DNA of 64,000 bases, from NCBI RefSeq assembly GCF_004212215.1, contig NZ_QVFV01000001.1, forward strand, positions 1,064,814-1,128,813, given 5' to 3'. This document shows, piece after piece, positions 1-64,000 of this stretch; the stretch's first letter is position 1; every line of letters begins with the position of its first letter. Made by a program: the position numbers and the translations under genes. The notes beneath the pieces were generated by a model, which had not been told where the DNA came from, made no database searches, and worked only from the letters and a program-made list of their open reading frames with translations. The stretch comes from Leptolyngbya iicbica LK (GTDB taxonomy: Bacteria; Cyanobacteriota; Cyanobacteriia; Phormidesmidales; Phormidesmidaceae).

Positions 1-1372
1 GCACCCGGCCATTTTCAACACGGTAGAATGGTGTCTCAATAAAGCCAAAGTCGTTGACTCGACCGTGGGTTGCTAATGAACCAATCAGGCCCGCATTCGG
101 CCCTTCCGGTGTTTCAATCGGGCAAATCCGACCGTAGTGAGAGGGATGAATATCACGCACTGCGAAGCCCGCCCGCTCACGGGTAAGACCACCAGGCCCC
201 AATGCACTCAAACGACGTTTGTGAGTTAACTCAGCTAGCGGATTCGTTTGATCCATAAACTGAGAAAGCTGGCTAGAACCGAAGAATTCTTTAATTGCCG
301 CGACTAAGGGCTTGGGGTTCACCAGCGAAGCCGGAGTCAACGATTCAGCATCGGAGACGGTCATTCGCTCCCGAATAATGCGCTCCAAACGATTGAGGCC
401 AACACGTACTTGGTTCTGCAGCAACTCACCGACTGATCGCACCCGGCGATTACCCAAGTGATCGATGTCATCGACCATGCCGATGTCGAATTCCAAGTTG
501 ATCAAGTAGTCGATCGCCGACAGAATATCGACTGGCGTCAACACTCGCGTCGTGTCGGGAATACTCAGTCGCAACTTGCGATTCAGCTTGTAGCGTCCGA
601 CTCGCCCTAAGTCGTAGCGTTTTGGGTCAAAGAAGCGGGACTCTAAAAGCTGTTGTCCCCCAGAAACTGTAGGCGGCTCACCGGGACGCAATTTGCGGTA
701 CAGCTCTAGCAGCGCTTCGTCTTCGCTAAACTGACCTTCCTTATCAATTGTCTTCTGAAAATATTCGGGATGGCGCAGCGAGTCAAAAATTTCCGCATCA
801 GTCAGCCCCAGAGCTTTCAACAGCACTTGCGCGGATATTTTGCGCGTCTTGTCAATCCGCACCCAAACCAAGTCGTTCTTATCTGTTTCAAACTTCAGCC
901 AAGCGCCTCGGTTTGGAATCAGATTCGCATTGTAAGTTCGGCGACCATTTTTGTCCGTATCCGCCTTGTAGTAAACACCTGGACTGCGGACGATCTGATT
1001 GACAATCACTCGCTCAGCACCGTTGATAATGAAGGTGCCGCGATCGGTCATCAACGGCAAGTCGCCAATAAAGACTTCCTGCTCTTTGATTTCACCCGTC
1101 TCCTTATTTATGAGACGAGTGGGCACGTACATTTGCACACCATAGGTAGCATCACGACGCTTAGCCTCGTCTACCATGTATTTGGGGCTCTTGAGCTTAT
1201 AGTCTTTGCCCACAAAATGGAGCTCTAACTTGCCCGTGTAGTCGGTGATGGGTGAGAAGCTGTCTAGTTCTTCGATCAGCCCCTCCTCCAAAAACCAGCG
1301 AAAGCTTGATCGCTGGATTTCAACTAGGTCAGGCAGAGTGAAGTTAGGTGCCGTGGCGATTTGTTCGGTCAT
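1..1372 (-). CDS. rpoB: DNA-directed RNA polymerase subunit beta (5' part)
   Basis: This is the N-terminal 457 codons of the RNA polymerase beta subunit; the gene runs off the left edge. The protein opens with [20 protein letters not shown] and contains the strongly conserved segments [39 protein letters not shown] and [20 protein letters not shown], the last two covering the rifampicin-binding region near residues 375-440. The start at 1372 follows a GAGGAGA ribosome-binding sequence seven bases upstream. tatD and rpsT lie upstream on the same strand, the usual cyanobacterial order, with rpoC1 expected beyond the edge. The reading frame is open throughout the visible part. Confidence 0.98.
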
Positions 1373-1842
1373 GCGTCTCCTCAGGCGGAAAAACCCTACA
1401 GTTTCTACAGTAAAGTCGCTATCTGCTTCACTCCTCCTGATCAATTAGGAACAGAGTAGAAGCCCAACGAATCTCAAAGCTGATAATTGGCGGTCGGTTG
1501 CGTCAAAGGGGCGAAGATATTTTCAATAAAATTCCAAACACTAAATCTTGATCCCATTTGGGGTAGAGTGATGAGCCGAGATGGCAGAGAACATGACAAA
1601 CATGGTTAAGCAGCAAATCACTTAAGACAGATGAGCCATCGAGTTCACAAGCGGGCATAACAGAAAAACCCTACAACTTCAACACCTCGGCCCGCTAGTT
1701 TTACACACTTCAAACAAGCTTAGCAAAAAAGAGCCCACCTACAGTCATTTGTCAACACCTATTTCATTAAGAACACGCTTGCCTTACTCCATCGTTTGAC
1801 CATCTATGACTCCCCAGTGGGCAGGTAATAGTCACGACGGAG
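1373..1842 (-). promoter_or_regulatory. rpoB upstream region with a direct repeat
   Basis: This 470-base stretch between tatD and rpoB contains no open reading frame I would defend. It should hold the promoter and leader of rpoB, because the gap is far longer than normal spacing inside an operon. The 13-mer GAAAAACCCTACA occurs exactly at 1388-1400, just upstream of the rpoB ribosome-binding site, and again at 1663-1675. I cannot place a -10 box or a terminator with confidence. Confidence 0.4.
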
Positions 1843-2637
1843 TCACAAGGTTACGCACGACGGCAGCTTGAACAGCAGTCGTGCATTTCGAGTCGTCTGT
1901 TCTGCCAGCCTTTCCAAAGACTCATGGCGGAGTGCTGCGAGGTAACTAGCGACGTGGAAAACATTTGCAGGCTGGTTACGACGCTCTTTGCGTTTAGGTA
2001 CAGGCGTCAAGAATGGACAGTCTGTCTCCACGAGAAGACGATTAGCAGGCACCATGACCGCTGATGCCTTGACTTGATGAGCATTTTTAAAGGTCACGAT
2101 ACCGCTAAAACTCACATAAAACCCAAGGTCTAAAAACTGCTGGGTTTCATCAGGAGTTCCAGCCCAACAGTGCATAACGCCATTCACAGCACCCACCTCA
2201 TCGTGAAAGGTCTGGATCAATTCAGCTGTTCGCTGGGCGGCATCTCGACAGTGGATGATGACCGGCAGATCTAGACGATGGGCAATCTCAAGTTGCGTCC
2301 AAAAGGCCTGCTCTTGGATCTCTCGATCCTTTGCCTTGTAAAAATCAAGCCCAGTTTCGCCGATGGCCACAACTCGCTTATCTGAGTTTGCCAGCGATTC
2401 AATGGTCGCAGCAATCGTCGGAGACCATTTATCCATATCCAATGGATGTAAGCCGATTGCGAGGGATACCTCGGGAAAGCGATCAGCGATCGCTTGCATG
2501 TCAGCAAACTCACTGGGTTCAACGCAAGAATGCACTAATTGAGTAACACCTTGAGCGCGCCAGGCAGCCGCAACCGCGTCCAAGTCTGGACTAAAATCAG
2601 CAAAGTTAATGTGAACGTGAGTGTCAATTAACTGCAT
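1843..2637 (-). CDS. tatD: TatD family hydrolase (metal-dependent deoxyribonuclease)
   Basis: The 264-residue protein is a TatD-type TIM-barrel metallohydrolase, a family linked to 3'-5' DNA exonuclease activity. The metal-binding set is complete: THVH at residues 6-9, GETGLDFY in the middle, IIHCRDA, the HCWAG histidine and the late ETDCPFL aspartate. The start ATG at 2637 puts the THVH motif at the expected N-terminal position; AGAGGAG lies about 15 bases upstream. It follows rpsT by 50 bases on the same strand and precedes rpoB, a conserved cyanobacterial arrangement. Nothing in it looks damaged. Confidence 0.95.
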
Positions 2638-2687
2638 CGTGCAGTCATCATCTCCTCTAACAGCAATGCTTCGGCGTCCCTTTCAAG

Positions 2688-2993
2688 CTATGAGGCAACG
2701 GCGCCTTGAGTCTCGACAGTCTTCAACGCTTTACTCAAACGGGCCTTACGACGAGCACCAGCGTTGCGATGATAAACACCCCGCTTAACCGCTTTATCAA
2801 TCTGACTAAAGGCTTCAGATAGTGCTGATTGAGCGGCTTCTAAGGTTGTCGAATTTGGCTCAGCAATGTAAGCGTCTAACGCCACGAAATAGCGCTTAGA
2901 CAGCGTTTTCACCGCCGAGCGATAAGACTTATTACGCAATCGGTTACGTTCAGATACCTGGATGCGTTTAATTGCAGACTTGATATTTGCCAC
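2688..2993 (-). CDS. rpsT: 30S ribosomal protein S20
   Basis: This 101-residue, lysine- and arginine-rich protein is ribosomal protein S20, which binds 16S rRNA early in 30S assembly. The N-terminus [20 protein letters not shown] and the C-terminal block [20 protein letters not shown] are diagnostic. The start codon is GTG at 2993, the only one that yields the normal N-terminus. It is transcribed toward tatD and rpoB, with hisD divergent on the other side; the 209-base gap to hisD should hold both promoters. Confidence 0.97.
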
Positions 2994-3202
2994 AGCTTGC
3001 CCAACTTCAACTAATCAACTGAACAGAAGAAATATAATAACATCAAATTCTCAACGCCGGATAATCGATGTGCGGATAGCCAAACAAAACCACGCTAAGC
3101 TATTAGGGCAGGTGAATTTTTCGCTTGCTTTGCTGAGGTTTGCTGGGATTACGTCTCACGCGATTTTGGCAGTATGGATATTCAAGTCAGGTTTTGTGCG
3201 AA

Positions 3203-4531
3203 ATGTTGCGCATTATCAACCAGTTAGCTGATGCTCGGGTCGAGTTGCAACGTATCTGTGAGCGCACCCACGATGAACAAGTCGTTCACAAAGAGGCGAC
3301 GGTTCGCGAGATTTTGCAAACCGTCCAGCGCAATGGCGATGAAGCGTTATTACAATACACTGCAGACTTTGACAAACAGCATTTAACGGTTGACCAACTC
3401 CGCATTCGCGGTTCCGAGATTGATGCGGCCTATCAACAAGTCTCAAAAGAGCTGATTGACGCCATTCGATTGGCCTGTAGGAACATTGAGCGTTTTCATC
3501 GCAAACGACTGCCTACCAGTTGGGTCGAGTTTGAAGGGGATGTCGTGCTAGGGAAGCGGTATCACCCAGTTGATAAGGCGGGTATTTACGTACCCGGCGG
3601 AAGAGCGGCGTATCCCAGTACGGTATTGATGAATGCGATACCAGCCCAAGTTGCTGGCGTAGAGCGCATTGTGATGGTGACGCCACCCGGCGCTGATGGC
3701 GCCATTAATCCTGCCGTCTTAGTTGCTGCGCAAGAGGCGGGAGTCAGTGAAATCTATCGTGTTGGGGGCGCGCAGGCGATCGCAGCCCTGGCTTATGGGA
3801 CACATACCATCCCCGCCGTTGACGTCATTACTGGCCCCGGCAATATTTATGTCACGCTGGCGAAGAAACAAGTGTTCGGCACGGTGGGAATTGATTCTCT
3901 GGCAGGGCCTTCAGAAGTACTGATTATTGCCGATCGCAGTGCCGATGCGACCCACGTAGCGACAGATTTACTGGCCCAGGCAGAACATGACCCGATGGCG
4001 GCGGCAATTCTGATTACGCCCGATGCGATTTTAGCTGAGCGCGTCGCGGCAGAGGTAGCTCGCCAACTCGAAGGACATCCCCGACAAACTTTGACTGAGA
4101 AATCGATTGCGAACTATGGCGTTGCGATCGTAGTAGATACGTTAGAGACTGCAGCCGAGCTATCAAATCAGTTTGCGCCAGAACACCTAGAGCTCGAGGT
4201 CAACGATCCCTGGAGCTTGCTAGAGAGCATTCGGCACGCAGGCGCAGTTTTCCTCGGCCATGCGACGCCAGAAGCCGTTGGCGATTATCTCGCTGGCCCC
4301 AACCATACTCTGCCCACATCCGGAGCCGCCCGCTATGCTTCACCGCTGAGCACAGAAACCTTCATGAAGCATTCGAGCTTAATTCAGTACTCACCGCGGG
4401 CATTGAGTGAAGTGTCGGACGCGATCGCCCGCTTAACCGAGGCCGAAGGCTTACCCTCCCACGGCGACTCAGTCAAATTTCGCACCCAGCCGCAAAACTT
4501 GCCTCGGCGAGAGTCTCGAGACGACATGTAA
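3203..4531 (+). CDS. hisD: Histidinol dehydrogenase
   Basis: HisD carries out the last two steps of histidine synthesis, oxidising L-histidinol to L-histidine with two NAD+. The 442-residue protein contains VDKAGIYVPGGRAAYPSTVL, ITGPGNIYVTLAKKQVFG, AGPSEVLIIAD, the zinc-site stretch LAQAEHDPMAAAIL and VGDYLAGPNHTLPTSGAARY. The frame is open further upstream, but the start at 3203 gives MLRIINQLADARVELQRI, the N-terminus I recall for cyanobacterial HisD; 21 added residues upstream look like leader sequence. The gene is monocistronic, divergent from rpsT and convergent with deoC. Confidence 0.95.
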   Translation: MLRIINQLADARVELQRICERTHDEQVVHKEATVREILQTVQRNGDEALLQYTADFDKQHLTVDQLRIRGSEIDAAYQQVSKELIDAIRLACRNIERFHRKRLPTSWVEFEGDVVLGKRYHPVDKAGIYVPGGRAAYPSTVLMNAIPAQVAGVERIVMVTPPGADGAINPAVLVAAQEAGVSEIYRVGGAQAIAALAYGTHTIPAVDVITGPGNIYVTLAKKQVFGTVGIDSLAGPSEVLIIADRSADATHVATDLLAQAEHDPMAAAILITPDAILAERVAAEVARQLEGHPRQTLTEKSIANYGVAIVVDTLETAAELSNQFAPEHLELEVNDPWSLLESIRHAGAVFLGHATPEAVGDYLAGPNHTLPTSGAARYASPLSTETFMKHSSLIQYSPRALSEVSDAIARLTEAEGLPSHGDSVKFRTQPQNLPRRESRDDM

Positions 4532-4568
4532 GCTAGCGATCGCAGTTCATGGTACCGAGCCAGCGACT

Positions 4569-5261
4569 TTAGCCTGCGGCCAACGCTTCCTGCTGTTGAA
4601 TGAGCTCTGGCCCTCGCGAAGTCCCAATCCGGTTAGCCCCTGCCTGTACCAGTCGCAAGGCCTGTTCTGCTGTGCGGATGCCGCCTGAAGCTTTAATACC
4701 CACTCGGCCCCGTGAGCATTCATGCAGTTGACGCACTGCTTCGACGGTGGCTCCCCCTTGCCAGCCGGTACTGGTTTTCAAAAAGCTAGCTCCAGCGTCC
4801 ATGCAGAGATCAGCTGCCGTTTTGAGCTCGCTGGGGGTTAATACGCTCGTTTCCAGAATGGTTTTCACCACAACATTGGTAGCTTCACAAATTTCAGCAA
4901 TTTCGCGATGGACCCGATCGTGCTGTCCCGACTTCAACCAACCAAGATTAATGACCACATCTAGCTCGGTCGCCCCCAGTTCAACCGCTTCCTGAGCTTC
5001 ATACAGTTTGCAACCCGAAGTGGTGGCCCCGGTCGGAAATCCAATCACTGTACAAATTGCGATCGCCTTTCCCTGTAGCTGTTCGCGCGCTAAGGCAACA
5101 TGGGTCGGTAACACACAAACCGCGGCAAACTGATAGCGATCGCAGTCGTCACACCATTGCCTTACCTGCTCGGGTGTTGCTGTCGGCACGAGCAAAGAGT
5201 GGTCGATCAATGGTGCGAGATCGACCTGCGGCAAATCGCGCAAAGCAGCATAACTATCCAT
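4569..5261 (-). CDS. deoC: Deoxyribose-phosphate aldolase
   Basis: DeoC cleaves 2-deoxy-D-ribose 5-phosphate to glyceraldehyde 3-phosphate and acetaldehyde in deoxynucleoside breakdown. The 230-residue protein has the class I aldolase lysines: VKTILET in the centre and the Schiff-base lysine in [10 protein letters not shown] near residue 190. [15 protein letters not shown] at the N-terminus and [17 protein letters not shown] also fit. It is convergent with hisD and divergent from the glycosyltransferase at 5422, with 160 bases between them for promoters. No other deo gene is in the window. Confidence 0.95.
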
Positions 5262-5421
5262 AAACCATCAAGAGAGGCAACAGTATGTTCCATGGATATT
5301 AACTTACTGTGAAGCTTATCCCAGAGTTGCCGATGTCTGAGTCGCAATGAAGAGAATCTAACTTAGAGCGGGAATGCTTAAAACGAGTTAACGCAGTCTC
5401 TCTGTTGAGTGGAGTAGTTTC

Positions 5422-6351
5422 ATGCCCCCACCGCGCATTTCAGCGATCATCTGCACTCACAATCGCGATGACTATTTAGGTGCGGCCATTGACAGCCTGC
5501 TACAGCAAGATTTTGACGACTATGAAGTGATCGTGGTCGATAACGCCTCAACCGATCAAACCCGAACTGTCGTTGAGTCTCGGTTGCCACATCCAAGATT
5601 GCAATACATTTACGAGTCAACGCTAGGCTTATCAGCTGCTCGCAATGCTGGCGCTCAGGTTGCTCAAGGGGCAATTTTGGCCTATCTCGATGACGATGCT
5701 GAGGCGAGTCGAGGCTGGCTCTCGGCACTGCTGGAAATCTATGAGCAGAATCCCAAGGTAGCGATCGCCGGTGGCCGCGTCACTCTCATCTGGCCTGAAA
5801 ACCAAACTCCACCTAAATGGCTCTCAGACAATATGGCAGGTAATTTAGGCGCATACGACCTTGGCGATGAGATCACCTACATCACCCAGCCAGGACTCAC
5901 CCCACGAGGGCTGAATTATTCCATCAAGGCTGATTTTCTCCAAAAAATTGGCGGCTTCGATGTCAATTTAGGGCGGGTCGGTAAAAATCTGCTCTCCAAC
6001 GAAGAACTATATATGACCGAAAAAGCGCTGCAATTGGGCTATCAGGTCGCCTATTTGCCCAACGCACTCGTGGCTCACAACGTGGCTCCCAATCGGCTTG
6101 CCCCGTCGTGGTTCATGAGTCGCAGTTGGTGGCAGGGCATTAGCGAATGTTATCGCGAGCAGGTTGCCGGTCGATCAGGTGTGCATCAGTTGCAAGCTGG
6201 CGGTGAACGACTACTTCGCGGTTTATATAAAACGCTCAAGTATCTGCCCGACCCAGCGCAGCGATTTGAGAATTTGCTGTATGCCTATGGCCAAGTTGGG
6301 TACCTTAGCAGTGTCGTGAGAGCCATGCTAAAGCCTGCCTCTACGGGATAA
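5422..6351 (+). CDS. Glycosyltransferase family 2 protein
   Basis: The 309-residue protein is a GT-A fold, inverting family 2 glycosyltransferase. It starts with ISAIICTHNRDDYLGAAIDS, has VIVVDNASTDQT for the nucleotide-binding aspartates, GLSAARNAGA, and the DXD-type acidic cluster AYLDDDAEA for metal and sugar nucleotide. The C-terminal third includes NEELYMTEKALQLGY. No membrane segment is evident, so it should act at the cytoplasmic side. It begins a plus-strand run with a second family 2 glycosyltransferase and a hexapeptide acetyltransferase, which suggests surface or exported polysaccharide synthesis. The sugar donor and acceptor cannot be read from the sequence. Confidence 0.88.
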   Translation: MPPPRISAIICTHNRDDYLGAAIDSLLQQDFDDYEVIVVDNASTDQTRTVVESRLPHPRLQYIYESTLGLSAARNAGAQVAQGAILAYLDDDAEASRGWLSALLEIYEQNPKVAIAGGRVTLIWPENQTPPKWLSDNMAGNLGAYDLGDEITYITQPGLTPRGLNYSIKADFLQKIGGFDVNLGRVGKNLLSNEELYMTEKALQLGYQVAYLPNALVAHNVAPNRLAPSWFMSRSWWQGISECYREQVAGRSGVHQLQAGGERLLRGLYKTLKYLPDPAQRFENLLYAYGQVGYLSSVVRAMLKPASTG

Positions 6352-6472
6352 GCGCATGACCCTCACGTTCATGCGAGTCCATCACCATCTAGCACTCATC
6401 CCTATTCCTCTTAAATATCGGTTCTGCAATTAGTCGTTTTTGCCCTATCTATTCATGACTCAAGAATCTCCC

Positions 6473-7432
6473 ATGACTTCTAAACTGCCAGTTTCAGTGC
6501 TCATTCCGGCCAAAAATGAGGAAGAAAACCTGCCCGCCTGTCTAACTAGCGTGGCGCGGGCTGATGAGGTCTTTGTGGTCGATTCGCAGAGCGAAGACCG
6601 CTCGATCGAAATTTGCGAAGAATACGGCGCTCAAGTCGTGCAGTTTCACTTCAACGGTCGCTGGCCAAAGAAGAAGAACTGGTCATTAGATAATCTGCCG
6701 TTCAAGCATGACTGGGTGCTGATTGTGGATTGCGACGAGCGGATTACTGATGAGCTGTGGGATGAGATTGCCGAAGCGATTCAAAAACCCGGCTACAGCG
6801 GTTACTACTTAAATCGTCGGGTCTTTTTCCTGGGCAAGTGGATCCGCTTTGGGGGCAAATATCCCGACTGGAATTTGCGACTATTTCGCCATGCTCACGG
6901 GCGCTACGAAAACCTGCACACCGAGGAAATTCGCAATACGGGCGACAACGAGGTACATGAACACGTGGTGGTGGAAAGCGGTGAAGTCGGCTATCTCAAG
7001 AACGATATGCTGCACATTGACTTCCGGGACCTGTTCCACTGGCTGCAACGCCATAACCGCTATTCCAATTGGGAAGCTCGGGTTTATTACAACATCCTCA
7101 ATGGCATGGGCGAGGACGGCACGATTGGTGCGAATTTATTTGGGGACTCGGTACAGCGCAAGCGCTTCTTGAAAAAGATTTGGGTTCGCTTGCCGTTTAA
7201 ACCGACTCTGCGATTTATCCTCTTCTATTTCCTGCGTCTAGGTTTTTTGGATGGCCGGGCGGGCTATATTTATGGCCGCTTGTTGAGCCAGTATGAGTAC
7301 CAAATTGGCGTCAAGCTGTTTGAATTGCAAGAGTTTGGGGGGCAACTCAACGTGCAAAAGTCGGATGCGGCTGAACCGACAGCAGAGGCGGAGCAATCGC
7401 CTGCGATCGCCTCTGCCAAAGCGCAAAGCTAG
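6473..7432 (+). CDS. Glycosyltransferase family 2 protein (WaaE-like)
   Basis: This family 2 glycosyltransferase is of the short WaaE/KdtX-like type. It begins LPVSVLIPAKNEEENLPACL, has DEVFVVDSQSEDRS and the metal-binding DWVLIVDCDERI, and then the family's typical GRWPKKKNWSLDN segment. The frame is also open from a TTG at 6440 and an ATG at 6455; I prefer ATG 6473 because homologues begin only a few residues before the LPVSVLIPAKNEE strand, giving 319 residues. The C-terminal tail is rich in alanine and glutamate and probably disordered. It is followed after eight bases by the acetyltransferase gene, so the two are probably co-transcribed. Confidence 0.88.
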   Translation: MTSKLPVSVLIPAKNEEENLPACLTSVARADEVFVVDSQSEDRSIEICEEYGAQVVQFHFNGRWPKKKNWSLDNLPFKHDWVLIVDCDERITDELWDEIAEAIQKPGYSGYYLNRRVFFLGKWIRFGGKYPDWNLRLFRHAHGRYENLHTEEIRNTGDNEVHEHVVVESGEVGYLKNDMLHIDFRDLFHWLQRHNRYSNWEARVYYNILNGMGEDGTIGANLFGDSVQRKRFLKKIWVRLPFKPTLRFILFYFLRLGFLDGRAGYIYGRLLSQYEYQIGVKLFELQEFGGQLNVQKSDAAEPTAEAEQSPAIASAKAQS

Positions 7433-7440
7433 GCACCACA

Positions 7441-8049
7441 ATGCCTGAATCTTCGCGCCCCCAACCACTAAATGCCATTTCCGCTGAGCCCAATGCATCA
7501 GCCTGGGTTGATCTGCGCCAGTATGATCAGTCGTGGTATTCGCCAGGGCAACCAAAATGGCTAGTTTTGCTGTGGTGGCTGGTGCAGGCGGTGGTCTTTC
7601 CACTCACGCTGCATGCGCATCATGCGCCACGGCGCACCTTGCTACGGTGGTTTGGGGCGCAGGTTGGGCAGGGAGTCGTCATTCGTCCCTCGGCGCGATT
7701 TCACTATCCCTGGAAGGTGACCATCGGTGACTATAGCTGGATTGGCAGCGGGGTAGAGTTCTACAGCCTGGGCGAGATCCACATCGGCAGTCACTGTGTC
7801 GTGTCACAAAACAGTTACCTCTGTACGGGGTCGCATGATCCCAGCGATCGCGCCTTTGGGTTACAGGTCGCCCCGATTACCGTAGAAGATGGCGCGTGGA
7901 TTGCGGCTGGCTGCTTTGTAGGCCCAGGCGTGACCATTGGCGCAAACAGCATCGTCGGAGCTCGCAGTAATGTGTTTGGGGATTTACCACCAGGGCAGAT
8001 TTGTCTGGGTAGCCCTTGCCGTCCGGTCAAACCTCGCATGATGAACTAA
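7441..8049 (+). CDS. WcaF/HpsU-like hexapeptide acetyltransferase
   Basis: The 202-residue protein is a left-handed beta-helix acyltransferase of the WcaF type, which O-acetylates sugars of exported polysaccharides. Hexapeptide turns are visible in VTIGDYSWIGSGVEF, GEIHIGSHCVVSQNSYLCTG and GVTIGANSIVGARSNVFGD. SHDPSDRAF follows the catalytic-histidine region, as in colanic-acid acetyltransferases. A tryptophan-rich N-terminal segment may touch the membrane. The closest cyanobacterial named relative I recall is HpsU of the hormogonium polysaccharide system; that match is from memory only. The gene starts eight bases after the glycosyltransferase stop, which supports joint work on one glycan. 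Confidence 0.87.
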   Translation: MPESSRPQPLNAISAEPNASAWVDLRQYDQSWYSPGQPKWLVLLWWLVQAVVFPLTLHAHHAPRRTLLRWFGAQVGQGVVIRPSARFHYPWKVTIGDYSWIGSGVEFYSLGEIHIGSHCVVSQNSYLCTGSHDPSDRAFGLQVAPITVEDGAWIAAGCFVGPGVTIGANSIVGARSNVFGDLPPGQICLGSPCRPVKPRMMN

Positions 8050-8122
8050 TCAAGCCATCGTCGGCCGCGACGATGATTCCGGTCTCTGGGATAATGAGCT
8101 TGCTCCTATTAGTGCGATCGCG

Positions 8123-9028
8123 ATGACCTCAGTAAAAGCGAATACTCCCACTGCCTGGTGGCGACGACTAAAGCCAAAAGGACAGGGGGCGAATATCTCG
8201 GTGCTCTTTATGCTGATGGGCATCGTGATCACTGGCGGCTTTATCTTGATTGCGCTGCTGGCGCCAGTGTTGCAATCTTGGGGGGTTTTACAAGATCCCA
8301 CTGCCGCTCTCCAAAATCCCGTCCATCAGCCACCGTCGCCCGAACATTTACTCGGGACGACACGCCAGGGCTACGATGTGCTCTCTCGGGTGCTGTTTGG
8401 CACTCGGGCGGCTTGGCAAGTGGTCTTGCTCGCGACCCTAATGAGTGTCTTTATCGGGGTGCCCATTGGCATGTTGAGCGGTTATCGCGGGGGCAAACTC
8501 GATCGCGTCCTGCTATTTTTCATGGACACGATTTACACGCTGCCGGGACTGTTGTTGTCCGTCACGCTGGCGTTTGTGGTCGGTCGGGGAGTGCTGAATG
8601 CGGCGATCGCCCTCAGTATTGCTTACATTCCCCAGTACTACCGGGTGGTGCGCAACCACACGGTCAGCGTCAAGACGGAACTCTTCATCGAAGCTGCTCA
8701 AGCTATGGGGGCTCCGACCTGGACGGTGCTGAGCCGCTATCTGTTTTTGAATGTGGTGCAGAGTATTCCGGTGCTGTTTACGCTGAATGCCGCCGACGCC
8801 ATTCTCATTTTGGGAGGTCTGGGCTTTCTCGGTTTGGGTTTGCCGGAGCAGACCCCTGAGTGGGGCGCTGATATTCGTCAAGCCTTAGATGCGTTGCCCA
8901 CAGGCATTTGGTGGACGGCACTGTTTCCAGGACTGGCGTTAACGCTGATGGTGACGGGGCTGTCGTTAGTGGGGGAAGGGTTAAACGAACTCGTCAATCC
9001 GTTGCTGCGGCGCGAAAACTGGAAGTAG
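8123..9028 (+). CDS. ABC transporter permease, DppC/OppC family
   Basis: The 301-residue protein is the second-type permease of a peptide/nickel ABC importer. It has one N-terminal membrane helix, then the family's LLGTTRQGYDVLSRVLFGTR segment, and the binding-protein-dependent transport domain with the EAA loop EAAQAMGAPTWTVLSRYLF that contacts the ATPase. LGGLGFLGLGLPEQTPEWGA near the C-terminus is typical of DppC. No partner permease, ATPase or binding protein is adjacent, which is common in cyanobacteria, where these subunits are scattered. The substrate cannot be told. Confidence 0.9.
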   Translation: MTSVKANTPTAWWRRLKPKGQGANISVLFMLMGIVITGGFILIALLAPVLQSWGVLQDPTAALQNPVHQPPSPEHLLGTTRQGYDVLSRVLFGTRAAWQVVLLATLMSVFIGVPIGMLSGYRGGKLDRVLLFFMDTIYTLPGLLLSVTLAFVVGRGVLNAAIALSIAYIPQYYRVVRNHTVSVKTELFIEAAQAMGAPTWTVLSRYLFLNVVQSIPVLFTLNAADAILILGGLGFLGLGLPEQTPEWGADIRQALDALPTGIWWTALFPGLALTLMVTGLSLVGEGLNELVNPLLRRENWK

Positions 9029-9109
9029 TACACCAAAACATGACGAGCAGTGGCGATAGATGTTGGGAGGAATTGCTTTGGCGATCGCGAGTCGGATTCT
9101 GCAAATTAA

Positions 9110-9580
9110 TCACGGTTTGAAGCGATCGCGGTCAAACCCATGGCGATGTCTCAGCTTGAGCAATTGCATAAACACCGAGGACAAGGTCGCCGTTGATAAC
9201 CCCAGCATCAAGATGCCACTGATGGCTTCCATAGCGCCCAAAATTCGCCAAGGCTCAGTCATGACAATGTCGCCATAGCCCAGCGTCGCGAAGTTGACGG
9301 CGGAGTGATAGAAAGCATCGTCGTATTGCTCAAACTGACCGACTAAGACAAATACGAGCGCCCACAACCCGACTTGCACCAGTGAACTCGCTAACAGGAA
9401 GAACAACGTAACACTGAGGACGACAAACCCACCCCATAGCCGCTCTTCCTGTTGCACTCGCCGTCTTAGCTTAAATCGCTTGGAAAGAAAGCCAATTAAC
9501 GCCGAAATCGAAAACGCCTGAACGGTTTGGCCGAGCAAAAACATCATCAGACTGATGAGCAATACAAAGAGATAGTCCAC
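9110..9580 (-). CDS. Two-helix potassium channel family protein
   Basis: The 156-residue membrane protein has a pore-loop signature, FATLGYGDIV, whose TLGYGD is the K+ selectivity filter. About four hydrophobic segments are visible: one at the N-terminus, one near residues 50-80 that could be two helices, and one after the filter. The C-terminus is basic and short, with no ligand-binding domain. The start is GTG at 9580. It is convergent with the ABC permease gene upstream and divergent from the secreted protein at 9850. It could also be a regulatory channel-like protein; ion selectivity is inferred from the filter alone. Confidence 0.82.
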   Translation of the reverse strand: MDYLFVLLISLMMFLLGQTVQAFSISALIGFLSKRFKLRRRVQQEERLWGGFVVLSVTLFFLLASSLVQVGLWALVFVLVGQFEQYDDAFYHSAVNFATLGYGDIVMTEPWRILGAMEAISGILMLGLSTATLSSVFMQLLKLRHRHGFDRDRFKP

Positions 9581-9849
9581 AGAACGAATTGGCTTTGCCC
9601 TGAAGGTCAGCCACCAGCTTAAGAAAGTTCATGTTATGCCAGATCGGCAACCTGCATCCATCTTCAAAAACAGTGCAGGTGATAACTTGCGCGTGAGCAA
9701 GCTACTCAACGTTACTCAAGCTCGTGCCGTTAACAGATCTGTAACCGCTGACGTGCAGAAGATGACTTCTGCCATGCTGATAGGACATCCCAGGTTTTTA
9801 CCGAATTGTTGGTAATCCTCTCCAGGCTGTGTAGTGAGGCAAGAACAGT

Positions 9850-10869
9850 ATGAAAATCAAACAATTGGCCACCGCATTGGGCGTTGCGGCGCTTACCTGT
9901 GCCGTGGGCACGATGGCTCAGGCAGGCAATGCCTTGGTGCCAATCCGCGAGCCTCTGGCCGCTGAGCCAACCGTCGCCCAAGCCCGGGTCGAGCCGGTGC
10001 GCTACCGGATGACCGATCGCTGGCTGTCTCTCACCGACAGCTATATCATCCGAGATGCTGATGGCGAGCCCGTTTTCACCATCAATGGCCGCTTGATCTC
10101 GCTGAATGGGCAGATGGTCTTTCGCGATGTGGAAGGGCGAGAGCTCGCCAGAATCCAGAACAAAATTTTCGATATTATCGACACGATCCAAATTACCCGC
10201 GATCGCGAGGTCGTTGCAGAAGTGCGGCCCGCGATCATTTCACCCTTGCGGCAGAGCTACATCATTGATGTGCCCGGCGTCGGTCAGGGGGTTGCGCGCG
10301 GCGATTTTGTTAATCACGAATATGAGATTCGAGGACGGGATAGCGATCGTATTCTCGCGACCGTAACCCGTCGGTTTCTGAGCGTCAGTAATGCATATGA
10401 CATCGAGATCATGCCGCTGCGGCGCGATCAGCGCATCGAAGATGACGTGCTCTTCATTGCGACTGCCGCCGCCATTGATTTGTTAGAAAGCACCGACGCA
10501 CCCACCGAATCACCGGTGGCCGAGCCGCCCCCGGTCGAATCCCCCGACAACACCTTTCGCGATCCGCTCGTGGTGAATTGTCTGGGGACGGTCGCCGGCT
10601 CCAACATCGACTTTTCGACACTGTATAGCCCCGAAGGCGGCTTTGCCCGCATCAACTTTGGGCGTGACGGTGCAACGACAGCGACAGCAGAGTTAACCTT
10701 CGACGGCAGAAATGCCGAGAACCAAATGGTTTGGCGCGGAGCCGTCAACGGCATGGCCGATGTGACTCTGACCCATCTCTCAGATCAAATGATTCAGGTA
10801 GGCGATCGCGTCGCCGTCCTCTATGACGGGCAAGAAGGGCTGGGCACCTGTCAGGAATATCAGCCGTAG
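9850..10869 (+). CDS. Secreted LURP-one-related (tubby-like fold) protein
   Basis: The 339-residue protein starts with a clear signal peptide ending near AQAGNAL. Residues 50-205 look like a LURP-one-related/tubby-like C-terminal domain: YRMTDRWLSLTDSYIIRDAD, ISLNGQMVFRDVEGRELARI and HEYEIRGRDSDRILATVTRR show the repeated strand pattern of that fold. After an acidic, proline-rich linker, residues 235-339 form a second domain with two cysteines (VVNCLGTVAG, LGTCQEYQP) that I do not recognise. Export would place it in the periplasm or outside. LURP-one domains are usually cytoplasmic or membrane-associated, so the secreted form is unusual. Its function is unknown. Confidence 0.65.
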   Translation: MKIKQLATALGVAALTCAVGTMAQAGNALVPIREPLAAEPTVAQARVEPVRYRMTDRWLSLTDSYIIRDADGEPVFTINGRLISLNGQMVFRDVEGRELARIQNKIFDIIDTIQITRDREVVAEVRPAIISPLRQSYIIDVPGVGQGVARGDFVNHEYEIRGRDSDRILATVTRRFLSVSNAYDIEIMPLRRDQRIEDDVLFIATAAAIDLLESTDAPTESPVAEPPPVESPDNTFRDPLVVNCLGTVAGSNIDFSTLYSPEGGFARINFGRDGATTATAELTFDGRNAENQMVWRGAVNGMADVTLTHLSDQMIQVGDRVAVLYDGQEGLGTCQEYQP

Positions 10870-11078
10870 GGAAAATGAATGCCTGCGTGCACGGGGCGAT
10901 CGGGATAGTTCTTGCTGCTGGGTGTCTGATCCGGCTGGTTTTGAGCACTCCCGCGATCGCCTTAAAACCACCAAAATTGTGACAATGGCATCCCTTCGCC
11001 AGCCCATTAAACATTCACAACGCGATACACCATCACCCAAGCGATACACTCTAGTGATATTTGACTGGCTTGATTGAC

Positions 11079-12551
11079 ATGACCCGTGTATCACCGCTGC
11101 CACGCTTGATTCCCATGAGCGTTCAACGACGCTGGTTTGAGAAAGTGATGGCGGCGATCGCCCTCCTCAATCTGGGCCTGGTCGTCTTTGACCTGAGTTA
11201 CATTCCGCTCCGCAACGTGTACCGAACCATCGCCCCAAACGTCACTGAATGGTACGGTCAACAGTTCAAAGGCATCACCCCCCACCCGTTTACGGTGGAC
11301 TATTTAGAAAAAGTCTCAGAGTTGGAGACTCTCGTTGCGGAAGGCGGTCTTGTGGCCTCGTCTAGCGAAAGGATGCTCACAGAACTGAGAACCGCAAGTG
11401 ACGCCATGATCGCTGAAAATCCCTTCGATGTGGCCAACAAGTCCGGCACGTTAGAACGCATTAAAGAACTGATGAGGCGTCACGTAGAAGCGACCACTGG
11501 ACAGCCTTATGAATCGGCGACAGAGGCGTTCAATACATTCTGGACGAAGGAATATTTATCGGAGGCAGGCTACCAATCACAAGTTCAATTTTTCAATCAA
11601 ACAATCCGTCCGCTAATCGAGACCAACTATTTTCGTGGCATCGGCTTCAACGGCAAGCCTGCAAACAACTTTATCGCCATTGACAGTCTATTTATTACTA
11701 TTTTCAGCATCGAATTACTGCTTCGAGTCATGGTTCTACGTCGCCGTTATCCCGGGCTCAAAATTTGGGATGCAATTCTTTTTCGCTGGTATGACCTATT
11801 GCTGATTACGCCGTTTTCGCTTTTTGCCCCCACGTGGTTGCTGTTACGGGTGATTCCCGTTGTGACTCGCATCAAGCAGTCAAAATTGCTGAATCTCGAT
11901 CCTCTACGTCAGCGGATTGTGAGTTTCTTGATTGCTAGTGTGGTGGTGGAGCTAACGGAATTCGTCTTAATTCGCATTATTAATCAACTGCAATCGTCCA
12001 TTAAAAAAGGCAATCTGGCAGCATTTTTAATGAACGATAAATCTCAACCCTCCCAGTACATTAATCTCGGAGAGGTGAACGAAATTAGCGCGATCGCTCA
12101 ACAAGTTTCCTCCACTGTGGTCGATGAAACGTTGCCCAAGGTGCGCCCTCAAATTGAAGCATTATTGACCTACACCGTCTCAACGACTGTCACGCGATCG
12201 CCTCTCTATCGACAACTCGGTCATCTGCCGGGATTTAATACCCTCATACAAAATACCGTCCGCGAAATCGTCGATAGTCTGTGTGAAACGCTGTACGGTA
12301 ACCTTGACTCCAAAGAGCCTGATGCTCAGAGAGCAGCGTTAGTGAAAGCATTAGTCGAAAATTTCAACCAGTCATTTCGCACTGATTTGCAGGAGAATCA
12401 CGGCGTCGAAAAAATTGAGGCATTGGCTTTCGTCTGGCTAGAAGAAATCAAGATTAATTATCTCCGACAAATCGCGATCGAAGATGAGGCAATTTTACAA
12501 GAGCGCAGTCGCGAGCTCTACGCCATGACTCGCATTACGCCCAAACCTTAA
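11079..12551 (+). CDS. Unknown membrane protein with voltage-sensor-like helices
   Basis: I do not recognise this 490-residue protein. It has an N-terminal membrane helix (residues 18-40), a long soluble segment of about 150 residues, and a second hydrophobic block near residues 200-290. The block includes IDSLFITIFSIELLLRVMVL and an arginine-containing LLLRVIPVVTRIKQSKLLN stretch reminiscent of the S2-S4 helices of ion-channel voltage sensors. No pore-loop filter follows; the C-terminal half is soluble and mostly helical. The start ATG at 11079 removes six unlikely residues from a TTG start at 11061. It stands alone. Confidence 0.7.
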   Translation: MTRVSPLPRLIPMSVQRRWFEKVMAAIALLNLGLVVFDLSYIPLRNVYRTIAPNVTEWYGQQFKGITPHPFTVDYLEKVSELETLVAEGGLVASSSERMLTELRTASDAMIAENPFDVANKSGTLERIKELMRRHVEATTGQPYESATEAFNTFWTKEYLSEAGYQSQVQFFNQTIRPLIETNYFRGIGFNGKPANNFIAIDSLFITIFSIELLLRVMVLRRRYPGLKIWDAILFRWYDLLLITPFSLFAPTWLLLRVIPVVTRIKQSKLLNLDPLRQRIVSFLIASVVVELTEFVLIRIINQLQSSIKKGNLAAFLMNDKSQPSQYINLGEVNEISAIAQQVSSTVVDETLPKVRPQIEALLTYTVSTTVTRSPLYRQLGHLPGFNTLIQNTVREIVDSLCETLYGNLDSKEPDAQRAALVKALVENFNQSFRTDLQENHGVEKIEALAFVWLEEIKINYLRQIAIEDEAILQERSRELYAMTRITPKP

Positions 12552-12948
12552 ATCAATCAACCATGCTGCAGCGTCCTTATTTTTGAAGTCAAAAACCCCT
12601 AAGTTATAAACTGCCAATCCCCTTCGGTTGAAAAAAAGAGCCCTAACATTCTCTAGACAGCCTGCCAATTTTTGGGGGCACGACCAGCGATCGCTAGCCA
12701 GCAATCCCACTTCAGCCAACGACAATCAACATCGCTGATCAGGGCACTCCCAAGGCACGGTTTTCATCCCATAGAGATATTAAGTGTTGCAAAACCAGCA
12801 TTTTTTGGCGCACAAAAGCTATTCCGACTCACTAGGCTGGAAGGCATATGGGCTTTTAGGGTAGATGGCTGAGCCCCTCTGCCAAGCTTGAGTGCATGAA
12901 TTTTAAACTCACCTGACTGACGTCAAATGTGCGCAAGGAGTTAGGGAA
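12552..12948. other. Intergenic region before the peroxiredoxin gene
   Basis: This 397-base stretch carries no convincing coding region; short open frames here lack ribosome-binding sites and known motifs. It presumably holds the promoter of the peroxiredoxin gene, whose ribosome-binding sequence AAGGAG lies at its right end. No strong hairpin or repeat was seen. Confidence 0.4.
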
Positions 12949-13509
12949 ATGTTGGCTAGCCATGAAGGCAAAAGCATTCCTCAGACAACCCTTTTGACAT
13001 TCACAAAAACGGGTTGGCAAACGATTTCAGCAGCCGATCTCTTCAAACATAAAACGGTCGTTGCTTTCGCTGTGCCAGGAGCATTTACCAGCCCTTATTC
13101 CCCGATTCAGCTATTAGGCTACAACGAATATGCCCCCATCTTTCGAGCCCATGGCGTCGATGAAATCCTGTGCATTTCGGTCAATGATCCGTTTTCGTTA
13201 GTGGCTTGGGCGCAAGCTGAGGGAGCCGATCAGGTGCGATTCATTCCCGATGTGACGGGCGACTTTACTCACGCCATGGGGATGGTGGTGGATCTGGCGG
13301 ATAAAGGCATGGGGCGGCGATCGCGGCGCTATTCCATGCTGGTACGGGATGGCACGGTCGAGAAAATGTTTGTCGAGCCCGATGGGTTTGAAACCATGCC
13401 GGTGGTGTCGAATGCGGAAACGTTACTGAATTACCTCAACCCCGACGCCGAACACCCCCAGCAGATGACGGTGCTCATGCATATGTGGCGGACGATGCTG
13501 GCCGTTTAG
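12949..13509 (+). CDS. Peroxiredoxin (PrxII/Prx5 type) lacking the peroxidatic cysteine
   Basis: The 186-residue protein is clearly of the type II peroxiredoxin family: AFAVPGAFTSPYSPIQLLGY, ILCISVNDPFSLVAWA and the late SRRYSMLVRDG arginine all align. In active enzymes the first motif reads VPGAFTPTCS, and its cysteine attacks the peroxide. Here that position is Tyr50 (codon TAT), while the cysteine matching the resolving cysteine is kept as Cys75. The protein therefore should not reduce peroxides by the known mechanism. The frame is intact and a good AAGGAG site precedes the ATG, so it looks maintained rather than decayed. katG follows 278 bases downstream. A regulatory or structural role is possible but unproven. 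Confidence 0.9.
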   Translation: MLASHEGKSIPQTTLLTFTKTGWQTISAADLFKHKTVVAFAVPGAFTSPYSPIQLLGYNEYAPIFRAHGVDEILCISVNDPFSLVAWAQAEGADQVRFIPDVTGDFTHAMGMVVDLADKGMGRRSRRYSMLVRDGTVEKMFVEPDGFETMPVVSNAETLLNYLNPDAEHPQQMTVLMHMWRTMLAV

Positions 13510-13632
13510 AGTGACTGAGCGACCAGGCATTCGGCAGCGCAGCGGCAACCGTGACGAGACATTACGAGATGTCAAAGGACTCCTCGAGAATCCCCCAACT
13601 CATCGATGACTCAGGTAGGCTGGCATTAACAG

Positions 13633-13653
13633 AAGTCGTAATGAGTACGACTT
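13633..13653. promoter_or_regulatory. Inverted repeat between peroxiredoxin gene and katG
   Basis: AAGTCGTA and TACGACTT form a perfect 8-bp inverted repeat around a 5-base loop, 124 bases after the peroxiredoxin stop and about 135 bases before the katG start. It could be an operator for a dimeric regulator of katG or a weak terminator; there is no T-run, so I lean slightly to an operator. Confidence 0.35.
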
Positions 13654-13688
13654 GACCCCAAATTTCAGTTCTGGGCAGACAGCATTGA

Positions 13689-16157
<2,469 letters not shown>

Positions 16158-16170
16158 AAGCAAGGGTCTC

Positions 16171-16250
16171 GGTGGGCATTCCCACCGTTAGGACAGCATC
16201 TCAGTTTCACAGTCTGGGGGGACGGGCGGTTTGTGCGATCGTCGTCCCCC
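16171..16250 (+). terminator. Possible katG terminator hairpins
   Basis: Two hairpins follow katG. The first, GGTGGG at 16171-16176 with CCCACC at 16181-16186, has a 4-base loop and no T-run. The second, GGGGGACG at 16217-16224 with CGTCCCCC at 16243-16250, has an 18-base loop and is followed by TTTCTGT. Either could end the katG transcript before the convergent recR gene. Confidence 0.4.
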
Positions 16251-16435
16251 TTTCTGTCGGCGCGACTGCCATCAGTGCAGCGAGCGCTCGGACTCGGCAC
16301 TGTGCGGCCCGCACTCCCAAAATCGGCCTGGCACTGCCAGCCTTTTCCCAGAGGAGCGGCGGCTAGATGATGACAGACCACCCGCGGGATTTTTCTTTAG
16401 ACAAATCGTTTGGACAGAGACCGTACGAGCGATCG

Positions 16436-17029
16436 CTAATCCAGCGATCGGCGACCTTCCAAAGCGCGAGCTAGTGTTACTTCGTCGGCATATTCCAAAT
16501 CGCCCCCCATGGGTAGACCAAAGGCAATGCGCGTCACCTTGGTAAAAGGCTTCAACAATTGCCCCACATATAGCGTGGTCGTGTCGCCTTCGATGCTGGG
16601 GCTGATGGCGATGATGGCTTCTTGAATATTGTCCTGATTCACCCGATGCACCAGCGGCCCAATATTCAGCTGCTCAGGCCCAATGCCTTCCATGGGAGAA
16701 ATCAAGCCCCCCAGCACATGATATTTGCCGCGATATTCGCGCGTTTTTTCCAGCGCAATTACGTCGCGAGAGTCGGCGACGATGCAGAGCGTTTGCAGAT
16801 CACGACTGGTGGACTTGCAGATATCACACACCGGCTCCGACGAGAGATGAAAGCAGATCGAGCAGTAGCCCATTTGCGATTTGGCATCCACCAGCGCTTG
16901 GGCCAAGGCTTGCACCTCCGCATCGGGACGCTTCAGCAAGTGCAGCGCCAGTCGCTGTGCCGTTTTGGGACCAACACCAGGCAACTTTTGGAGTTCTTCG
17001 ATAAGCCGAGCAAGGGGGCGAGCGTAAAT
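16436..17029 (-). CDS. recR: Recombination mediator protein RecR, probable ATT start
   Basis: RecR works with RecF and RecO to load RecA at gapped DNA. The helix-hairpin-helix [20 protein letters not shown], the four-cysteine zinc finger [16 protein letters not shown] and the Toprim domain with [15 protein letters not shown] and [12 protein letters not shown] are all present. The first ordinary start in frame is a TTG at 16984, but that would cut off [14 protein letters not shown], which belongs to the conserved N-terminus. Upstream there is no ATG, GTG or TTG. An ATT at 17029 sits exactly where cyanobacterial homologues have their start codon, nine bases after GGAGG at 17043-17039, giving 197 residues. 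A CTG at 17035 is the alternative, only three bases from GGAGG. Confidence 0.93.
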
Positions 17030-17172
17030 GGTCAGAGTCCTCCAGACGGCGAAAATGAGTCAGTCGGCGAGCGACAACAATCAGCGATGCAGTCGTCGTT
17101 CACAGATTTTAAGGCTGGGTGTCGGTTTCGCAAACTGACTCAGGGCAAATCGCCTTCTCTATGGTCGTCGCA

Positions 17173-18009
17173 TTAAGTCAGCTGCGATATTTTGACGCGG
17201 TTGCGACCCCGCTGTAGGGCCGTTTCTAAAGCTTGCTCAGCGGTTTGAATCAGGAGATGGCTGTCGATCGCCCGACTAGCTTCGGCGATCGCGCCCCCAA
17301 CGGCCACTTGCGGCTCACTCCCTGGTCCGGCCAATAAACCGGGCAACTCCTTTAAAGCGGCTGTTTGCAGCTCTTCGGCATACAGCGTCAGCGCTTTGGG
17401 TGGTAGTCCCGTGACCGTCGCGATTAAGCGACTCTGACCGTCGCTATACCAACGGGTGGGCGGCTGCGATCGCGCGGGCAAAAGCTGGGCGGCGGCCGCC
17501 ATCATTTCTTGAGAAGCCGCCCCGTCTGACGCTCCAGGCAGCACCTTAAAGAGCAACACCCCCAATGTCGGCGATGCCCCCTCCTGAGACTGCGTTTGAT
17601 ATTGCTGCAGTTGGGAGGCGATCGCGGTCGGCAGCAAATCCTGTCGCAGTAGCGCTGTCGTCGGCTCCAGCAAACCCAATTGGTTCAACTTTTCTTCATA
17701 TTCTTGATGCAGCGCCGTGGTCTTTTGAGCCTCCGATTGTACGGCTTGAGTGCGCTCCTCAATTTGCTGTAACAGGCTCTCTACCTGAGTTTGCAAGCGT
17801 AAAATCCGAACATTACGGCGAATCACCGTCGGCACCGAAACCAATAATCCCAGAATCACCCCAATTGCTAAGGTTCCGAGAAGAACAAGGGCCAGCGATT
17901 GCTGATATTCCCAAATAAAGAGTTGAATTGTAACCAGATTTGTGTTTTGCAGCGCGAATAAGATAGCAAGGAAGGCTATTACTAACGCTGAAACGACATA
18001 GAGTCGCAT
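17173..18009 (-). CDS. LapA-like membrane protein with degenerate GGDEF-like domain
   Basis: The 278-residue protein starts with two membrane helices separated by FALQNTNLVTIQLFIWEYQ, the layout of the LapA/DUF1049 family. A coiled coil follows (about residues 68-120, ending in EEYEEKLNQLG-like sequence). Residues 150-275 read like a diguanylate cyclase fold: GVLLFKVL, AEELQTAALKELPGLL, QVAVGGAIAEA, and the ending ALQRGRNRVKIS, which copies the GGDEF end AKxxGRNRV. The signature loop itself is YSDGQSR instead of GGDEF, so c-di-GMP synthesis is not expected. ATG 18009 has GGGAGA in front. It could bind a nucleotide or act as a scaffold; this is inference. Confidence 0.7.
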   Translation of the reverse strand: MRLYVVSALVIAFLAILFALQNTNLVTIQLFIWEYQQSLALVLLGTLAIGVILGLLVSVPTVIRRNVRILRLQTQVESLLQQIEERTQAVQSEAQKTTALHQEYEEKLNQLGLLEPTTALLRQDLLPTAIASQLQQYQTQSQEGASPTLGVLLFKVLPGASDGAASQEMMAAAAQLLPARSQPPTRWYSDGQSRLIATVTGLPPKALTLYAEELQTAALKELPGLLAGPGSEPQVAVGGAIAEASRAIDSHLLIQTAEQALETALQRGRNRVKISQLT

Positions 18010-18190
18010 GATTTCTCCCAATCGCTGTCCTTCCTGTCAATCCTAACGGCAAGCGGTTTCGGGAGGAAAGTGACGACGTTACCCAGCCATGCGGCAGCCC
18101 AGTTGTAGCCCCCGCACAGGTGCATTCATGACCATTTCGGGGCATCGCGTCACCCCAACTAGACCCAGCGCCATCGGCAAACTTAGAGGC

Positions 18191-18604
18191 ATGAAAACGA
18201 GAACGACGAATAATATTAGTGGCTGTTGGCTTGGCACCTATTGGCAGGCCGGCCAGCCAATTCGATTTGAGGCGACCTTGGTGCAAGGCGGCAGTGTCGT
18301 GGATGGACGCATCTTAGATGCCAACTATTTGGGCGAATCATCCATGCGGGGCGAACTGCTGGGACATCGCATCTTTTTTATCAAGCGCTACTTAACGACT
18401 TCGCCAAACCCCATTCGCTATAGCGGCACCTTAACGGAGGATGGCAACTATATGTGTGGGCACTGGCGGATCGGTTCATTTGACTCTGGACGCTGGGAAG
18501 CCTATCGGGGCTATGATGCGCTGTCTGAAGAATTATCAGTCCTGGTGACCACCCACCCCCTCATCCGAGCCGCCAGCATTGAGGATGATGTCTTGGAAAT
18601 TTAA
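18191..18604 (+). CDS. Small conserved-looking protein of unknown function
   Basis: I do not recognise this 137-residue protein. It is mostly short strands, with CWLGTYWQAGQPIRFEATLV near the start, RYSGTLTEDGNYMCGHWRIG in the middle and an acidic C-terminus. No signal peptide or membrane helix is seen, so it should be cytoplasmic. ATG 18191 begins just before the structured part and has AGAGG very close in front; ATG 18128 in the same frame is an alternative. It is divergent from the LapA-like gene, and its stop overlaps that of the convergent gene at 18601 in the shared palindrome TTAA. Confidence 0.6.
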   Translation: MKTRTTNNISGCWLGTYWQAGQPIRFEATLVQGGSVVDGRILDANYLGESSMRGELLGHRIFFIKRYLTTSPNPIRYSGTLTEDGNYMCGHWRIGSFDSGRWEAYRGYDALSEELSVLVTTHPLIRAASIEDDVLEI

Positions 18605-18954
18605 GCCGGGTATGCCACATCCATAATGACGGGCGAAAGTGATGGACAAATCACCCCTGCTTCATCCAGTAACTCTTTAAACTCAGCGACGACGGCTCGC
18701 TCGTACCGCGAGTCCTGCAATAATTTCCCCATAAGACTGTCACCCTCTGAATTTGCACCACCAGAAGGACTGGTGGCGATCGCAATTGGCCATCGCCGCA
18801 AAGCTTGCAGCACACGGTCAGGGGCTACCCGCTGGCGGCCCCCACGGATCGGCACAAAACAGCATGAGCCCACCGCCGCTCGCCCGGCTCCGCCATCCAA
18901 CTCATTGGCCAGAACCGATGGCGGCAGCTTTTTGAAACAGTCGAAAAACATCAA
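18601..18954 (-). CDS. Small unknown protein
   Basis: This 117-residue frame looks protein-like: it starts MMFFDCFKKLPPSVLANELD and ends with an ordinary helix-loop sequence, QDSRYERAVVAEFKELLDEA. I know no family for it. An equally long frame on the opposite strand (18626-18979) is serine- and proline-rich and looks like its shadow. No strong ribosome-binding site is visible. It meets the plus-strand gene at 18191 stop to stop. Confidence 0.45.
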   Translation of the reverse strand: MMFFDCFKKLPPSVLANELDGGAGRAAVGSCCFVPIRGGRQRVAPDRVLQALRRWPIAIATSPSGGANSEGDSLMGKLLQDSRYERAVVAEFKELLDEAGVICPSLSPVIMDVAYPA

Positions 18955-19212
18955 ACAATACGTTCACCACTACATGTAGGCACACCTCAATCCGAGATAG
19001 CAGAACGTTAAAGAACGCTGGCTTTACTAAGAAATACTGCGAAATCCGGTACTGATATCTGACGATTTTCTTAAGTACAGCAGGGGAACTAATTTTCTGG
19101 ATAGATAATTCTCAAGAGATTGAGCGCGATCGCGCGCTTACCCAAAGCAATCCACGCATATCGAAGCGGTGATCGTGGATTGCTGCTGTGCTGTTTTCAG
19201 GCCAATACCATA

Positions 19213-23805
<4,593 letters not shown>

Positions 23806-23814
23806 CCCAAATTT

Positions 23815-23889
23815 GTAGGGTGCATTCGCGAAGCAATGCACCAAATGCAATGTGCCCAGCGGTGCATTGCTAGCGCGAATGCACCCTAC
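23815..23889. repeat. Inverted repeat in the gltB-gltD gap
   Basis: A left arm at 23815-23842, starting GTAGGGTGCATTCGCGAAGC, pairs with a right arm at 23861-23889 ending CGAATGCACCCTAC; only one extra base and one or two mismatches spoil the 28-base match. It fills most of the 149-base gltB-gltD gap. In RNA it would fold to a long hairpin that could alter gltD expression or mRNA stability. Confidence 0.85.
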
Positions 23890-23954
23890 CCCGCTGGACG
23901 ATAACTCTTCGCTTCAGAATCAAGCACCACTTGCCCTTAACCACTTTCAACATC

Positions 23955-25439
23955 ATGGGAAAACCAACTGGCTTTATGGAATTTCTGCGCGAGGTAGCGA
24001 ACGAAGTCGCCCCCGCCGATCGCATCCGCAACTGGGATGAATTTCACCTCCACATGCCCGAGGAAAACTTGCAGACCCAGGGCGCACGCTGCATGGACTG
24101 CGGCACCCCCTTCTGCCACACGGGCATGGAAATGAACCGCGCCGCTAGCGGTTGCCCCATCAACAACCTGATCCCCGAGTGGAACGACCTGATCTACCGG
24201 GGACGCTGGCAGGATGCCCTCGATCGCCTCCACAAAACCAATAACTTCCCCGAATTCACCGGACGGGTTTGCCCTGCGCCCTGCGAAGGGGCCTGCGTGC
24301 TGGGCATCATCGAGCCCCCCGTCACCATCAAAAATATCGAGTACTCCATCGCTGAAAAGGGCTGGGAAGCGGGCTGGATTACGCCCACGCCGCCGAGCCA
24401 GCGCACCGGGAAGAAGGTCGCGATCGTCGGTTCCGGGCCTGCGGGGCTGTCCGCTGCCGCCCAGCTCAACTCCGCCGGACATTGGGTGACGGTGTATGAG
24501 CGGGCAGACAGACCCGGTGGTCTGCTCATGTACGGCATCCCCAACATGAAGCTGGACAAGCAAAAGGTCGTCATGCGCCGCCTTGATGTGCTGGAGGCCG
24601 AGGGCGTCACCTTTGTCTGCAACACCGAAGTCGGCAAAGACCTGCCCACCGCAACGCTGGTGAAAGACTTTGACGCGGTGATCCTCTGCACGGGCTCCAC
24701 CCGTCCCCGCGACTTGCCCATCGAAGGGCGCGACCTCAAGGGCATCCACTTCGCGATGGAGTTCCTCACTGCGAACACCCAAGCCGTGCTGAATGGCTCC
24801 CCCGGCGAAGACTACATCACCGCTGCGGGCAAGGATGTCGTGATCATCGGCGGCGGCGACACGGGCACCGACTGCGTGGGCACCTCCATCCGCCACGGCT
24901 GCACCAGCGTCACCCAACTGGAAATCATGCCCAAGCCCCCCGAAACCCGCGCCCCCAACAACCCCTGGCCCGAGTGGCCCAAGATCTACCGCATGGACTA
25001 CGGCCAAGAAGAAGCCGCCGCCATGTTCGGCCAAGATCCCCGCACCTACACCACCACCGCCACCCATTTTGAGGGCGACGAGCACGGCCAAGTCACTGCC
25101 GTCCACACCGTCCAGGTCCAGTGGATGAAGGACGAGCAGGGCCGCTTTACCCCCCAACACGTTCCCGGCACAGAGCAGCGGCTACCCGCTCAACTGGTGC
25201 TGCTGGCCATGGGCTTCCTCGGTCCCGAACAGCCCATCATCGACGCCCTCGGCCTGGAACAAGATGGCCGCAGCAATATCAAAGCCGAGCATGAGCAATA
25301 CACCACCTCCATTCCCGGTGTGTTTGCCGCAGGCGATTGCCGTCGCGGGCAAAGCCTGGTGGTGTGGGCCTTCAATGAGGGCAGAGGGGTGGCGCGAGAG
25401 TGCGATCGCTACCTCATGGGCACGACTGAGTTGCCTTAG
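23955..25439 (+). CDS. gltD: Glutamate synthase small subunit
   Basis: GltD takes electrons from NAD(P)H and passes them through FAD and 4Fe-4S centres to GltB. The 494-residue protein has the N-terminal cysteine clusters CMDCGTPFC and [13 protein letters not shown], the FAD site [20 protein letters not shown], the pyridine-nucleotide site [16 protein letters not shown] and the closing [20 protein letters not shown] 23955 gives the standard start [13 protein letters not shown]; eight residues in frame upstream are extra. It follows gltB after 149 bases, and the two should form the alpha-beta enzyme. Codons are strikingly GC-ending, like those of gltB. Confidence 0.95.
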
Positions 25440-25453
25440 CGATCGTCCCCAGC

Positions 25454-25480
25454 CCCCCGGCTTCTCGGAGAAGCCGGGGG
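25454..25480 (+). terminator. Rho-independent-type terminator after gltD
   Basis: CCCCCGGCTTCTC and GAGAAGCCGGGGG pair over up to 13 bases around a minimal loop, starting 15 bases after the gltD stop, and are followed by TCTCTCTTGAG. This is the strongest terminator-like hairpin in the window, though the T-run is imperfect. Confidence 0.7.
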
Positions 25481-25551
25481 TCTCTCTTGAGTTGATTTGC
25501 TAGATTTGTAAACAAGTCAAAAACGCTTGAAGTGTTGCATTGAGAAGCCGT

Positions 25552-26193
25552 ATGGCAACCCCCGCTGCTGAAGCCCTACCGATCGCTCCTGGAGAAAATC
25601 GAGTCGCTTTTCAGGGGATGGATTGGGTTGCCTATCAGCAAATGAAAGCCCTGCTCAACGAACGTACACGGGCACGGCTCACCTACGATCGCGGCACCCT
25701 CGAAATTACGATGCCTTCAGAACTGCACGAGTTTTATGCCCGCCTGATCGAGCGCTTCATCGTCATTCTGGTCGTAGAACTGGGCCTAAAAATCAAGACC
25801 CTCGGCTCAACGACGCTCGATCGCGAAGACTTAGAGCGAGGAGCCGAACCCGACAATGGCTACTACATCCAACATCAGCCTCAAGTCGCCGGACGTCCGA
25901 TCAATTTAGATACCGACCCGCCGCCCGATCTAGTGGTGGAAGTCGATATCAACCATACCGACATTGACAAAAACGCCCTCTACGCAACAATGGGTGTTCC
26001 TGAATTTTGGCGATTCAATGGCAAAGTTTGGCACATTTACCAGCTAGAAAATGGGGCGTATGCGGAGCGCGATCGCTCCCCCACTTTCCCAATCATCTCC
26101 AAAGACGAACTTTACCAATTCCTCGCTACCTGCCAGCAAAACGAAGTAGAAGCAGAACTGAACTTGCGATCGTGGCTAAGAGAGTTGTCATAG
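25552..26193 (+). CDS. Uma2 family (DUF820) putative endonuclease
   Basis: The 213-residue protein is of the Uma2 family, a PD-(D/E)XK nuclease-fold group expanded in cyanobacteria. The family layout is visible: RLTYDRGTLEITMPSELHE, PDNGYYIQHQP, then PPDLVVEVDINHTDIDKNAL with the catalytic D and E, and YATMGVPEFWRFNGK. Its biological role is not established. ATG 25552 is preferred to a TTG at 25540. It stands alone between the gltD terminator and the convergent pentapeptide gene. Confidence 0.88.
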   Translation: MATPAAEALPIAPGENRVAFQGMDWVAYQQMKALLNERTRARLTYDRGTLEITMPSELHEFYARLIERFIVILVVELGLKIKTLGSTTLDREDLERGAEPDNGYYIQHQPQVAGRPINLDTDPPPDLVVEVDINHTDIDKNALYATMGVPEFWRFNGKVWHIYQLENGAYAERDRSPTFPIISKDELYQFLATCQQNEVEAELNLRSWLRELS

Positions 26194-26281
26194 AAAGCGC
26201 AAATTTACGAGCAGCATCGAACTGCAACAGCAATCCGCACACCGTAGATTGATAAAACGCTTTGGGCAGCTAGATTTGAAG

Positions 26282-27391
26282 CTACTCAATGCCGAGCTGT
26301 TGCTTTAGCACTTCAGGGATGTTGCGAGCCTTGGCAACTTCTTCAGGGACAGGCCACTGAGTGTTCTTATTCCACCGAATATCTCGGAGGTTGGTACGGA
26401 CGAGTTTTGTACCGCTGAGGTTAGTATCGATGAGGCTTGCAAAACTGAGATTAGCACCTTCGAGGTAGGCATCGCCGAGATTAGCGCCTTCGAGGTTGGC
26501 ATGGTTGAGGTTGGCATGGCGGAGGTTGGCACAGATGATATCGGCACCGTTGAGCTTGGCAACGCTGAGGTTAGCAACGCTGAGGTTAGCAACGCTGAGG
26601 TTGGTACCACCGAGATCAGCACCGTCAAAGTAGGCACCTTCGAGGTCGGCACCTTCGAGATTGGCATCGCCGAGGTAAGCACCCCGTAACCAGGCATAAC
26701 TTAGATTGGCATCGCGCAGATCGGCATGGCTAAGGTATGCATTTATGAGATTTGTACCGCAGAGATCGGCGTCGCGCAGATCAGCATCACTCAAATTCAT
26801 CTTGGCTTTACCAATAACTTCAGTCTCTATCAGAAAACGAACAACATTCCCCTTCCTTACGCCGTCGTGTTCAAACCGTCTCAGGATAGACAGAGTTCGA
26901 GCCCGAATCACGTCGACAGCGGCGGCTAATAATTCTTTTTCTTCAAAGGTTAAGGACTTAGCTTGAATAGATTGAATTGTTTTAAGGAGCTCTTCTGATT
27001 GATCTTTACTCTTCTTTGTTCGTGGATAAGCTTTAGAAGCGATGGCTAATAGGTTCTTATCCACCAAAAGCACTGAAATGCGGTCGAAGTAAGTTTGCAG
27101 GATTTCTTCTTTCTCTTCATCTGCTGCACGTTTCTGTTGTTGGCGTTGAAGAACGTAGCCAAGGATGGCTAGCGATAGCGGGACGCCTATTAACCCAAGC
27201 CAGTCCCAGAATGTTTTCCCCAGTAAGTAGCATCTTTCCAGATTCGCTGAGGTGACACATTCCCTAACACCAGGAGCATCAAAAAAGAAGCCTAAGCCCG
27301 CTGCTATCAATAGAGCTGTTAGGGCCAGCGCCCCATACTTCCACCGCCCCTTTGACTTCCAATATTGGATGAGTTGTTCGCGAGTAGGCAT
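26282..27391 (-). CDS. Membrane-anchored pentapeptide repeat protein
   Basis: The 369-residue protein has two N-terminal membrane helices (about residues 20-37 and 60-82), a helical cytoplasmic-type region of about 110 residues, and a pentapeptide-repeat domain from about residue 195 to 345. The repeats fit A(D/N)LxX, for example LSDADLRDADLCGTNL and NLEGANLGDAYLEGANL, and should form a right-handed quadrilateral beta-helix. The three tandem NLSVA units are the most regular part. Such proteins are abundant in cyanobacteria and mostly of unknown function; a scaffold role at the membrane is a guess. It is convergent with the Uma2 gene. Confidence 0.88.
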   Translation of the reverse strand: MPTREQLIQYWKSKGRWKYGALALTALLIAAGLGFFFDAPGVRECVTSANLERCYLLGKTFWDWLGLIGVPLSLAILGYVLQRQQQKRAADEEKEEILQTYFDRISVLLVDKNLLAIASKAYPRTKKSKDQSEELLKTIQSIQAKSLTFEEKELLAAAVDVIRARTLSILRRFEHDGVRKGNVVRFLIETEVIGKAKMNLSDADLRDADLCGTNLINAYLSHADLRDANLSYAWLRGAYLGDANLEGADLEGAYFDGADLGGTNLSVANLSVANLSVAKLNGADIICANLRHANLNHANLEGANLGDAYLEGANLSFASLIDTNLSGTKLVRTNLRDIRWNKNTQWPVPEEVAKARNIPEVLKQQLGIE

Positions 27392-27507
27392 TCTAGAACA
27401 TCAATTCTGGCTTTCCTATTAAAGCCTTTGCACTCTGACCTTGTATGTAAGACGCTTTAAAACAAAACTCGCATGGTACGGAGTGCAAAATGCAGTCCGA
27501 GATGGAC

Positions 27508-27539
27508 CCTGAAGGTATCTATGCCTGAAGGTATCTATG
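27508..27539. repeat. 16-bp tandem duplication
   Basis: CCTGAAGGTATCTATG occurs twice in direct succession in the 215-base gap between oplA and the pentapeptide gene. No function is apparent. Confidence 0.7.
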
Positions 27540-27606
27540 GTAGAGACGCCCCCTACCTTCTCGCTTCATTTGGCTGAGGGCGATCGCCCTTGCCTCTTTA
27601 CTGCGC

Positions 27607-30600
27607 TTATGAGCTAACGGTACTCATCTCCAACTCTCCATAGCCGCCGCCGCCAGGAGTTTCGATAATGAGGGAGTCTCCAGCAGCGACCTCAACCTGA
27701 TCTTGTCCTTCCAACATCATTTCGGAGCCGTCGGCTTTAACCAGGTGATTGCGCCCGATCGCGCCCGGTTCTCCCCCCGCGAGGCCGAAAGGGGCAACGG
27801 TGCGGTGACTGGAGAGAATTGATGCGGTCATAGGTTCGCGGAATTGGAGGCTGCGGCAGATGCCGTGTCCGCCCCGGTGCTGACCGGCGCCACCGCTGCC
27901 CTGACGGATCTCGAAGCGATCGACGAGGACGGGATAGCGCCACTCCAGCACTTCGGGGTCAGTGAGGCGGGAGTTGGTCATGTGGGTGTGGACGGCGTCG
28001 GTGCCGTCGAAGTCAGGCCCCGCACCCGAACCGCCGCAGATGGTTTCGTAATATTGGTAGCGATCGTTGCCAAAGGTCAGGTTGTTCATCGTGCCCTGGG
28101 AACCCGCCATCACCCCGAGCGCTCCGTACAGCGCATCGACGATCGCCTGCGACACCTCCACATTGCCCGCCACCACTGCCGCAGGCGGTTGGGGATTCAG
28201 CAGCGAGCCTTCCGGAATGATGATGTGCAGCGGCTTGAGGCAGCCCGCATTCAGCGGAATGTCGTCATCCACCAACGTGCGGAAGACGTACAGCACCGCC
28301 GCTTTACACACAGCAGCGGGGGCGTTGAAGTTGCTCGATCGCTGCGCTGATGTTCCCGTAAAGTCAATGATGGCGCTGCGGTCTGCCGCATCGATGGCGA
28401 TCGTGACCTGAATCTCGCTGCCATCATCCAGCGGATAGGTGAAAGAACCGGGGGAGAGGCGATCGATCACCCGCCGCACACAGTCCTCGGCGTTGTTCTG
28501 CACATGGCCCATGTAGGCTTGCACCGTGTCGAGTCCCTGGTGTTCCGCCATCCGACGCAGTTCCTCCACACCTTTTACGTTGGCAGCAATTTGGGCCTGC
28601 AAATCCGCGATGTTCTGATCGACATTGCGGGCGGGATAGGGGGCTCCGGTGAGCAGTTCTCGCAACTCCCGTTCCCGAAACTTCCCCTGATCCACTAGCA
28701 AGAAGTTATCGATGAGCACGCCTTCTTCCTCCAAAGTGCGACTCTGGGGAGGCATGGAGCCAGGGGTGATGCCGCCGATGTCGGCGTGGTGTCCGCGAGA
28801 GGCGACGTAGAAGTGGGGAGTGGGGGGGTGGGAGGGTGGCTGGGTGGCTGGGTGATGGGGTGATGGGGGAGATGAGGTGGGTGGGGTGAGTTTTGAATTT
28901 TGGATTTTGAATTTTGAATTTAAAAAGACGGGGGTGATGACGGTGACGTCGGGCAGGTGGGTGCCGCCGTTGTAGGGGTTGTTGAGGGCGTAGACGTCGC
29001 CGGGGCGGAGGGTGTCGCCTTTGGCGCGGATCAGTCTCTGGACGCTTTCGCCCATTGAACCCAGGTGAACGGGAATGTGGGGGGCGTTGGCGACGAGTTG
29101 GCCTTCGGCATCGAAGATGGCGCAGGAGAAGTCGAGGCGTTCTTTGATGTTGACGGAGGTGCTGGTGTTTTGCAGGGTGACGCCCATTTCTTCGGCGATC
29201 GCCCGGAACAGATTGTTGAAGATTTCCAGGCGGACGGGATCGGGTAGTGGGGTGGTGGGGTCGTGTAGGGGCGAGGCATTCTCGCGACTACCTTTCGGAT
29301 TGGCCGCAGACGTTATTTCGAGAATGCCTCGCCCGTACGGGGTTGGAGATGCCGAGAATACCTCGCCCGTACGGGGTATGGATTGTGTTAACACCAACGC
29401 GCCGAGGTCGGTGAAGGTGGCGTGCCAATGAGGTTCGATCGCGTTGGTGCCGGTGGCTTCGATGATCAGGGCGGGGCCGGGGAGGGTGTCGCCGGGGCAG
29501 AGGTCGTCGCGGTGGTAGATGGGGGTGTCGTGCCAGCGATCGCCCATGTAAACGGGAACGGTGGCTTTGGGCAGGAGCGGCGTTTCCCGCTGGCGGGTGA
29601 GGCGGGGTTCTGCGGGTACGTCGGTTTGGCCCACGACTTCGACAGAAACGCTGTCCACAATCAGGGCTTTGTCGGGCTGGGCAAACCCGTAGCGCTGGCG
29701 GTGCAGGTCGGCAAAGGCGGCGGCCATTTCGGGTTGGGTGCCGTAGGGGACGATCAGTGGCGCATCGGTGCCGACATACTTCAGGTGAACGCGGGGCAGG
29801 ACTTCCACGCCAGGTTGGGAGGCGAGGGGAGTGGCGTCAACATTGACGGGGATGCCTTGCTGCTCCAGTTCTTCCAGGCCAGACCGGGCGAGTTCGGTGA
29901 GGACGGTTTCGAGTTCGGTGAGGGTTTCGAGTTGCAGGGGCAGTTCCAGCGATCGCTCCCGCAATGCCCGAATATCCGCCAGGCCCATGCCGTAGGCCGA
30001 CAGCACTCCCGCGTAGGGATGGATGAAGATCTCGCTCATGCCGAGGGCTTCGGCAATTTGGCAGGCGTGTTGTCCCCCCGCGCCACCGAAACAGCAGAGG
30101 GTGTACTCCGCCACGTCGTAGCCCCGCTGCACCGAGATTTTCTTGATGGCGTTGGCCATTTTTTCGACGGCGATCGCGAGGAATCCGGCGGCGACGGCTT
30201 CGGGCGATCGCGTGTCGCCTGTGGACTGGTGGATGCGATCGGCCAGTTCCGTGAACTGCGCTTTCACCCCCTCGGCATCCAGGGGCAAGTCGCCGTTCGG
30301 CCCAAACACCTGAGGGAAGAAATCGGGCTGGAGTTTGCCCAGCATTACGTTGCAGTCCGTCACCGCCAGCGGTCCGCCGTTACGGTAGCAGGCAGGCCCC
30401 GGATATGCCCCGGCAGAATCTGGCCCGACCCGATAGCGGCTGCCGTCAAAGTGCAGCACCGATCCGCCCCCCGCCGCGACGGTGTGAATCGCCATCATCG
30501 GCGATCGCAGCCGCACTCCCGCCACTTCGGTTTCAAAGGTGCGCTCGTACTCCCCGTTGAAGTGAGACACATCGGTGGAAGTGCCGCCCATGTCAAAGCC

Positions 30601-31545
30601 GATGATGTTCTGAAATCCCGCCCGCAGGCTGGTTTGCACCGCGCCGACAATGCCCCCCGCTGGTCCGGAGAGGATGCTGTCCTTGCCCTGGAAGAGGGCC
30701 GCGTCGGTGAGGCCGCCGTTGGACTGCATGAACATCAGGCGGGTGGGGGAGTAGGAGGGTGGATGGGTAGGTGGGGTGGGTGAGGGGAGTTTTGAATTTT
30801 GTAGGGCTTTGCCCTTCCCGAAGGGTATTTTGAATTTTGAATTTTGAATTAAAGCGCTGGCAATGCGATCGACGTAGCGGCGCAGGATGGGTGACAGGTA
30901 GGCATCGACGACGGTGGTGTCGCCGCGGCTGACGAGTTTCATCAGGGGGCTGACTTGGTGGGAGACGGAGATTTGGGTGAAGCCGACTTGGTGGGCGAGG
31001 TCGGCGACGCGCTGTTCGTGGGTGGGGTAGCGGTAGCCATGCATGAGGACGATCGCGCAGGCTCTGATTCCGTTGTCGTAGGCTTCCTGAAGTTGTTGAA
31101 CTAACGCGGGCTCGGAGTCAGGGGTGAGGGGTTGCAAGATTTCGCCGTGGGCGTCGATGCGTTCGGGCACGCCGATGACGCGCTCGTAAAGCATTTCGGG
31201 AAGTTCGATGTGGCGGGCAAAGATGTCGGGGCGGTTTTGGTAGCCGATGCGGAGGGCATCCTGGAAGCCGTCGGTGATCACGAGGAGGGTGCGATCGCCT
31301 TTCCGTTCCAGTAGCGCGTTGGTGGCGACGGTGGTACCCATCTTCAGCGCGGCAATTTCCTCAGCGGGAATAGGATCTTCCGTCGCCAGTCCTATCAGGT
31401 CGCGGATGCCTTGCAGGGGGGCGTCGGGGTAGCGATCGGGGTTTTCCGACAGCAGCTTATGGACGACGAGTCGCCCATCCGGTCGCCGCGCCACAATATC
31501 GGTAAAGGTGCCACCGCGATCGATCCAAAACTGCCACCGTCCCAT
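27607..31545 (-). CDS. oplA: 5-oxoprolinase (fused HyuA-HyuB hydantoinase type)
   Basis: OplA hydrolyses 5-oxo-L-proline to glutamate with ATP. Both halves are fused: the HyuA-like half begins [20 protein letters not shown] and has [13 protein letters not shown] and [20 protein letters not shown]; the HyuB-like half has [34 protein letters not shown] and PGGGGYGE at the end. At 1312 residues it is longer than the roughly 1200-1250 usual for the family. The excess lies in three low-complexity inserts near residues 230-268, 720-763 and 873-910, each made from repeat DNA in frame. The inserts sit at surface-loop or linker positions and the motifs around them are intact, so the enzyme is probably active. 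The gene is monocistronic. Confidence 0.93.
28815..28925. repeat. G-rich tract plus TTTTGAATT tandem repeats inside oplA
   Basis: A stretch of GGGTGG/GGGTGATG units is followed by three or four tandem TTTTGAATT-like units. It is read in frame on the minus strand as [11 protein letters not shown] followed by a proline/serine/threonine/histidine run, inserted between TPVFL and FYVASRGHH of the HyuB half. Confidence 0.8.
29265..29377. repeat. Inverted repeat with doubled right arm inside oplA
   Basis: The left arm GTAGGGGCGAGGCATTCTCG (29265-29284) pairs with 29319-29338 with one mismatch. The right arm with its extension, CGAGAAT(G/A)CCTCGCCCGTAC plus GGGGT, is repeated at 29353-29377 with a 34-base period. 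It is read in frame in the linker between the HyuA and HyuB halves. The same arm recurs at 31685-31757. Confidence 0.88.
30740..30850. repeat. Second G-rich/TTTTGAATT insertion inside oplA
   Basis: GGGTGG-type units are followed by TTTTGAATT repeats interrupted by a small palindromic unit, GTAGGGCTTTGCCCTTCCCG with AAGGGTA. It is read in frame on the minus strand as [19 protein letters not shown] and a [15 protein letters not shown] run, inserted before [12 protein letters not shown] of the HyuA half. Confidence 0.8.
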
Positions 31546-31684
31546 ATGATCAAGCCCCAGAATCCAACACCATCAGTGTGATCATTATTGGTCAATTTCT
31601 GGGAAGCCGGGGCAATTTACCATCGAGGCGATTGATGGCAGGCATGAACGGGTGCGATCGCCACATTGGGAGATCGATGTGATT

Positions 31685-31757
31685 GTAGGGGCGAGGCATT
31701 CTCGCAGCGCCCGACTGGGTCATACGAAACGTTATCCCGAGAATGCCTCGCCCCTAC
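31685..31757. repeat. Perfect 20-bp inverted repeat between lipoprotein gene and oplA
   Basis: GTAGGGGCGAGGCATTCTCG at 31685-31704 is matched perfectly by its reverse complement at 31738-31757 around a 33-base loop. It belongs to the same element family as the copy inside oplA at 29265. It lies just downstream of the lipoprotein gene stop and could also act as its terminator. Confidence 0.9.
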
Positions 31758-31783
31758 CAGGTGCCCCAATCCCCCGATCGCCC

Positions 31784-32455
31784 CTATTCCAAATCGTTCA
31801 ACCGAATGTCGTCGCCAGTCATATCGGTGTGGTAGACCAACATTTCGCCATTGCCCTCGACGATCGCACGCCAGCCAAAAATCGCGATCTCAGTGCAGAC
31901 GGTGTCTGGCTTAGCGATGCCCAGACAGCCATCCCACACGCGCGGTTCGGCGGCGGTCACTTGCAACTGCTGGGCCGAAATTCCGGTTTCTGTCGCAGCG
32001 AGGTCAAGCACCTTGGCAGTGATTGAAGGGGGCAGATTGTTATCGAGGGGCGATCGCCGAATGGCCGTCCCATCCGCATCGGTGCGGTAAAAGTCGCTGG
32101 TGTCGTGATGCACCACTTCAACCTGCCAGCCAGGCACCAACGCTTGCAAACAGCCTTCATCAGGCCGCCCAAGTCCCAGGCAGCCGTCGCTCCAGACTTC
32201 TTGATTAAAGCGGAGAATGCTCAGGTCACTGATCGGAAGTTGCAAGTCTGTGGCCGCTTGTTCGAGGACGCGATCGCTGACCGACGCTGGCACCATCTCA
32301 GGCGGCATTGGCTCAGTCATGCCAGAATCTTCGGAGGACTCATCAGGGATATAAGGGGGTGTCACACAAGCCGTGAACACAGTCATGCCGACGACACCCC
32401 AAACTAAAGAACGGGCTAGGCGACGGTAGCGAATTTGCCAGAATGGGGATCCCAT
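31784..32455 (-). CDS. Lipoprotein with two copies of a W-x-DGCLG domain
   Basis: The 223-residue protein has an N-terminal basic region, a hydrophobic segment and a lipobox ending VFTAC, so it should be an exported lipoprotein. Two similar domains follow: one with VWSDGCLGLGRPDEGCLQAL, GWQVEVVHH and FYRTDADGTAIR, the other with VWDGCLGIAKPDTVC, GWRAIVEGN and VYHTDMTGDDIR. Each has a pair of cysteines that could form a disulfide. ATG 32455 is chosen because AGGAGG precedes it and it gives the best signal sequence; a longer frame starts at 32509. The function is unknown; I recall this repeat mainly from cyanobacteria. Confidence 0.8.
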   Translation of the reverse strand: MGSPFWQIRYRRLARSLVWGVVGMTVFTACVTPPYIPDESSEDSGMTEPMPPEMVPASVSDRVLEQAATDLQLPISDLSILRFNQEVWSDGCLGLGRPDEGCLQALVPGWQVEVVHHDTSDFYRTDADGTAIRRSPLDNNLPPSITAKVLDLAATETGISAQQLQVTAAEPRVWDGCLGIAKPDTVCTEIAIFGWRAIVEGNGEMLVYHTDMTGDDIRLNDLE

Positions 32456-32615
32456 CAAGAGCCTCCTGAAACTAACGAGAAGCTGGGATTCTGATCGTAA
32501 TGTCAACATAGGAAAGTTTTAGCTGATTGCAAAGAACCGTATTGCAGCGTTGACGATTAATCTCTCGCCAAAGAACGCTGTTAGGTTGGCTCAATCAGTA
32601 GACCTTCTGAAGGAC

Positions 32616-32712
32616 TGGGAATTTAATTACGTGTGGACAGCCATCTCGGCTGTTCAAGCACGGGCAAGATGCGCGTTCGACAAAACTCAGACTTTATACA
32701 ATCCTGTTCTCT
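32616..32712. repeat. Dispersed ~97-bp repeat, copy A
   Basis: This segment aligns with 60179-60275 at roughly 75-80 percent identity by eye, with the shared core CGTGTGGACAGCC and TCTCGGCTG. The core contains a short hairpin, CAGCC(A/G)TCTCGGCTG. A short open frame across it (32550-32795) is not considered a gene. Confidence 0.75.
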
Positions 32713-32791
32713 CAGTAACCGTAGTTCTGTCATGTCGAGCAAAGCAACGCGAAGTCGAGACCGCTCCATCGCTGGCGGAGTTTGAAATGAG

Positions 32792-33235
32792 ATGACGTTT
32801 GACTTTCTACGGACAATTCGGTTCCAAGATACCGACGCTGCCGGGGTCGTGTACTTTGCCCGACTCTTGAGCATTTGTCATGAAGCGTATGAGGCCTCGT
32901 TGCAGGCGTCAGGCATTGATTTGAAAACGTTTTTTAGTCGGGGAGCGATCGCCGTTCCCATCACGCACACCGCTGCCGACTTTCATCGCCCGCTGCTGTG
33001 TGGGGATGAGATTATCGTACGGCTCACCCCCACCCCGACTGGGCCAGATAGCTTTGAGATTGCCTACCAAATGCTGAATGCCGGGGGTAAAAGCGCGGCG
33101 ATCGCCACCACCCGCCACGTCTGCATCGAGACGGCTACCCGTCAGCGCCATCCCCTGACGCCAGAGCTGACCCAGTGGTTGCAGCAGTGGAGCCCAACTG
33201 ACTCATCACCCACTGCCGCAACGCCGCCCGATTAA
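32792..33235 (+). CDS. menI: 1,4-dihydroxy-2-naphthoyl-CoA hydrolase
   Basis: The 147-residue protein is a hotdog-fold thioesterase of the 4-hydroxybenzoyl-CoA type. FLRTIRFQDTDAAGVVYFAR holds the catalytic aspartate, followed by HEAYEASLQASGID. In cyanobacteria the family member near men genes hydrolyses DHNA-CoA in phylloquinone synthesis, and menE, menC and menA lie next door on the other strand. ATG 32792 starts directly at the first strand. Its last 101 bases overlap the end of menE, so the two C-termini are read from opposite strands of the same DNA. Confidence 0.9.
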   Translation: MTFDFLRTIRFQDTDAAGVVYFARLLSICHEAYEASLQASGIDLKTFFSRGAIAVPITHTAADFHRPLLCGDEIIVRLTPTPTGPDSFEIAYQMLNAGGKSAAIATTRHVCIETATRQRHPLTPELTQWLQQWSPTDSSPTAATPPD

Positions 33236-34643
33236 GCTTGCCCTGGGCATTGCGCGGCAACTCTGCCCGCACTAGCCACCGCTTGGGCATTTTGTAGGGG
33301 CTGAGTTGGGCCTGGAGCGCTGATCGCAGGCGAATTTCCGGGTCTGGTTCAGTCGTGGTGATGACCGCGACCACCCGCTCTCCCCAGTCCGTATCCGGCA
33401 CCCCCAACACCGCACAATCCTGCACGAGCCCGGTCGCCAGCATGGCCGCCTCTACTTCCTGCGGCAACACCTTTTCGCCCCCGGTGAAAATCAGCGTCGT
33501 TTCCCGTCCGACCACATGGAGAAATCCGGCTGCGTCCAGATAGCCCAAGTCCCCCGTCAGCAAGGGGGATGGGATAGGAGTTGCCCCACGGGTGAGGGCG
33601 AGGGAGGAGGCCGCGATCGCAATCCGACCCACTTGCTGAGACGGTAACGGGTCGCCCGCCTCATCCAGAATGCTCAGGTGGGCATGGGGCAGCGATCGAC
33701 CACTGCCAGCGTGACCCGCCAGAAATTCCTGGGGTAGCAGGGTCGCGACTTGCGAAGCGGTTTCGGTCATGCCGTAGGTGGGGGCGAGGGGCAATTGTCG
33801 ATGCCGCGCCGTTTGGAGCAGGCTCGGCCAGGGGGGCGCACCGCCCAGCAAGATCGCGGTGAATTGTCGCAGCCAGGGCGTGAAATCGTGATCGCTCGCC
33901 AGCAACCGCTGCAACTGCGTCGGCACAAGAGAGAGAAATGAGGGATCCGTCAGAGGCTCGATATCCTGAGCTGCCAGCAGTTCACGAAAAGGCTGAATCA
34001 CCAACCGCCCGCCCGACAGCAGACACCGCATCGCCTGCATCAACCCGCTGACGTGATATAGCGGCAGTAAACAGTAGGCGTTGGTGCGATCGCAGTCAAA
34101 ATGTCGGCAAAATCCCCATACCGACGCCGCCAGGGTCTCCCAGGTATGAGTGGCAAATTGGATGTTGCCCGAGGAGCCGCCTGTGGGGATGTGGAGAGTG
34201 GTGGTTGGGGAGCTAGGGAGCTGGGGAGCTGGGGAGCTAGGTGGTGGAGAAAGTGAGGTTGGTGAGGAAAGTGGGATTGGTGAAGTGTCTTGAAGTTGTT
34301 GCCTGTTATTTTTTTCCTGTTGCCGTGAGCGCAGGATGGCGGTGGGGACGGTGCCGATCACGAGATCGGGCTGGCATTGGGCGGCGACCTGTGACCATTC
34401 CTGAGTGCCCCACTGGGGGTTAGCGAGCCAGATGCGGCAGGGCCGTTGCGCGGCGGCGAAAAATGCTGCTAAAAGCCGAATGGGATCGGGTTCTGCCAGC
34501 AACAGGTCACGGGGCTGGGTGTGCTGTAGCTGATGTTGCCATTGGGCGAGCTGTGGCCAGAAGGTATCGGCTCCGGCTGCCACCAGCCAGGGTTCGCCCC
34601 ATCGCCGCTGCAAAATTTCACTGGGGGTCATAGCTGTGCCCAT
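33135..34643 (-). CDS. menE: 2-succinylbenzoate-CoA ligase
   Basis: MenE activates o-succinylbenzoate with ATP and CoA in phylloquinone synthesis. The adenylate-forming motifs are IPTGGSSGNIQFA (phosphate loop), YGMTETASQVATL, TGDLGYLDAAGFLHVVGRET and the C-terminal lysine region RNAQGKLNRAAL. An insert of about 40 residues, rich in proline and serine, sits right before the phosphate loop. ATG 34643 is preceded by GAGG; ATG 34631, which forms an ATGA overlap with the menC stop, is an equally possible start. The coding end runs 101 bases into menI. It is the third gene of menA-menC-menE. Confidence 0.92.
   Translation of the reverse strand: MGTAMTPSEILQRRWGEPWLVAAGADTFWPQLAQWQHQLQHTQPRDLLLAEPDPIRLLAAFFAAAQRPCRIWLANPQWGTQEWSQVAAQCQPDLVIGTVPTAILRSRQQEKNNRQQLQDTSPIPLSSPTSLSPPPSSPAPQLPSSPTTTLHIPTGGSSGNIQFATHTWETLAASVWGFCRHFDCDRTNAYCLLPLYHVSGLMQAMRCLLSGGRLVIQPFRELLAAQDIEPLTDPSFLSLVPTQLQRLLASDHDFTPWLRQFTAILLGGAPPWPSLLQTARHRQLPLAPTYGMTETASQVATLLPQEFLAGHAGSGRSLPHAHLSILDEAGDPLPSQQVGRIAIAASSLALTRGATPIPSPLLTGDLGYLDAAGFLHVVGRETTLIFTGGEKVLPQEVEAAMLATGLVQDCAVLGVPDTDWGERVVAVITTTEPDPEIRLRSALQAQLSPYKMPKRWLVRAELPRNAQGKLNRAALRQWVMSQLGSTAATTGSALASGDGADG
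34200..34325. repeat. GGGAGCTG tandem-like insertion inside menE
   Basis: Four or so GGGAGCT(A/G)G units in a row, then GGTGGAG/AAGTGAGG-type units and a T-rich stretch, are read in frame as a low-complexity segment such as SSPTSLSPPPSSPAPQLPSS. It resembles the C-rich tract at 39110-39230 and the G-rich inserts in oplA. Confidence 0.75.
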
Positions 34644-35620
34644 AGTGCCTCGGCGCTCAGGGTTGCCCAATCGTCTGCAAACCAGTGCTCCACCCCAAAG
34701 CCCAAAGCGCGTTTGGAGATCCCTTGATTCCACAGCGCTTGTGCCAATCGAAGGGCTTGATGACGCCCAATCGGCGTTTCCAACGCGGAGGAGAAGACGA
34801 CATCGGGGCGATGCTGTAAACAGAAATGGGCTAGCCGCTGGGAATCGCCCGCGATCGCTGGCTTCACCACATACACCACCTGTCGCCCCACTCGCTCATA
34901 GACCTGCTGCAACTGCCGGAATGTCGCCACCGACTCATCTACAGCGATCGCGGTCTGAAACTGTCCCTTTACCTGGGGCAGCCAGTCCAGGATTTGGGCA
35001 GGCGGCAAAGGCTGTTCCAAAAACTCAATGGGGAGCGGAGCGCGATCGCACTCGGCCAACCACGTTGCGGCCTCCTCACCGGTGAGTCCCCCATTGGCAT
35101 CCAACCGCAGCCGTAGTTCCGAGGGCACTGCCTTTACCAATTGCTGAAACAGCGACAATTCTTCCGCAAGCGCGGCCACGCCAATCTTCCACTTAAAGGT
35201 GCGATGCCCTTGCTCCCAGAGCCCCTGCCAACCCTCCAACGCTGCTGCCCCCGTCGGCAACAGCGCGCAGACGCTCAAGGGACCGGGTGGCTTTAGAGAA
35301 GGCATTTCAAATCGTGCTGGAGATACCCAAGCCACCCGGTCCCTGGCCGCCCCAAACCCGAACTGACAAGCGGGCAACGAGTCGGGAATGTCGTCAATTT
35401 GCTCAAGGGCAAAATTGCGGGAGAAGCGATCGCACCACGCCCGCGCCTGCTCCAGCGTTTCCGTGCCAAACCAGGGAATCGGCGCAATCTCGCCAAAGGT
35501 CACCTGTCCCTGCTCATCTTCAAATCGCAGGATGATCCCCTCACGCACTGCCCAAGGGCCATGCGCCGTCTGCAACGGTTGCCGAAAGGGACGGCGGTAG
35601 GGGCGAACCTCCACGCGCAT
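34628..35620 (-). CDS. menC: o-Succinylbenzoate synthase
   Basis: MenC dehydrates SHCHC to o-succinylbenzoate and belongs to the enolase superfamily. The 330-residue protein has the lysine motif FKWKIG, the metal-binding aspartate in RLDANGG, the glutamate in EFLEQPLPP, the aspartate in AVDES and the second catalytic lysine in VVKPAIAG. ATG 35620 gives MRVEVRPYRRPFRQPLQTAH, a normal family start, and lies two bases after the menA stop; the frame is open far upstream inside menA but without sense. It overlaps or abuts menE at its end, so translation of the three genes is probably coupled. Confidence 0.94.
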   Translation of the reverse strand: MRVEVRPYRRPFRQPLQTAHGPWAVREGIILRFEDEQGQVTFGEIAPIPWFGTETLEQARAWCDRFSRNFALEQIDDIPDSLPACQFGFGAARDRVAWVSPARFEMPSLKPPGPLSVCALLPTGAAALEGWQGLWEQGHRTFKWKIGVAALAEELSLFQQLVKAVPSELRLRLDANGGLTGEEAATWLAECDRAPLPIEFLEQPLPPAQILDWLPQVKGQFQTAIAVDESVATFRQLQQVYERVGRQVVYVVKPAIAGDSQRLAHFCLQHRPDVVFSSALETPIGRHQALRLAQALWNQGISKRALGFGVEHWFADDWATLSAEALWAQL

Positions 35621-35622
35621 GG

Positions 35623-36573
35623 TTACAGCACCGATGGCAGCACCAACCCCAAACTCAGCAGCACGCCGCTCCAAAAGTGAAAGCCGATCGCGTAAAACTT
35701 CAGGTTGAAGATTTTCACCGGCTGGTCGTGATAGGTCAGCGCCTGGAGCGACAGTCGGATGGCCGAAATTCCACTTAACAGCGCCAACAAAGACCACAGC
35801 GGCAAATAGCCCCCGATCGCCGCCACGACAATCAGCACCAGCACCAACCCACACAACCAGGGAATCAACTGCGCCCCCCGTTGGGTGCCCAGGCGAACGA
35901 TGGGCGATCGCTTGCCCGCCGCAATGTCATCCTCCACCTGATGAAAGTGGGAGCAAAACAGCACCAGCGAGGTCGTAATGCCGATAATGACGCCCGCCAC
36001 CTGACTGCCCACCGACCAGCTCTGAGTTTGGCTGTAATACGCCGCCCCCACCCCCAACGGGCCAAACGCAAAAAAGCAGAGAATTTCCCCCAGTCCTTGA
36101 TAGCCCAGACGAAACGGCGGCCCCTGGTAGGCATAGCCCAACAAGCAGCTCAGCAAAATCAGCACTAGCACAGTCGGGTCTTGCTGTTGGAGGGCGATCG
36201 CGATGATCCCCGCAATCCCCAGCCCCAGGCAACCATTGCCAATGGCAAACACCAGCCGCTTCTTGCCCGTCAGATTCACCAGAGAATGATGTTTGTTAAC
36301 GTCGATCCCCGTGGCCGAGTCGAACACGTCGTTGGAAATATTCTCCCAAGCCAAAATCAGAATCGCCGACACCACAAACGTCACAAAAATACCGGCCTGC
36401 AATCTCTGCGTTTCCGCAAAGGCCACCAAACTACCCACCAACATCGGCATAATCGCCACGCTATACATCGGCGGTTTCAGCGCTGCCAACCAGAGCTTTT
36501 TGCGTTTTGCCGCAACCTCAATCGACGGGGTCGTGATCTCCATGGGTTCAAAAATCAAGGGCTCAATCAGCAT
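35623..36573 (-). CDS. menA: 1,4-dihydroxy-2-naphthoate phytyltransferase
   Basis: MenA attaches the phytyl chain to DHNA in the membrane, giving demethylphylloquinone. The 316-residue protein is a UbiA-family prenyltransferase with eight or nine membrane helices; the diphosphate-binding motif is ENISNDVFDSATGID and a second acidic site is HFHQVEDDIAAGKRS. It is the first gene of the minus-strand menA-menC-menE set, and its stop is two bases before the menC start. The promoter should lie in the gap toward the sulP-type gene. Confidence 0.94.
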   Translation of the reverse strand: MLIEPLIFEPMEITTPSIEVAAKRKKLWLAALKPPMYSVAIMPMLVGSLVAFAETQRLQAGIFVTFVVSAILILAWENISNDVFDSATGIDVNKHHSLVNLTGKKRLVFAIGNGCLGLGIAGIIAIALQQQDPTVLVLILLSCLLGYAYQGPPFRLGYQGLGEILCFFAFGPLGVGAAYYSQTQSWSVGSQVAGVIIGITTSLVLFCSHFHQVEDDIAAGKRSPIVRLGTQRGAQLIPWLCGLVLVLIVVAAIGGYLPLWSLLALLSGISAIRLSLQALTYHDQPVKIFNLKFYAIGFHFWSGVLLSLGLVLPSVL

Positions 36574-36890
36574 AGATCGCTCTCGCAGAAATTCGCCGAA
36601 ACGATAGAGTCGGTAAAACTTGGTGAGCCCAGCGGTGGAGGATTAGCGCCCGATGGGGTGACACCGCCGCACCGCCATGCATCGCCAACGCATCAAAGGC
36701 AGCGGATTTAACCTGACGTATTCTGTATGGTGAAACGTCGGGCGCAACAGAGTCAGACTCTCGGCGCAGTGCCCTGGGTATTTGCCGCCGCGAGGAAGTG
36801 ACCGTCAAGACTGTCTGCCGGATCGGCTTCGTTTAGGCTAGCTGTACTGCTCGCAATTCATGGCCCTCGTTAAGTTGACTGATAACTGAT
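36574..36890. other. Divergent gap between menA and the SulP gene
   Basis: This 317-base stretch separates two divergent genes and should hold both promoters. I see no convincing gene, strong hairpin or repeat in it; short frames across it have no recognisable content. Confidence 0.4.
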
Positions 36891-39095
36891 ATGAAACTGT
36901 GGCGGCCTCAGGTCTTAATTCCTAATGTGACGGCGGGCTTGATTACCGGACTGCTGACCCTGACTTACAGCGTGTCTTATGCGGCGCTGATTTTTTCGGG
37001 AGACCTGTCGCCCTACTTGTCCATCGGGGTGAGCAGTGCCCTAGTGGGCGCCGTCGTGCTGGCGCTGATTGTGGCCTGGGGCAGTTCGCTGCCGTTCATC
37101 ATTGCCGGGCCAGATGGCAATGCCGCCGCTATTTTGGCGCTCATTGCCACCACCGTTTCTACCCAGCTCATGGGCACGGTAGACAGTGGCGCGATCGCCG
37201 TCACGATCTGGGTCGCCATTTTGGGCAGCACCTTCCTGACCGGAGGATTCTTGTGGCTGTTGGGCCGCCTGCGGCTGGGGCGCTTCATCCGGTTTATTCC
37301 CTATCCCGTCGTCGGGGGCTTTTTGGCCGGAGTCGGCTTGCTGCTGGCGCAAGGGGCGATCAAAGTCATGACGGGTGTCAGCCCCACCCTGAGCAACTTA
37401 CCCAGTTTTTTTGAACTGCCGCAACTGCTGCTCTGGCTGCCCGGACTCGCGCTGACCCTCGTCCTCAAGTGGGCCTTGGGACGCTTTCACAATTGCTGGA
37501 CGCTGCCGTCGATTTTGCTGGGGGCGACGTTGTTGGTGCATGGCTTGCTGCGGCTGCTGGGGCTGAATCAGGAGCAGGCGATCGCCCAGGGCTGGCTGTT
37601 GGAACCCGTCAGCGCCACCAATCCGCTACAAACCTGGCAGTCCCTATCGATGGACGCGGTGCAATGGTCGGCCCTATGGTCGCAAACTGGGAGCCTGCTC
37701 ACCCTGTTTGCCGTCGTCGCCATCACCATTTTGCTCTGCGCCACCAGCATCGAAATGGCCACCGATGAGGACATGGATTTTGATCAAGAGTTGCGCGTGG
37801 CGGGCATTGCCAACCTGGTCACAGGCGGCTTGGGGGGCATGGTGGGCCATCTCTCCGTCAGCCGCAGTTTGCTCAATCGGGAAGCCGGAGCCACCCACCG
37901 TCTGTCGGGCATGGTCGCTGCTGGATTTTGCGCCGGGGTCGCCATTTGGGGCAGCGGTCTGTTCGCCTTTTTGCCCAAGGCCATCCTCGGCGGTTTGCTG
38001 CTTTACCTCGGCCTCGGCTTGCTCATCGAATGGGTTTATGACGCTTACTTTCGCCTGTCCTGGGTGGACTATGGCCTCGTGCTGGCGATCTTATTAATTG
38101 GGGCGCGGTTTGGGTTTCTGGCGGGCGTCGGTGTGGGGCTGCTCGTGGCTTGCCTCTTGTTCGTCATTACCTACAGCTCGCTTCAGGTCATTCGCAATCG
38201 GCTGTCAGGGCTGACCTATCCCAGTCGCCACAACCGCACCTTTCATGAGCGGCGAATTTTGCAGCGCGAGGGCAACCACATCCAAATTTTTGTGGTGCAG
38301 GGTTATCTGTTCTTCGGCACGGCCTATTCTCTGCTCAGCGACATACGCACCTATTTCGACAGCGTCGATGGCGATCGCGAACAATACCTGGTGCTCGATT
38401 TCCGCCTGGTTTCCGGACTCGATTCGTCGGCAATCAACAGCTTTGTCAAAATGAAGCACCTGGCCGAACAGGTCAACGCTTACTTACTCTTCACCGATTT
38501 ATCCCCCCAGATCGAAGCCGTTTTGCGGGGCAAACAGGGGGCGATCGCCCCCGACGATCCCATTTGTTACACCTTCCCCAATTTGGATGCCGCCATTGAC
38601 TGGTGCGAAGCCAAAATTATCGACCAGGCCACCTTTCGTCGGAAACGCTTCATCCCCTTCGCCATGCAGCTAGAGGAGTTTTTTACCGACCCCGATCAGG
38701 TGCGCCCCTTCATGCAGTATTTGGAAAAAATTCGCTTGCCCGCCGGGGAAAGCCTCTTTCAGCAGGGCGATCCGGCCAATGCCCTCTACTTCATTGAGAC
38801 AGGGCAAATCTCCACCGTGTTGACCGTCGAGAATGGCAAAACCAAGCCGCTACAAACCAGCGGGCCGGGCACCATTGTGGGCGAAATCGGGTTGTACGGC
38901 CAGACCGAATACGCCGGTTCCGGGGTCGCCGATAAACCCACGACGGTGTACAAACTGTCGCAGCGATCGCTCACCCAAATGCAACAAGAGCAACCCGCGA
39001 TCGCCGCCGAATTTCACCAAACCGTCGCCCGCATCCTGGCCAGTCGCCTCAACCAAGCCGTCGCTGGCGTCGAAAAACTCATGCGCCTCCAGTAA
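36891..39095 (+). CDS. SulP family anion transporter with STAS and cyclic-nucleotide-binding domains
   Basis: The 734-residue protein has a SulP membrane domain of 10-14 helices (residues 1-430; VTAGLITGLLTLTYSVSYAA at the start, LVTGGLGGMVGHLSVSRSLL inside), a STAS domain (about 455-570, with YLVLDFRLVSGLDSSAINSF) and a C-terminal cNMP-binding domain (about 600-730, with LPAGESLFQQGDPANALYFI and GEIGLYG). SulP proteins carry sulfate, bicarbonate or other anions; the ion here is unknown. The cNMP domain suggests gating by cAMP or cGMP, but its phosphate cassette lacks an obvious RxA arginine-serine pair, so nucleotide binding is uncertain. It is divergent from menA and upstream of glk. Confidence 0.92.
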   Translation: MKLWRPQVLIPNVTAGLITGLLTLTYSVSYAALIFSGDLSPYLSIGVSSALVGAVVLALIVAWGSSLPFIIAGPDGNAAAILALIATTVSTQLMGTVDSGAIAVTIWVAILGSTFLTGGFLWLLGRLRLGRFIRFIPYPVVGGFLAGVGLLLAQGAIKVMTGVSPTLSNLPSFFELPQLLLWLPGLALTLVLKWALGRFHNCWTLPSILLGATLLVHGLLRLLGLNQEQAIAQGWLLEPVSATNPLQTWQSLSMDAVQWSALWSQTGSLLTLFAVVAITILLCATSIEMATDEDMDFDQELRVAGIANLVTGGLGGMVGHLSVSRSLLNREAGATHRLSGMVAAGFCAGVAIWGSGLFAFLPKAILGGLLLYLGLGLLIEWVYDAYFRLSWVDYGLVLAILLIGARFGFLAGVGVGLLVACLLFVITYSSLQVIRNRLSGLTYPSRHNRTFHERRILQREGNHIQIFVVQGYLFFGTAYSLLSDIRTYFDSVDGDREQYLVLDFRLVSGLDSSAINSFVKMKHLAEQVNAYLLFTDLSPQIEAVLRGKQGAIAPDDPICYTFPNLDAAIDWCEAKIIDQATFRRKRFIPFAMQLEEFFTDPDQVRPFMQYLEKIRLPAGESLFQQGDPANALYFIETGQISTVLTVENGKTKPLQTSGPGTIVGEIGLYGQTEYAGSGVADKPTTVYKLSQRSLTQMQQEQPAIAAEFHQTVARILASRLNQAVAGVEKLMRLQ

Positions 39096-39109
39096 TGGTG
39101 ATCTGCCCG

Positions 39110-39230
39110 CCCTGCCCCCCTGGCTCCCCTTGGCCCCCTGCCCCCTGACTCCCTTGCTCCCTTACTCCCTTGCCCTCCCTGCCCCCTTGCTCCCCTACCC
39201 CCCAACTCCCCCACTCCCCCCATCATCAGA
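39110..39230. repeat. C-rich low-complexity tract between sulP gene and glk
   Basis: The sequence is a run of imperfect CTCCC, TGCCCCC and TGACTCCC units, the complement type of the G-rich tracts inside oplA and menE. It fills most of the 224-base gap and has no coding content on either strand. Confidence 0.75.
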
Positions 39231-39319
39231 ACATCGCCAAACCAATAACGCCTCTCCCCGCCCAACCCTCGGCCAAAATCTGGGACAATGCCTCTGATCT
39301 CACATCGTGATGCAACCTC

Positions 39320-40222
39320 GTGGCCAACGAACCTCAAGTCATCGGCGTTGATCTGGGCGGCACTGCCATTAAACTCGGGCACTATTCCCAAGCAGGAGAC
39401 TGCCTGGCCCAGCTTGTGGTCGATACCCCCCAACCCGCCACGCCCGAAGCCGTCCTGACGGCGATCGTGCAGGCGATTGACCAGCTCGATCCGGATCGGC
39501 AGGTGCGGGCGATCGGCATTGGCACTCCCGGTCCTGCCTGTGCGCAAGGACGCATCGCTCGCGTTGCCATTAATTTAGCGGGCTGGCACGACGTGCCCCT
39601 GGCCGACTGGGTCGAAGCCAAAACAGGCTTGCCCACCGTCCTCGCCAATGACGCCAACTGCGCCGGACTCGGCGAAGCGTGGCTGGGCGCAGGGCACGAT
39701 TTTCAAGATTTGATTGTCCTCACCTTGGGCACCGGAGTCGGCGGTGCCGTCATTCTCAATGGCGAACTGTTTGTCGGGCGCACCGGAGCCGCTGGGGAGT
39801 TGGGGCTGATCACGCTCGATCCCAACGGCCCCCCTTGCAATAGCGGCAATCGGGGATCGCTAGAACAGCATTGTTCCGTGCAAGCGGTGCGGCGCGACAT
39901 GGGTTGCGACCCCGGCAAGTTAGCGGCCCAGGCCCTAGCCGGGGATGAAACCGCGATCGCCTATTGGCAGCAATATGGCCGTTACTTGGGCGCGGGACTG
40001 GCCAGCCTGATTTACATCCTGACGCCAGAAGCGATTATCCTCGGCGGCGGCATCAGTGCGGGGGCGGATCTGTTTTTGCCCACCGTCTGGCAAGAGATTG
40101 AACAGCGAGTGTTGCCCAGCTCCCGCGAAGACCTGCAAATTCTCACCGCCAAGCTCGGCAATCAAGCGGGCGTCGTGGGGGCCGCCCGGTTAGCCTTAAA
40201 GCGGTTTTGTGGCGCGACCTAA
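39320..40222 (+). CDS. glk: Glucokinase, ROK family
   Basis: The 300-residue protein is a ROK-type sugar kinase, most likely the cyanobacterial glucokinase that phosphorylates glucose with ATP. VIGVDLGGTAIKLGHY is the phosphate loop, LANDANCAGLGEAWLGAG holds the catalytic aspartate, and LTLGTGVGGAVILNG and ILGGGISAGADLF are the other ATP motifs. The ROK zinc motif is altered: the usual histidine is Leu in GELGLITLD, and CxCGxxGCxE reads CNSGNRGSLE. I recall that cyanobacterial glucokinases share this. The start is GTG 39320; no ATG is in frame nearby. It is convergent with the ABC ATPase gene. Confidence 0.9.
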   Translation: MANEPQVIGVDLGGTAIKLGHYSQAGDCLAQLVVDTPQPATPEAVLTAIVQAIDQLDPDRQVRAIGIGTPGPACAQGRIARVAINLAGWHDVPLADWVEAKTGLPTVLANDANCAGLGEAWLGAGHDFQDLIVLTLGTGVGGAVILNGELFVGRTGAAGELGLITLDPNGPPCNSGNRGSLEQHCSVQAVRRDMGCDPGKLAAQALAGDETAIAYWQQYGRYLGAGLASLIYILTPEAIILGGGISAGADLFLPTVWQEIEQRVLPSSREDLQILTAKLGNQAGVVGAARLALKRFCGAT

Positions 40223-40233
40223 GGCGATCGCCC

Positions 40234-41001
40234 TCATCGCAGTTGGCCATCTTCGAGATCAATGACTCGATGGGCGGCACTCTGCAGCCGGGGATCGTGG
40301 GTCACAATCAGGACAGTCGCCCCGGCCTGTTCGGCCAGTTGCTGCAACAGTTGAATGACCGTCGCACCGCTATCGCGATCCAGGGCCGCAGTCGGTTCAT
40401 CGGCCAGGATGAGTTTGGGCTGATGGGCCAAGGCGCGAGCGATCGCCACCCGTTGCTTCTGTCCACCCGACAAATCTTCCGGCAGAGAATTCGCCTTGTG
40501 AGCAATCCCGACTAAATCCAGCAGCTCGATGGCCCGAGCTTGCGCCCGATCTCCGTCAATCGCTAACAAGTTCAGCACCACTTCAATATTTTCTGCCGCC
40601 GTCAGGGCCGGGAAAAGATTAAAGCCCTGAAACACAAAGCCCAAATTTTGGAGGCGAAATTGGCTGCGTTGGGCGGGCGTGAGCCGCGTGATGCAGCAGC
40701 CCAGCAAATCCACTTCCCCCGCCGTCGGCGTTAGGATGCCGCCTAAGATTGACAGCAGCGTCGTCTTGCCAGACCCCGAAGGCCCCATCAGCAAATGCAC
40801 CCGCCCCGCTTCCAGGGTCAGATTGATATCTTTGAGTACGCTTTCACATCGAGATTTAGTCGCGTACTCCATACTGATATGCCGGGCGGCGATTGCGGGT
40901 TGACCAGGACTCACCGCCCCGAACTCCAGCGGCTGCGATCGCAGTTGCCCGCTGAGGGATTGAGCCGCCAAAACACCACGTTGGAGAAAAGAGATATACA
41001 T
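40234..41001 (-). CDS. ABC transporter ATP-binding protein (DevA/LolD/MacB type)
   Basis: The 255-residue ATPase has Walker A GPSGSGKTTLLSILGG, the signature LSGGQKQRVAIARAL, Walker B LILADEPTAALD and the H-loop VTHDP. This subgroup pairs with FtsX-like permeases in export or lipoprotein systems, for example DevA of heterocyst glycolipid export. The first 40 residues before the ATPase domain are extra. The gene follows the FtsX-like permease by 99 bases on the same strand, so the two should form one transporter. A DevB-like adaptor is not adjacent. The substrate is unknown. Confidence 0.93.
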   Translation of the reverse strand: MYISFLQRGVLAAQSLSGQLRSQPLEFGAVSPGQPAIAARHISMEYATKSRCESVLKDINLTLEAGRVHLLMGPSGSGKTTLLSILGGILTPTAGEVDLLGCCITRLTPAQRSQFRLQNLGFVFQGFNLFPALTAAENIEVVLNLLAIDGDRAQARAIELLDLVGIAHKANSLPEDLSGGQKQRVAIARALAHQPKLILADEPTAALDRDSGATVIQLLQQLAEQAGATVLIVTHDPRLQSAAHRVIDLEDGQLR

Positions 41002-41100
41002 AAACCGACAGGAATTACTGCAAATCGTTAAGAAAGCCAGCTGGACCCATGCTCAAGCGCGAGCAGCTGCGGGCGATCGTCACCGCGCTGGTGGCGCAGC

Positions 41101-42363
41101 TCAAGCTTTGAAGACCGTCATCGGATCAATCCGACACACCTTTTGCACCGCAAATAGCGCTGATCCGGCACTCATCACCACGGTGATGCCCAAAATACTG
41201 AGGGCCGTCAGCGGCGTGATTAAGACCAAAATGCCTTGCGTTGTATACAGCCAGAACCCAAAACCAGAGCAGATGAGCATACTGGGGCCATAGCCAATCA
41301 CGGCCATCCAGGCCGATTGCTCCAAAACAATTTTGGCGATTTTAGAGTTCGAAGCACCAATCGCCTTGAGGGTGCCAAACTCTTGAATGTGGTCGGAGAC
41401 GGAAGCGTAAAGAATCTGCCCAATGATCACCATGCCGACGCCAACGCTAGCGATCGCCCCCAGGCCCAACACCAGACCAATGCCCGTTCGGCTCAGCCAA
41501 TACTGGCGGGTTTGTTGAGCCATTTCCGCCTGGGTCAAGACCTGCATGTGACTCGGCAAAGATGCCTGGATCTGGCTGCGGAGCGTTTCAACCTCAACGC
41601 CATCCTCAGCGCTGACCAACACGAAACTGGTCAAGTCGGCCGCCGTCATCGGTTGCGGATCGCTTGGGGGCACTGGGGTACTCGCGCCCCCCGCGGTCGC
41701 TCGCGTATTCACATAGGCCGCGTCACAGGCAAAACCGCTGTCTTGCATTTCACACTCCACCGACGACTGCAGCTGAAAGTCCACAAACGTATTCGCATTC
41801 TCCAGCGATGTAAACACAAACGCGCTCGATACCACCGACTGGCTCCCTTCAGACCAGCCCTCTACCGTGGCTGGCACCGAACCAATTTGCGCTTGGTCGC
41901 CCGGACGATTCACATTGAGGGTATCCAGCGTCGTAGCATCCACCATGACCGCATGGGGCTGCGACAAACTTTGGCGATCGCCCACCACCACCTTGCCCGG
42001 CGCAAACAGAGCACCATCCGGCTCAAAGCCAAAAATCCTTACCAGTTCCATCTGTCCCTGAGAGTCGCGCCAGAGTCCGCCCTGCACCGTCAAGCCCTCA
42101 GCCCGGGCCACGCCGTCGATCTGCTGCACTTGACCGACCATCTGATACGGAATCGGCATAGACAGTTCCAGATTCACCATGTCGGTTGAGGCCACCCACA
42201 AATCAGCCCTCGACTCGTCAATCAACCGCCCCACCGACCGACTAAAACCATGGAGCAGGCCCAGTTGCAGCGTCACTAAACTCACGGCAAATAGAATGCC
42301 GGCTTGCGAAAAGCAAAATCTCGGCCGATCTTTCAACAACGACTTGCGAGCCAACGAAACCAT
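41101..42363 (-). CDS. ABC transporter permease, FtsX-like (DevC type)
   Basis: The 420-residue protein has one N-terminal membrane helix (AGILFAVSLVTLQLGLLHGF), a large extracytoplasmic domain of about 230 residues, and three C-terminal helices in the FtsX/MacB pattern, with HIQEFGTLKAIGASNSKIAK between them. The extracytoplasmic domain contains cysteines in VECEMQDSGFACDAAY. AGAGGG lies six bases before ATG 42363. The ATPase gene follows on the same strand, and a solute-binding/OmpA fusion gene is divergent. It resembles DevC, but without DevB the export partner is not known. Confidence 0.9.
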   Translation of the reverse strand: MVSLARKSLLKDRPRFCFSQAGILFAVSLVTLQLGLLHGFSRSVGRLIDESRADLWVASTDMVNLELSMPIPYQMVGQVQQIDGVARAEGLTVQGGLWRDSQGQMELVRIFGFEPDGALFAPGKVVVGDRQSLSQPHAVMVDATTLDTLNVNRPGDQAQIGSVPATVEGWSEGSQSVVSSAFVFTSLENANTFVDFQLQSSVECEMQDSGFACDAAYVNTRATAGGASTPVPPSDPQPMTAADLTSFVLVSAEDGVEVETLRSQIQASLPSHMQVLTQAEMAQQTRQYWLSRTGIGLVLGLGAIASVGVGMVIIGQILYASVSDHIQEFGTLKAIGASNSKIAKIVLEQSAWMAVIGYGPSMLICSGFGFWLYTTQGILVLITPLTALSILGITVVMSAGSALFAVQKVCRIDPMTVFKA

Positions 42364-42559
42364 AACCCTCTAACCAGTCCCCACACGAACACCAACGTCG
42401 TCATCAGTACGAACTCGGTCGTCATTTGGATTTAAAGTGAGAGCGACTACGGAGCAGGTGGACTGCGACCTATGATTTTTGTATGCCCTTGGCCCCATTT
42501 TCTGCAATTTTGGGTAAACAAGTTGTAGGCATTTCCAGGGTTAAGGAAACCTCAAATCG

Positions 42560-44128
42560 ATGACAAAAACCAACTATCCCGCCCTGGTCGGTACATTCGT
42601 GATTACCGCCGGGTTGCTGGGTGGGGGAGCCTGGTATCTCAGCAAAGCCGCTCCCAACTTATTGGGCAACAGCAATACGACCAATAGCCAGAGTGCGATC
42701 GCCCCCCAGGGAGAAACCCAGCTCACCTTGTTGGGGGATACTTTTAGCGGCTACAGCACCTTTCGCAACGCAGCCTTTCAAACCGTGTTGGCTGATACTG
42801 GCCTCACATTGGCCTATGGCGACGAGTTCGACCAAGCTGCCCGCGCCGCTGCGCTGGGTTCTGGCGAGGCCGACCTCATCGTCACCACCCTCGATCAATA
42901 TCTGCAGCAGCAGCCCGAGGGCACCATTGTCGGCATGATCGATCGCACCATTGGGGCCGATGCGGTGGTGCTGAACACGCCTCAATATTCGTCGCTGACC
43001 TCACTGCTCGACTTGGCGCCGCTGGTGCAGCAGGCCCAGAGCCAGGGACAATCCCTCAAAATCGCCTTTGCGGGCGATACGCCCAGTGAATATTTGGCGC
43101 TGGTGCTGGATACCAAATTCGACGCCTTTAACCTGGCCGATTTTGAAGTGGTGCGGGTGGCCGATGCCTCGGAAGCCTGGGCCCTGATGCAAGACCCCAA
43201 CGAAAATGTGGCGATCGCCGTGCTGTGGGAACCGTTCGTGGCCCAGGCTCGCCAGCAGGGCTACACCGTCGTCCTCTCCAGCAACGACGCGCCCAACTCC
43301 ATCGTGGATGTGATCGTCGCCTCCGATCGCCTCATCCAGTCCCGCCCCGAACTGATATCCGCCTTTCTGGAAAACTACTATCGCCGCATCGACTCCAACG
43401 TGCGCGATGCTTCGCAACTGCAAACCCAAATTGCCGAAGATGGGTCCCTCTCCCCCAGCGACGCCGGAGCCGTTTTGCAGGGCATCGACTTTTTCACCGC
43501 CGCCGAAGCCCAAACCTGGATGACCGATGGTACCTTGCAGCGCCGGATTGAAGCGATCGCTGCCGTCCTCGTGCTGTCCGGTCGCCTGAATGATTTGCCC
43601 AGCAATCCCGCCGACCTGTTCACCGCCGCCTACTTAAGCGACGCCGCCCAAAATACCCAAACCTTAATTGAACTGGTGCGGGCCGACAATCCCGAACTCG
43701 CCGAACGTTTGGCAGGCAGCACCGAGCAAACCCTCAGCATCCCGCAAGTCACTGCCGAGGAGGTGCAAGCTGCCCCCGACATTGGCAATCTGGACGTGCA
43801 GGGCAAAGTCGAATTTGGCACGGGTTCCGCCCAGCTCACCGCCGCCGGACAGCAAACCCTGCAAGGGCTCGTCCAAGAAATTCAAGAGTTCAACCCGGAA
43901 ACAGTCGCCGTGCGCGTCATCGGCCACACCTCCCGCACCGGCGATCCGGGCCTCAATCAGCAGCTCAGCCAAGCCCGCGCCCAAGTCGTAGTGGACTATT
44001 TGCGCAGCCAGGGCATTCAGCACAACATCGTGGCAGAGGGCAAAGGCTTCTATCTTCCCCTCTCCGGTGTTGACCCCACCGACTCCGCTCAACAGCGCAC
44101 CGAGATTCGTCTCGTGCGAGTGAACTAA
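42560..44128 (+). CDS. Solute-binding-protein/OmpA domain fusion
   Basis: The 522-residue protein has an uncleaved-looking N-terminal membrane helix (residues 9-28), a periplasmic substrate-binding domain of the phosphate/NMT1 type (about 50-340, with GEADLIVTTLDQYLQQQPEG and IAVLWEPFVAQA), a helical linker, and a C-terminal OmpA-like domain (about 405-522, with GKVEFGTGSAQLTAAGQQ and VRVIGHTSRTGDPGLNQQLS). OmpA domains bind peptidoglycan, so the protein may present a binding domain at the cell wall. It is divergent from the DevC-like permease gene with 196 bases between them, but a functional link is only a guess. Confidence 0.88.
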   Translation: MTKTNYPALVGTFVITAGLLGGGAWYLSKAAPNLLGNSNTTNSQSAIAPQGETQLTLLGDTFSGYSTFRNAAFQTVLADTGLTLAYGDEFDQAARAAALGSGEADLIVTTLDQYLQQQPEGTIVGMIDRTIGADAVVLNTPQYSSLTSLLDLAPLVQQAQSQGQSLKIAFAGDTPSEYLALVLDTKFDAFNLADFEVVRVADASEAWALMQDPNENVAIAVLWEPFVAQARQQGYTVVLSSNDAPNSIVDVIVASDRLIQSRPELISAFLENYYRRIDSNVRDASQLQTQIAEDGSLSPSDAGAVLQGIDFFTAAEAQTWMTDGTLQRRIEAIAAVLVLSGRLNDLPSNPADLFTAAYLSDAAQNTQTLIELVRADNPELAERLAGSTEQTLSIPQVTAEEVQAAPDIGNLDVQGKVEFGTGSAQLTAAGQQTLQGLVQEIQEFNPETVAVRVIGHTSRTGDPGLNQQLSQARAQVVVDYLRSQGIQHNIVAEGKGFYLPLSGVDPTDSAQQRTEIRLVRVN

Positions 44129-44136
44129 AACTCAAA

Positions 44137-44170
44137 CGCCCCGGCCAAGGAACTTACCTTAACCGGGGCG
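44137..44170 (+). terminator. Terminator hairpin after the OmpA fusion gene
   Basis: CGCCCCGG at 44137-44144 pairs with CCGGGGCG at 44163-44170, and an inner AAGG/CCTT pairing extends the stem. It starts nine bases after the stop codon. CGGTTTCATTT follows. It may serve both convergent genes. Confidence 0.65.
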
Positions 44171-44204
44171 CGGTTTCATTTACTAGTGAACATCAATCAC
44201 ATGC

Positions 44205-44513
44205 TTAGCAGGTGACACAGGCCTCAATCGGCTCCACCACCAGAATATTGGCGCGGCGGCCCAGCACCTTGACTCGCGTCTCTTCTTTTAGGGTTATGGG
44301 GCGATCGCAGCAAGCCCGCCAGCGGACTCCCTGAAACCGGACCCGACCGAGTTGCCCCGGTTGAATCTCCGTCTTCACTACAGCAGTTGACTCTGATTGG
44401 GCATACCAAGCCGCTTGATCGCTATCCAGAAAGTCATTCGTTAAGGGATAAGTCGTTTCGAAGAAATTCGTGTCCTCCAAATCTGAGCTGAACAGTGTTT
44501 TCAACAGGTTCAT
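44205..44513 (-). CDS. NfeD-like OB-fold protein
   Basis: The 102-residue protein has an unremarkable N-terminal half and a C-terminal OB-fold like that at the end of NfeD proteins: GQLGRVRFQGVRWRACCD, then TRVKVLGRRANILVVEPI. NfeD partners of membrane proteases or flotillins usually carry membrane helices; here there are none, so only the OB domain is left. It ends in CVTC, a possible metal or disulfide pair. ATG 44513 is chosen for its AAGGGAGA site; ATG 44537 in frame adds eight residues. Confidence 0.75.
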   Translation of the reverse strand: MNLLKTLFSSDLEDTNFFETTYPLTNDFLDSDQAAWYAQSESTAVVKTEIQPGQLGRVRFQGVRWRACCDRPITLKEETRVKVLGRRANILVVEPIEACVTC

Positions 44514-44537
44514 GATGATCTCCCTTACGAGATTCAT

Positions 44538-44832
44538 CTAAAGGGTAGTAATTTCCCCGAGGCTCCCTCAATGCGTTTTGATTTGAATTCGCTGCAGAAA
44601 GTAGCAATGCTTTCAGCCAAAAGCACACCAAGTAGCGGCTTAGATTCAACCCAGAATCCAGCCGTCAATCGGGCAGAATGCTCATCCCAGCTTGTCAAAC
44701 AAAGGCATGACGCTGACTGCCATCAGACGTCTTTGCACAACAATCAGCAGCGTTGGTGTCGACCTGAGGCCGCTGACGCGCTCAGTCACCAAAGCCATAG
44801 TGAGAAAAATATAGCTGTTAAATATGGATGGC
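44538..44832. other. Gap with possible gene debris
   Basis: These 295 bases contain short open frames on both strands, but none has a ribosome-binding site or recognisable sequence. Because a DUF928-like start lies just upstream on the minus strand (44997-44833), this could be the decayed remainder of that gene; I could not find matching DUF928 motifs in any frame. Confidence 0.3.
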
Positions 44833-44997
44833 TCAAAGGCGCATACCAGAGGTCGACGTTCGACCAGTGGGAGGCTCGCCCCCGGGCGGGACATAATCCG
44901 CTTGCGCACTTAAGCTAGCCCCGGCCAAGGTTGCAGCCGCGATCGCGACTACCACAGCAGTCCGCGATAAAAAATAATAGCAACTTGATAGATTCAT
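44833..44997 (-). CDS. Short exported peptide resembling a DUF928 N-terminus
   Basis: This 54-residue frame was found by reading the minus strand. It begins MNLSSCYYFLSRTAVVVAIA, a clear signal peptide, with a probable cleavage site after SLSAQA, and continues DYVPPGGEPPTGRTSTSG before stopping. The mature part looks like the start of cyanobacterial DUF928 proteins, which are often encoded beside CHASE2 kinases, and a CHASE2 kinase gene is just upstream on the same strand (gap 45081-44998). GGAAGAAAG precedes the ATG. It is either a genuine small exported peptide or a truncated DUF928 gene. Confidence 0.5.
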   Translation of the reverse strand: MNLSSCYYFLSRTAVVVAIAAATLAGASLSAQADYVPPGGEPPTGRTSTSGMRL

Positions 44998-45080
44998 AGT
45001 CTTTCTTCCTTATGCCTGTAAACACCCATTTGTCAGCAAACAAAAATAGCCCAGCCGTCGAACAAGCTCAGCAAGAGTCA

Positions 45081-47096
45081 TCAACTTGTGTTGAAGGATG
45101 ATGGCCAACTCAGCTCGCAAACCGTGCCGCCATTAGGCTTAGAAAACCGGGCAAACTTACCACGTAATAAAGTCTCTAAACGATAGAAAGACTGGGTGCC
45201 TTCTCCCAGATGAGAGGACTGAATGCCAGGGCCATTATCCTCTATCTTTAAACTGTAAAATTCGTCAAGATGTTTTCCAGAGACTTGAATTCTAGTGGTT
45301 CCAATTGCGTGTTTACCAATATTTTGCAGTGATTCTTCTAGGAACCAACAAAGCTGGCGTTTAATATCCAAATTGAGCGTTTTACAGTTAAATGGTTCGA
45401 TCGCGACTGCCCGAACTTTCACTGTTTCAAATCCGGGCAATTTACGTTGTACGGCCAAACTGTAAACTTCGTACAGCACCTCGTGCATCGGGTGTGTCAG
45501 ATCAAGTTTGATATCACCCTCAGAATAGAAAAAATAAACATCACCGATCGCTTCTTGCCTGAGTCTTTCCCCCACACCGCGAATTTCTTTATTGAGTGAT
45601 TCTAGTTCTTGAACAATGTGGTCTTGTTGTAAATTGCCGTCTTTAGCGCTGCGCAGCAACCGTGATAGTCGTTGTAATGGGCCAGCATGAATGGCACTAA
45701 ATGCTCGCTCGATCGCTTTGCGCCGCTCAGCTTCTAACACATTTGCTTGGCGCAATTTGGCGCGTTGAGTGAGTAAGGCTCGGCGCTGACTGCGGTAGTT
45801 AAAACCGAGATAAGTAATGCCTGCCAGGGGTAAACAAATCGCCATCGGAGTCACTGGCAACCACAACCCAAATTGCACAATGCACCAATAGCAAAATAGG
45901 AAGCCGAGGACAGTACAGGCCAAGAGCGCGATCGCCCCTCGCGCCGATGTTCCAACTGAGAGGCTCACACAGATGCCCGTCAAGCCAGCACCAATAATGA
46001 GCAAAATTTCCGCACTCGGGGGCAGTGTATGTAGCAGCGGACGACCATCAACAACCGCGTTTATCAGTTGACTCGCACTATGCGCTTCTAGTTCTGCCCC
46101 CACAATACCCATGCGAGGAATAATCGCATCTTCATCAATTTCTCCTTGAATCAGACCAGAGGAAGCAGTAACCGGAAGGAATCGCGGAAAGTCAGAATCA
46201 GTTTGTCCAACGATGACTACTTTCCCTTCTAAAAAACTAGGTTCTAAAGACCGACTAAACAACTCAAAAGCATTAATAATCTGAAAGGTGCTAGACCCCG
46301 AGCGAAAATTCAGCAAACTTTGAATATCACTAATATTCGTCTCTCGATGATATCCTCCACTGTGAAGCTTTAATATTGGAATTTTTATAAATGATTCAGT
46401 ATCTTCTAATTTGAATACAGGTATATCAGGTTGTCGAGGATGGTTTTCTAAACCATATCCCTGCGTCTCAAGGTAGGCTTCTGCGAGCTTAAAGGAAAAC
46501 GAAAATTTAAATGGATTGTTGTCTGGAATACCATCGCGATCATCTAAATAAGACCCGAGAAACGTACGACGAATTCGTCCATCCTGATCTGTGGGAGCAT
46601 CATTCATGCCAAATTGCTGAGCGATTATCGCTTCTGACAATTCTTTGGGTGGATCGATAGTGCGTGGTGGTAGCACTTTTTGAACGCCAATCAAATTTGG
46701 ATGAGATTTGAAGAGTTCGACAAGTTGCTCTCTTCCAGGAGCATTACTTTGATCATCCAAAAAGATATTCAACCCAACCACTGCAGGGTCAGCAGATAAT
46801 ACAATTTTTAATAACTCAGCAATTCGTTGCTCGGTGAGTTCTGTGTGATCGTTTTGATTTATGAGTAACGTATTGCGCTCAAACAAAACGATGACGATGG
46901 CTTCGTCAGTCTCTTCTGAGAACCGATTTTGAAGCAAAAAATCGAGCGTTTGTAGCTCTAAACTGGTGAATAATCCTAGACTGCGAGTGAGTAAAACTCC
47001 GGCAATGATGGCGTAACCGATGGGCCATTTCGAAGACTTACGAGCCAGACGTTTTAATCGGCGAGTTGGTGCTTTGAAGAATGGCAGCATCGTCAT
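45081..47096 (-). CDS. CHASE2 domain sensor histidine kinase
   Basis: The 671-residue protein has an N-terminal membrane helix (about 25-45), an extracytoplasmic CHASE2 sensor domain (about 50-345, with VVGLNIFLDD and GKVVIVGQTDSDFPRF), three membrane helices (350-430), and a kinase core. The probable phospho-accepting site is His in AFSAIHAGPLQRLSRLLR, and the ATPase domain has the N-box LEESLQNIGKHA and the G-box KIEDNGPGIQSS. The C-terminal GGTVCELSWP fits. It follows the response-regulator gene after only 12 bases on the same strand, so the two are almost certainly a pair. The signal is unknown. Confidence 0.92.
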   Translation of the reverse strand: MTMLPFFKAPTRRLKRLARKSSKWPIGYAIIAGVLLTRSLGLFTSLELQTLDFLLQNRFSEETDEAIVIVLFERNTLLINQNDHTELTEQRIAELLKIVLSADPAVVGLNIFLDDQSNAPGREQLVELFKSHPNLIGVQKVLPPRTIDPPKELSEAIIAQQFGMNDAPTDQDGRIRRTFLGSYLDDRDGIPDNNPFKFSFSFKLAEAYLETQGYGLENHPRQPDIPVFKLEDTESFIKIPILKLHSGGYHRETNISDIQSLLNFRSGSSTFQIINAFELFSRSLEPSFLEGKVVIVGQTDSDFPRFLPVTASSGLIQGEIDEDAIIPRMGIVGAELEAHSASQLINAVVDGRPLLHTLPPSAEILLIIGAGLTGICVSLSVGTSARGAIALLACTVLGFLFCYWCIVQFGLWLPVTPMAICLPLAGITYLGFNYRSQRRALLTQRAKLRQANVLEAERRKAIERAFSAIHAGPLQRLSRLLRSAKDGNLQQDHIVQELESLNKEIRGVGERLRQEAIGDVYFFYSEGDIKLDLTHPMHEVLYEVYSLAVQRKLPGFETVKVRAVAIEPFNCKTLNLDIKRQLCWFLEESLQNIGKHAIGTTRIQVSGKHLDEFYSLKIEDNGPGIQSSHLGEGTQSFYRLETLLRGKFARFSKPNGGTVCELSWPSSFNTS

Positions 47097-47108
47097 TATT
47101 GGCTAGTG

Positions 47109-47855
47109 CTATTCAATCAGACCTTCGTCGCGGGCTTTGAGACAAGTGACGATGCGGAGATTGCGCCCTTCATTTTTAGCGTCCTCAGGAAAAATGCCCA
47201 AAACGTCGTAAATCTTACTCCAATAGTTGCGCACCATGCTTTCTGAAACGTGGAGATGCTTGGCGATCGCCCGATCTTGGTATCCCTCTTTACAGGCTAA
47301 ATCCAGCGTTTCTAACCATTCCGGCTTCAGCTCCAATCCCGCCTTTAAACTACGAATATCGCGGGTGTGCGTGTAGCCTTGCAGAGCCGCCTTGAAGCGT
47401 TCAAAGGCCTTTTCCGTAGAGCTATCTTTGCTCGTAACGGTGAAGCCACCCCGATGATTATCGATGTCAGGAATGATGCGTACCAGGGCGTCGGGATAAG
47501 AGGTGTGAACCGCGATATTCAAAAAAGGATGCTGCAGCATCAGCTCCTTTAGAAACTGAATGCCCGCTTCGGTCGAGGCGCTTTCTCCCGCGCTCTGGGG
47601 CAACTGCAAGTCCAGCACCATCAAATTGGGCTCTAACCGCTGTACGGCTTCGCGCGCCTCTTGCAAAGTCGTCAGCGTTTCCAGGTCGATATTGTTGCCA
47701 AATCGCTCAAGAATACTGTGAATACCCGCCAAGGTGGTGGGATGGTCTTCGACCACGAAGATGGTGTGGCGATCGCTGCCAGGAACCGTGGAAGCAGTCA
47801 TAGGCTCTCGGGAACACGGGATAAATTGCGAGGGTGGAGATGCAACCGAAGTCAT
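47109..47855 (-). CDS. Response regulator with LuxR-type DNA-binding domain
   Basis: The 248-residue protein has a receiver domain (FVVEDHPTTLAGIHSILERF, phospho-accepting Asp in LMVLDLQLPQS, conserved Lys in FTVTSKDSS) and a C-terminal helix-turn-helix with YQDRAIAKHLHVSESMVRNY, close to the LuxR/NarL type. It should regulate transcription on phosphorylation by the CHASE2 kinase encoded 12 bases downstream. ATG 47855 is the longest start; ATG 47801 in frame would start closer to the receiver domain and is equally possible. The target genes are unknown. Confidence 0.88.
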   Translation of the reverse strand: MTSVASPPSQFIPCSREPMTASTVPGSDRHTIFVVEDHPTTLAGIHSILERFGNNIDLETLTTLQEAREAVQRLEPNLMVLDLQLPQSAGESASTEAGIQFLKELMLQHPFLNIAVHTSYPDALVRIIPDIDNHRGGFTVTSKDSSTEKAFERFKAALQGYTHTRDIRSLKAGLELKPEWLETLDLACKEGYQDRAIAKHLHVSESMVRNYWSKIYDVLGIFPEDAKNEGRNLRIVTCLKARDEGLIE

Positions 47856-48140
47856 GGTAAAGCTCTGAAACAGATGCAGGGCAAGGCCACTGGCTCAGGG
47901 CCGAGAGAACATATCTCTCTATAGTGGCGCGAAATGTCTGCACCCTCAATGGTGAAAACTATAGACTCCATGCCAGTAAAGTTTGAAATGAATTGATTCC
48001 CTGAGGGGCGCGGACGAATGAACGAGCCAATTTGGTGGGTGCTGTCGGGGCGCGGGCCAGCGCTTTTACCACAGGGCGCTTTCCTGAGCCCTCATTGCTG
48101 AGCCTTAGCAAAATTGCCCGCCAATATCGAATCCGTGTGA

Positions 48141-48638
48141 TTAGCCTGCGTCATCCAGCGCCGGGGATTCGTCAGGATTGGGCGCTGCTTCATCAGTGGC
48201 GGCGGCGGGGGTATCTGGCGCCGTGAGGGTCCGTGACGTTTCGCGGAGATAAAAGTCACTGATGTCGATGCCCTCGACAGCGATCGCCTCCACTTCCACA
48301 ATACCGACCACGTTGACAGTCGCCGCCACCGCCGGGACCGACTCATTACTCAGCACCCAAACTGTGCCGCTATCATCCTGCACTTGATACAGTCCCCCCG
48401 TCAGTAGCGGTGCCTGCTGCACCACCGTGCCTTCGATATGCACCGTCTCGTTCGTTTGCTCAGCGGTCAGCGATTGAATGGCCACCGTCGGACGCACCAG
48501 TTGGGCGATGCCCGATGGCAGATGGACTCCGGCAGATTCGGGTTGCCCCGGCAGCGTCGCCGCTGAACTACAGCCCACCGCAACCCCAGCAGTGAGGCCG
48601 CCAATCCATCCTTGTAAGCGTCGGGTCAGTCGTGCCAT
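48141..48638 (-). CDS. OB-fold lipoprotein of unknown function
   Basis: The 165-residue protein has a basic N-terminus, a hydrophobic stretch and a lipobox ending in VAVGC, so it should be a lipoprotein. The body reads like an OB-fold: TVHIEGTVVQQAPLLTGGLY, QVQDDSGTVWVLSNES and NVVGIVEVEAIAVEGID. The tail is acidic and alanine-rich. The frame is open up to 48833, overlapping the divergent folD start, but ATG 48638 alone gives a proper signal sequence; ATG 48686 is another option. No family name can be given. Confidence 0.7.
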   Translation of the reverse strand: MARLTRRLQGWIGGLTAGVAVGCSSAATLPGQPESAGVHLPSGIAQLVRPTVAIQSLTAEQTNETVHIEGTVVQQAPLLTGGLYQVQDDSGTVWVLSNESVPAVAATVNVVGIVEVEAIAVEGIDISDFYLRETSRTLTAPDTPAAATDEAAPNPDESPALDDAG

Positions 48639-48798
48639 TGAGAATCGTTTAGGATAAGGAGCCGCTAAATCTGAGAGACTGGACATGGTGGCAGAGTCGT
48701 GTGATCGCCGCCGTCCAGGCGCCATCATCACACCAGTCACTAAGGGTAAAGTTATCCCTCGTATCAGCCATTGCTCATTAGGGTAGCTTAGGAGATTC

Positions 48799-49695
48799 AT
48801 GACGCAAATTTTGGATGGCAAAGCCTTAGCCAAAACAATTCAAGCCCAGTTGACTGCCAAGGTGCATGATTGGACGCCACAGGTAGGACGTCCCCCAGGC
48901 TTAGCCGTCATTATGGTGGGGGATAACCCGGCGAGTGCCGCTTACGTGCGGAATAAGGAGCGGGCCTGCGATCGCGTCGGCATTGCCTCCTTTGGCCAAA
49001 AATTACCCGGCGATACCCCCCAAGCGTATTTAGAAGGGCTGATTGCTGAGCTCAACGCCGATGAGCGCGTTGATGGAATTTTGCTCCAGCTTCCCGTTCC
49101 CCAGCACATTAACGACGTCACCCTGCTCAATACCATTGACCCCAATAAAGATGCCGATGGTCTGCACCCGGTCAACCTGGGTCGCTTGGTGCGCGGCGAG
49201 CCCGGCCTACGCAGTTGCACACCGCTGGGCGTGATGCAGCTACTGCACGCTAACGGCATTGACATTGCAGGCAAACAGGCGGTGGTCATTGGTCGCAGTA
49301 TTTTGGTCGGCAAACCGATGGCCCTGATGCTGCTAGAAGCCAACGCCACCGTCACCGTGGCCCATTCTCGCACCCACAATTTGTCGGCGCTGACTCGCAG
49401 TGCTGATATTGTGGTGAGTGCGATCGGGCGATCGCATTTTCTCACCGCTGACCACATTCAAGCGGGCGCGATCGTGGTTGATGTCGGCATTAATCGCATT
49501 GAGACATCGGCAGGCCAGTATCGGCTCGTTGGAGATGTAGACTATGAAGCGGTTAGCCCCATCGCCTCGGCCATTACTCCAGTGCCCGGCGGCGTTGGGC
49601 CAATGACGGTAACCATGCTGCTGCACAATACTGTGCTGAGCTATTGCCAACGCATGCCGGCCCTCGCCCATGAGCGCGGCACGCTCTTGTCTTAA
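48799..49695 (+). CDS. folD: Bifunctional methylene-THF dehydrogenase / methenyl-THF cyclohydrolase
   Basis: FolD interconverts 5,10-methylene- and 10-formyl-tetrahydrofolate with NADP+. The 298-residue protein has [36 protein letters not shown] with the catalytic region, [31 protein letters not shown] for NADP+ and [17 protein letters not shown] near the end. ATG 48799 has AGGAG at ideal spacing. It is the first gene of folD-crtE-DUF212, with 21 bases to crtE, an arrangement known in many cyanobacteria. Confidence 0.97.
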
Positions 49696-49716
49696 CCGAT
49701 ACAGGTAAGTAGGGGA

Positions 49717-50625
49717 ATGACTTCTTCGACCAAAATGACTTTTGACCTCAAAACGTATTTGCGCGATCGCCAACAGCGCGTCGAAGCCGCCCTTGATGCC
49801 TCGCTCTCCATCGGGTATCCCGAAACGGTTTACGAAGCGATGCGGTACTCCTTACTTGCTGGCGGCAAGCGGTTACGTCCTATTCTTTGCCTCGCCACCT
49901 GCGAACTGCTCGGGGGCACCGACGCCATGGCCATGCCCACCGCCTGCGCCCTGGAAATGATTCACACCATGTCCCTCATCCATGACGACCTACCCGCGAT
50001 GGATAACGACGATTATCGTCGGGGCAAGCTGACGAACCACAAGGTCTATGGCGAAGATGTCGCCATTCTCGCGGGGGATGCCTTGCTGACCTATGCCTTT
50101 GAATTTGTCGCCACGCAAACTCAAGACGTCCCCGCCGATCACACGCTGCGGGTCATCGCTGATTTAGGCAAAGCCGTGGGGGCCGAAGGGCTTGTGGGCG
50201 GACAAATTGTCGATTTGGCCTCAGAAGGGTTAACCGACGTGAGTTTAGACACCCTCAACTACATTCACACCCATAAAACCGGCGCGCTGCTTCGGGTTTC
50301 CGTCACTTCAGGCGCAGTCTTGGCGGGAGCCGATGACGCTCAGGTCAGCACCCTCTCGCAATATGCCAATAACATTGGCCTCGCCTTTCAGATCATTGAC
50401 GACATTCTCGACATCACCGCCACGTCCGAAGAACTCGGCAAATCAGCGGGGAAAGATTTGGCTGCCCAAAAAGCCACCTACCCCAGCATTTGGGGCCTGG
50501 AAGAATCCAAACAGCAGGCCCAGACGCTGGTGGCAACCGCCAAAGCTAGCGTGTTAGAGAGCTTTGGCTCAGCGGCCCAGCCTTTAGTGGCCCTTGCCGA
50601 CTTTATTGTTGACCGGACTCATTGA
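49717..50625 (+). CDS. crtE: Geranylgeranyl diphosphate synthase
   Basis: CrtE condenses isoprenyl diphosphates to the C20 precursor of carotenoids, phytyl chains and quinone tails. The 302-residue protein has the first aspartate-rich motif [33 protein letters not shown], and the second motif [11 protein letters not shown]. The closing [13 protein letters not shown] segment is normal. ATG 49717 has GTAGGGGA before it. It lies 21 bases after folD and 16 bases before the DUF212 gene, so all three are likely one operon. Confidence 0.95.
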
Positions 50626-50641
50626 TATCCCGCTAGAAACC

Positions 50642-51103
50642 ATGCACGACATTGGTGAAATTTTGCAGAATCGCGTCCTGATTGTGGCGCTGATCGCGTG
50701 TCTAATCGCACAATTGCTCAAGCTAGTCTTCGAGCTCATTGTGCATCGCAAAATTAACGTCCGGGTATTAGTCGAAACCGGGGGCATGCCCAGCTCTCAC
50801 TCAGCATTGGTGACGGCGCTGGCTTGTGGCATTGGCGAAACAATGGGATGGGCCAGTCCGGCGTTTGCGGTGACAACCGTGTTTGCCGTCATTGTGATGT
50901 ATGACGCCGCTGGGGTGCGACAAGCCGCTGGCAAGCAAGCCAGAATCTTGAACCAAATAATTGATGAACTCTTCCAAGAAACACCGGAGTTTCATGAGGA
51001 GCGCCTGAAAGAGCTACTGGGACACACCCCAGTGCAGGTCATCGTCGGCTCAATGTTGGGGTTTGTGGTCTCGTTGGTCGCGGCATCCAGTTTTCAATAC
51101 TAG
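50642..51103 (+). CDS. Divergent PAP2 family (DUF212) membrane protein
   Basis: The 153-residue protein has about four membrane helices and the phosphatase-like motif VETGGMPSSHSALVTALACG, with KQARILNQIIDELFQE and LKELLGHTPVQVIVGSMLG behind it, as in DUF212/divergent PAP2 proteins. The conserved place after crtE suggests a lipid- or prenyl-phosphate phosphatase, but the substrate is not established. ATG 50642 gives the normal N-terminus; 16 further residues in frame overlap crtE. Confidence 0.88.
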   Translation: MHDIGEILQNRVLIVALIACLIAQLLKLVFELIVHRKINVRVLVETGGMPSSHSALVTALACGIGETMGWASPAFAVTTVFAVIVMYDAAGVRQAAGKQARILNQIIDELFQETPEFHEERLKELLGHTPVQVIVGSMLGFVVSLVAASSFQY

Positions 51104-51450
51104 GGCCTGACAGCAGGGCACGATTGACTTCATGGGCAGCGAGGATGACCGCCGTGCAGTGTCAGAGTGCGCCTTTCATCGGCTGCTTTTCGACTGTTTG
51201 CAGCCCATGGACACCTTAGCCGTATCGAGAGATGCGACTGAAGGAGATCTCTAAAAACAAAAGACCCGGCTGTGGTGCATCACGCTGCGCTCATGCCCCC
51301 CTACGAGTAAAGACCTCTTTTCCAGAAACCTCCTCAGTCTTGCGATATGGTGAGACGTATCGTGTGGGCCAGTCGAAACTGCCCGGCAATCTTTGAGGTT
51401 AACCGGCACCGCCGCAGAGTTCTCCCCATTACCAGTCATCACCGATCGCC
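51104..51450. other. Intergenic region before the ABC permease
   Basis: This 347-base gap shows no gene with supportable content; a minus-strand frame across it runs into the permease and is a shadow. GAAGGAGATC near 51240 looks like a ribosome-binding site but leads to no sensible frame. It should hold the permease promoter. Confidence 0.35.
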
Positions 51451-52077
51451 ATGTGGCAGCAAGCTTGGGCCTATGCCCTCGACAACAGTGACAAGTTTGT
51501 GGCGGCACTGCAACAGCACTTGCTGTTGGTAGCAGTGCCGTTGACGATTGGGATTGTTTTCGGGCTGCCGCTGGGCTGGTGGAGTGCCCAGTCCAAAACG
51601 GTTTCCACAGTGGTGATTAACGGCTTCAACGCCTTGCGAGTGATTCCCAGTTTAGCGGTGCTGTTTTTGGCGATTCCGGTGTTGGGTCTCAGTTTCGCGT
51701 CAGCAGCGATCGCCCTCACCCTGCTGGCCATGCCGCCGATTCTGATCAGCACTGACGTGGCCTTCCGCACTATCGCCCCCGCCATTCAAGAAGCGGCAGT
51801 AGGCATGGGCATGAATCAGTCCCAAATTTTGCGCCAAATCGAGATTCCCCTGGCGTTGCCTGTGATGATCGCGGGCATCAAAACCGCCACGGTGGAGGTC
51901 ATCGCCAGTGCCACGTTGGCGGCGTTTGTCGGTGCGGGAGGGCTGGGGGATTTTATCGTGTTGGGCTTTGCCGCCTATGATCCGGCGATCTTGCTCGTCG
52001 GGGCGGTGCCGGTGGCCTTGCTCGCGCTCATCGCAGAAATCAGCCTCAGTTGGCTGCAGCGATCGCTCCAGCGATGA
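51451..52077 (+). CDS. ABC permease, glycine betaine/choline type (OpuB/OpuC-like)
   Basis: The 208-residue membrane protein has five or six helices and the coupling segment AAVGMGMNQSQILRQIEIPL, the EAA-like loop of binding-protein-dependent permeases. ATLAAFVGAGGLGDFIVLGF is the sequence typical of osmoprotectant permeases (OpuBB/ProW-like). The ATPase and binding protein are not adjacent, so it is an orphan here. Osmoprotectant uptake is a family-based inference. Confidence 0.88.
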   Translation: MWQQAWAYALDNSDKFVAALQQHLLLVAVPLTIGIVFGLPLGWWSAQSKTVSTVVINGFNALRVIPSLAVLFLAIPVLGLSFASAAIALTLLAMPPILISTDVAFRTIAPAIQEAAVGMGMNQSQILRQIEIPLALPVMIAGIKTATVEVIASATLAAFVGAGGLGDFIVLGFAAYDPAILLVGAVPVALLALIAEISLSWLQRSLQR

Positions 52078-52160
52078 GTCCACTTGCTGAACAGACGAGT
52101 CTACCGGATCCATCCTCAGCGATTTTTCCGTAAAATCGAGGCAGCTAGCGGACTGCTGCC

Positions 52161-53081
52161 ATGACGCTGAAATCGACGATCGCTGCCTATCTGGATGACA
52201 CCAACCGCGAGACGGGCGGTTGGGTGACGGGAGCGATCGCCCTGCTGACGGTAGCCGCTGGCGTGCTAGTGGTGCTCAGCACCTATGAAGTTTCCCCTGC
52301 CTGGCACCCGCTATTGCATCTGGCCAGCGGTGCTATTTTGCTCTTGTTCATCACAGAGTATGGCTTGCGGCTGTGGACTGCCGAGCGCTGGTGGCGCTAT
52401 GTCTTTAGCGTGTACGGCTTGGTGGATCTTGTGGCGATCGTCTCCCTAGTGCCAGGAGTATTTAACCTGCCGGGACTCCAGTTATTGCGCTGGCTACGAG
52501 TGTTGCGGTTGGCTCGCCTGTTAAGCGATCGCGCCATTCTGGCCCGCATTACTGCTGCCGACACCCTTGCCGTGGTACGCATCATCTTTACCGTCATCGG
52601 CATCATCTTCGTCTATGCCGGCCTGATTTTTCAGGTTGAAGAACATTATCAACCGGAAACCTTCAGCACCTTTTTTGATGCGGCCTACTTTGCCGTGGTC
52701 ACCATTACCACCGTGGGGTATGGCGACATCACCCCGGTTTCAGATGCGGGACGGCTGTGCACCATGTTGATGATTTTGACGGGCATCGCCCTGATCCCCA
52801 CCCAGTTAGGCGACCTGATCCGGCGCATCATCAAGGTTTCCAATTCGGTAGAGCGGCCCTGCGATCGCTGTGGTGCGGTGCTGCATGATCCCGATGCGCT
52901 CTTTTGCAAACGCTGCGGCGCATCGCTGATGTTGCCCCCCTTGTTTCAGCAACTGTCAGATGACGAAGCTACCGCCTTAGCCTGGCCGCAGACCGGGCGC
53001 GAGGCGCCTCCAGAGGACTCCCTCATCACCGCTAGCTCAACCGATGCGACCACTGCCCCGCCCCCGCAAAATTCAGCGTGA
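52161..53081 (+). CDS. Six-helix potassium channel with C-terminal zinc ribbon
   Basis: The 306-residue protein has a voltage-sensor-type domain (about residues 20-150; LLRWLRVLRLARLLSDRAI as an arginine-bearing S4-like helix), then a pore with ITTVGYGDITPVSDAG. After the last helix there is a CDRCGAVLHDPDALFCKRCG zinc ribbon and an acidic, threonine-rich tail. A zinc ribbon after the pore is uncommon and may serve metal or redox sensing. ATG 52161 is well placed. bioY follows after 64 bases. Confidence 0.9.
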   Translation: MTLKSTIAAYLDDTNRETGGWVTGAIALLTVAAGVLVVLSTYEVSPAWHPLLHLASGAILLLFITEYGLRLWTAERWWRYVFSVYGLVDLVAIVSLVPGVFNLPGLQLLRWLRVLRLARLLSDRAILARITAADTLAVVRIIFTVIGIIFVYAGLIFQVEEHYQPETFSTFFDAAYFAVVTITTVGYGDITPVSDAGRLCTMLMILTGIALIPTQLGDLIRRIIKVSNSVERPCDRCGAVLHDPDALFCKRCGASLMLPPLFQQLSDDEATALAWPQTGREAPPEDSLITASSTDATTAPPPQNSA

Positions 53082-53145
53082 TAATCCGCAAAATTGCGGA
53101 GTGATTGGGACGCAGAGCGATACAATATGCCTTTTGCAGCGGCGT

Positions 53146-53757
53146 ATGAGTGTACGGGCAGTGTCACCTCTAGATCTTCTCTGGGCCTTAATTGGGTTGG
53201 TGCTGACCATCGCCGCAACGTGGTCAGAAGCTTTTATTACCAACGCCCCTTGGGATTGGAGTGAAACCGGCATTCAGGTTTATTCCCTGGGCGTCAGTTT
53301 TCAAGTCGGGGCCGTTTTACTCACGGCCTGCGTCGGTGGCAAAAATGCGGCGACCCTGGCCCAGATTGCTTACATCACCCTGGGGCTCTTACTCTTTCAA
53401 TTTTTTGGCTTGCCCATCTTCACCCAAGGCGGCGGCTTGGGCTACGTGCAAGAGCCGAGTTTTGGCTATTTGCTGGGATTTATTCCCGCGGCCTGGGTTT
53501 GTGGGTATCTGGCGTTTCGCGATCGCCCTAAACTGGAGTCATTGGCGTTCAGCAGTCTGTGCGGTTTGGGCGTGATTCACGGCTGTGGGTTGGCCTATCT
53601 AGCGATCGCCTCGCTGGGGGGCTGGTTACAGCAGGTGACCTTTCCCGCTTGGGAGGCAATTTTGGCTTACTCCTTGGCACCGCTGCCAGGACAGCTCATT
53701 ATGGTATGTGCCGTCTCGGTGGCGGCTTATCTGCTGCGGCAACTCTTGTTTTATTGA
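53146..53757 (+). CDS. bioY: Biotin transporter BioY
   Basis: BioY is the biotin-binding S component of an ECF transporter. The 203-residue protein has five or six membrane helices and family features such as YSLGVSFQVGAVLLTACVGG, GLPIFTQGGGLGYVQEPSFG and YLLGFIPAAWVCGYLA. ATG 53146 starts just before the first helix; the frame is open 34 residues further upstream into the channel gene but without sense. lspA begins five bases later, a neighbourhood I recall from other cyanobacteria. Confidence 0.92.
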   Translation: MSVRAVSPLDLLWALIGLVLTIAATWSEAFITNAPWDWSETGIQVYSLGVSFQVGAVLLTACVGGKNAATLAQIAYITLGLLLFQFFGLPIFTQGGGLGYVQEPSFGYLLGFIPAAWVCGYLAFRDRPKLESLAFSSLCGLGVIHGCGLAYLAIASLGGWLQQVTFPAWEAILAYSLAPLPGQLIMVCAVSVAAYLLRQLLFY

Positions 53758-53762
53758 GGCTT

Positions 53763-54293
53763 ATGAACAAGCTTAAAAATCCGTATTTTTGGGTTGCGGC
53801 AATTATTGGCTTAGCGCTAGACCAACTCACCAAACTTTGGGTCGTCAATAATTTTGAGCTCACCATTCCCCCAGAGACGATTCCCCTCTGGCCGGGCGTC
53901 TTCCACCTGACCTATGTCACCAACACCGGGGCGGCCTTCAGCCTATTTAGTGAAAATGGCGACTGGTTGCGGTGGCTGTCGCTCCTCGTCAGTTTGGCGC
54001 TCATCGCGTTGGGCTTATTGGTGACCCTGGCCAATCGGTGGGAGCAGGTCGGCTACGGCTGCATTCTCAGCGGTGCAGTGGGCAACGGCATCGATCGCTT
54101 TCTGAACGGCGAAGTGGTGGACTTTTTTGATTTCCGCCTGATTCGGTTCCCGATTTTCAACGTGGCGGATGTTTGCATCAATATCGGCATCGCGTGCCTG
54201 ATTATTGCGGCGTTTCGGGTGTCTCATGACGACACTTCGGGGGGGAACGGAGGCAAACCGGCCAAAAAGGGCGGTAAAAAGCTGAATTCTTAG
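53763..54293 (+). CDS. lspA: Signal peptidase II (lipoprotein signal peptidase)
   Basis: LspA cleaves signal peptides of lipoproteins before the lipid-modified cysteine in the cell membrane. The 176-residue protein has four helices and both catalytic aspartates, in GAVGNGIDRFLNGEVVDFFD and FPIFNVADVCINIG. The tail is lysine-rich. ATG 53763 gives the normal start MNKLKNPYFW, five bases after the bioY stop. Lipoproteins in this window, such as those at 31784 and 48141, would be its substrates. Confidence 0.96.
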   Translation: MNKLKNPYFWVAAIIGLALDQLTKLWVVNNFELTIPPETIPLWPGVFHLTYVTNTGAAFSLFSENGDWLRWLSLLVSLALIALGLLVTLANRWEQVGYGCILSGAVGNGIDRFLNGEVVDFFDFRLIRFPIFNVADVCINIGIACLIIAAFRVSHDDTSGGNGGKPAKKGGKKLNS

Positions 54294-54355
54294 GGCGCAT
54301 CATCACTTCCTGCCAAAACCCTGGCGGAGCAAGCATTTTCGCGCTCGCACTCCCG

Positions 54356-54382
54356 AGACAGACGAGGGCCTGTCGTCTGTCT
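54356..54382 (+). terminator. Strong hairpin after lspA
   Basis: AGACAGACGA and TCGTCTGTCT form a perfect 10-bp stem around a 7-base loop, 63 bases after lspA. No T-run follows, so it is either a weak terminator or a processing or stability element. Confidence 0.5.
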
Positions 54383-54505
54383 GCCGCCAGCCTTTGACGA
54401 TTAAATGAGGACAGGCCCTAGGGACAGTCTGGCGATCGCCCCTATCGATACGGTGTCTCCGAGCGTCGGTCAGTAGAATATTCATCAGTTCTTTTTTGTG
54501 CGCGT

Positions 54506-56779
54506 ATGAGTTCCTCGTCACCGCCACCTTCACCCCCGCCCCCGCCTCAGACCCTGCTGGGCAATGTGACCCAAGCCTTTAAGGCGGTGCAGCAAAAAAT
54601 TGACTTTTCCAAAATTGCGCTGAAGTCGGGGGCGCGTCCCGCTCAGCTAGAGGTGTCCTATCAGGACAAGGTCGAAACCTTTCCGCTGCTGGGCGATCGC
54701 TACCTGCTGGGCCGCAGTTCCCAACAGAGCGACATCGTGGTCAATAGCCCCATCGTCAGCCAGATTCACACCTCGATCACCCGCGACCCTAATCGGCCCG
54801 GTCGGCCCTTTGTCATCAAGGATAAACAATCTACCAACGGCCTGTATCACGGCAAAAAGCGCCTCAATTATTGGGTGATGCAGCATGGCGATGTGTTAAC
54901 CCTCGGCCCAGCAGATCTGGCCGACGGCGTCACGTTGCGCTACGTCGATCCGCCGCCCGCCTACATGCAAGGGCTGAAGTATGGGCTGTATGGGTTCACC
55001 GGCATCACGGCGATCGTGGGCTTTTGGATTGTGGCGCTGGAGTGGCCCAAAATTCCCATGCGGCCCTTTCCCGAGTCGGTGCAGGGGCCAGTGGTCATCT
55101 ACGCCGAAGAAGGGGGCGAAGTCGTGCCCCTGCGGCCCGAACCGACCCAAGCCCACCAAGAAAATCGCCGCATCGCCGATTACGGCCCTTACTTGCCCAA
55201 AGCGGTGGTCGCCTCCGAAGACACCCGCTATTACTGGCATTTGGGCATTGATCCCCTCGGGATTACCCGTGCCCTGGTGACCAACATTCGCGGCGGCGAA
55301 ATCCGCGAAGGCGGCAGCACCATTACTCAACAGCTGGCCCGCAGCGTCTATCGGGAATATGTGGGCACGGACGACTCCGCCGGACGCAAAGTGCGGGAAG
55401 CGGTGGTCGCGCTGAAGCTCGAAAGCTTTTACAGCAAGGATGATCTGCTGCTGTTTTACCTGAATCGGGTCTTCCTCGGCGGCAATTTATACGGCTTTGA
55501 AGACGCCGCCCAGTTTTACTTTGGCAAACCGGCTAAGGATCTAAATCTGTCGGAAGCGGCGACGTTAGTGGGCATTTTGCCCGCGCCCAATGCCTTTAAC
55601 CCGGTGACGAATTATGAGGCCGCGGTGGCCTATCGCGATCGCGTCCTCGATCGCATGACGGCCCTCGGCATGGTGAGTGCCGAAGAAGCCCGCCGCGCCC
55701 GGCGATCGCGCATCGAAATTAGTCCCGACGCCCGAGAGGAACTGCAAAGTATCCGCGCTCCCTATTTCTACAGCTACATCTTTCGCGAGTTAGAAACGGT
55801 GCTGGGCAGCGGCCTGGCGCGGGAAGGCAACTTCATCGTCGAAGCCACGCTGGATCTGGACATGCAAGCCGATGCCGAAGCGGCCCTGCAAAGCCATATC
55901 ACCACCACCGGCGCCGCGTTGAACTACAGCGAAGGGGCGATCGTCACCCTGGATAGCACCTCTGCTGCCATTCGCGCCTATGTCGGCGGCGTCGATTTCC
56001 AGTCCAGCCAGTTCGATCGCGCCTCCCAAGCACTGCGCCAGCCCGGTTCCACCTTCAAAGTCTTTGCCTATGCCGCCGCGCTAGAGGATGACATTCCCCC
56101 CGGACAGACGTTTGACTGTAGCGGGCTAACCTGGAACGGCCAATTTTTCGACGGGTGCCGTTCTGGGGCTGGAGCCATGAACATGCATGACGGTCTGGCC
56201 CTTTCGGAAAACGTCATCGCCATGCGCATTGCCCAAGAGGTCGGCCTCAACTCGGTGATTCAAACCGCTCAACGCCTTGGCATCGACAGCGACCTAAACC
56301 CGGCACCAGGTCTAGTCTTGGGCGAAAGTGAAGTGACGCCGCTAGAGCTGACCGGGGCGTTTGGGGCGATCGCCAACGACGGCGTGTGGAATCCGCCCCA
56401 CGGCATCCGGCGCGTGCTCGACAGCAGCGACTGCGCCGACCCCAACGACGCCAATAGCTGCCGCGTCATCTACGAATTTGGTCAAACGGGCGACACGAAC
56501 CAACAGGCCATCTCGCCAGCGATCGCCCAAACCCTCACCGGGCTCATGCAAGGCGTCATCCAAGGCGGCACCGGACGCAGCGCCTTTATCGGCCTAGGCG
56601 AAGCAGGCAAAACGGGCACCACCAACGACAACCGCGATCTGTGGTTTGTCGGCTACGTGCCCAATCGCGATCTGGTCACTGGCGTGTGGCTGGGCAATGA
56701 CGACAACACACCCACCAACGGCAGCAGCGGCAATGCCGCCGAGCTGTGGGGCACTTACATGAGCGATGTCACTCGCTAG
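54506..56779 (+). CDS. Class A penicillin-binding protein with N-terminal FHA domain
   Basis: The 757-residue protein makes peptidoglycan. A proline-rich start is followed by an FHA phosphothreonine-binding domain (about 50-145; YLLGRSSQQSDIVVNSPIVS, DKQSTNGLYHGKKRL), one membrane helix (155-175), a GT51 transglycosylase domain (AVVASEDTRYYWHLGID with the catalytic Glu, EGGSTITQQLARSVYREY) and a transpeptidase domain with the active serine in RQPGSTFK, the SEN motif and GKTGTTNDNRD. The FHA domain suggests control by Ser/Thr kinases. ATG 54506 is the only sensible start. It stands alone after the lspA hairpin. Confidence 0.95.
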   Translation: MSSSSPPPSPPPPPQTLLGNVTQAFKAVQQKIDFSKIALKSGARPAQLEVSYQDKVETFPLLGDRYLLGRSSQQSDIVVNSPIVSQIHTSITRDPNRPGRPFVIKDKQSTNGLYHGKKRLNYWVMQHGDVLTLGPADLADGVTLRYVDPPPAYMQGLKYGLYGFTGITAIVGFWIVALEWPKIPMRPFPESVQGPVVIYAEEGGEVVPLRPEPTQAHQENRRIADYGPYLPKAVVASEDTRYYWHLGIDPLGITRALVTNIRGGEIREGGSTITQQLARSVYREYVGTDDSAGRKVREAVVALKLESFYSKDDLLLFYLNRVFLGGNLYGFEDAAQFYFGKPAKDLNLSEAATLVGILPAPNAFNPVTNYEAAVAYRDRVLDRMTALGMVSAEEARRARRSRIEISPDAREELQSIRAPYFYSYIFRELETVLGSGLAREGNFIVEATLDLDMQADAEAALQSHITTTGAALNYSEGAIVTLDSTSAAIRAYVGGVDFQSSQFDRASQALRQPGSTFKVFAYAAALEDDIPPGQTFDCSGLTWNGQFFDGCRSGAGAMNMHDGLALSENVIAMRIAQEVGLNSVIQTAQRLGIDSDLNPAPGLVLGESEVTPLELTGAFGAIANDGVWNPPHGIRRVLDSSDCADPNDANSCRVIYEFGQTGDTNQQAISPAIAQTLTGLMQGVIQGGTGRSAFIGLGEAGKTGTTNDNRDLWFVGYVPNRDLVTGVWLGNDDNTPTNGSSGNAAELWGTYMSDVTR

Positions 56780-57041
56780 ATGCTATCGATGACAGTAAAT
56801 AAACCACAAGCAAACCAAAACCCACAATGCATGACTGATTACACCGAACTCGTCTACTTAATCACCCACATCAGGGTATTAGACTGACATATTTCCACCT
56901 ATACATCCATATAGGGAAGTTATGTAACATGCGTCAGTCAATCAATAGTTATGCCTCTTAGATCTTGGTGAGGATGCACCCAAAAGTCCGCTAGCTAGGA
57001 GTTAGCATTAGTCAGTAGCGGTTTTGCGGGAGAAGCTAATT

Positions 57042-57512
57042 ATGGCTATTGGATCTGATTCTAGTTGGGACTTAGCAGTTGATAATCGTAGCGGACAACT
57101 GGCTCTTGTCGTTGAGATCAAACGCAAAACCGATGTGTCGCCAGAATGGGCCGCCAAGCTACGTCGAAATATCTTTGCACACGGAACTTTCCCGAAAGCT
57201 CCATATTTTTTGATGGTGTTTCCAGATAAATTTTACCTATGGTCTGATGCTGAGGCCTATCAGGATCAGGGCGAACCTACCTACACTATTAATGCCTCTC
57301 CAATTCTTCAGCCTTACTTTGAGAGAGCAGGAGTAACTGCTGACCAAATCAGTGGAGCTAGTTTAGAGCTTATTGTTATGTCTTGGCTTGGAGAAATAAT
57401 TCATTCAGAACAGTTGCCTGAAAACCTTGATGCTTCTCAGCAATGGTTAATTGAGTCAGGACTTTATGCTGCCTTAGCTGGAGGAAAGCTTGAGCATGGG
57501 TTAGCTGCGTGA
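57042..57512 (+). CDS. Unknown protein with EIK nuclease-like core
   Basis: The 156-residue protein starts SDSSWDLAVDNRSGQLALVV and continues EIKRKTDVSPEWAAKLRRN. Asp10 (or Asp14) with Glu25-Ile-Lys27 fits the D...ExK core of PD-(D/E)XK nucleases, on a short hairpin followed by a helix, then YFLMVFPDKFYLWSDAEAYQ. I recall similar cyanobacterial proteins of unknown function; the nuclease reading is inference. GGGAGAAG lies six bases before ATG 57042. Its stop overlaps the next gene's GTG start in GTGA, so the two are translationally coupled. The DNA is AT-richer than the neighbours. Confidence 0.72.
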   Translation: MAIGSDSSWDLAVDNRSGQLALVVEIKRKTDVSPEWAAKLRRNIFAHGTFPKAPYFLMVFPDKFYLWSDAEAYQDQGEPTYTINASPILQPYFERAGVTADQISGASLELIVMSWLGEIIHSEQLPENLDASQQWLIESGLYAALAGGKLEHGLAA

Positions 57513-58132
57513 ACATTTATGTTGAGACAAACTTCGTTCTAGAACTAACCTTTGAGCAAGAGCAATGTTCAAGTTGTGAACAGATTTTACAACTTTGTGA
57601 AGCAGGAAAAGCAAAGCTCATCCTTCCAGCTTATAGCCTTGCTGAACCTCATGAAAAACTGAGCCGTCAAGCACGAAGCCGTCGAGAACTGCAACAGTCG
57701 TTAGATGCTGAGTTGCGGCAGCTTTTACGAACAGCCCCTTATGCAAGCCGTATCAAGAGTATTCAGGATATTGCTAGCTTAATGATTCAAAGTAATGAGG
57801 AAGAAAGGCATCGTTTTGTTCAATGTCGCGATCGGCTCCTTAAAGTTGGAGAAATTGTTTCGCTCAATGCCAATATATTGAGTGAAGCAGCCTCTTATGA
57901 AACTACTTACGACTTAACACCACAAGATGCCCTTGTATATGCATCAGTTATTACTCATTTACGACAGGATTTACCAGGACAGGCTTGCTTCTTAAATCGA
58001 AACTCTAAAGATTTTGATAGTCCTGACATCATTGATGAACTTAGACAACTCAACTGTAAAATGATTGCACGGTTTGATCGTGGACACGGCTTTATTCAGT
58101 CACAGCTGCCATCTGAGCAGCCAGAGGCATAA
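57509..58132 (+). CDS. PIN domain protein (putative ribonuclease)
   Basis: The 207-residue protein begins MNIYVETNFVLELTFEQEQC, the first strand and acidic residue of a PIN domain, here Glu instead of the usual Asp. The other acidic positions are in LILPAYSLAEPHEKL, TPQDALVYASVITHL and LNRNSKDFDSPDI, so the metal site appears complete. PIN proteins cut RNA, and many are toxins of two-gene modules. The upstream partner is not a recognisable antitoxin but a nuclease-like protein, with a 4-base overlap. GTG 57509 is the start. It may be a new type of paired system or a housekeeping pair. Confidence 0.8.
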   Translation: MNIYVETNFVLELTFEQEQCSSCEQILQLCEAGKAKLILPAYSLAEPHEKLSRQARSRRELQQSLDAELRQLLRTAPYASRIKSIQDIASLMIQSNEEERHRFVQCRDRLLKVGEIVSLNANILSEAASYETTYDLTPQDALVYASVITHLRQDLPGQACFLNRNSKDFDSPDIIDELRQLNCKMIARFDRGHGFIQSQLPSEQPEA

Positions 58133-58303
58133 CCAATCTCTGTACAGGAACGCTACAAGCTACTTAGCTGGGTTATAAAGGTTTATTGCATCCAGTGAGC
58201 TTGGTCGTTAAAGGTTTTGGTTGGCACGCCTTCCACCTGTGACCATTTTTCAAGAATTGCTGGCGATCGCTACCATCAGCGCGTCACTCATCAAGAACTA
58301 GCA

Positions 58304-58525
58304 GCGATCGCCCCACTCATTAACCGTTTGAGCCACATTGGCTCCATGTCGGCACACAAGTATCGGCGACTCATCGACTTTGATGATTCAATACAAAGGT
58401 TATGGAATCAGCGGTGAGTCGATGCAGCCCACAATCAACCGTCCACAACCTAAGCCGAAAGTGCAACCGCGATCGCATCCCCTCCGCAAAAGGCTGCGGT
58501 TTTTAGCAATTGTGGGGGCGATCGC
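58304..58525 (+). repeat. Direct duplication of the deacetylase upstream region, copy 1
   Basis: This ~222-base segment matches 61153-61369 closely, for example in AATACAAAGGTTATGGAATC and the start-codon region. Both ends of the match are GCGATCGC (HIP1) sites: 58304-58311 and 58518-58525. The copies are in the same direction, about 2.85 kb apart. Confidence 0.9.
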
Positions 58526-58538
58526 CGCCAACATTTGA
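58422..58538 (+). pseudogene. Truncated start of a polysaccharide deacetylase gene
   Basis: This frame begins MQPTINRPQPKPKVQPRSHP and continues LRKRLRFLAIVGAIAANI before a stop. It corresponds to the first ~35 residues of the deacetylase at 61272 (signal/anchor region) and then stops at the end of the duplication. It lacks any catalytic part. Confidence 0.85.
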
Positions 58539-58677
58539 TCACCTCTCAGAAACTGACAGCGATCGTCTTCAAGCACTGCGGAGAAAAATACCTACTTTGA
58601 TCGTCGATATGAGCTGAGCCTGTTCTTCAGAACGGACGCCGCGCACATTTTCGACTGACAGGAGGGCTAAAACCGCG

Positions 58678-60075
58678 ATGCCGAAATCGACTGAGGCCAC
58701 ATTGAACGGTTCGCCCGCGATCGCCGATGCCCAGTTGCAACTCGCGATCGCCTATGCCGACCAACGAGATTTGGAATCGGCCAGACGACATGCCCAGCTC
58801 GCCGCCGCACAGGCAACGCCAGACTGGCCCAACCTCGAATCGCTCGGCGTCCTGCTGTTTCAGTTGAGTCGGTTTTCAGCCGCGCGTCGTCTGCTCACCC
58901 AGGCGGAACAAAATAGGCCGTTGGGCAGCGAAGCACTCAAAATGCTGGCAGCGCTGTACCGCCGCTCGGGTGAAACCGCCAAAGCGCGACACTGCATTGC
59001 GGCTTGGGTGCAGCTCGACGCGATCGCCGCCCCCAACCATCCCCATCCCGACCGCCCCAACATTCTGCGTCTGCGCTCGGTAGAAAAAAGCTACTTCGGC
59101 ATCAAAACCAATCGGAAAACGGGCTTGCGGTACTGCTGGCTCAAAGGGGGCCACTTTTCTAGCAAAAATCTGATTGACCGGAGCCGCTGCAACCTCTATG
59201 TCGGCACGGTGTCCGGCCACAACCCCATCGGGCCGGAGGCGCTGCCGGGTGTTGACCTGATCGTCAATGGCGTCAGTTGCGCTGATTTGGACCCGATAGG
59301 GCTGAACCACGTCGAAGCCTGCCTGGCCAACTTCCCAGACGTGCCCGTGATTAACCCACCCAGCCAGGTGCGCCACACCACCCGCGCCGAAAACGCCCGC
59401 CGCCTGGGCGTCCTCCCCCACGTCATCCTGCCGCAGGCCGAGCTGTTCCGGCTCGAAGGGGCAGCAGCGGCGATCGCCACTCAAATAGAAGCAACCGGAC
59501 TGAGCTACCCGATGATCGTGCGCCATCGCGGGACGCAGACGGGCAAAACGGTGGAAAAGGTTGACCACCGTCCAGCCCTGGTCGAGTGGCTAGCGGCCCA
59601 ACCCCCAGGCACCGAGGTCTACGCCACCGCCTTTATCGATTGCCGCTGGCCAGACGGCTACTACCATAAGACCCGCGTGTTCTTCATTGACGGTGAGTTG
59701 TTTCCCGTTGCCAGCTTAGCCAGCGACACCTGGCAAATTCATTCGGGCGATCGCTATCGCATCATGTCGTCCACGCCCTCCACTCAGGCAGACGAGCAAC
59801 GGTTCCTGAACGATCCCGCCGCGTACTTAGGCCCCAAAGCCTTCGATGCGCTCTACGCCATCTGCGACACCATTGGGCTGGATTTTTTCGGCATTGACTT
59901 CACCCTCGACGCTGAGGGCAACGTCATCGTGTTTGAGGCCAACGCCGCCATGCGCCACAACTTCGACCACGCGGAAAACTTCCCCTACACCCGCCCCCAT
60001 TTAGAAAACGTCTCGGCAGCGTTTGCAGCCATGCTCGACCGGCGGCTCACCGCGAAAATGTCGCCTATCCCATAG
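58678..60075 (+). CDS. TPR/ATP-grasp fusion protein
   Basis: The 465-residue protein has an N-terminal tetratricopeptide-like helical region (about 15-120; YADQRDLESARRHAQLAAAQ, ALYRRSGETAKARHCIAAW) and a C-terminal ATP-grasp ligase fold (about 210-455). The latter shows YPMIVRHRGTQTGKTVEKVD, VFFIDGELFPVASLASDTWQ and the metal-binding GLDFFGIDFTLDAEGNVIVF followed by EANAAMRHN. ATP-grasp enzymes join a carboxylate to an amine or thiol; the substrate here is unknown. The next gene is a TauD-like dioxygenase, so the two may modify one small molecule or peptide. GGAGGG lies 13 bases before ATG 58678. Confidence 0.85.
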   Translation: MPKSTEATLNGSPAIADAQLQLAIAYADQRDLESARRHAQLAAAQATPDWPNLESLGVLLFQLSRFSAARRLLTQAEQNRPLGSEALKMLAALYRRSGETAKARHCIAAWVQLDAIAAPNHPHPDRPNILRLRSVEKSYFGIKTNRKTGLRYCWLKGGHFSSKNLIDRSRCNLYVGTVSGHNPIGPEALPGVDLIVNGVSCADLDPIGLNHVEACLANFPDVPVINPPSQVRHTTRAENARRLGVLPHVILPQAELFRLEGAAAAIATQIEATGLSYPMIVRHRGTQTGKTVEKVDHRPALVEWLAAQPPGTEVYATAFIDCRWPDGYYHKTRVFFIDGELFPVASLASDTWQIHSGDRYRIMSSTPSTQADEQRFLNDPAAYLGPKAFDALYAICDTIGLDFFGIDFTLDAEGNVIVFEANAAMRHNFDHAENFPYTRPHLENVSAAFAAMLDRRLTAKMSPIP

Positions 60076-60178
60076 CGTCTATGCGCCTGCCCCAGAGAGG
60101 CGATCGCGCCCCATCACCATCACGTCGGGCCACATCATGGCCACTCTCCCAAAGTTTTGACGTCACTATGCTGAGGAA

Positions 60179-60275
60179 TGGGAATTTATTTTCGTGTGGA
60201 CAGCCGTCTCGGCTGCCCAAGCTCAGGCAAGATATCTGCCCAGCAAAATTGGACTTTATCCAACCCTGTTTTCTG
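60179..60275. repeat. Dispersed ~97-bp repeat, copy B
   Basis: This segment in the 221-base gap between the ATP-grasp and dioxygenase genes aligns with 32616-32712. It contains the hairpin CAGCCGTCTCGGCTG and lies only about 20 bases before the dioxygenase start, so it may influence expression. Confidence 0.75.
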
Positions 60276-60296
60276 AATCCATGCAACCCTAAATCG

Positions 60297-61091
60297 ATGA
60301 CCCGATTACACCTGGCTCAATTTGTTGGACCAACAGGCCAACTCGCCACCGAGGCGACCCGCAAACTTGCAGCTGAACTGCTCACCGCGCTCAGGACTCC
60401 GCCGCATTGGCTAGTGTTGGTGACAGACCAGCAGCCCATTGATCTCGATGGGGTCATCAACCTGTTGACGGCAATGGGGCAGCCGCAGGCGATCGCTGAC
60501 AGGGACTTGCCGCGCATTTCGACCACCAAGATCCAGGTGGATACGCAACAGGCAGCGCGTCCTGGCAAGGTGACCCGCTATAGCCGCACCCCCGATGCCC
60601 TGCCACTGCATACCGATTGCAGCAACAAGACCGTCCCCCCCAACCTGGTGGCATTTGCGATGGCACGCCCCGATCCCCAGGGCGGCGGCGAGAGCGTGAT
60701 GTTGTCGGCGGCGGATTTGGTGCACGACCTGCCCGCAGACCTGGTCAGTCACTTGCGTCAGCCGATCTTTCCATTTACCGCCAAAAAGCGGTACCCAATT
60801 CTGCAGGGTGAGGGTGACGAGGTGCAGATTCGCTATTACCGACAACAGATCAACTCGGCGCTGAGCCAGCAGTGTACGTTGTCGGACGCTGCCCAGGCCG
60901 CGATCGATGAGTTGGAACGCTACTTGGCACTATCCCAGCGATCGGTGCGCTTCGCCATGCAGGCAGGCGAGGTTGTGATCATGGATAATCGGCGCGTCTT
61001 GCACGGTCGCAGTGCCATGGCCGCCAACAGCCCCCGTCTGATGCATCGGTTCCGGCTATCCGTCCCAGCCCTGTCCACAGTTGAAGCATAA
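60297..61091 (+). CDS. TauD/TfdA-like Fe(II)/2-oxoglutarate dioxygenase
   Basis: The 264-residue protein has the iron-binding facial triad of the TauD group: His105 and Asp107 in LPLHTDCSN and His236 in NRRVLHGRSAM, with the 2-oxoglutarate-binding arginine in LMHRFRL. GGGESVMLSAADLVHDLP also fits. Such enzymes hydroxylate or desaturate small molecules or carrier-bound amino acids. ATG 60297 begins the protein at MTRLHLAQFV; the frame is open to 60081 through the repeat, without sense. It follows the ATP-grasp gene by 221 bases and precedes the second copy of the duplication. Confidence 0.87.
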   Translation: MTRLHLAQFVGPTGQLATEATRKLAAELLTALRTPPHWLVLVTDQQPIDLDGVINLLTAMGQPQAIADRDLPRISTTKIQVDTQQAARPGKVTRYSRTPDALPLHTDCSNKTVPPNLVAFAMARPDPQGGGESVMLSAADLVHDLPADLVSHLRQPIFPFTAKKRYPILQGEGDEVQIRYYRQQINSALSQQCTLSDAAQAAIDELERYLALSQRSVRFAMQAGEVVIMDNRRVLHGRSAMAANSPRLMHRFRLSVPALSTVEA

Positions 61092-61152
61092 GTCACGAAC
61101 CGATTAGCCGCTTCGATAACACAGTGCTAGAAAAGTACCGATCCAGCCGAGA

Positions 61153-61369
61153 GCGATCGCCCCACTCATTAACCGTTTAAGCCACATTCACTCCACATAG
61201 GCTCACAAGTTATCGGCTGCTAATCAACTTTGATGATTCAATACAAAGGTTATGGAATCTGCGGTGAGTCGATGCAGCCTACAATTAACCGTCCCAAACC
61301 GATCGCACCGCCGCGATCTCGCCCCCTCCGCAAAGGGCTGCGGTTTTTGGCGATTGTGGGGGCGATCGC
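61153..61369 (+). repeat. Direct duplication of the deacetylase upstream region, copy 2
   Basis: This is the functional counterpart of 58304-58525: about 120 bases upstream of the deacetylase start plus its first ~32 codons. The HIP1 sites at its ends are 61153-61160 and 61362-61369. Upstream of the first site the two loci are unrelated. Confidence 0.9.
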
Positions 61370-62078
61370 GCTCTCGATTTTCCTGTTTGATCGGGCTTTG
61401 TGGCCCAACCGCTACCTGCTCGCGCCCTGGGTGTTTGGCGACGCCATTTATCAGGTACAAACCGCTGAAAAAGTGGTGGCACTCACCTTTGACGATGGCC
61501 CCGACCCACGTTACACCGAGCAAATTGGGCAAATCCTCGCCGATGCGGGAGCCCCCAGCACCTTCTTTGTCATGGGGCGACATGTGCAGCAGCATCCCGA
61601 ACTTGTGCAGACCTTGATGGCCCAGGGACACGAACTAGGGAACCATACCTGGAGCCATCCCAGCCTCAAAACCAAATCGCCTGCCACGATTCGCGATGAA
61701 CTGGAATCGACCGATCAACTACTGCGCGACCTGGGGTATACCCAGCCGATTCCCTTCCGCTCGCCCTATGGTCACAGTTGGTTCACGCTGCCCCACGTGC
61801 TCAAGCAACGCGACCAGGCCAACATTTTGTGGACGGTGCAGATGAACGACTGGAAACCCGAAGAACCGGACGTAATGATGGCGCTGCTGGCTCCCAAGTT
61901 TGGCAACGGGGCGATCGTGCTGATGCATGACGGCGATGGCGAGTCCGAAGGGGCCGATCGCAGCAACACCGTCACCCTGGTGCAAATGATTTTGGACAAA
62001 TACCTTGCCGAAGGCTATCGCTTTGTCACCGTGTCTGAACTCCTGACCCAGGGAAAACCGATTCGCCGCTGGTCCTAA
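61272..62078 (+). CDS. Polysaccharide deacetylase (NodB homology)
   Basis: The 268-residue protein has a basic, proline-rich start, one membrane anchor (about 30-45) and a NodB domain. Motif 1 is VVALTFDDGPDPRYTEQ with the catalytic and metal aspartates, motif 2 is HELGNHTWSHPSL with the two metal histidines, and motif 3 is PIPFRSPYG. IVLMHDGDGES is the late histidine motif. It should remove acetyl groups from peptidoglycan or an exported glycan outside the membrane. ATG 61272 is chosen; 14 residues in frame upstream also exist and are shared with the duplicated copy at 58422. Confidence 0.93.
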   Translation: MQPTINRPKPIAPPRSRPLRKGLRFLAIVGAIALSIFLFDRALWPNRYLLAPWVFGDAIYQVQTAEKVVALTFDDGPDPRYTEQIGQILADAGAPSTFFVMGRHVQQHPELVQTLMAQGHELGNHTWSHPSLKTKSPATIRDELESTDQLLRDLGYTQPIPFRSPYGHSWFTLPHVLKQRDQANILWTVQMNDWKPEEPDVMMALLAPKFGNGAIVLMHDGDGESEGADRSNTVTLVQMILDKYLAEGYRFVTVSELLTQGKPIRRWS

Positions 62079-62256
62079 TTAGCTCGCCGATAGGGTCAAA
62101 TTTTAACCGCCTCTTGATAGACGATGGGTCGCGATCGCTCTAGATTGATACGGAGGGCATCACGTTTTCTTAACTATTGCCCGCAAATATGAAAGGATAG
62201 GGATCGCCTCACGCGCCTATTAATTTACCCACAGTTGTTCACACAGGTTCGCCACT

Positions 62257-64000
62257 ATGACGAAGTTTCCCATTGACCTCAGCGCTTATAAACGCATTAC
62301 CCTTGATCCCTCAGTCCCCACCCTAACGGATGAACAGCGCGCCGCGCTCAAGTTCAATATCGAACTATGCCGCGATGCGATCGTCTTTTTCACCGCTACG
62401 GGTGCTGCTCGCGGCGTGGGTGGCCACACTGGCGGGCCCTACGACACCGTCCCCGAGGTGATGATCTTGGATGCGATTTTCCGAGGCAATGAGGACAAGT
62501 ACGTCCCCACCTTTTTTGACGAAGCAGGCCACCGCGTCGCCACCCAATATTTGATGGCCACCCTGAACGGCGACTTGCCAGCCGAACAACTGATGCAGTA
62601 TCGCGCCGCCGGCTCCACCCTACCCGGTCACCCGGAGTTGGGCCTAACCCCCGGCGTCAAATTTAGTTCCGGTCGTCTCGGTCACATGTGGCCTTATGTC
62701 AACGGCGTGGCCCTGGCGAATCCTGGCAAAGCGGTTTTCTGCCTCGGTTCTGACGGTTCTCAACAAGAGGGCAACGACGCTGAAGCCGCGCGTCTCGCCG
62801 TAGCGAACCACATCAATGTGAAACTGCTGATTGACGACAACGATGTCACGATCGCGGGGCATCCCTCCAGTTACATGGGTGGGTACAGCGTCAAGCAAAC
62901 CCTGGCAGGTCATGGCCTCACGGTGCTAGAAGGTGATGGCGAAGACCTCGACACACTTTACGCCAATATCTGCAAAGCGATCGCCACCCCCGGCCCCGTC
63001 GCGATCATCAACAAGCGGCCCATGTCCGTCGGCATTGAGGGCATCGAAGGCAGCACCCACGGTCACGATGTGATTCCGGTGGACGCCGCCATCAAGTATT
63101 TGGAAGCGAAAGGCCATGCAGAAGCCGCCACCATTCTAAAAACCACTGAGAAACCCAAGAACACCTACGAATTTCTCGGTTCCTCCGACAAGGTCGGCGC
63201 TAACCGCAACGTCTTTGGCGATGCCGTGGTCGAAATTCTGGGCAGCATGGACGAAACCACCCGCAAAGACAGCGTCCTGGTGGTGGATAGCGATCTGGAA
63301 GGTTCCTGCGGTCTCGCCCAAATTCGCAAGGCGCATCCCGAAGTCTTTATCAGCGGCGGCATCCAAGAGCGGGGCAACCTGTCCGCTGCCGCCGGTTTTG
63401 GCATGGAGAAGGGCAAACAGGGCATTTTTGCGACCTTCGCCGCTTTCTTAGAAATGTGTATTTCTGAGATCACCATGGCGCGGTTGAATTACTCCAACCT
63501 GCTGTGTCACTTCTCCCACTCCGGCATTGACGACATGGCCGACAACACCTGCCACTTCGGTCTCAACAACATGTTTGCCGACAACGGGTTAGATGACGGC
63601 TACGACACCAAGCTCTACTTCCCCGCCGATGCGAACCAGATGAAAGCAGTGGTGAAGGCGGTCTTTAACGATCCCGGTTTACGCTTCATCTTCTCCACCC
63701 GCTCTAAAGTCCCTTATCTATTGGATAGCAGTGGTAATGAGATTTATGGCGGTGACTACACCTTTACCCCTGGTAAAGATGAAGTGATTCGCGAGGGCAC
63801 GGCAGGCTACATTGTCACCTTTGGGGACTCCGTCTACCGCGCGCTCGATGCGGTGGAGCGACTGAAGCAAGACGGCATCGACGTGGGTCTGATCAACAAA
63901 ACGACGCTGAACGTCGTTGATGAAGACATGATGGCGAAACTCGGCAAAGCGCCGTTTGTGCTGGTAACGGAAGCCTTTAACCGTCGCACAGGCTTGGGCA
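62257..64000 (+). CDS. Transketolase-like thiamine diphosphate enzyme (5' part)
   Basis: The visible 581 codons belong to a transketolase-type protein that runs off the right edge. FTATGAARGVGGHTGGPYDT, SSGRLGHMWPYVNGVALA and the thiamine-diphosphate motif CLGSDGSQQEGNDAEAARLA with LLIDDNDVTIAGH are present, then the pyrimidine-binding domain with GIQERGNLSAAAGFGMEKG. The start MTKFPIDLSAYKRITLDPS differs from the main Calvin-cycle TktA, so this is the second, cyanobacterial transketolase-like family; its reaction is less certain. ATG 62257 is the first sensible start. The 178-base gap before it should hold its promoter. Confidence 0.9.
   Translation, partial: MTKFPIDLSAYKRITLDPSVPTLTDEQRAALKFNIELCRDAIVFFTATGAARGVGGHTGGPYDTVPEVMILDAIFRGNEDKYVPTFFDEAGHRVATQYLMATLNGDLPAEQLMQYRAAGSTLPGHPELGLTPGVKFSSGRLGHMWPYVNGVALANPGKAVFCLGSDGSQQEGNDAEAARLAVANHINVKLLIDDNDVTIAGHPSSYMGGYSVKQTLAGHGLTVLEGDGEDLDTLYANICKAIATPGPVAIINKRPMSVGIEGIEGSTHGHDVIPVDAAIKYLEAKGHAEAATILKTTEKPKNTYEFLGSSDKVGANRNVFGDAVVEILGSMDETTRKDSVLVVDSDLEGSCGLAQIRKAHPEVFISGGIQERGNLSAAAGFGMEKGKQGIFATFAAFLEMCISEITMARLNYSNLLCHFSHSGIDDMADNTCHFGLNNMFADNGLDDGYDTKLYFPADANQMKAVVKAVFNDPGLRFIFSTRSKVPYLLDSSGNEIYGGDYTFTPGKDEVIREGTAGYIVTFGDSVYRALDAVERLKQDGIDVGLINKTTLNVVDEDMMAKLGKAPFVLVTEAFNRRTGLG

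Follow-up and report, generated by a model that had tools for sequence, protein, structure and literature searches.

How the 5´ end of a core gene came to lie on both sides of two accessory genes, with each copy bounded by the palindrome HIP1 (GCGATCGC), is the question raised by a locus of Leptolyngbya iicbica LK. The window analysed here is a stretch of 64,000 nt from this strain (GCF_004212215.1, NZ_QVFV01000001.1, positions 1,064,814-1,128,813, forward strand), in which the locus has pbp on one side and deacetylase-tkt on the other. An earlier reading of the same letters, called here the original prediction, had proposed a direct duplication of about 220 bases, and this duplication is real. 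In a local alignment, copy A (58303-58525) matches copy B (61152-61369) with 84% identity over 224 columns with gaps counted, or 87.5% when ungapped columns alone are considered. The block measures 217-222 bp, one copy stands on either side of an ATP-grasp/TauD gene pair, and a whole-genome search for a third copy in the 5.7-Mb assembly detected A and B only.

The block itself is composite. The upstream copy A (58304-58525, plus strand) begins with about 60 bp to which no origin was assigned and continues into the promoter-proximal region of the deacetylase; the downstream copy B (61153-61369, plus strand) forms the 5´ end of the intact deacetylase gene. The original prediction took the whole segment for deacetylase leader plus first codons. 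This holds for about 155 bp, from about 61215 to the right HIP1, which form a leader conserved in relatives, but not for the first 60 bp or so, which are absent from the relatives' leaders and, among the relatives compared, occur only in copies A and B and in their two counterparts in Halomicronema sp. CCY15110 (G004). The predicted truncated deacetylase start was found as well: the frame of copy A opens with ATG at 58422, encodes MQPTINRPQPKPKVQPRSHPLRKRLRFLAIVGAIAANI and stops after 38 codons, at 58538, and the equivalent frame of CCY15110, as read from its sequence, stops after 8 codons. Since a consensus search found no sigma-70-like promoter within the block, it is position and conservation that point to promoter content in it. 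A terminator-like hairpin with TTTTT is present within the coding part of both copies (58484-58504 and 61328-61348).

Between the copies lie two accessory genes, as had been claimed, and no transposase was found among them. The first (58678-60075, plus strand) encodes a protein of 465 aa with TPR matches, which we call ATP-grasp-like on the basis of weak RimK/R2K-type ATP-grasp profile matches and one distant match to an annotated RimK-family ligase (27%, E 3e-16); its structure prediction, made from a two-sequence alignment, was unusable (mean pLDDT 40). The second (60300-61091, plus strand) encodes a TauD/TfdA-family dioxygenase of 263 aa (PF02668, E 4e-22). Continuing from copy B, the intact polysaccharide (NodB-type) deacetylase gene occupies 61273-62078 on the plus strand, with ATG 61273 chosen as its start in view of interruptions of the upstream frame in the relatives G001 and G002. 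On the other side of copy A, a two-gene accessory unit (57024-58132, plus strand) encodes a 162-aa protein without assignment and a PIN_12-domain protein; CCY15110 has an MtlR-like gene in its place.

HIP1 is present at all four edges: at 58304-58311 and 58518-58525 in copy A and at 61153-61160 and 61362-61369 in copy B. The last of these sites is ancestral, as CCY15110, G001, G002 and G005 have HIP1 at the same place in their intact deacetylase genes. A HIP1 rearrangement is recognized by junctions that fall within GCGATCGC at either side and at which homology stops, and this is what we observed. Outside the edges no homology above that of shuffled sequences was detected (score on the left 12, with a mean of 15 for the shuffles; on the right, 16 for both). 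This comparison confirms that the match begins and ends at GCGATCGC in both copies, and it revealed none of the continuation past HIP1 that had been named as evidence against a HIP1 event.

CCY15110 carries extra copies and extra cargo. There, an attI-like stretch and then the MtlR-like gene precede copy 1, and ATP-grasp and TauD separate this copy from copy 2. Next come a DUF2281/PIN pair, a remnant of 40 bp from the deacetylase 5´ end, a gene for a PemK/MazF-like toxin and a third copy, with the deacetylase and tkt last. The toxin gene has an upstream partner on the opposite strand, the two being genes of toxin-antitoxin type. The third copy is devoid of the first 60 bp or so and is fused to the deacetylase, and the sequence 5´ of it differs from that 5´ of the full copies. 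Copies 1 and 2 and the remnant all end inside one octamer, which is the HIP1 of the intact gene, and are followed by three different sequences, although these right junctions may not be independent and the number of separate HIP1 events may be smaller. To the left of copy A, the window and CCY15110 carry different genes with almost nothing alignable, so the block common to both species begins where copy A does, at its left HIP1. About 650 bp 3´ of tkt, CCY15110 possesses a 43-bp near-perfect inverted repeat (L033:9131-9173).

Comparison of divergence between the two species suggests that the pair has a history of its own. Synonymous divergence (dS by Nei-Gojobori, window against CCY15110, values near 0.9 being approximate) is 0.25 for the ATP-grasp-like gene and 0.23 for TauD, roughly threefold lower than the 0.65 of pbp, 0.74 of the deacetylase and 0.88 of tkt. 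As these values are well under those of its neighbours, the pair was probably exchanged between the species after their split. Copy B of the window is 94% identical to copy 2 of CCY15110, more than copies A and B are to each other, and the leader copies therefore probably moved together with the pair. A 6-bp insert of copy 2 is absent from copy B and from the third copy of CCY15110.

Other relatives represent the single state. G001, G002, G003, G005 and G012 have a single deacetylase leader, or one diverged beyond detection (G001-G005 and G012 are drafts or MAGs, with contig ends within the region in some), in agreement with the expectation that strains without the pair at this site carry one copy. 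Genomes with the pair but no duplication, which had been named as the case that would count against the prediction, were encountered in a mild form only: G002 and G005 possess the pair without the leader duplication, but at other loci. In G002 its place is downstream of lspA-pbp; a duplicated TauD tail adjoins it on the left, and an intI remnant and attI-like sequence on the right. In G005 it is distant from pbp as well as from the deacetylase. G001 has a TauD tail left near pbp. Truncated tails of TauD close to pbp, seen in two MAGs (L064:7954-8121, L066:657-808), suggest that the pair was repeatedly duplicated in part or lost.

The region upstream of the deacetylase has changed too. G005 and G012 have a divergent P-loop NTPase gene there, G001 has the start of this gene and G002 a related ATPase; neither the window genome nor CCY15110 has a closely similar copy of the NTPase (best matches 51% and 48%). 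The deacetylase has thus lost its ancestral neighbour here, the divergent NTPase gene, and pbp and deacetylase-tkt became neighbours. Direct repeats of 100-400 bp, some of which have attC-like features, are interspersed with accessory genes (APH, RidA-like, DUF6228, GNAT-like) in two relatives (L064:7024-8460, L065:6995-13730). In Leptolyngbya sp. SIOISBB the deacetylase gene consists of two overlapping pieces with stops (L038:7570-8415) and may be frameshifted or affected by an assembly error. Matches to the 3´ motif in G060 and on contig 244 of G004 are surrounded by unrelated sequence and were read as chance.

Integrons are known from cyanobacteria (PMC2426708; PMC8352920), and the locus looks integron-derived. 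Directly 3´ of pbp, a plus-strand segment (56787-56955) resembles sequences next to intI in CCY15110, SIOISBB and MAG G002, and is therefore read as a putative orphan attI, an assignment made by similarity only. Further attI-like sequences occur in the window genome on contig 1 (45934-46138) and on contigs 2 and 3. No integron integrase was detected in this genome (best match 34 bits, cut-off 265); CCY15110 has three full-length intI matches. The duplicated block, on the other hand, did not behave as an integron site in the tests made and was rejected as such: a crude attC scan gave candidates in G005 but no attC-like match at the cassette boundaries of this locus, Rfam returned no match for the block, and folding revealed nothing unusual at 58120-58303.

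With modest confidence, we favour a scenario in which the segment was duplicated by ectopic recombination at HIP1, within a hotspot derived from an integron, and the cassette was exchanged afterwards by homologous recombination. The setting would be a variable gene-exchange locus between pbp and deacetylase-tkt, and the event would date to an ancestor common to CCY15110 and the window strain, or would have happened in a donor. Microhomology at HIP1 would have allowed ectopic recombination, by unequal crossing-over or integration of a circle, to join the pair to the deacetylase leader and double the latter. The gene-proximal copy would keep the deacetylase whole; the upstream copy would be a relic from which the pair may obtain a promoter. 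Repeats of this length would later allow homologous recombination between them to exchange, delete or add cassettes, and such reshuffling is suggested by the extra copies and cargo in CCY15110 and by the low divergence of the pair. Insertion or duplication by recombination at HIP1, as originally predicted, thus finds support in the HIP1 ends, the single leaders of relatives and the truncations in CCY15110; the role of HIP1 as the driver is what we infer. A single insertion, on the other hand, is too small a picture, given the lost NTPase, the orphan attI-like sequence by pbp and the apparent exchange of the pair between species. Some indication of HIP1-linked site-specific and illegitimate recombination exists in two Synechococcus strains, whereas for a link of HIP1 to homologous recombination there is no evidence (PMC4390886).

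It is possible, if rather unlikely, that the duplication arose by a Campbell-type single crossover instead, a circle with the pair and one leader having been integrated by RecA into the resident leader, so that the edge HIP1 marks an earlier joining of the circle's DNA. Such integration yields exactly a direct repeat around the cargo, and given a first HIP1 junction it accounts equally well for the duplication. The behaviour of pair and repeats as one exchanged unit, the apparently mosaic nature of copy B and the unlike 5´ sequence of the third CCY15110 copy are all in its favour. However, this explanation still requires the prior HIP1 junction, and neither a leader-carrying circle nor a free donor was found in the plasmid collection or in the genomes of the family. 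No plasmid record contains a close relative of the pair; plasmid carriers are distant only, with less than 40% identity for the ATP-grasp-like protein and 26-31% for TauD among the eight matches listed.

HIP1 might also have nothing to do with the event: an ordinary unequal duplication, followed by decay in a rearranging locus, could have acquired HIP1 edges by chance. The octamer is frequent in this genome (1.8 starts per kb, about one per 565 bp) and denser in this region, and partial repeats whose edges lack HIP1 are found on the flanks of the pair in G002 and of accessory genes in G005. Nor are HIP1 edges a general trait of local repeats, a notion that we rejected. Among 48 local direct-repeat pairs surveyed in 1.25 Mb of contig 1, the A/B pair alone has HIP1 at both ends, and the octamer occupies only 1 of 94 ends of the others (interior rate 0.4%). 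Recurrent HIP1 junctions across the genome, which would support a HIP1 rearrangement without defining it, are thus not seen, and with HIP1 edges so rare no general HIP1 machinery is visible. One other local repeat, outside the window, has a shared HIP1 at one end (contig 1, 261299-261400 and 262186-262284). Chance would nevertheless have to place HIP1 exactly at both edges, with a probability of about 3e-6, 1.5e-4 with 3 bp of leeway or at most 3e-4 at local density, figures to be read with a slight bias of alignment-based edge placement towards so frequent a sequence. It would also have to let further truncated copies end in the same octamer in a second species. We consider this coincidence improbable.

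Least plausible is a mobile block, be it an attC or a MITE-like element whose terminal inverted repeats measure 11 bp (GCGATCGCCCC/GGGGCGATCGC). Its ends pair, it folds better than shuffles (z -2.3 and -3.3), CCCC adjoins only 1.9% of HIP1 sites and integron remnants are close by, but no copy of the block exists away from this locus, whether in its own genome or in 62 further genomes of the family, its right end is ordinary conserved coding sequence, and attC-like matches at the cassette boundaries, Rfam matches and a transposase between the copies are all missing. Eight of the 11 terminal bp are HIP1, which is itself palindromic, and inverted ends and folding were therefore given little weight. 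A dispersed repeat was rejected for lack of copies at unrelated loci in these genomes.

Under the favoured scenario of HIP1 recombination in a gene-exchange locus, a bolder generalization can be imagined, which we regard as doubtful. HIP1-bounded 5´ copies of a core gene might form a reusable, integrase-free cassette slot, each capture re-creating the promoter region and first codons and leaving a truncated copy that ends at the same HIP1. If so, accessory genes would accumulate ahead of an always intact core gene. In any case, the locus shows a core gene retaining its 5´ end while foreign genes are placed ahead of it. HIP1 is among the most over-represented palindromes of cyanobacterial genomes, and there is no settled view of its role. 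If one HIP1 octamer has served naturally and repeatedly as a junction in two species, this would be comparative evidence of a rare kind for a part of HIP1 in gene acquisition.

Several known systems resemble this locus. The smtA/smtB deletion in PCC 6301 is reportedly a HIP1-associated rearrangement. In Synechococcus, recombination of a plasmid kind (PCC 7002) and of an illegitimate kind (PCC 7942) has likewise been associated with HIP1 (as cited in PMC4390886). The locus shares with such cyanobacterial rearrangements the junction within GCGATCGC, but is a duplication around accessory genes in two species rather than a deletion or plasmid event, and is known from sequence alone. With cyanobacterial chromosomal integrons and orphan cassette arrays it has in common the attI-like sequence, exchangeable genes (PIN, MazF-like, APH and GNAT types) and intI in relatives; it differs in having neither integrase nor attC-like match, and its flanking repeats are deacetylase 5´ ends. 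As in the repeats left by Campbell integration, cargo lies between two copies of a host gene 5´ end and the downstream copy keeps the gene whole; here, however, the copies have diverged, no vector or donor was found and the edges lie at HIP1. Taken together, the locus fits recombination at this palindrome, as a putative mechanism, in a gene-exchange hotspot.
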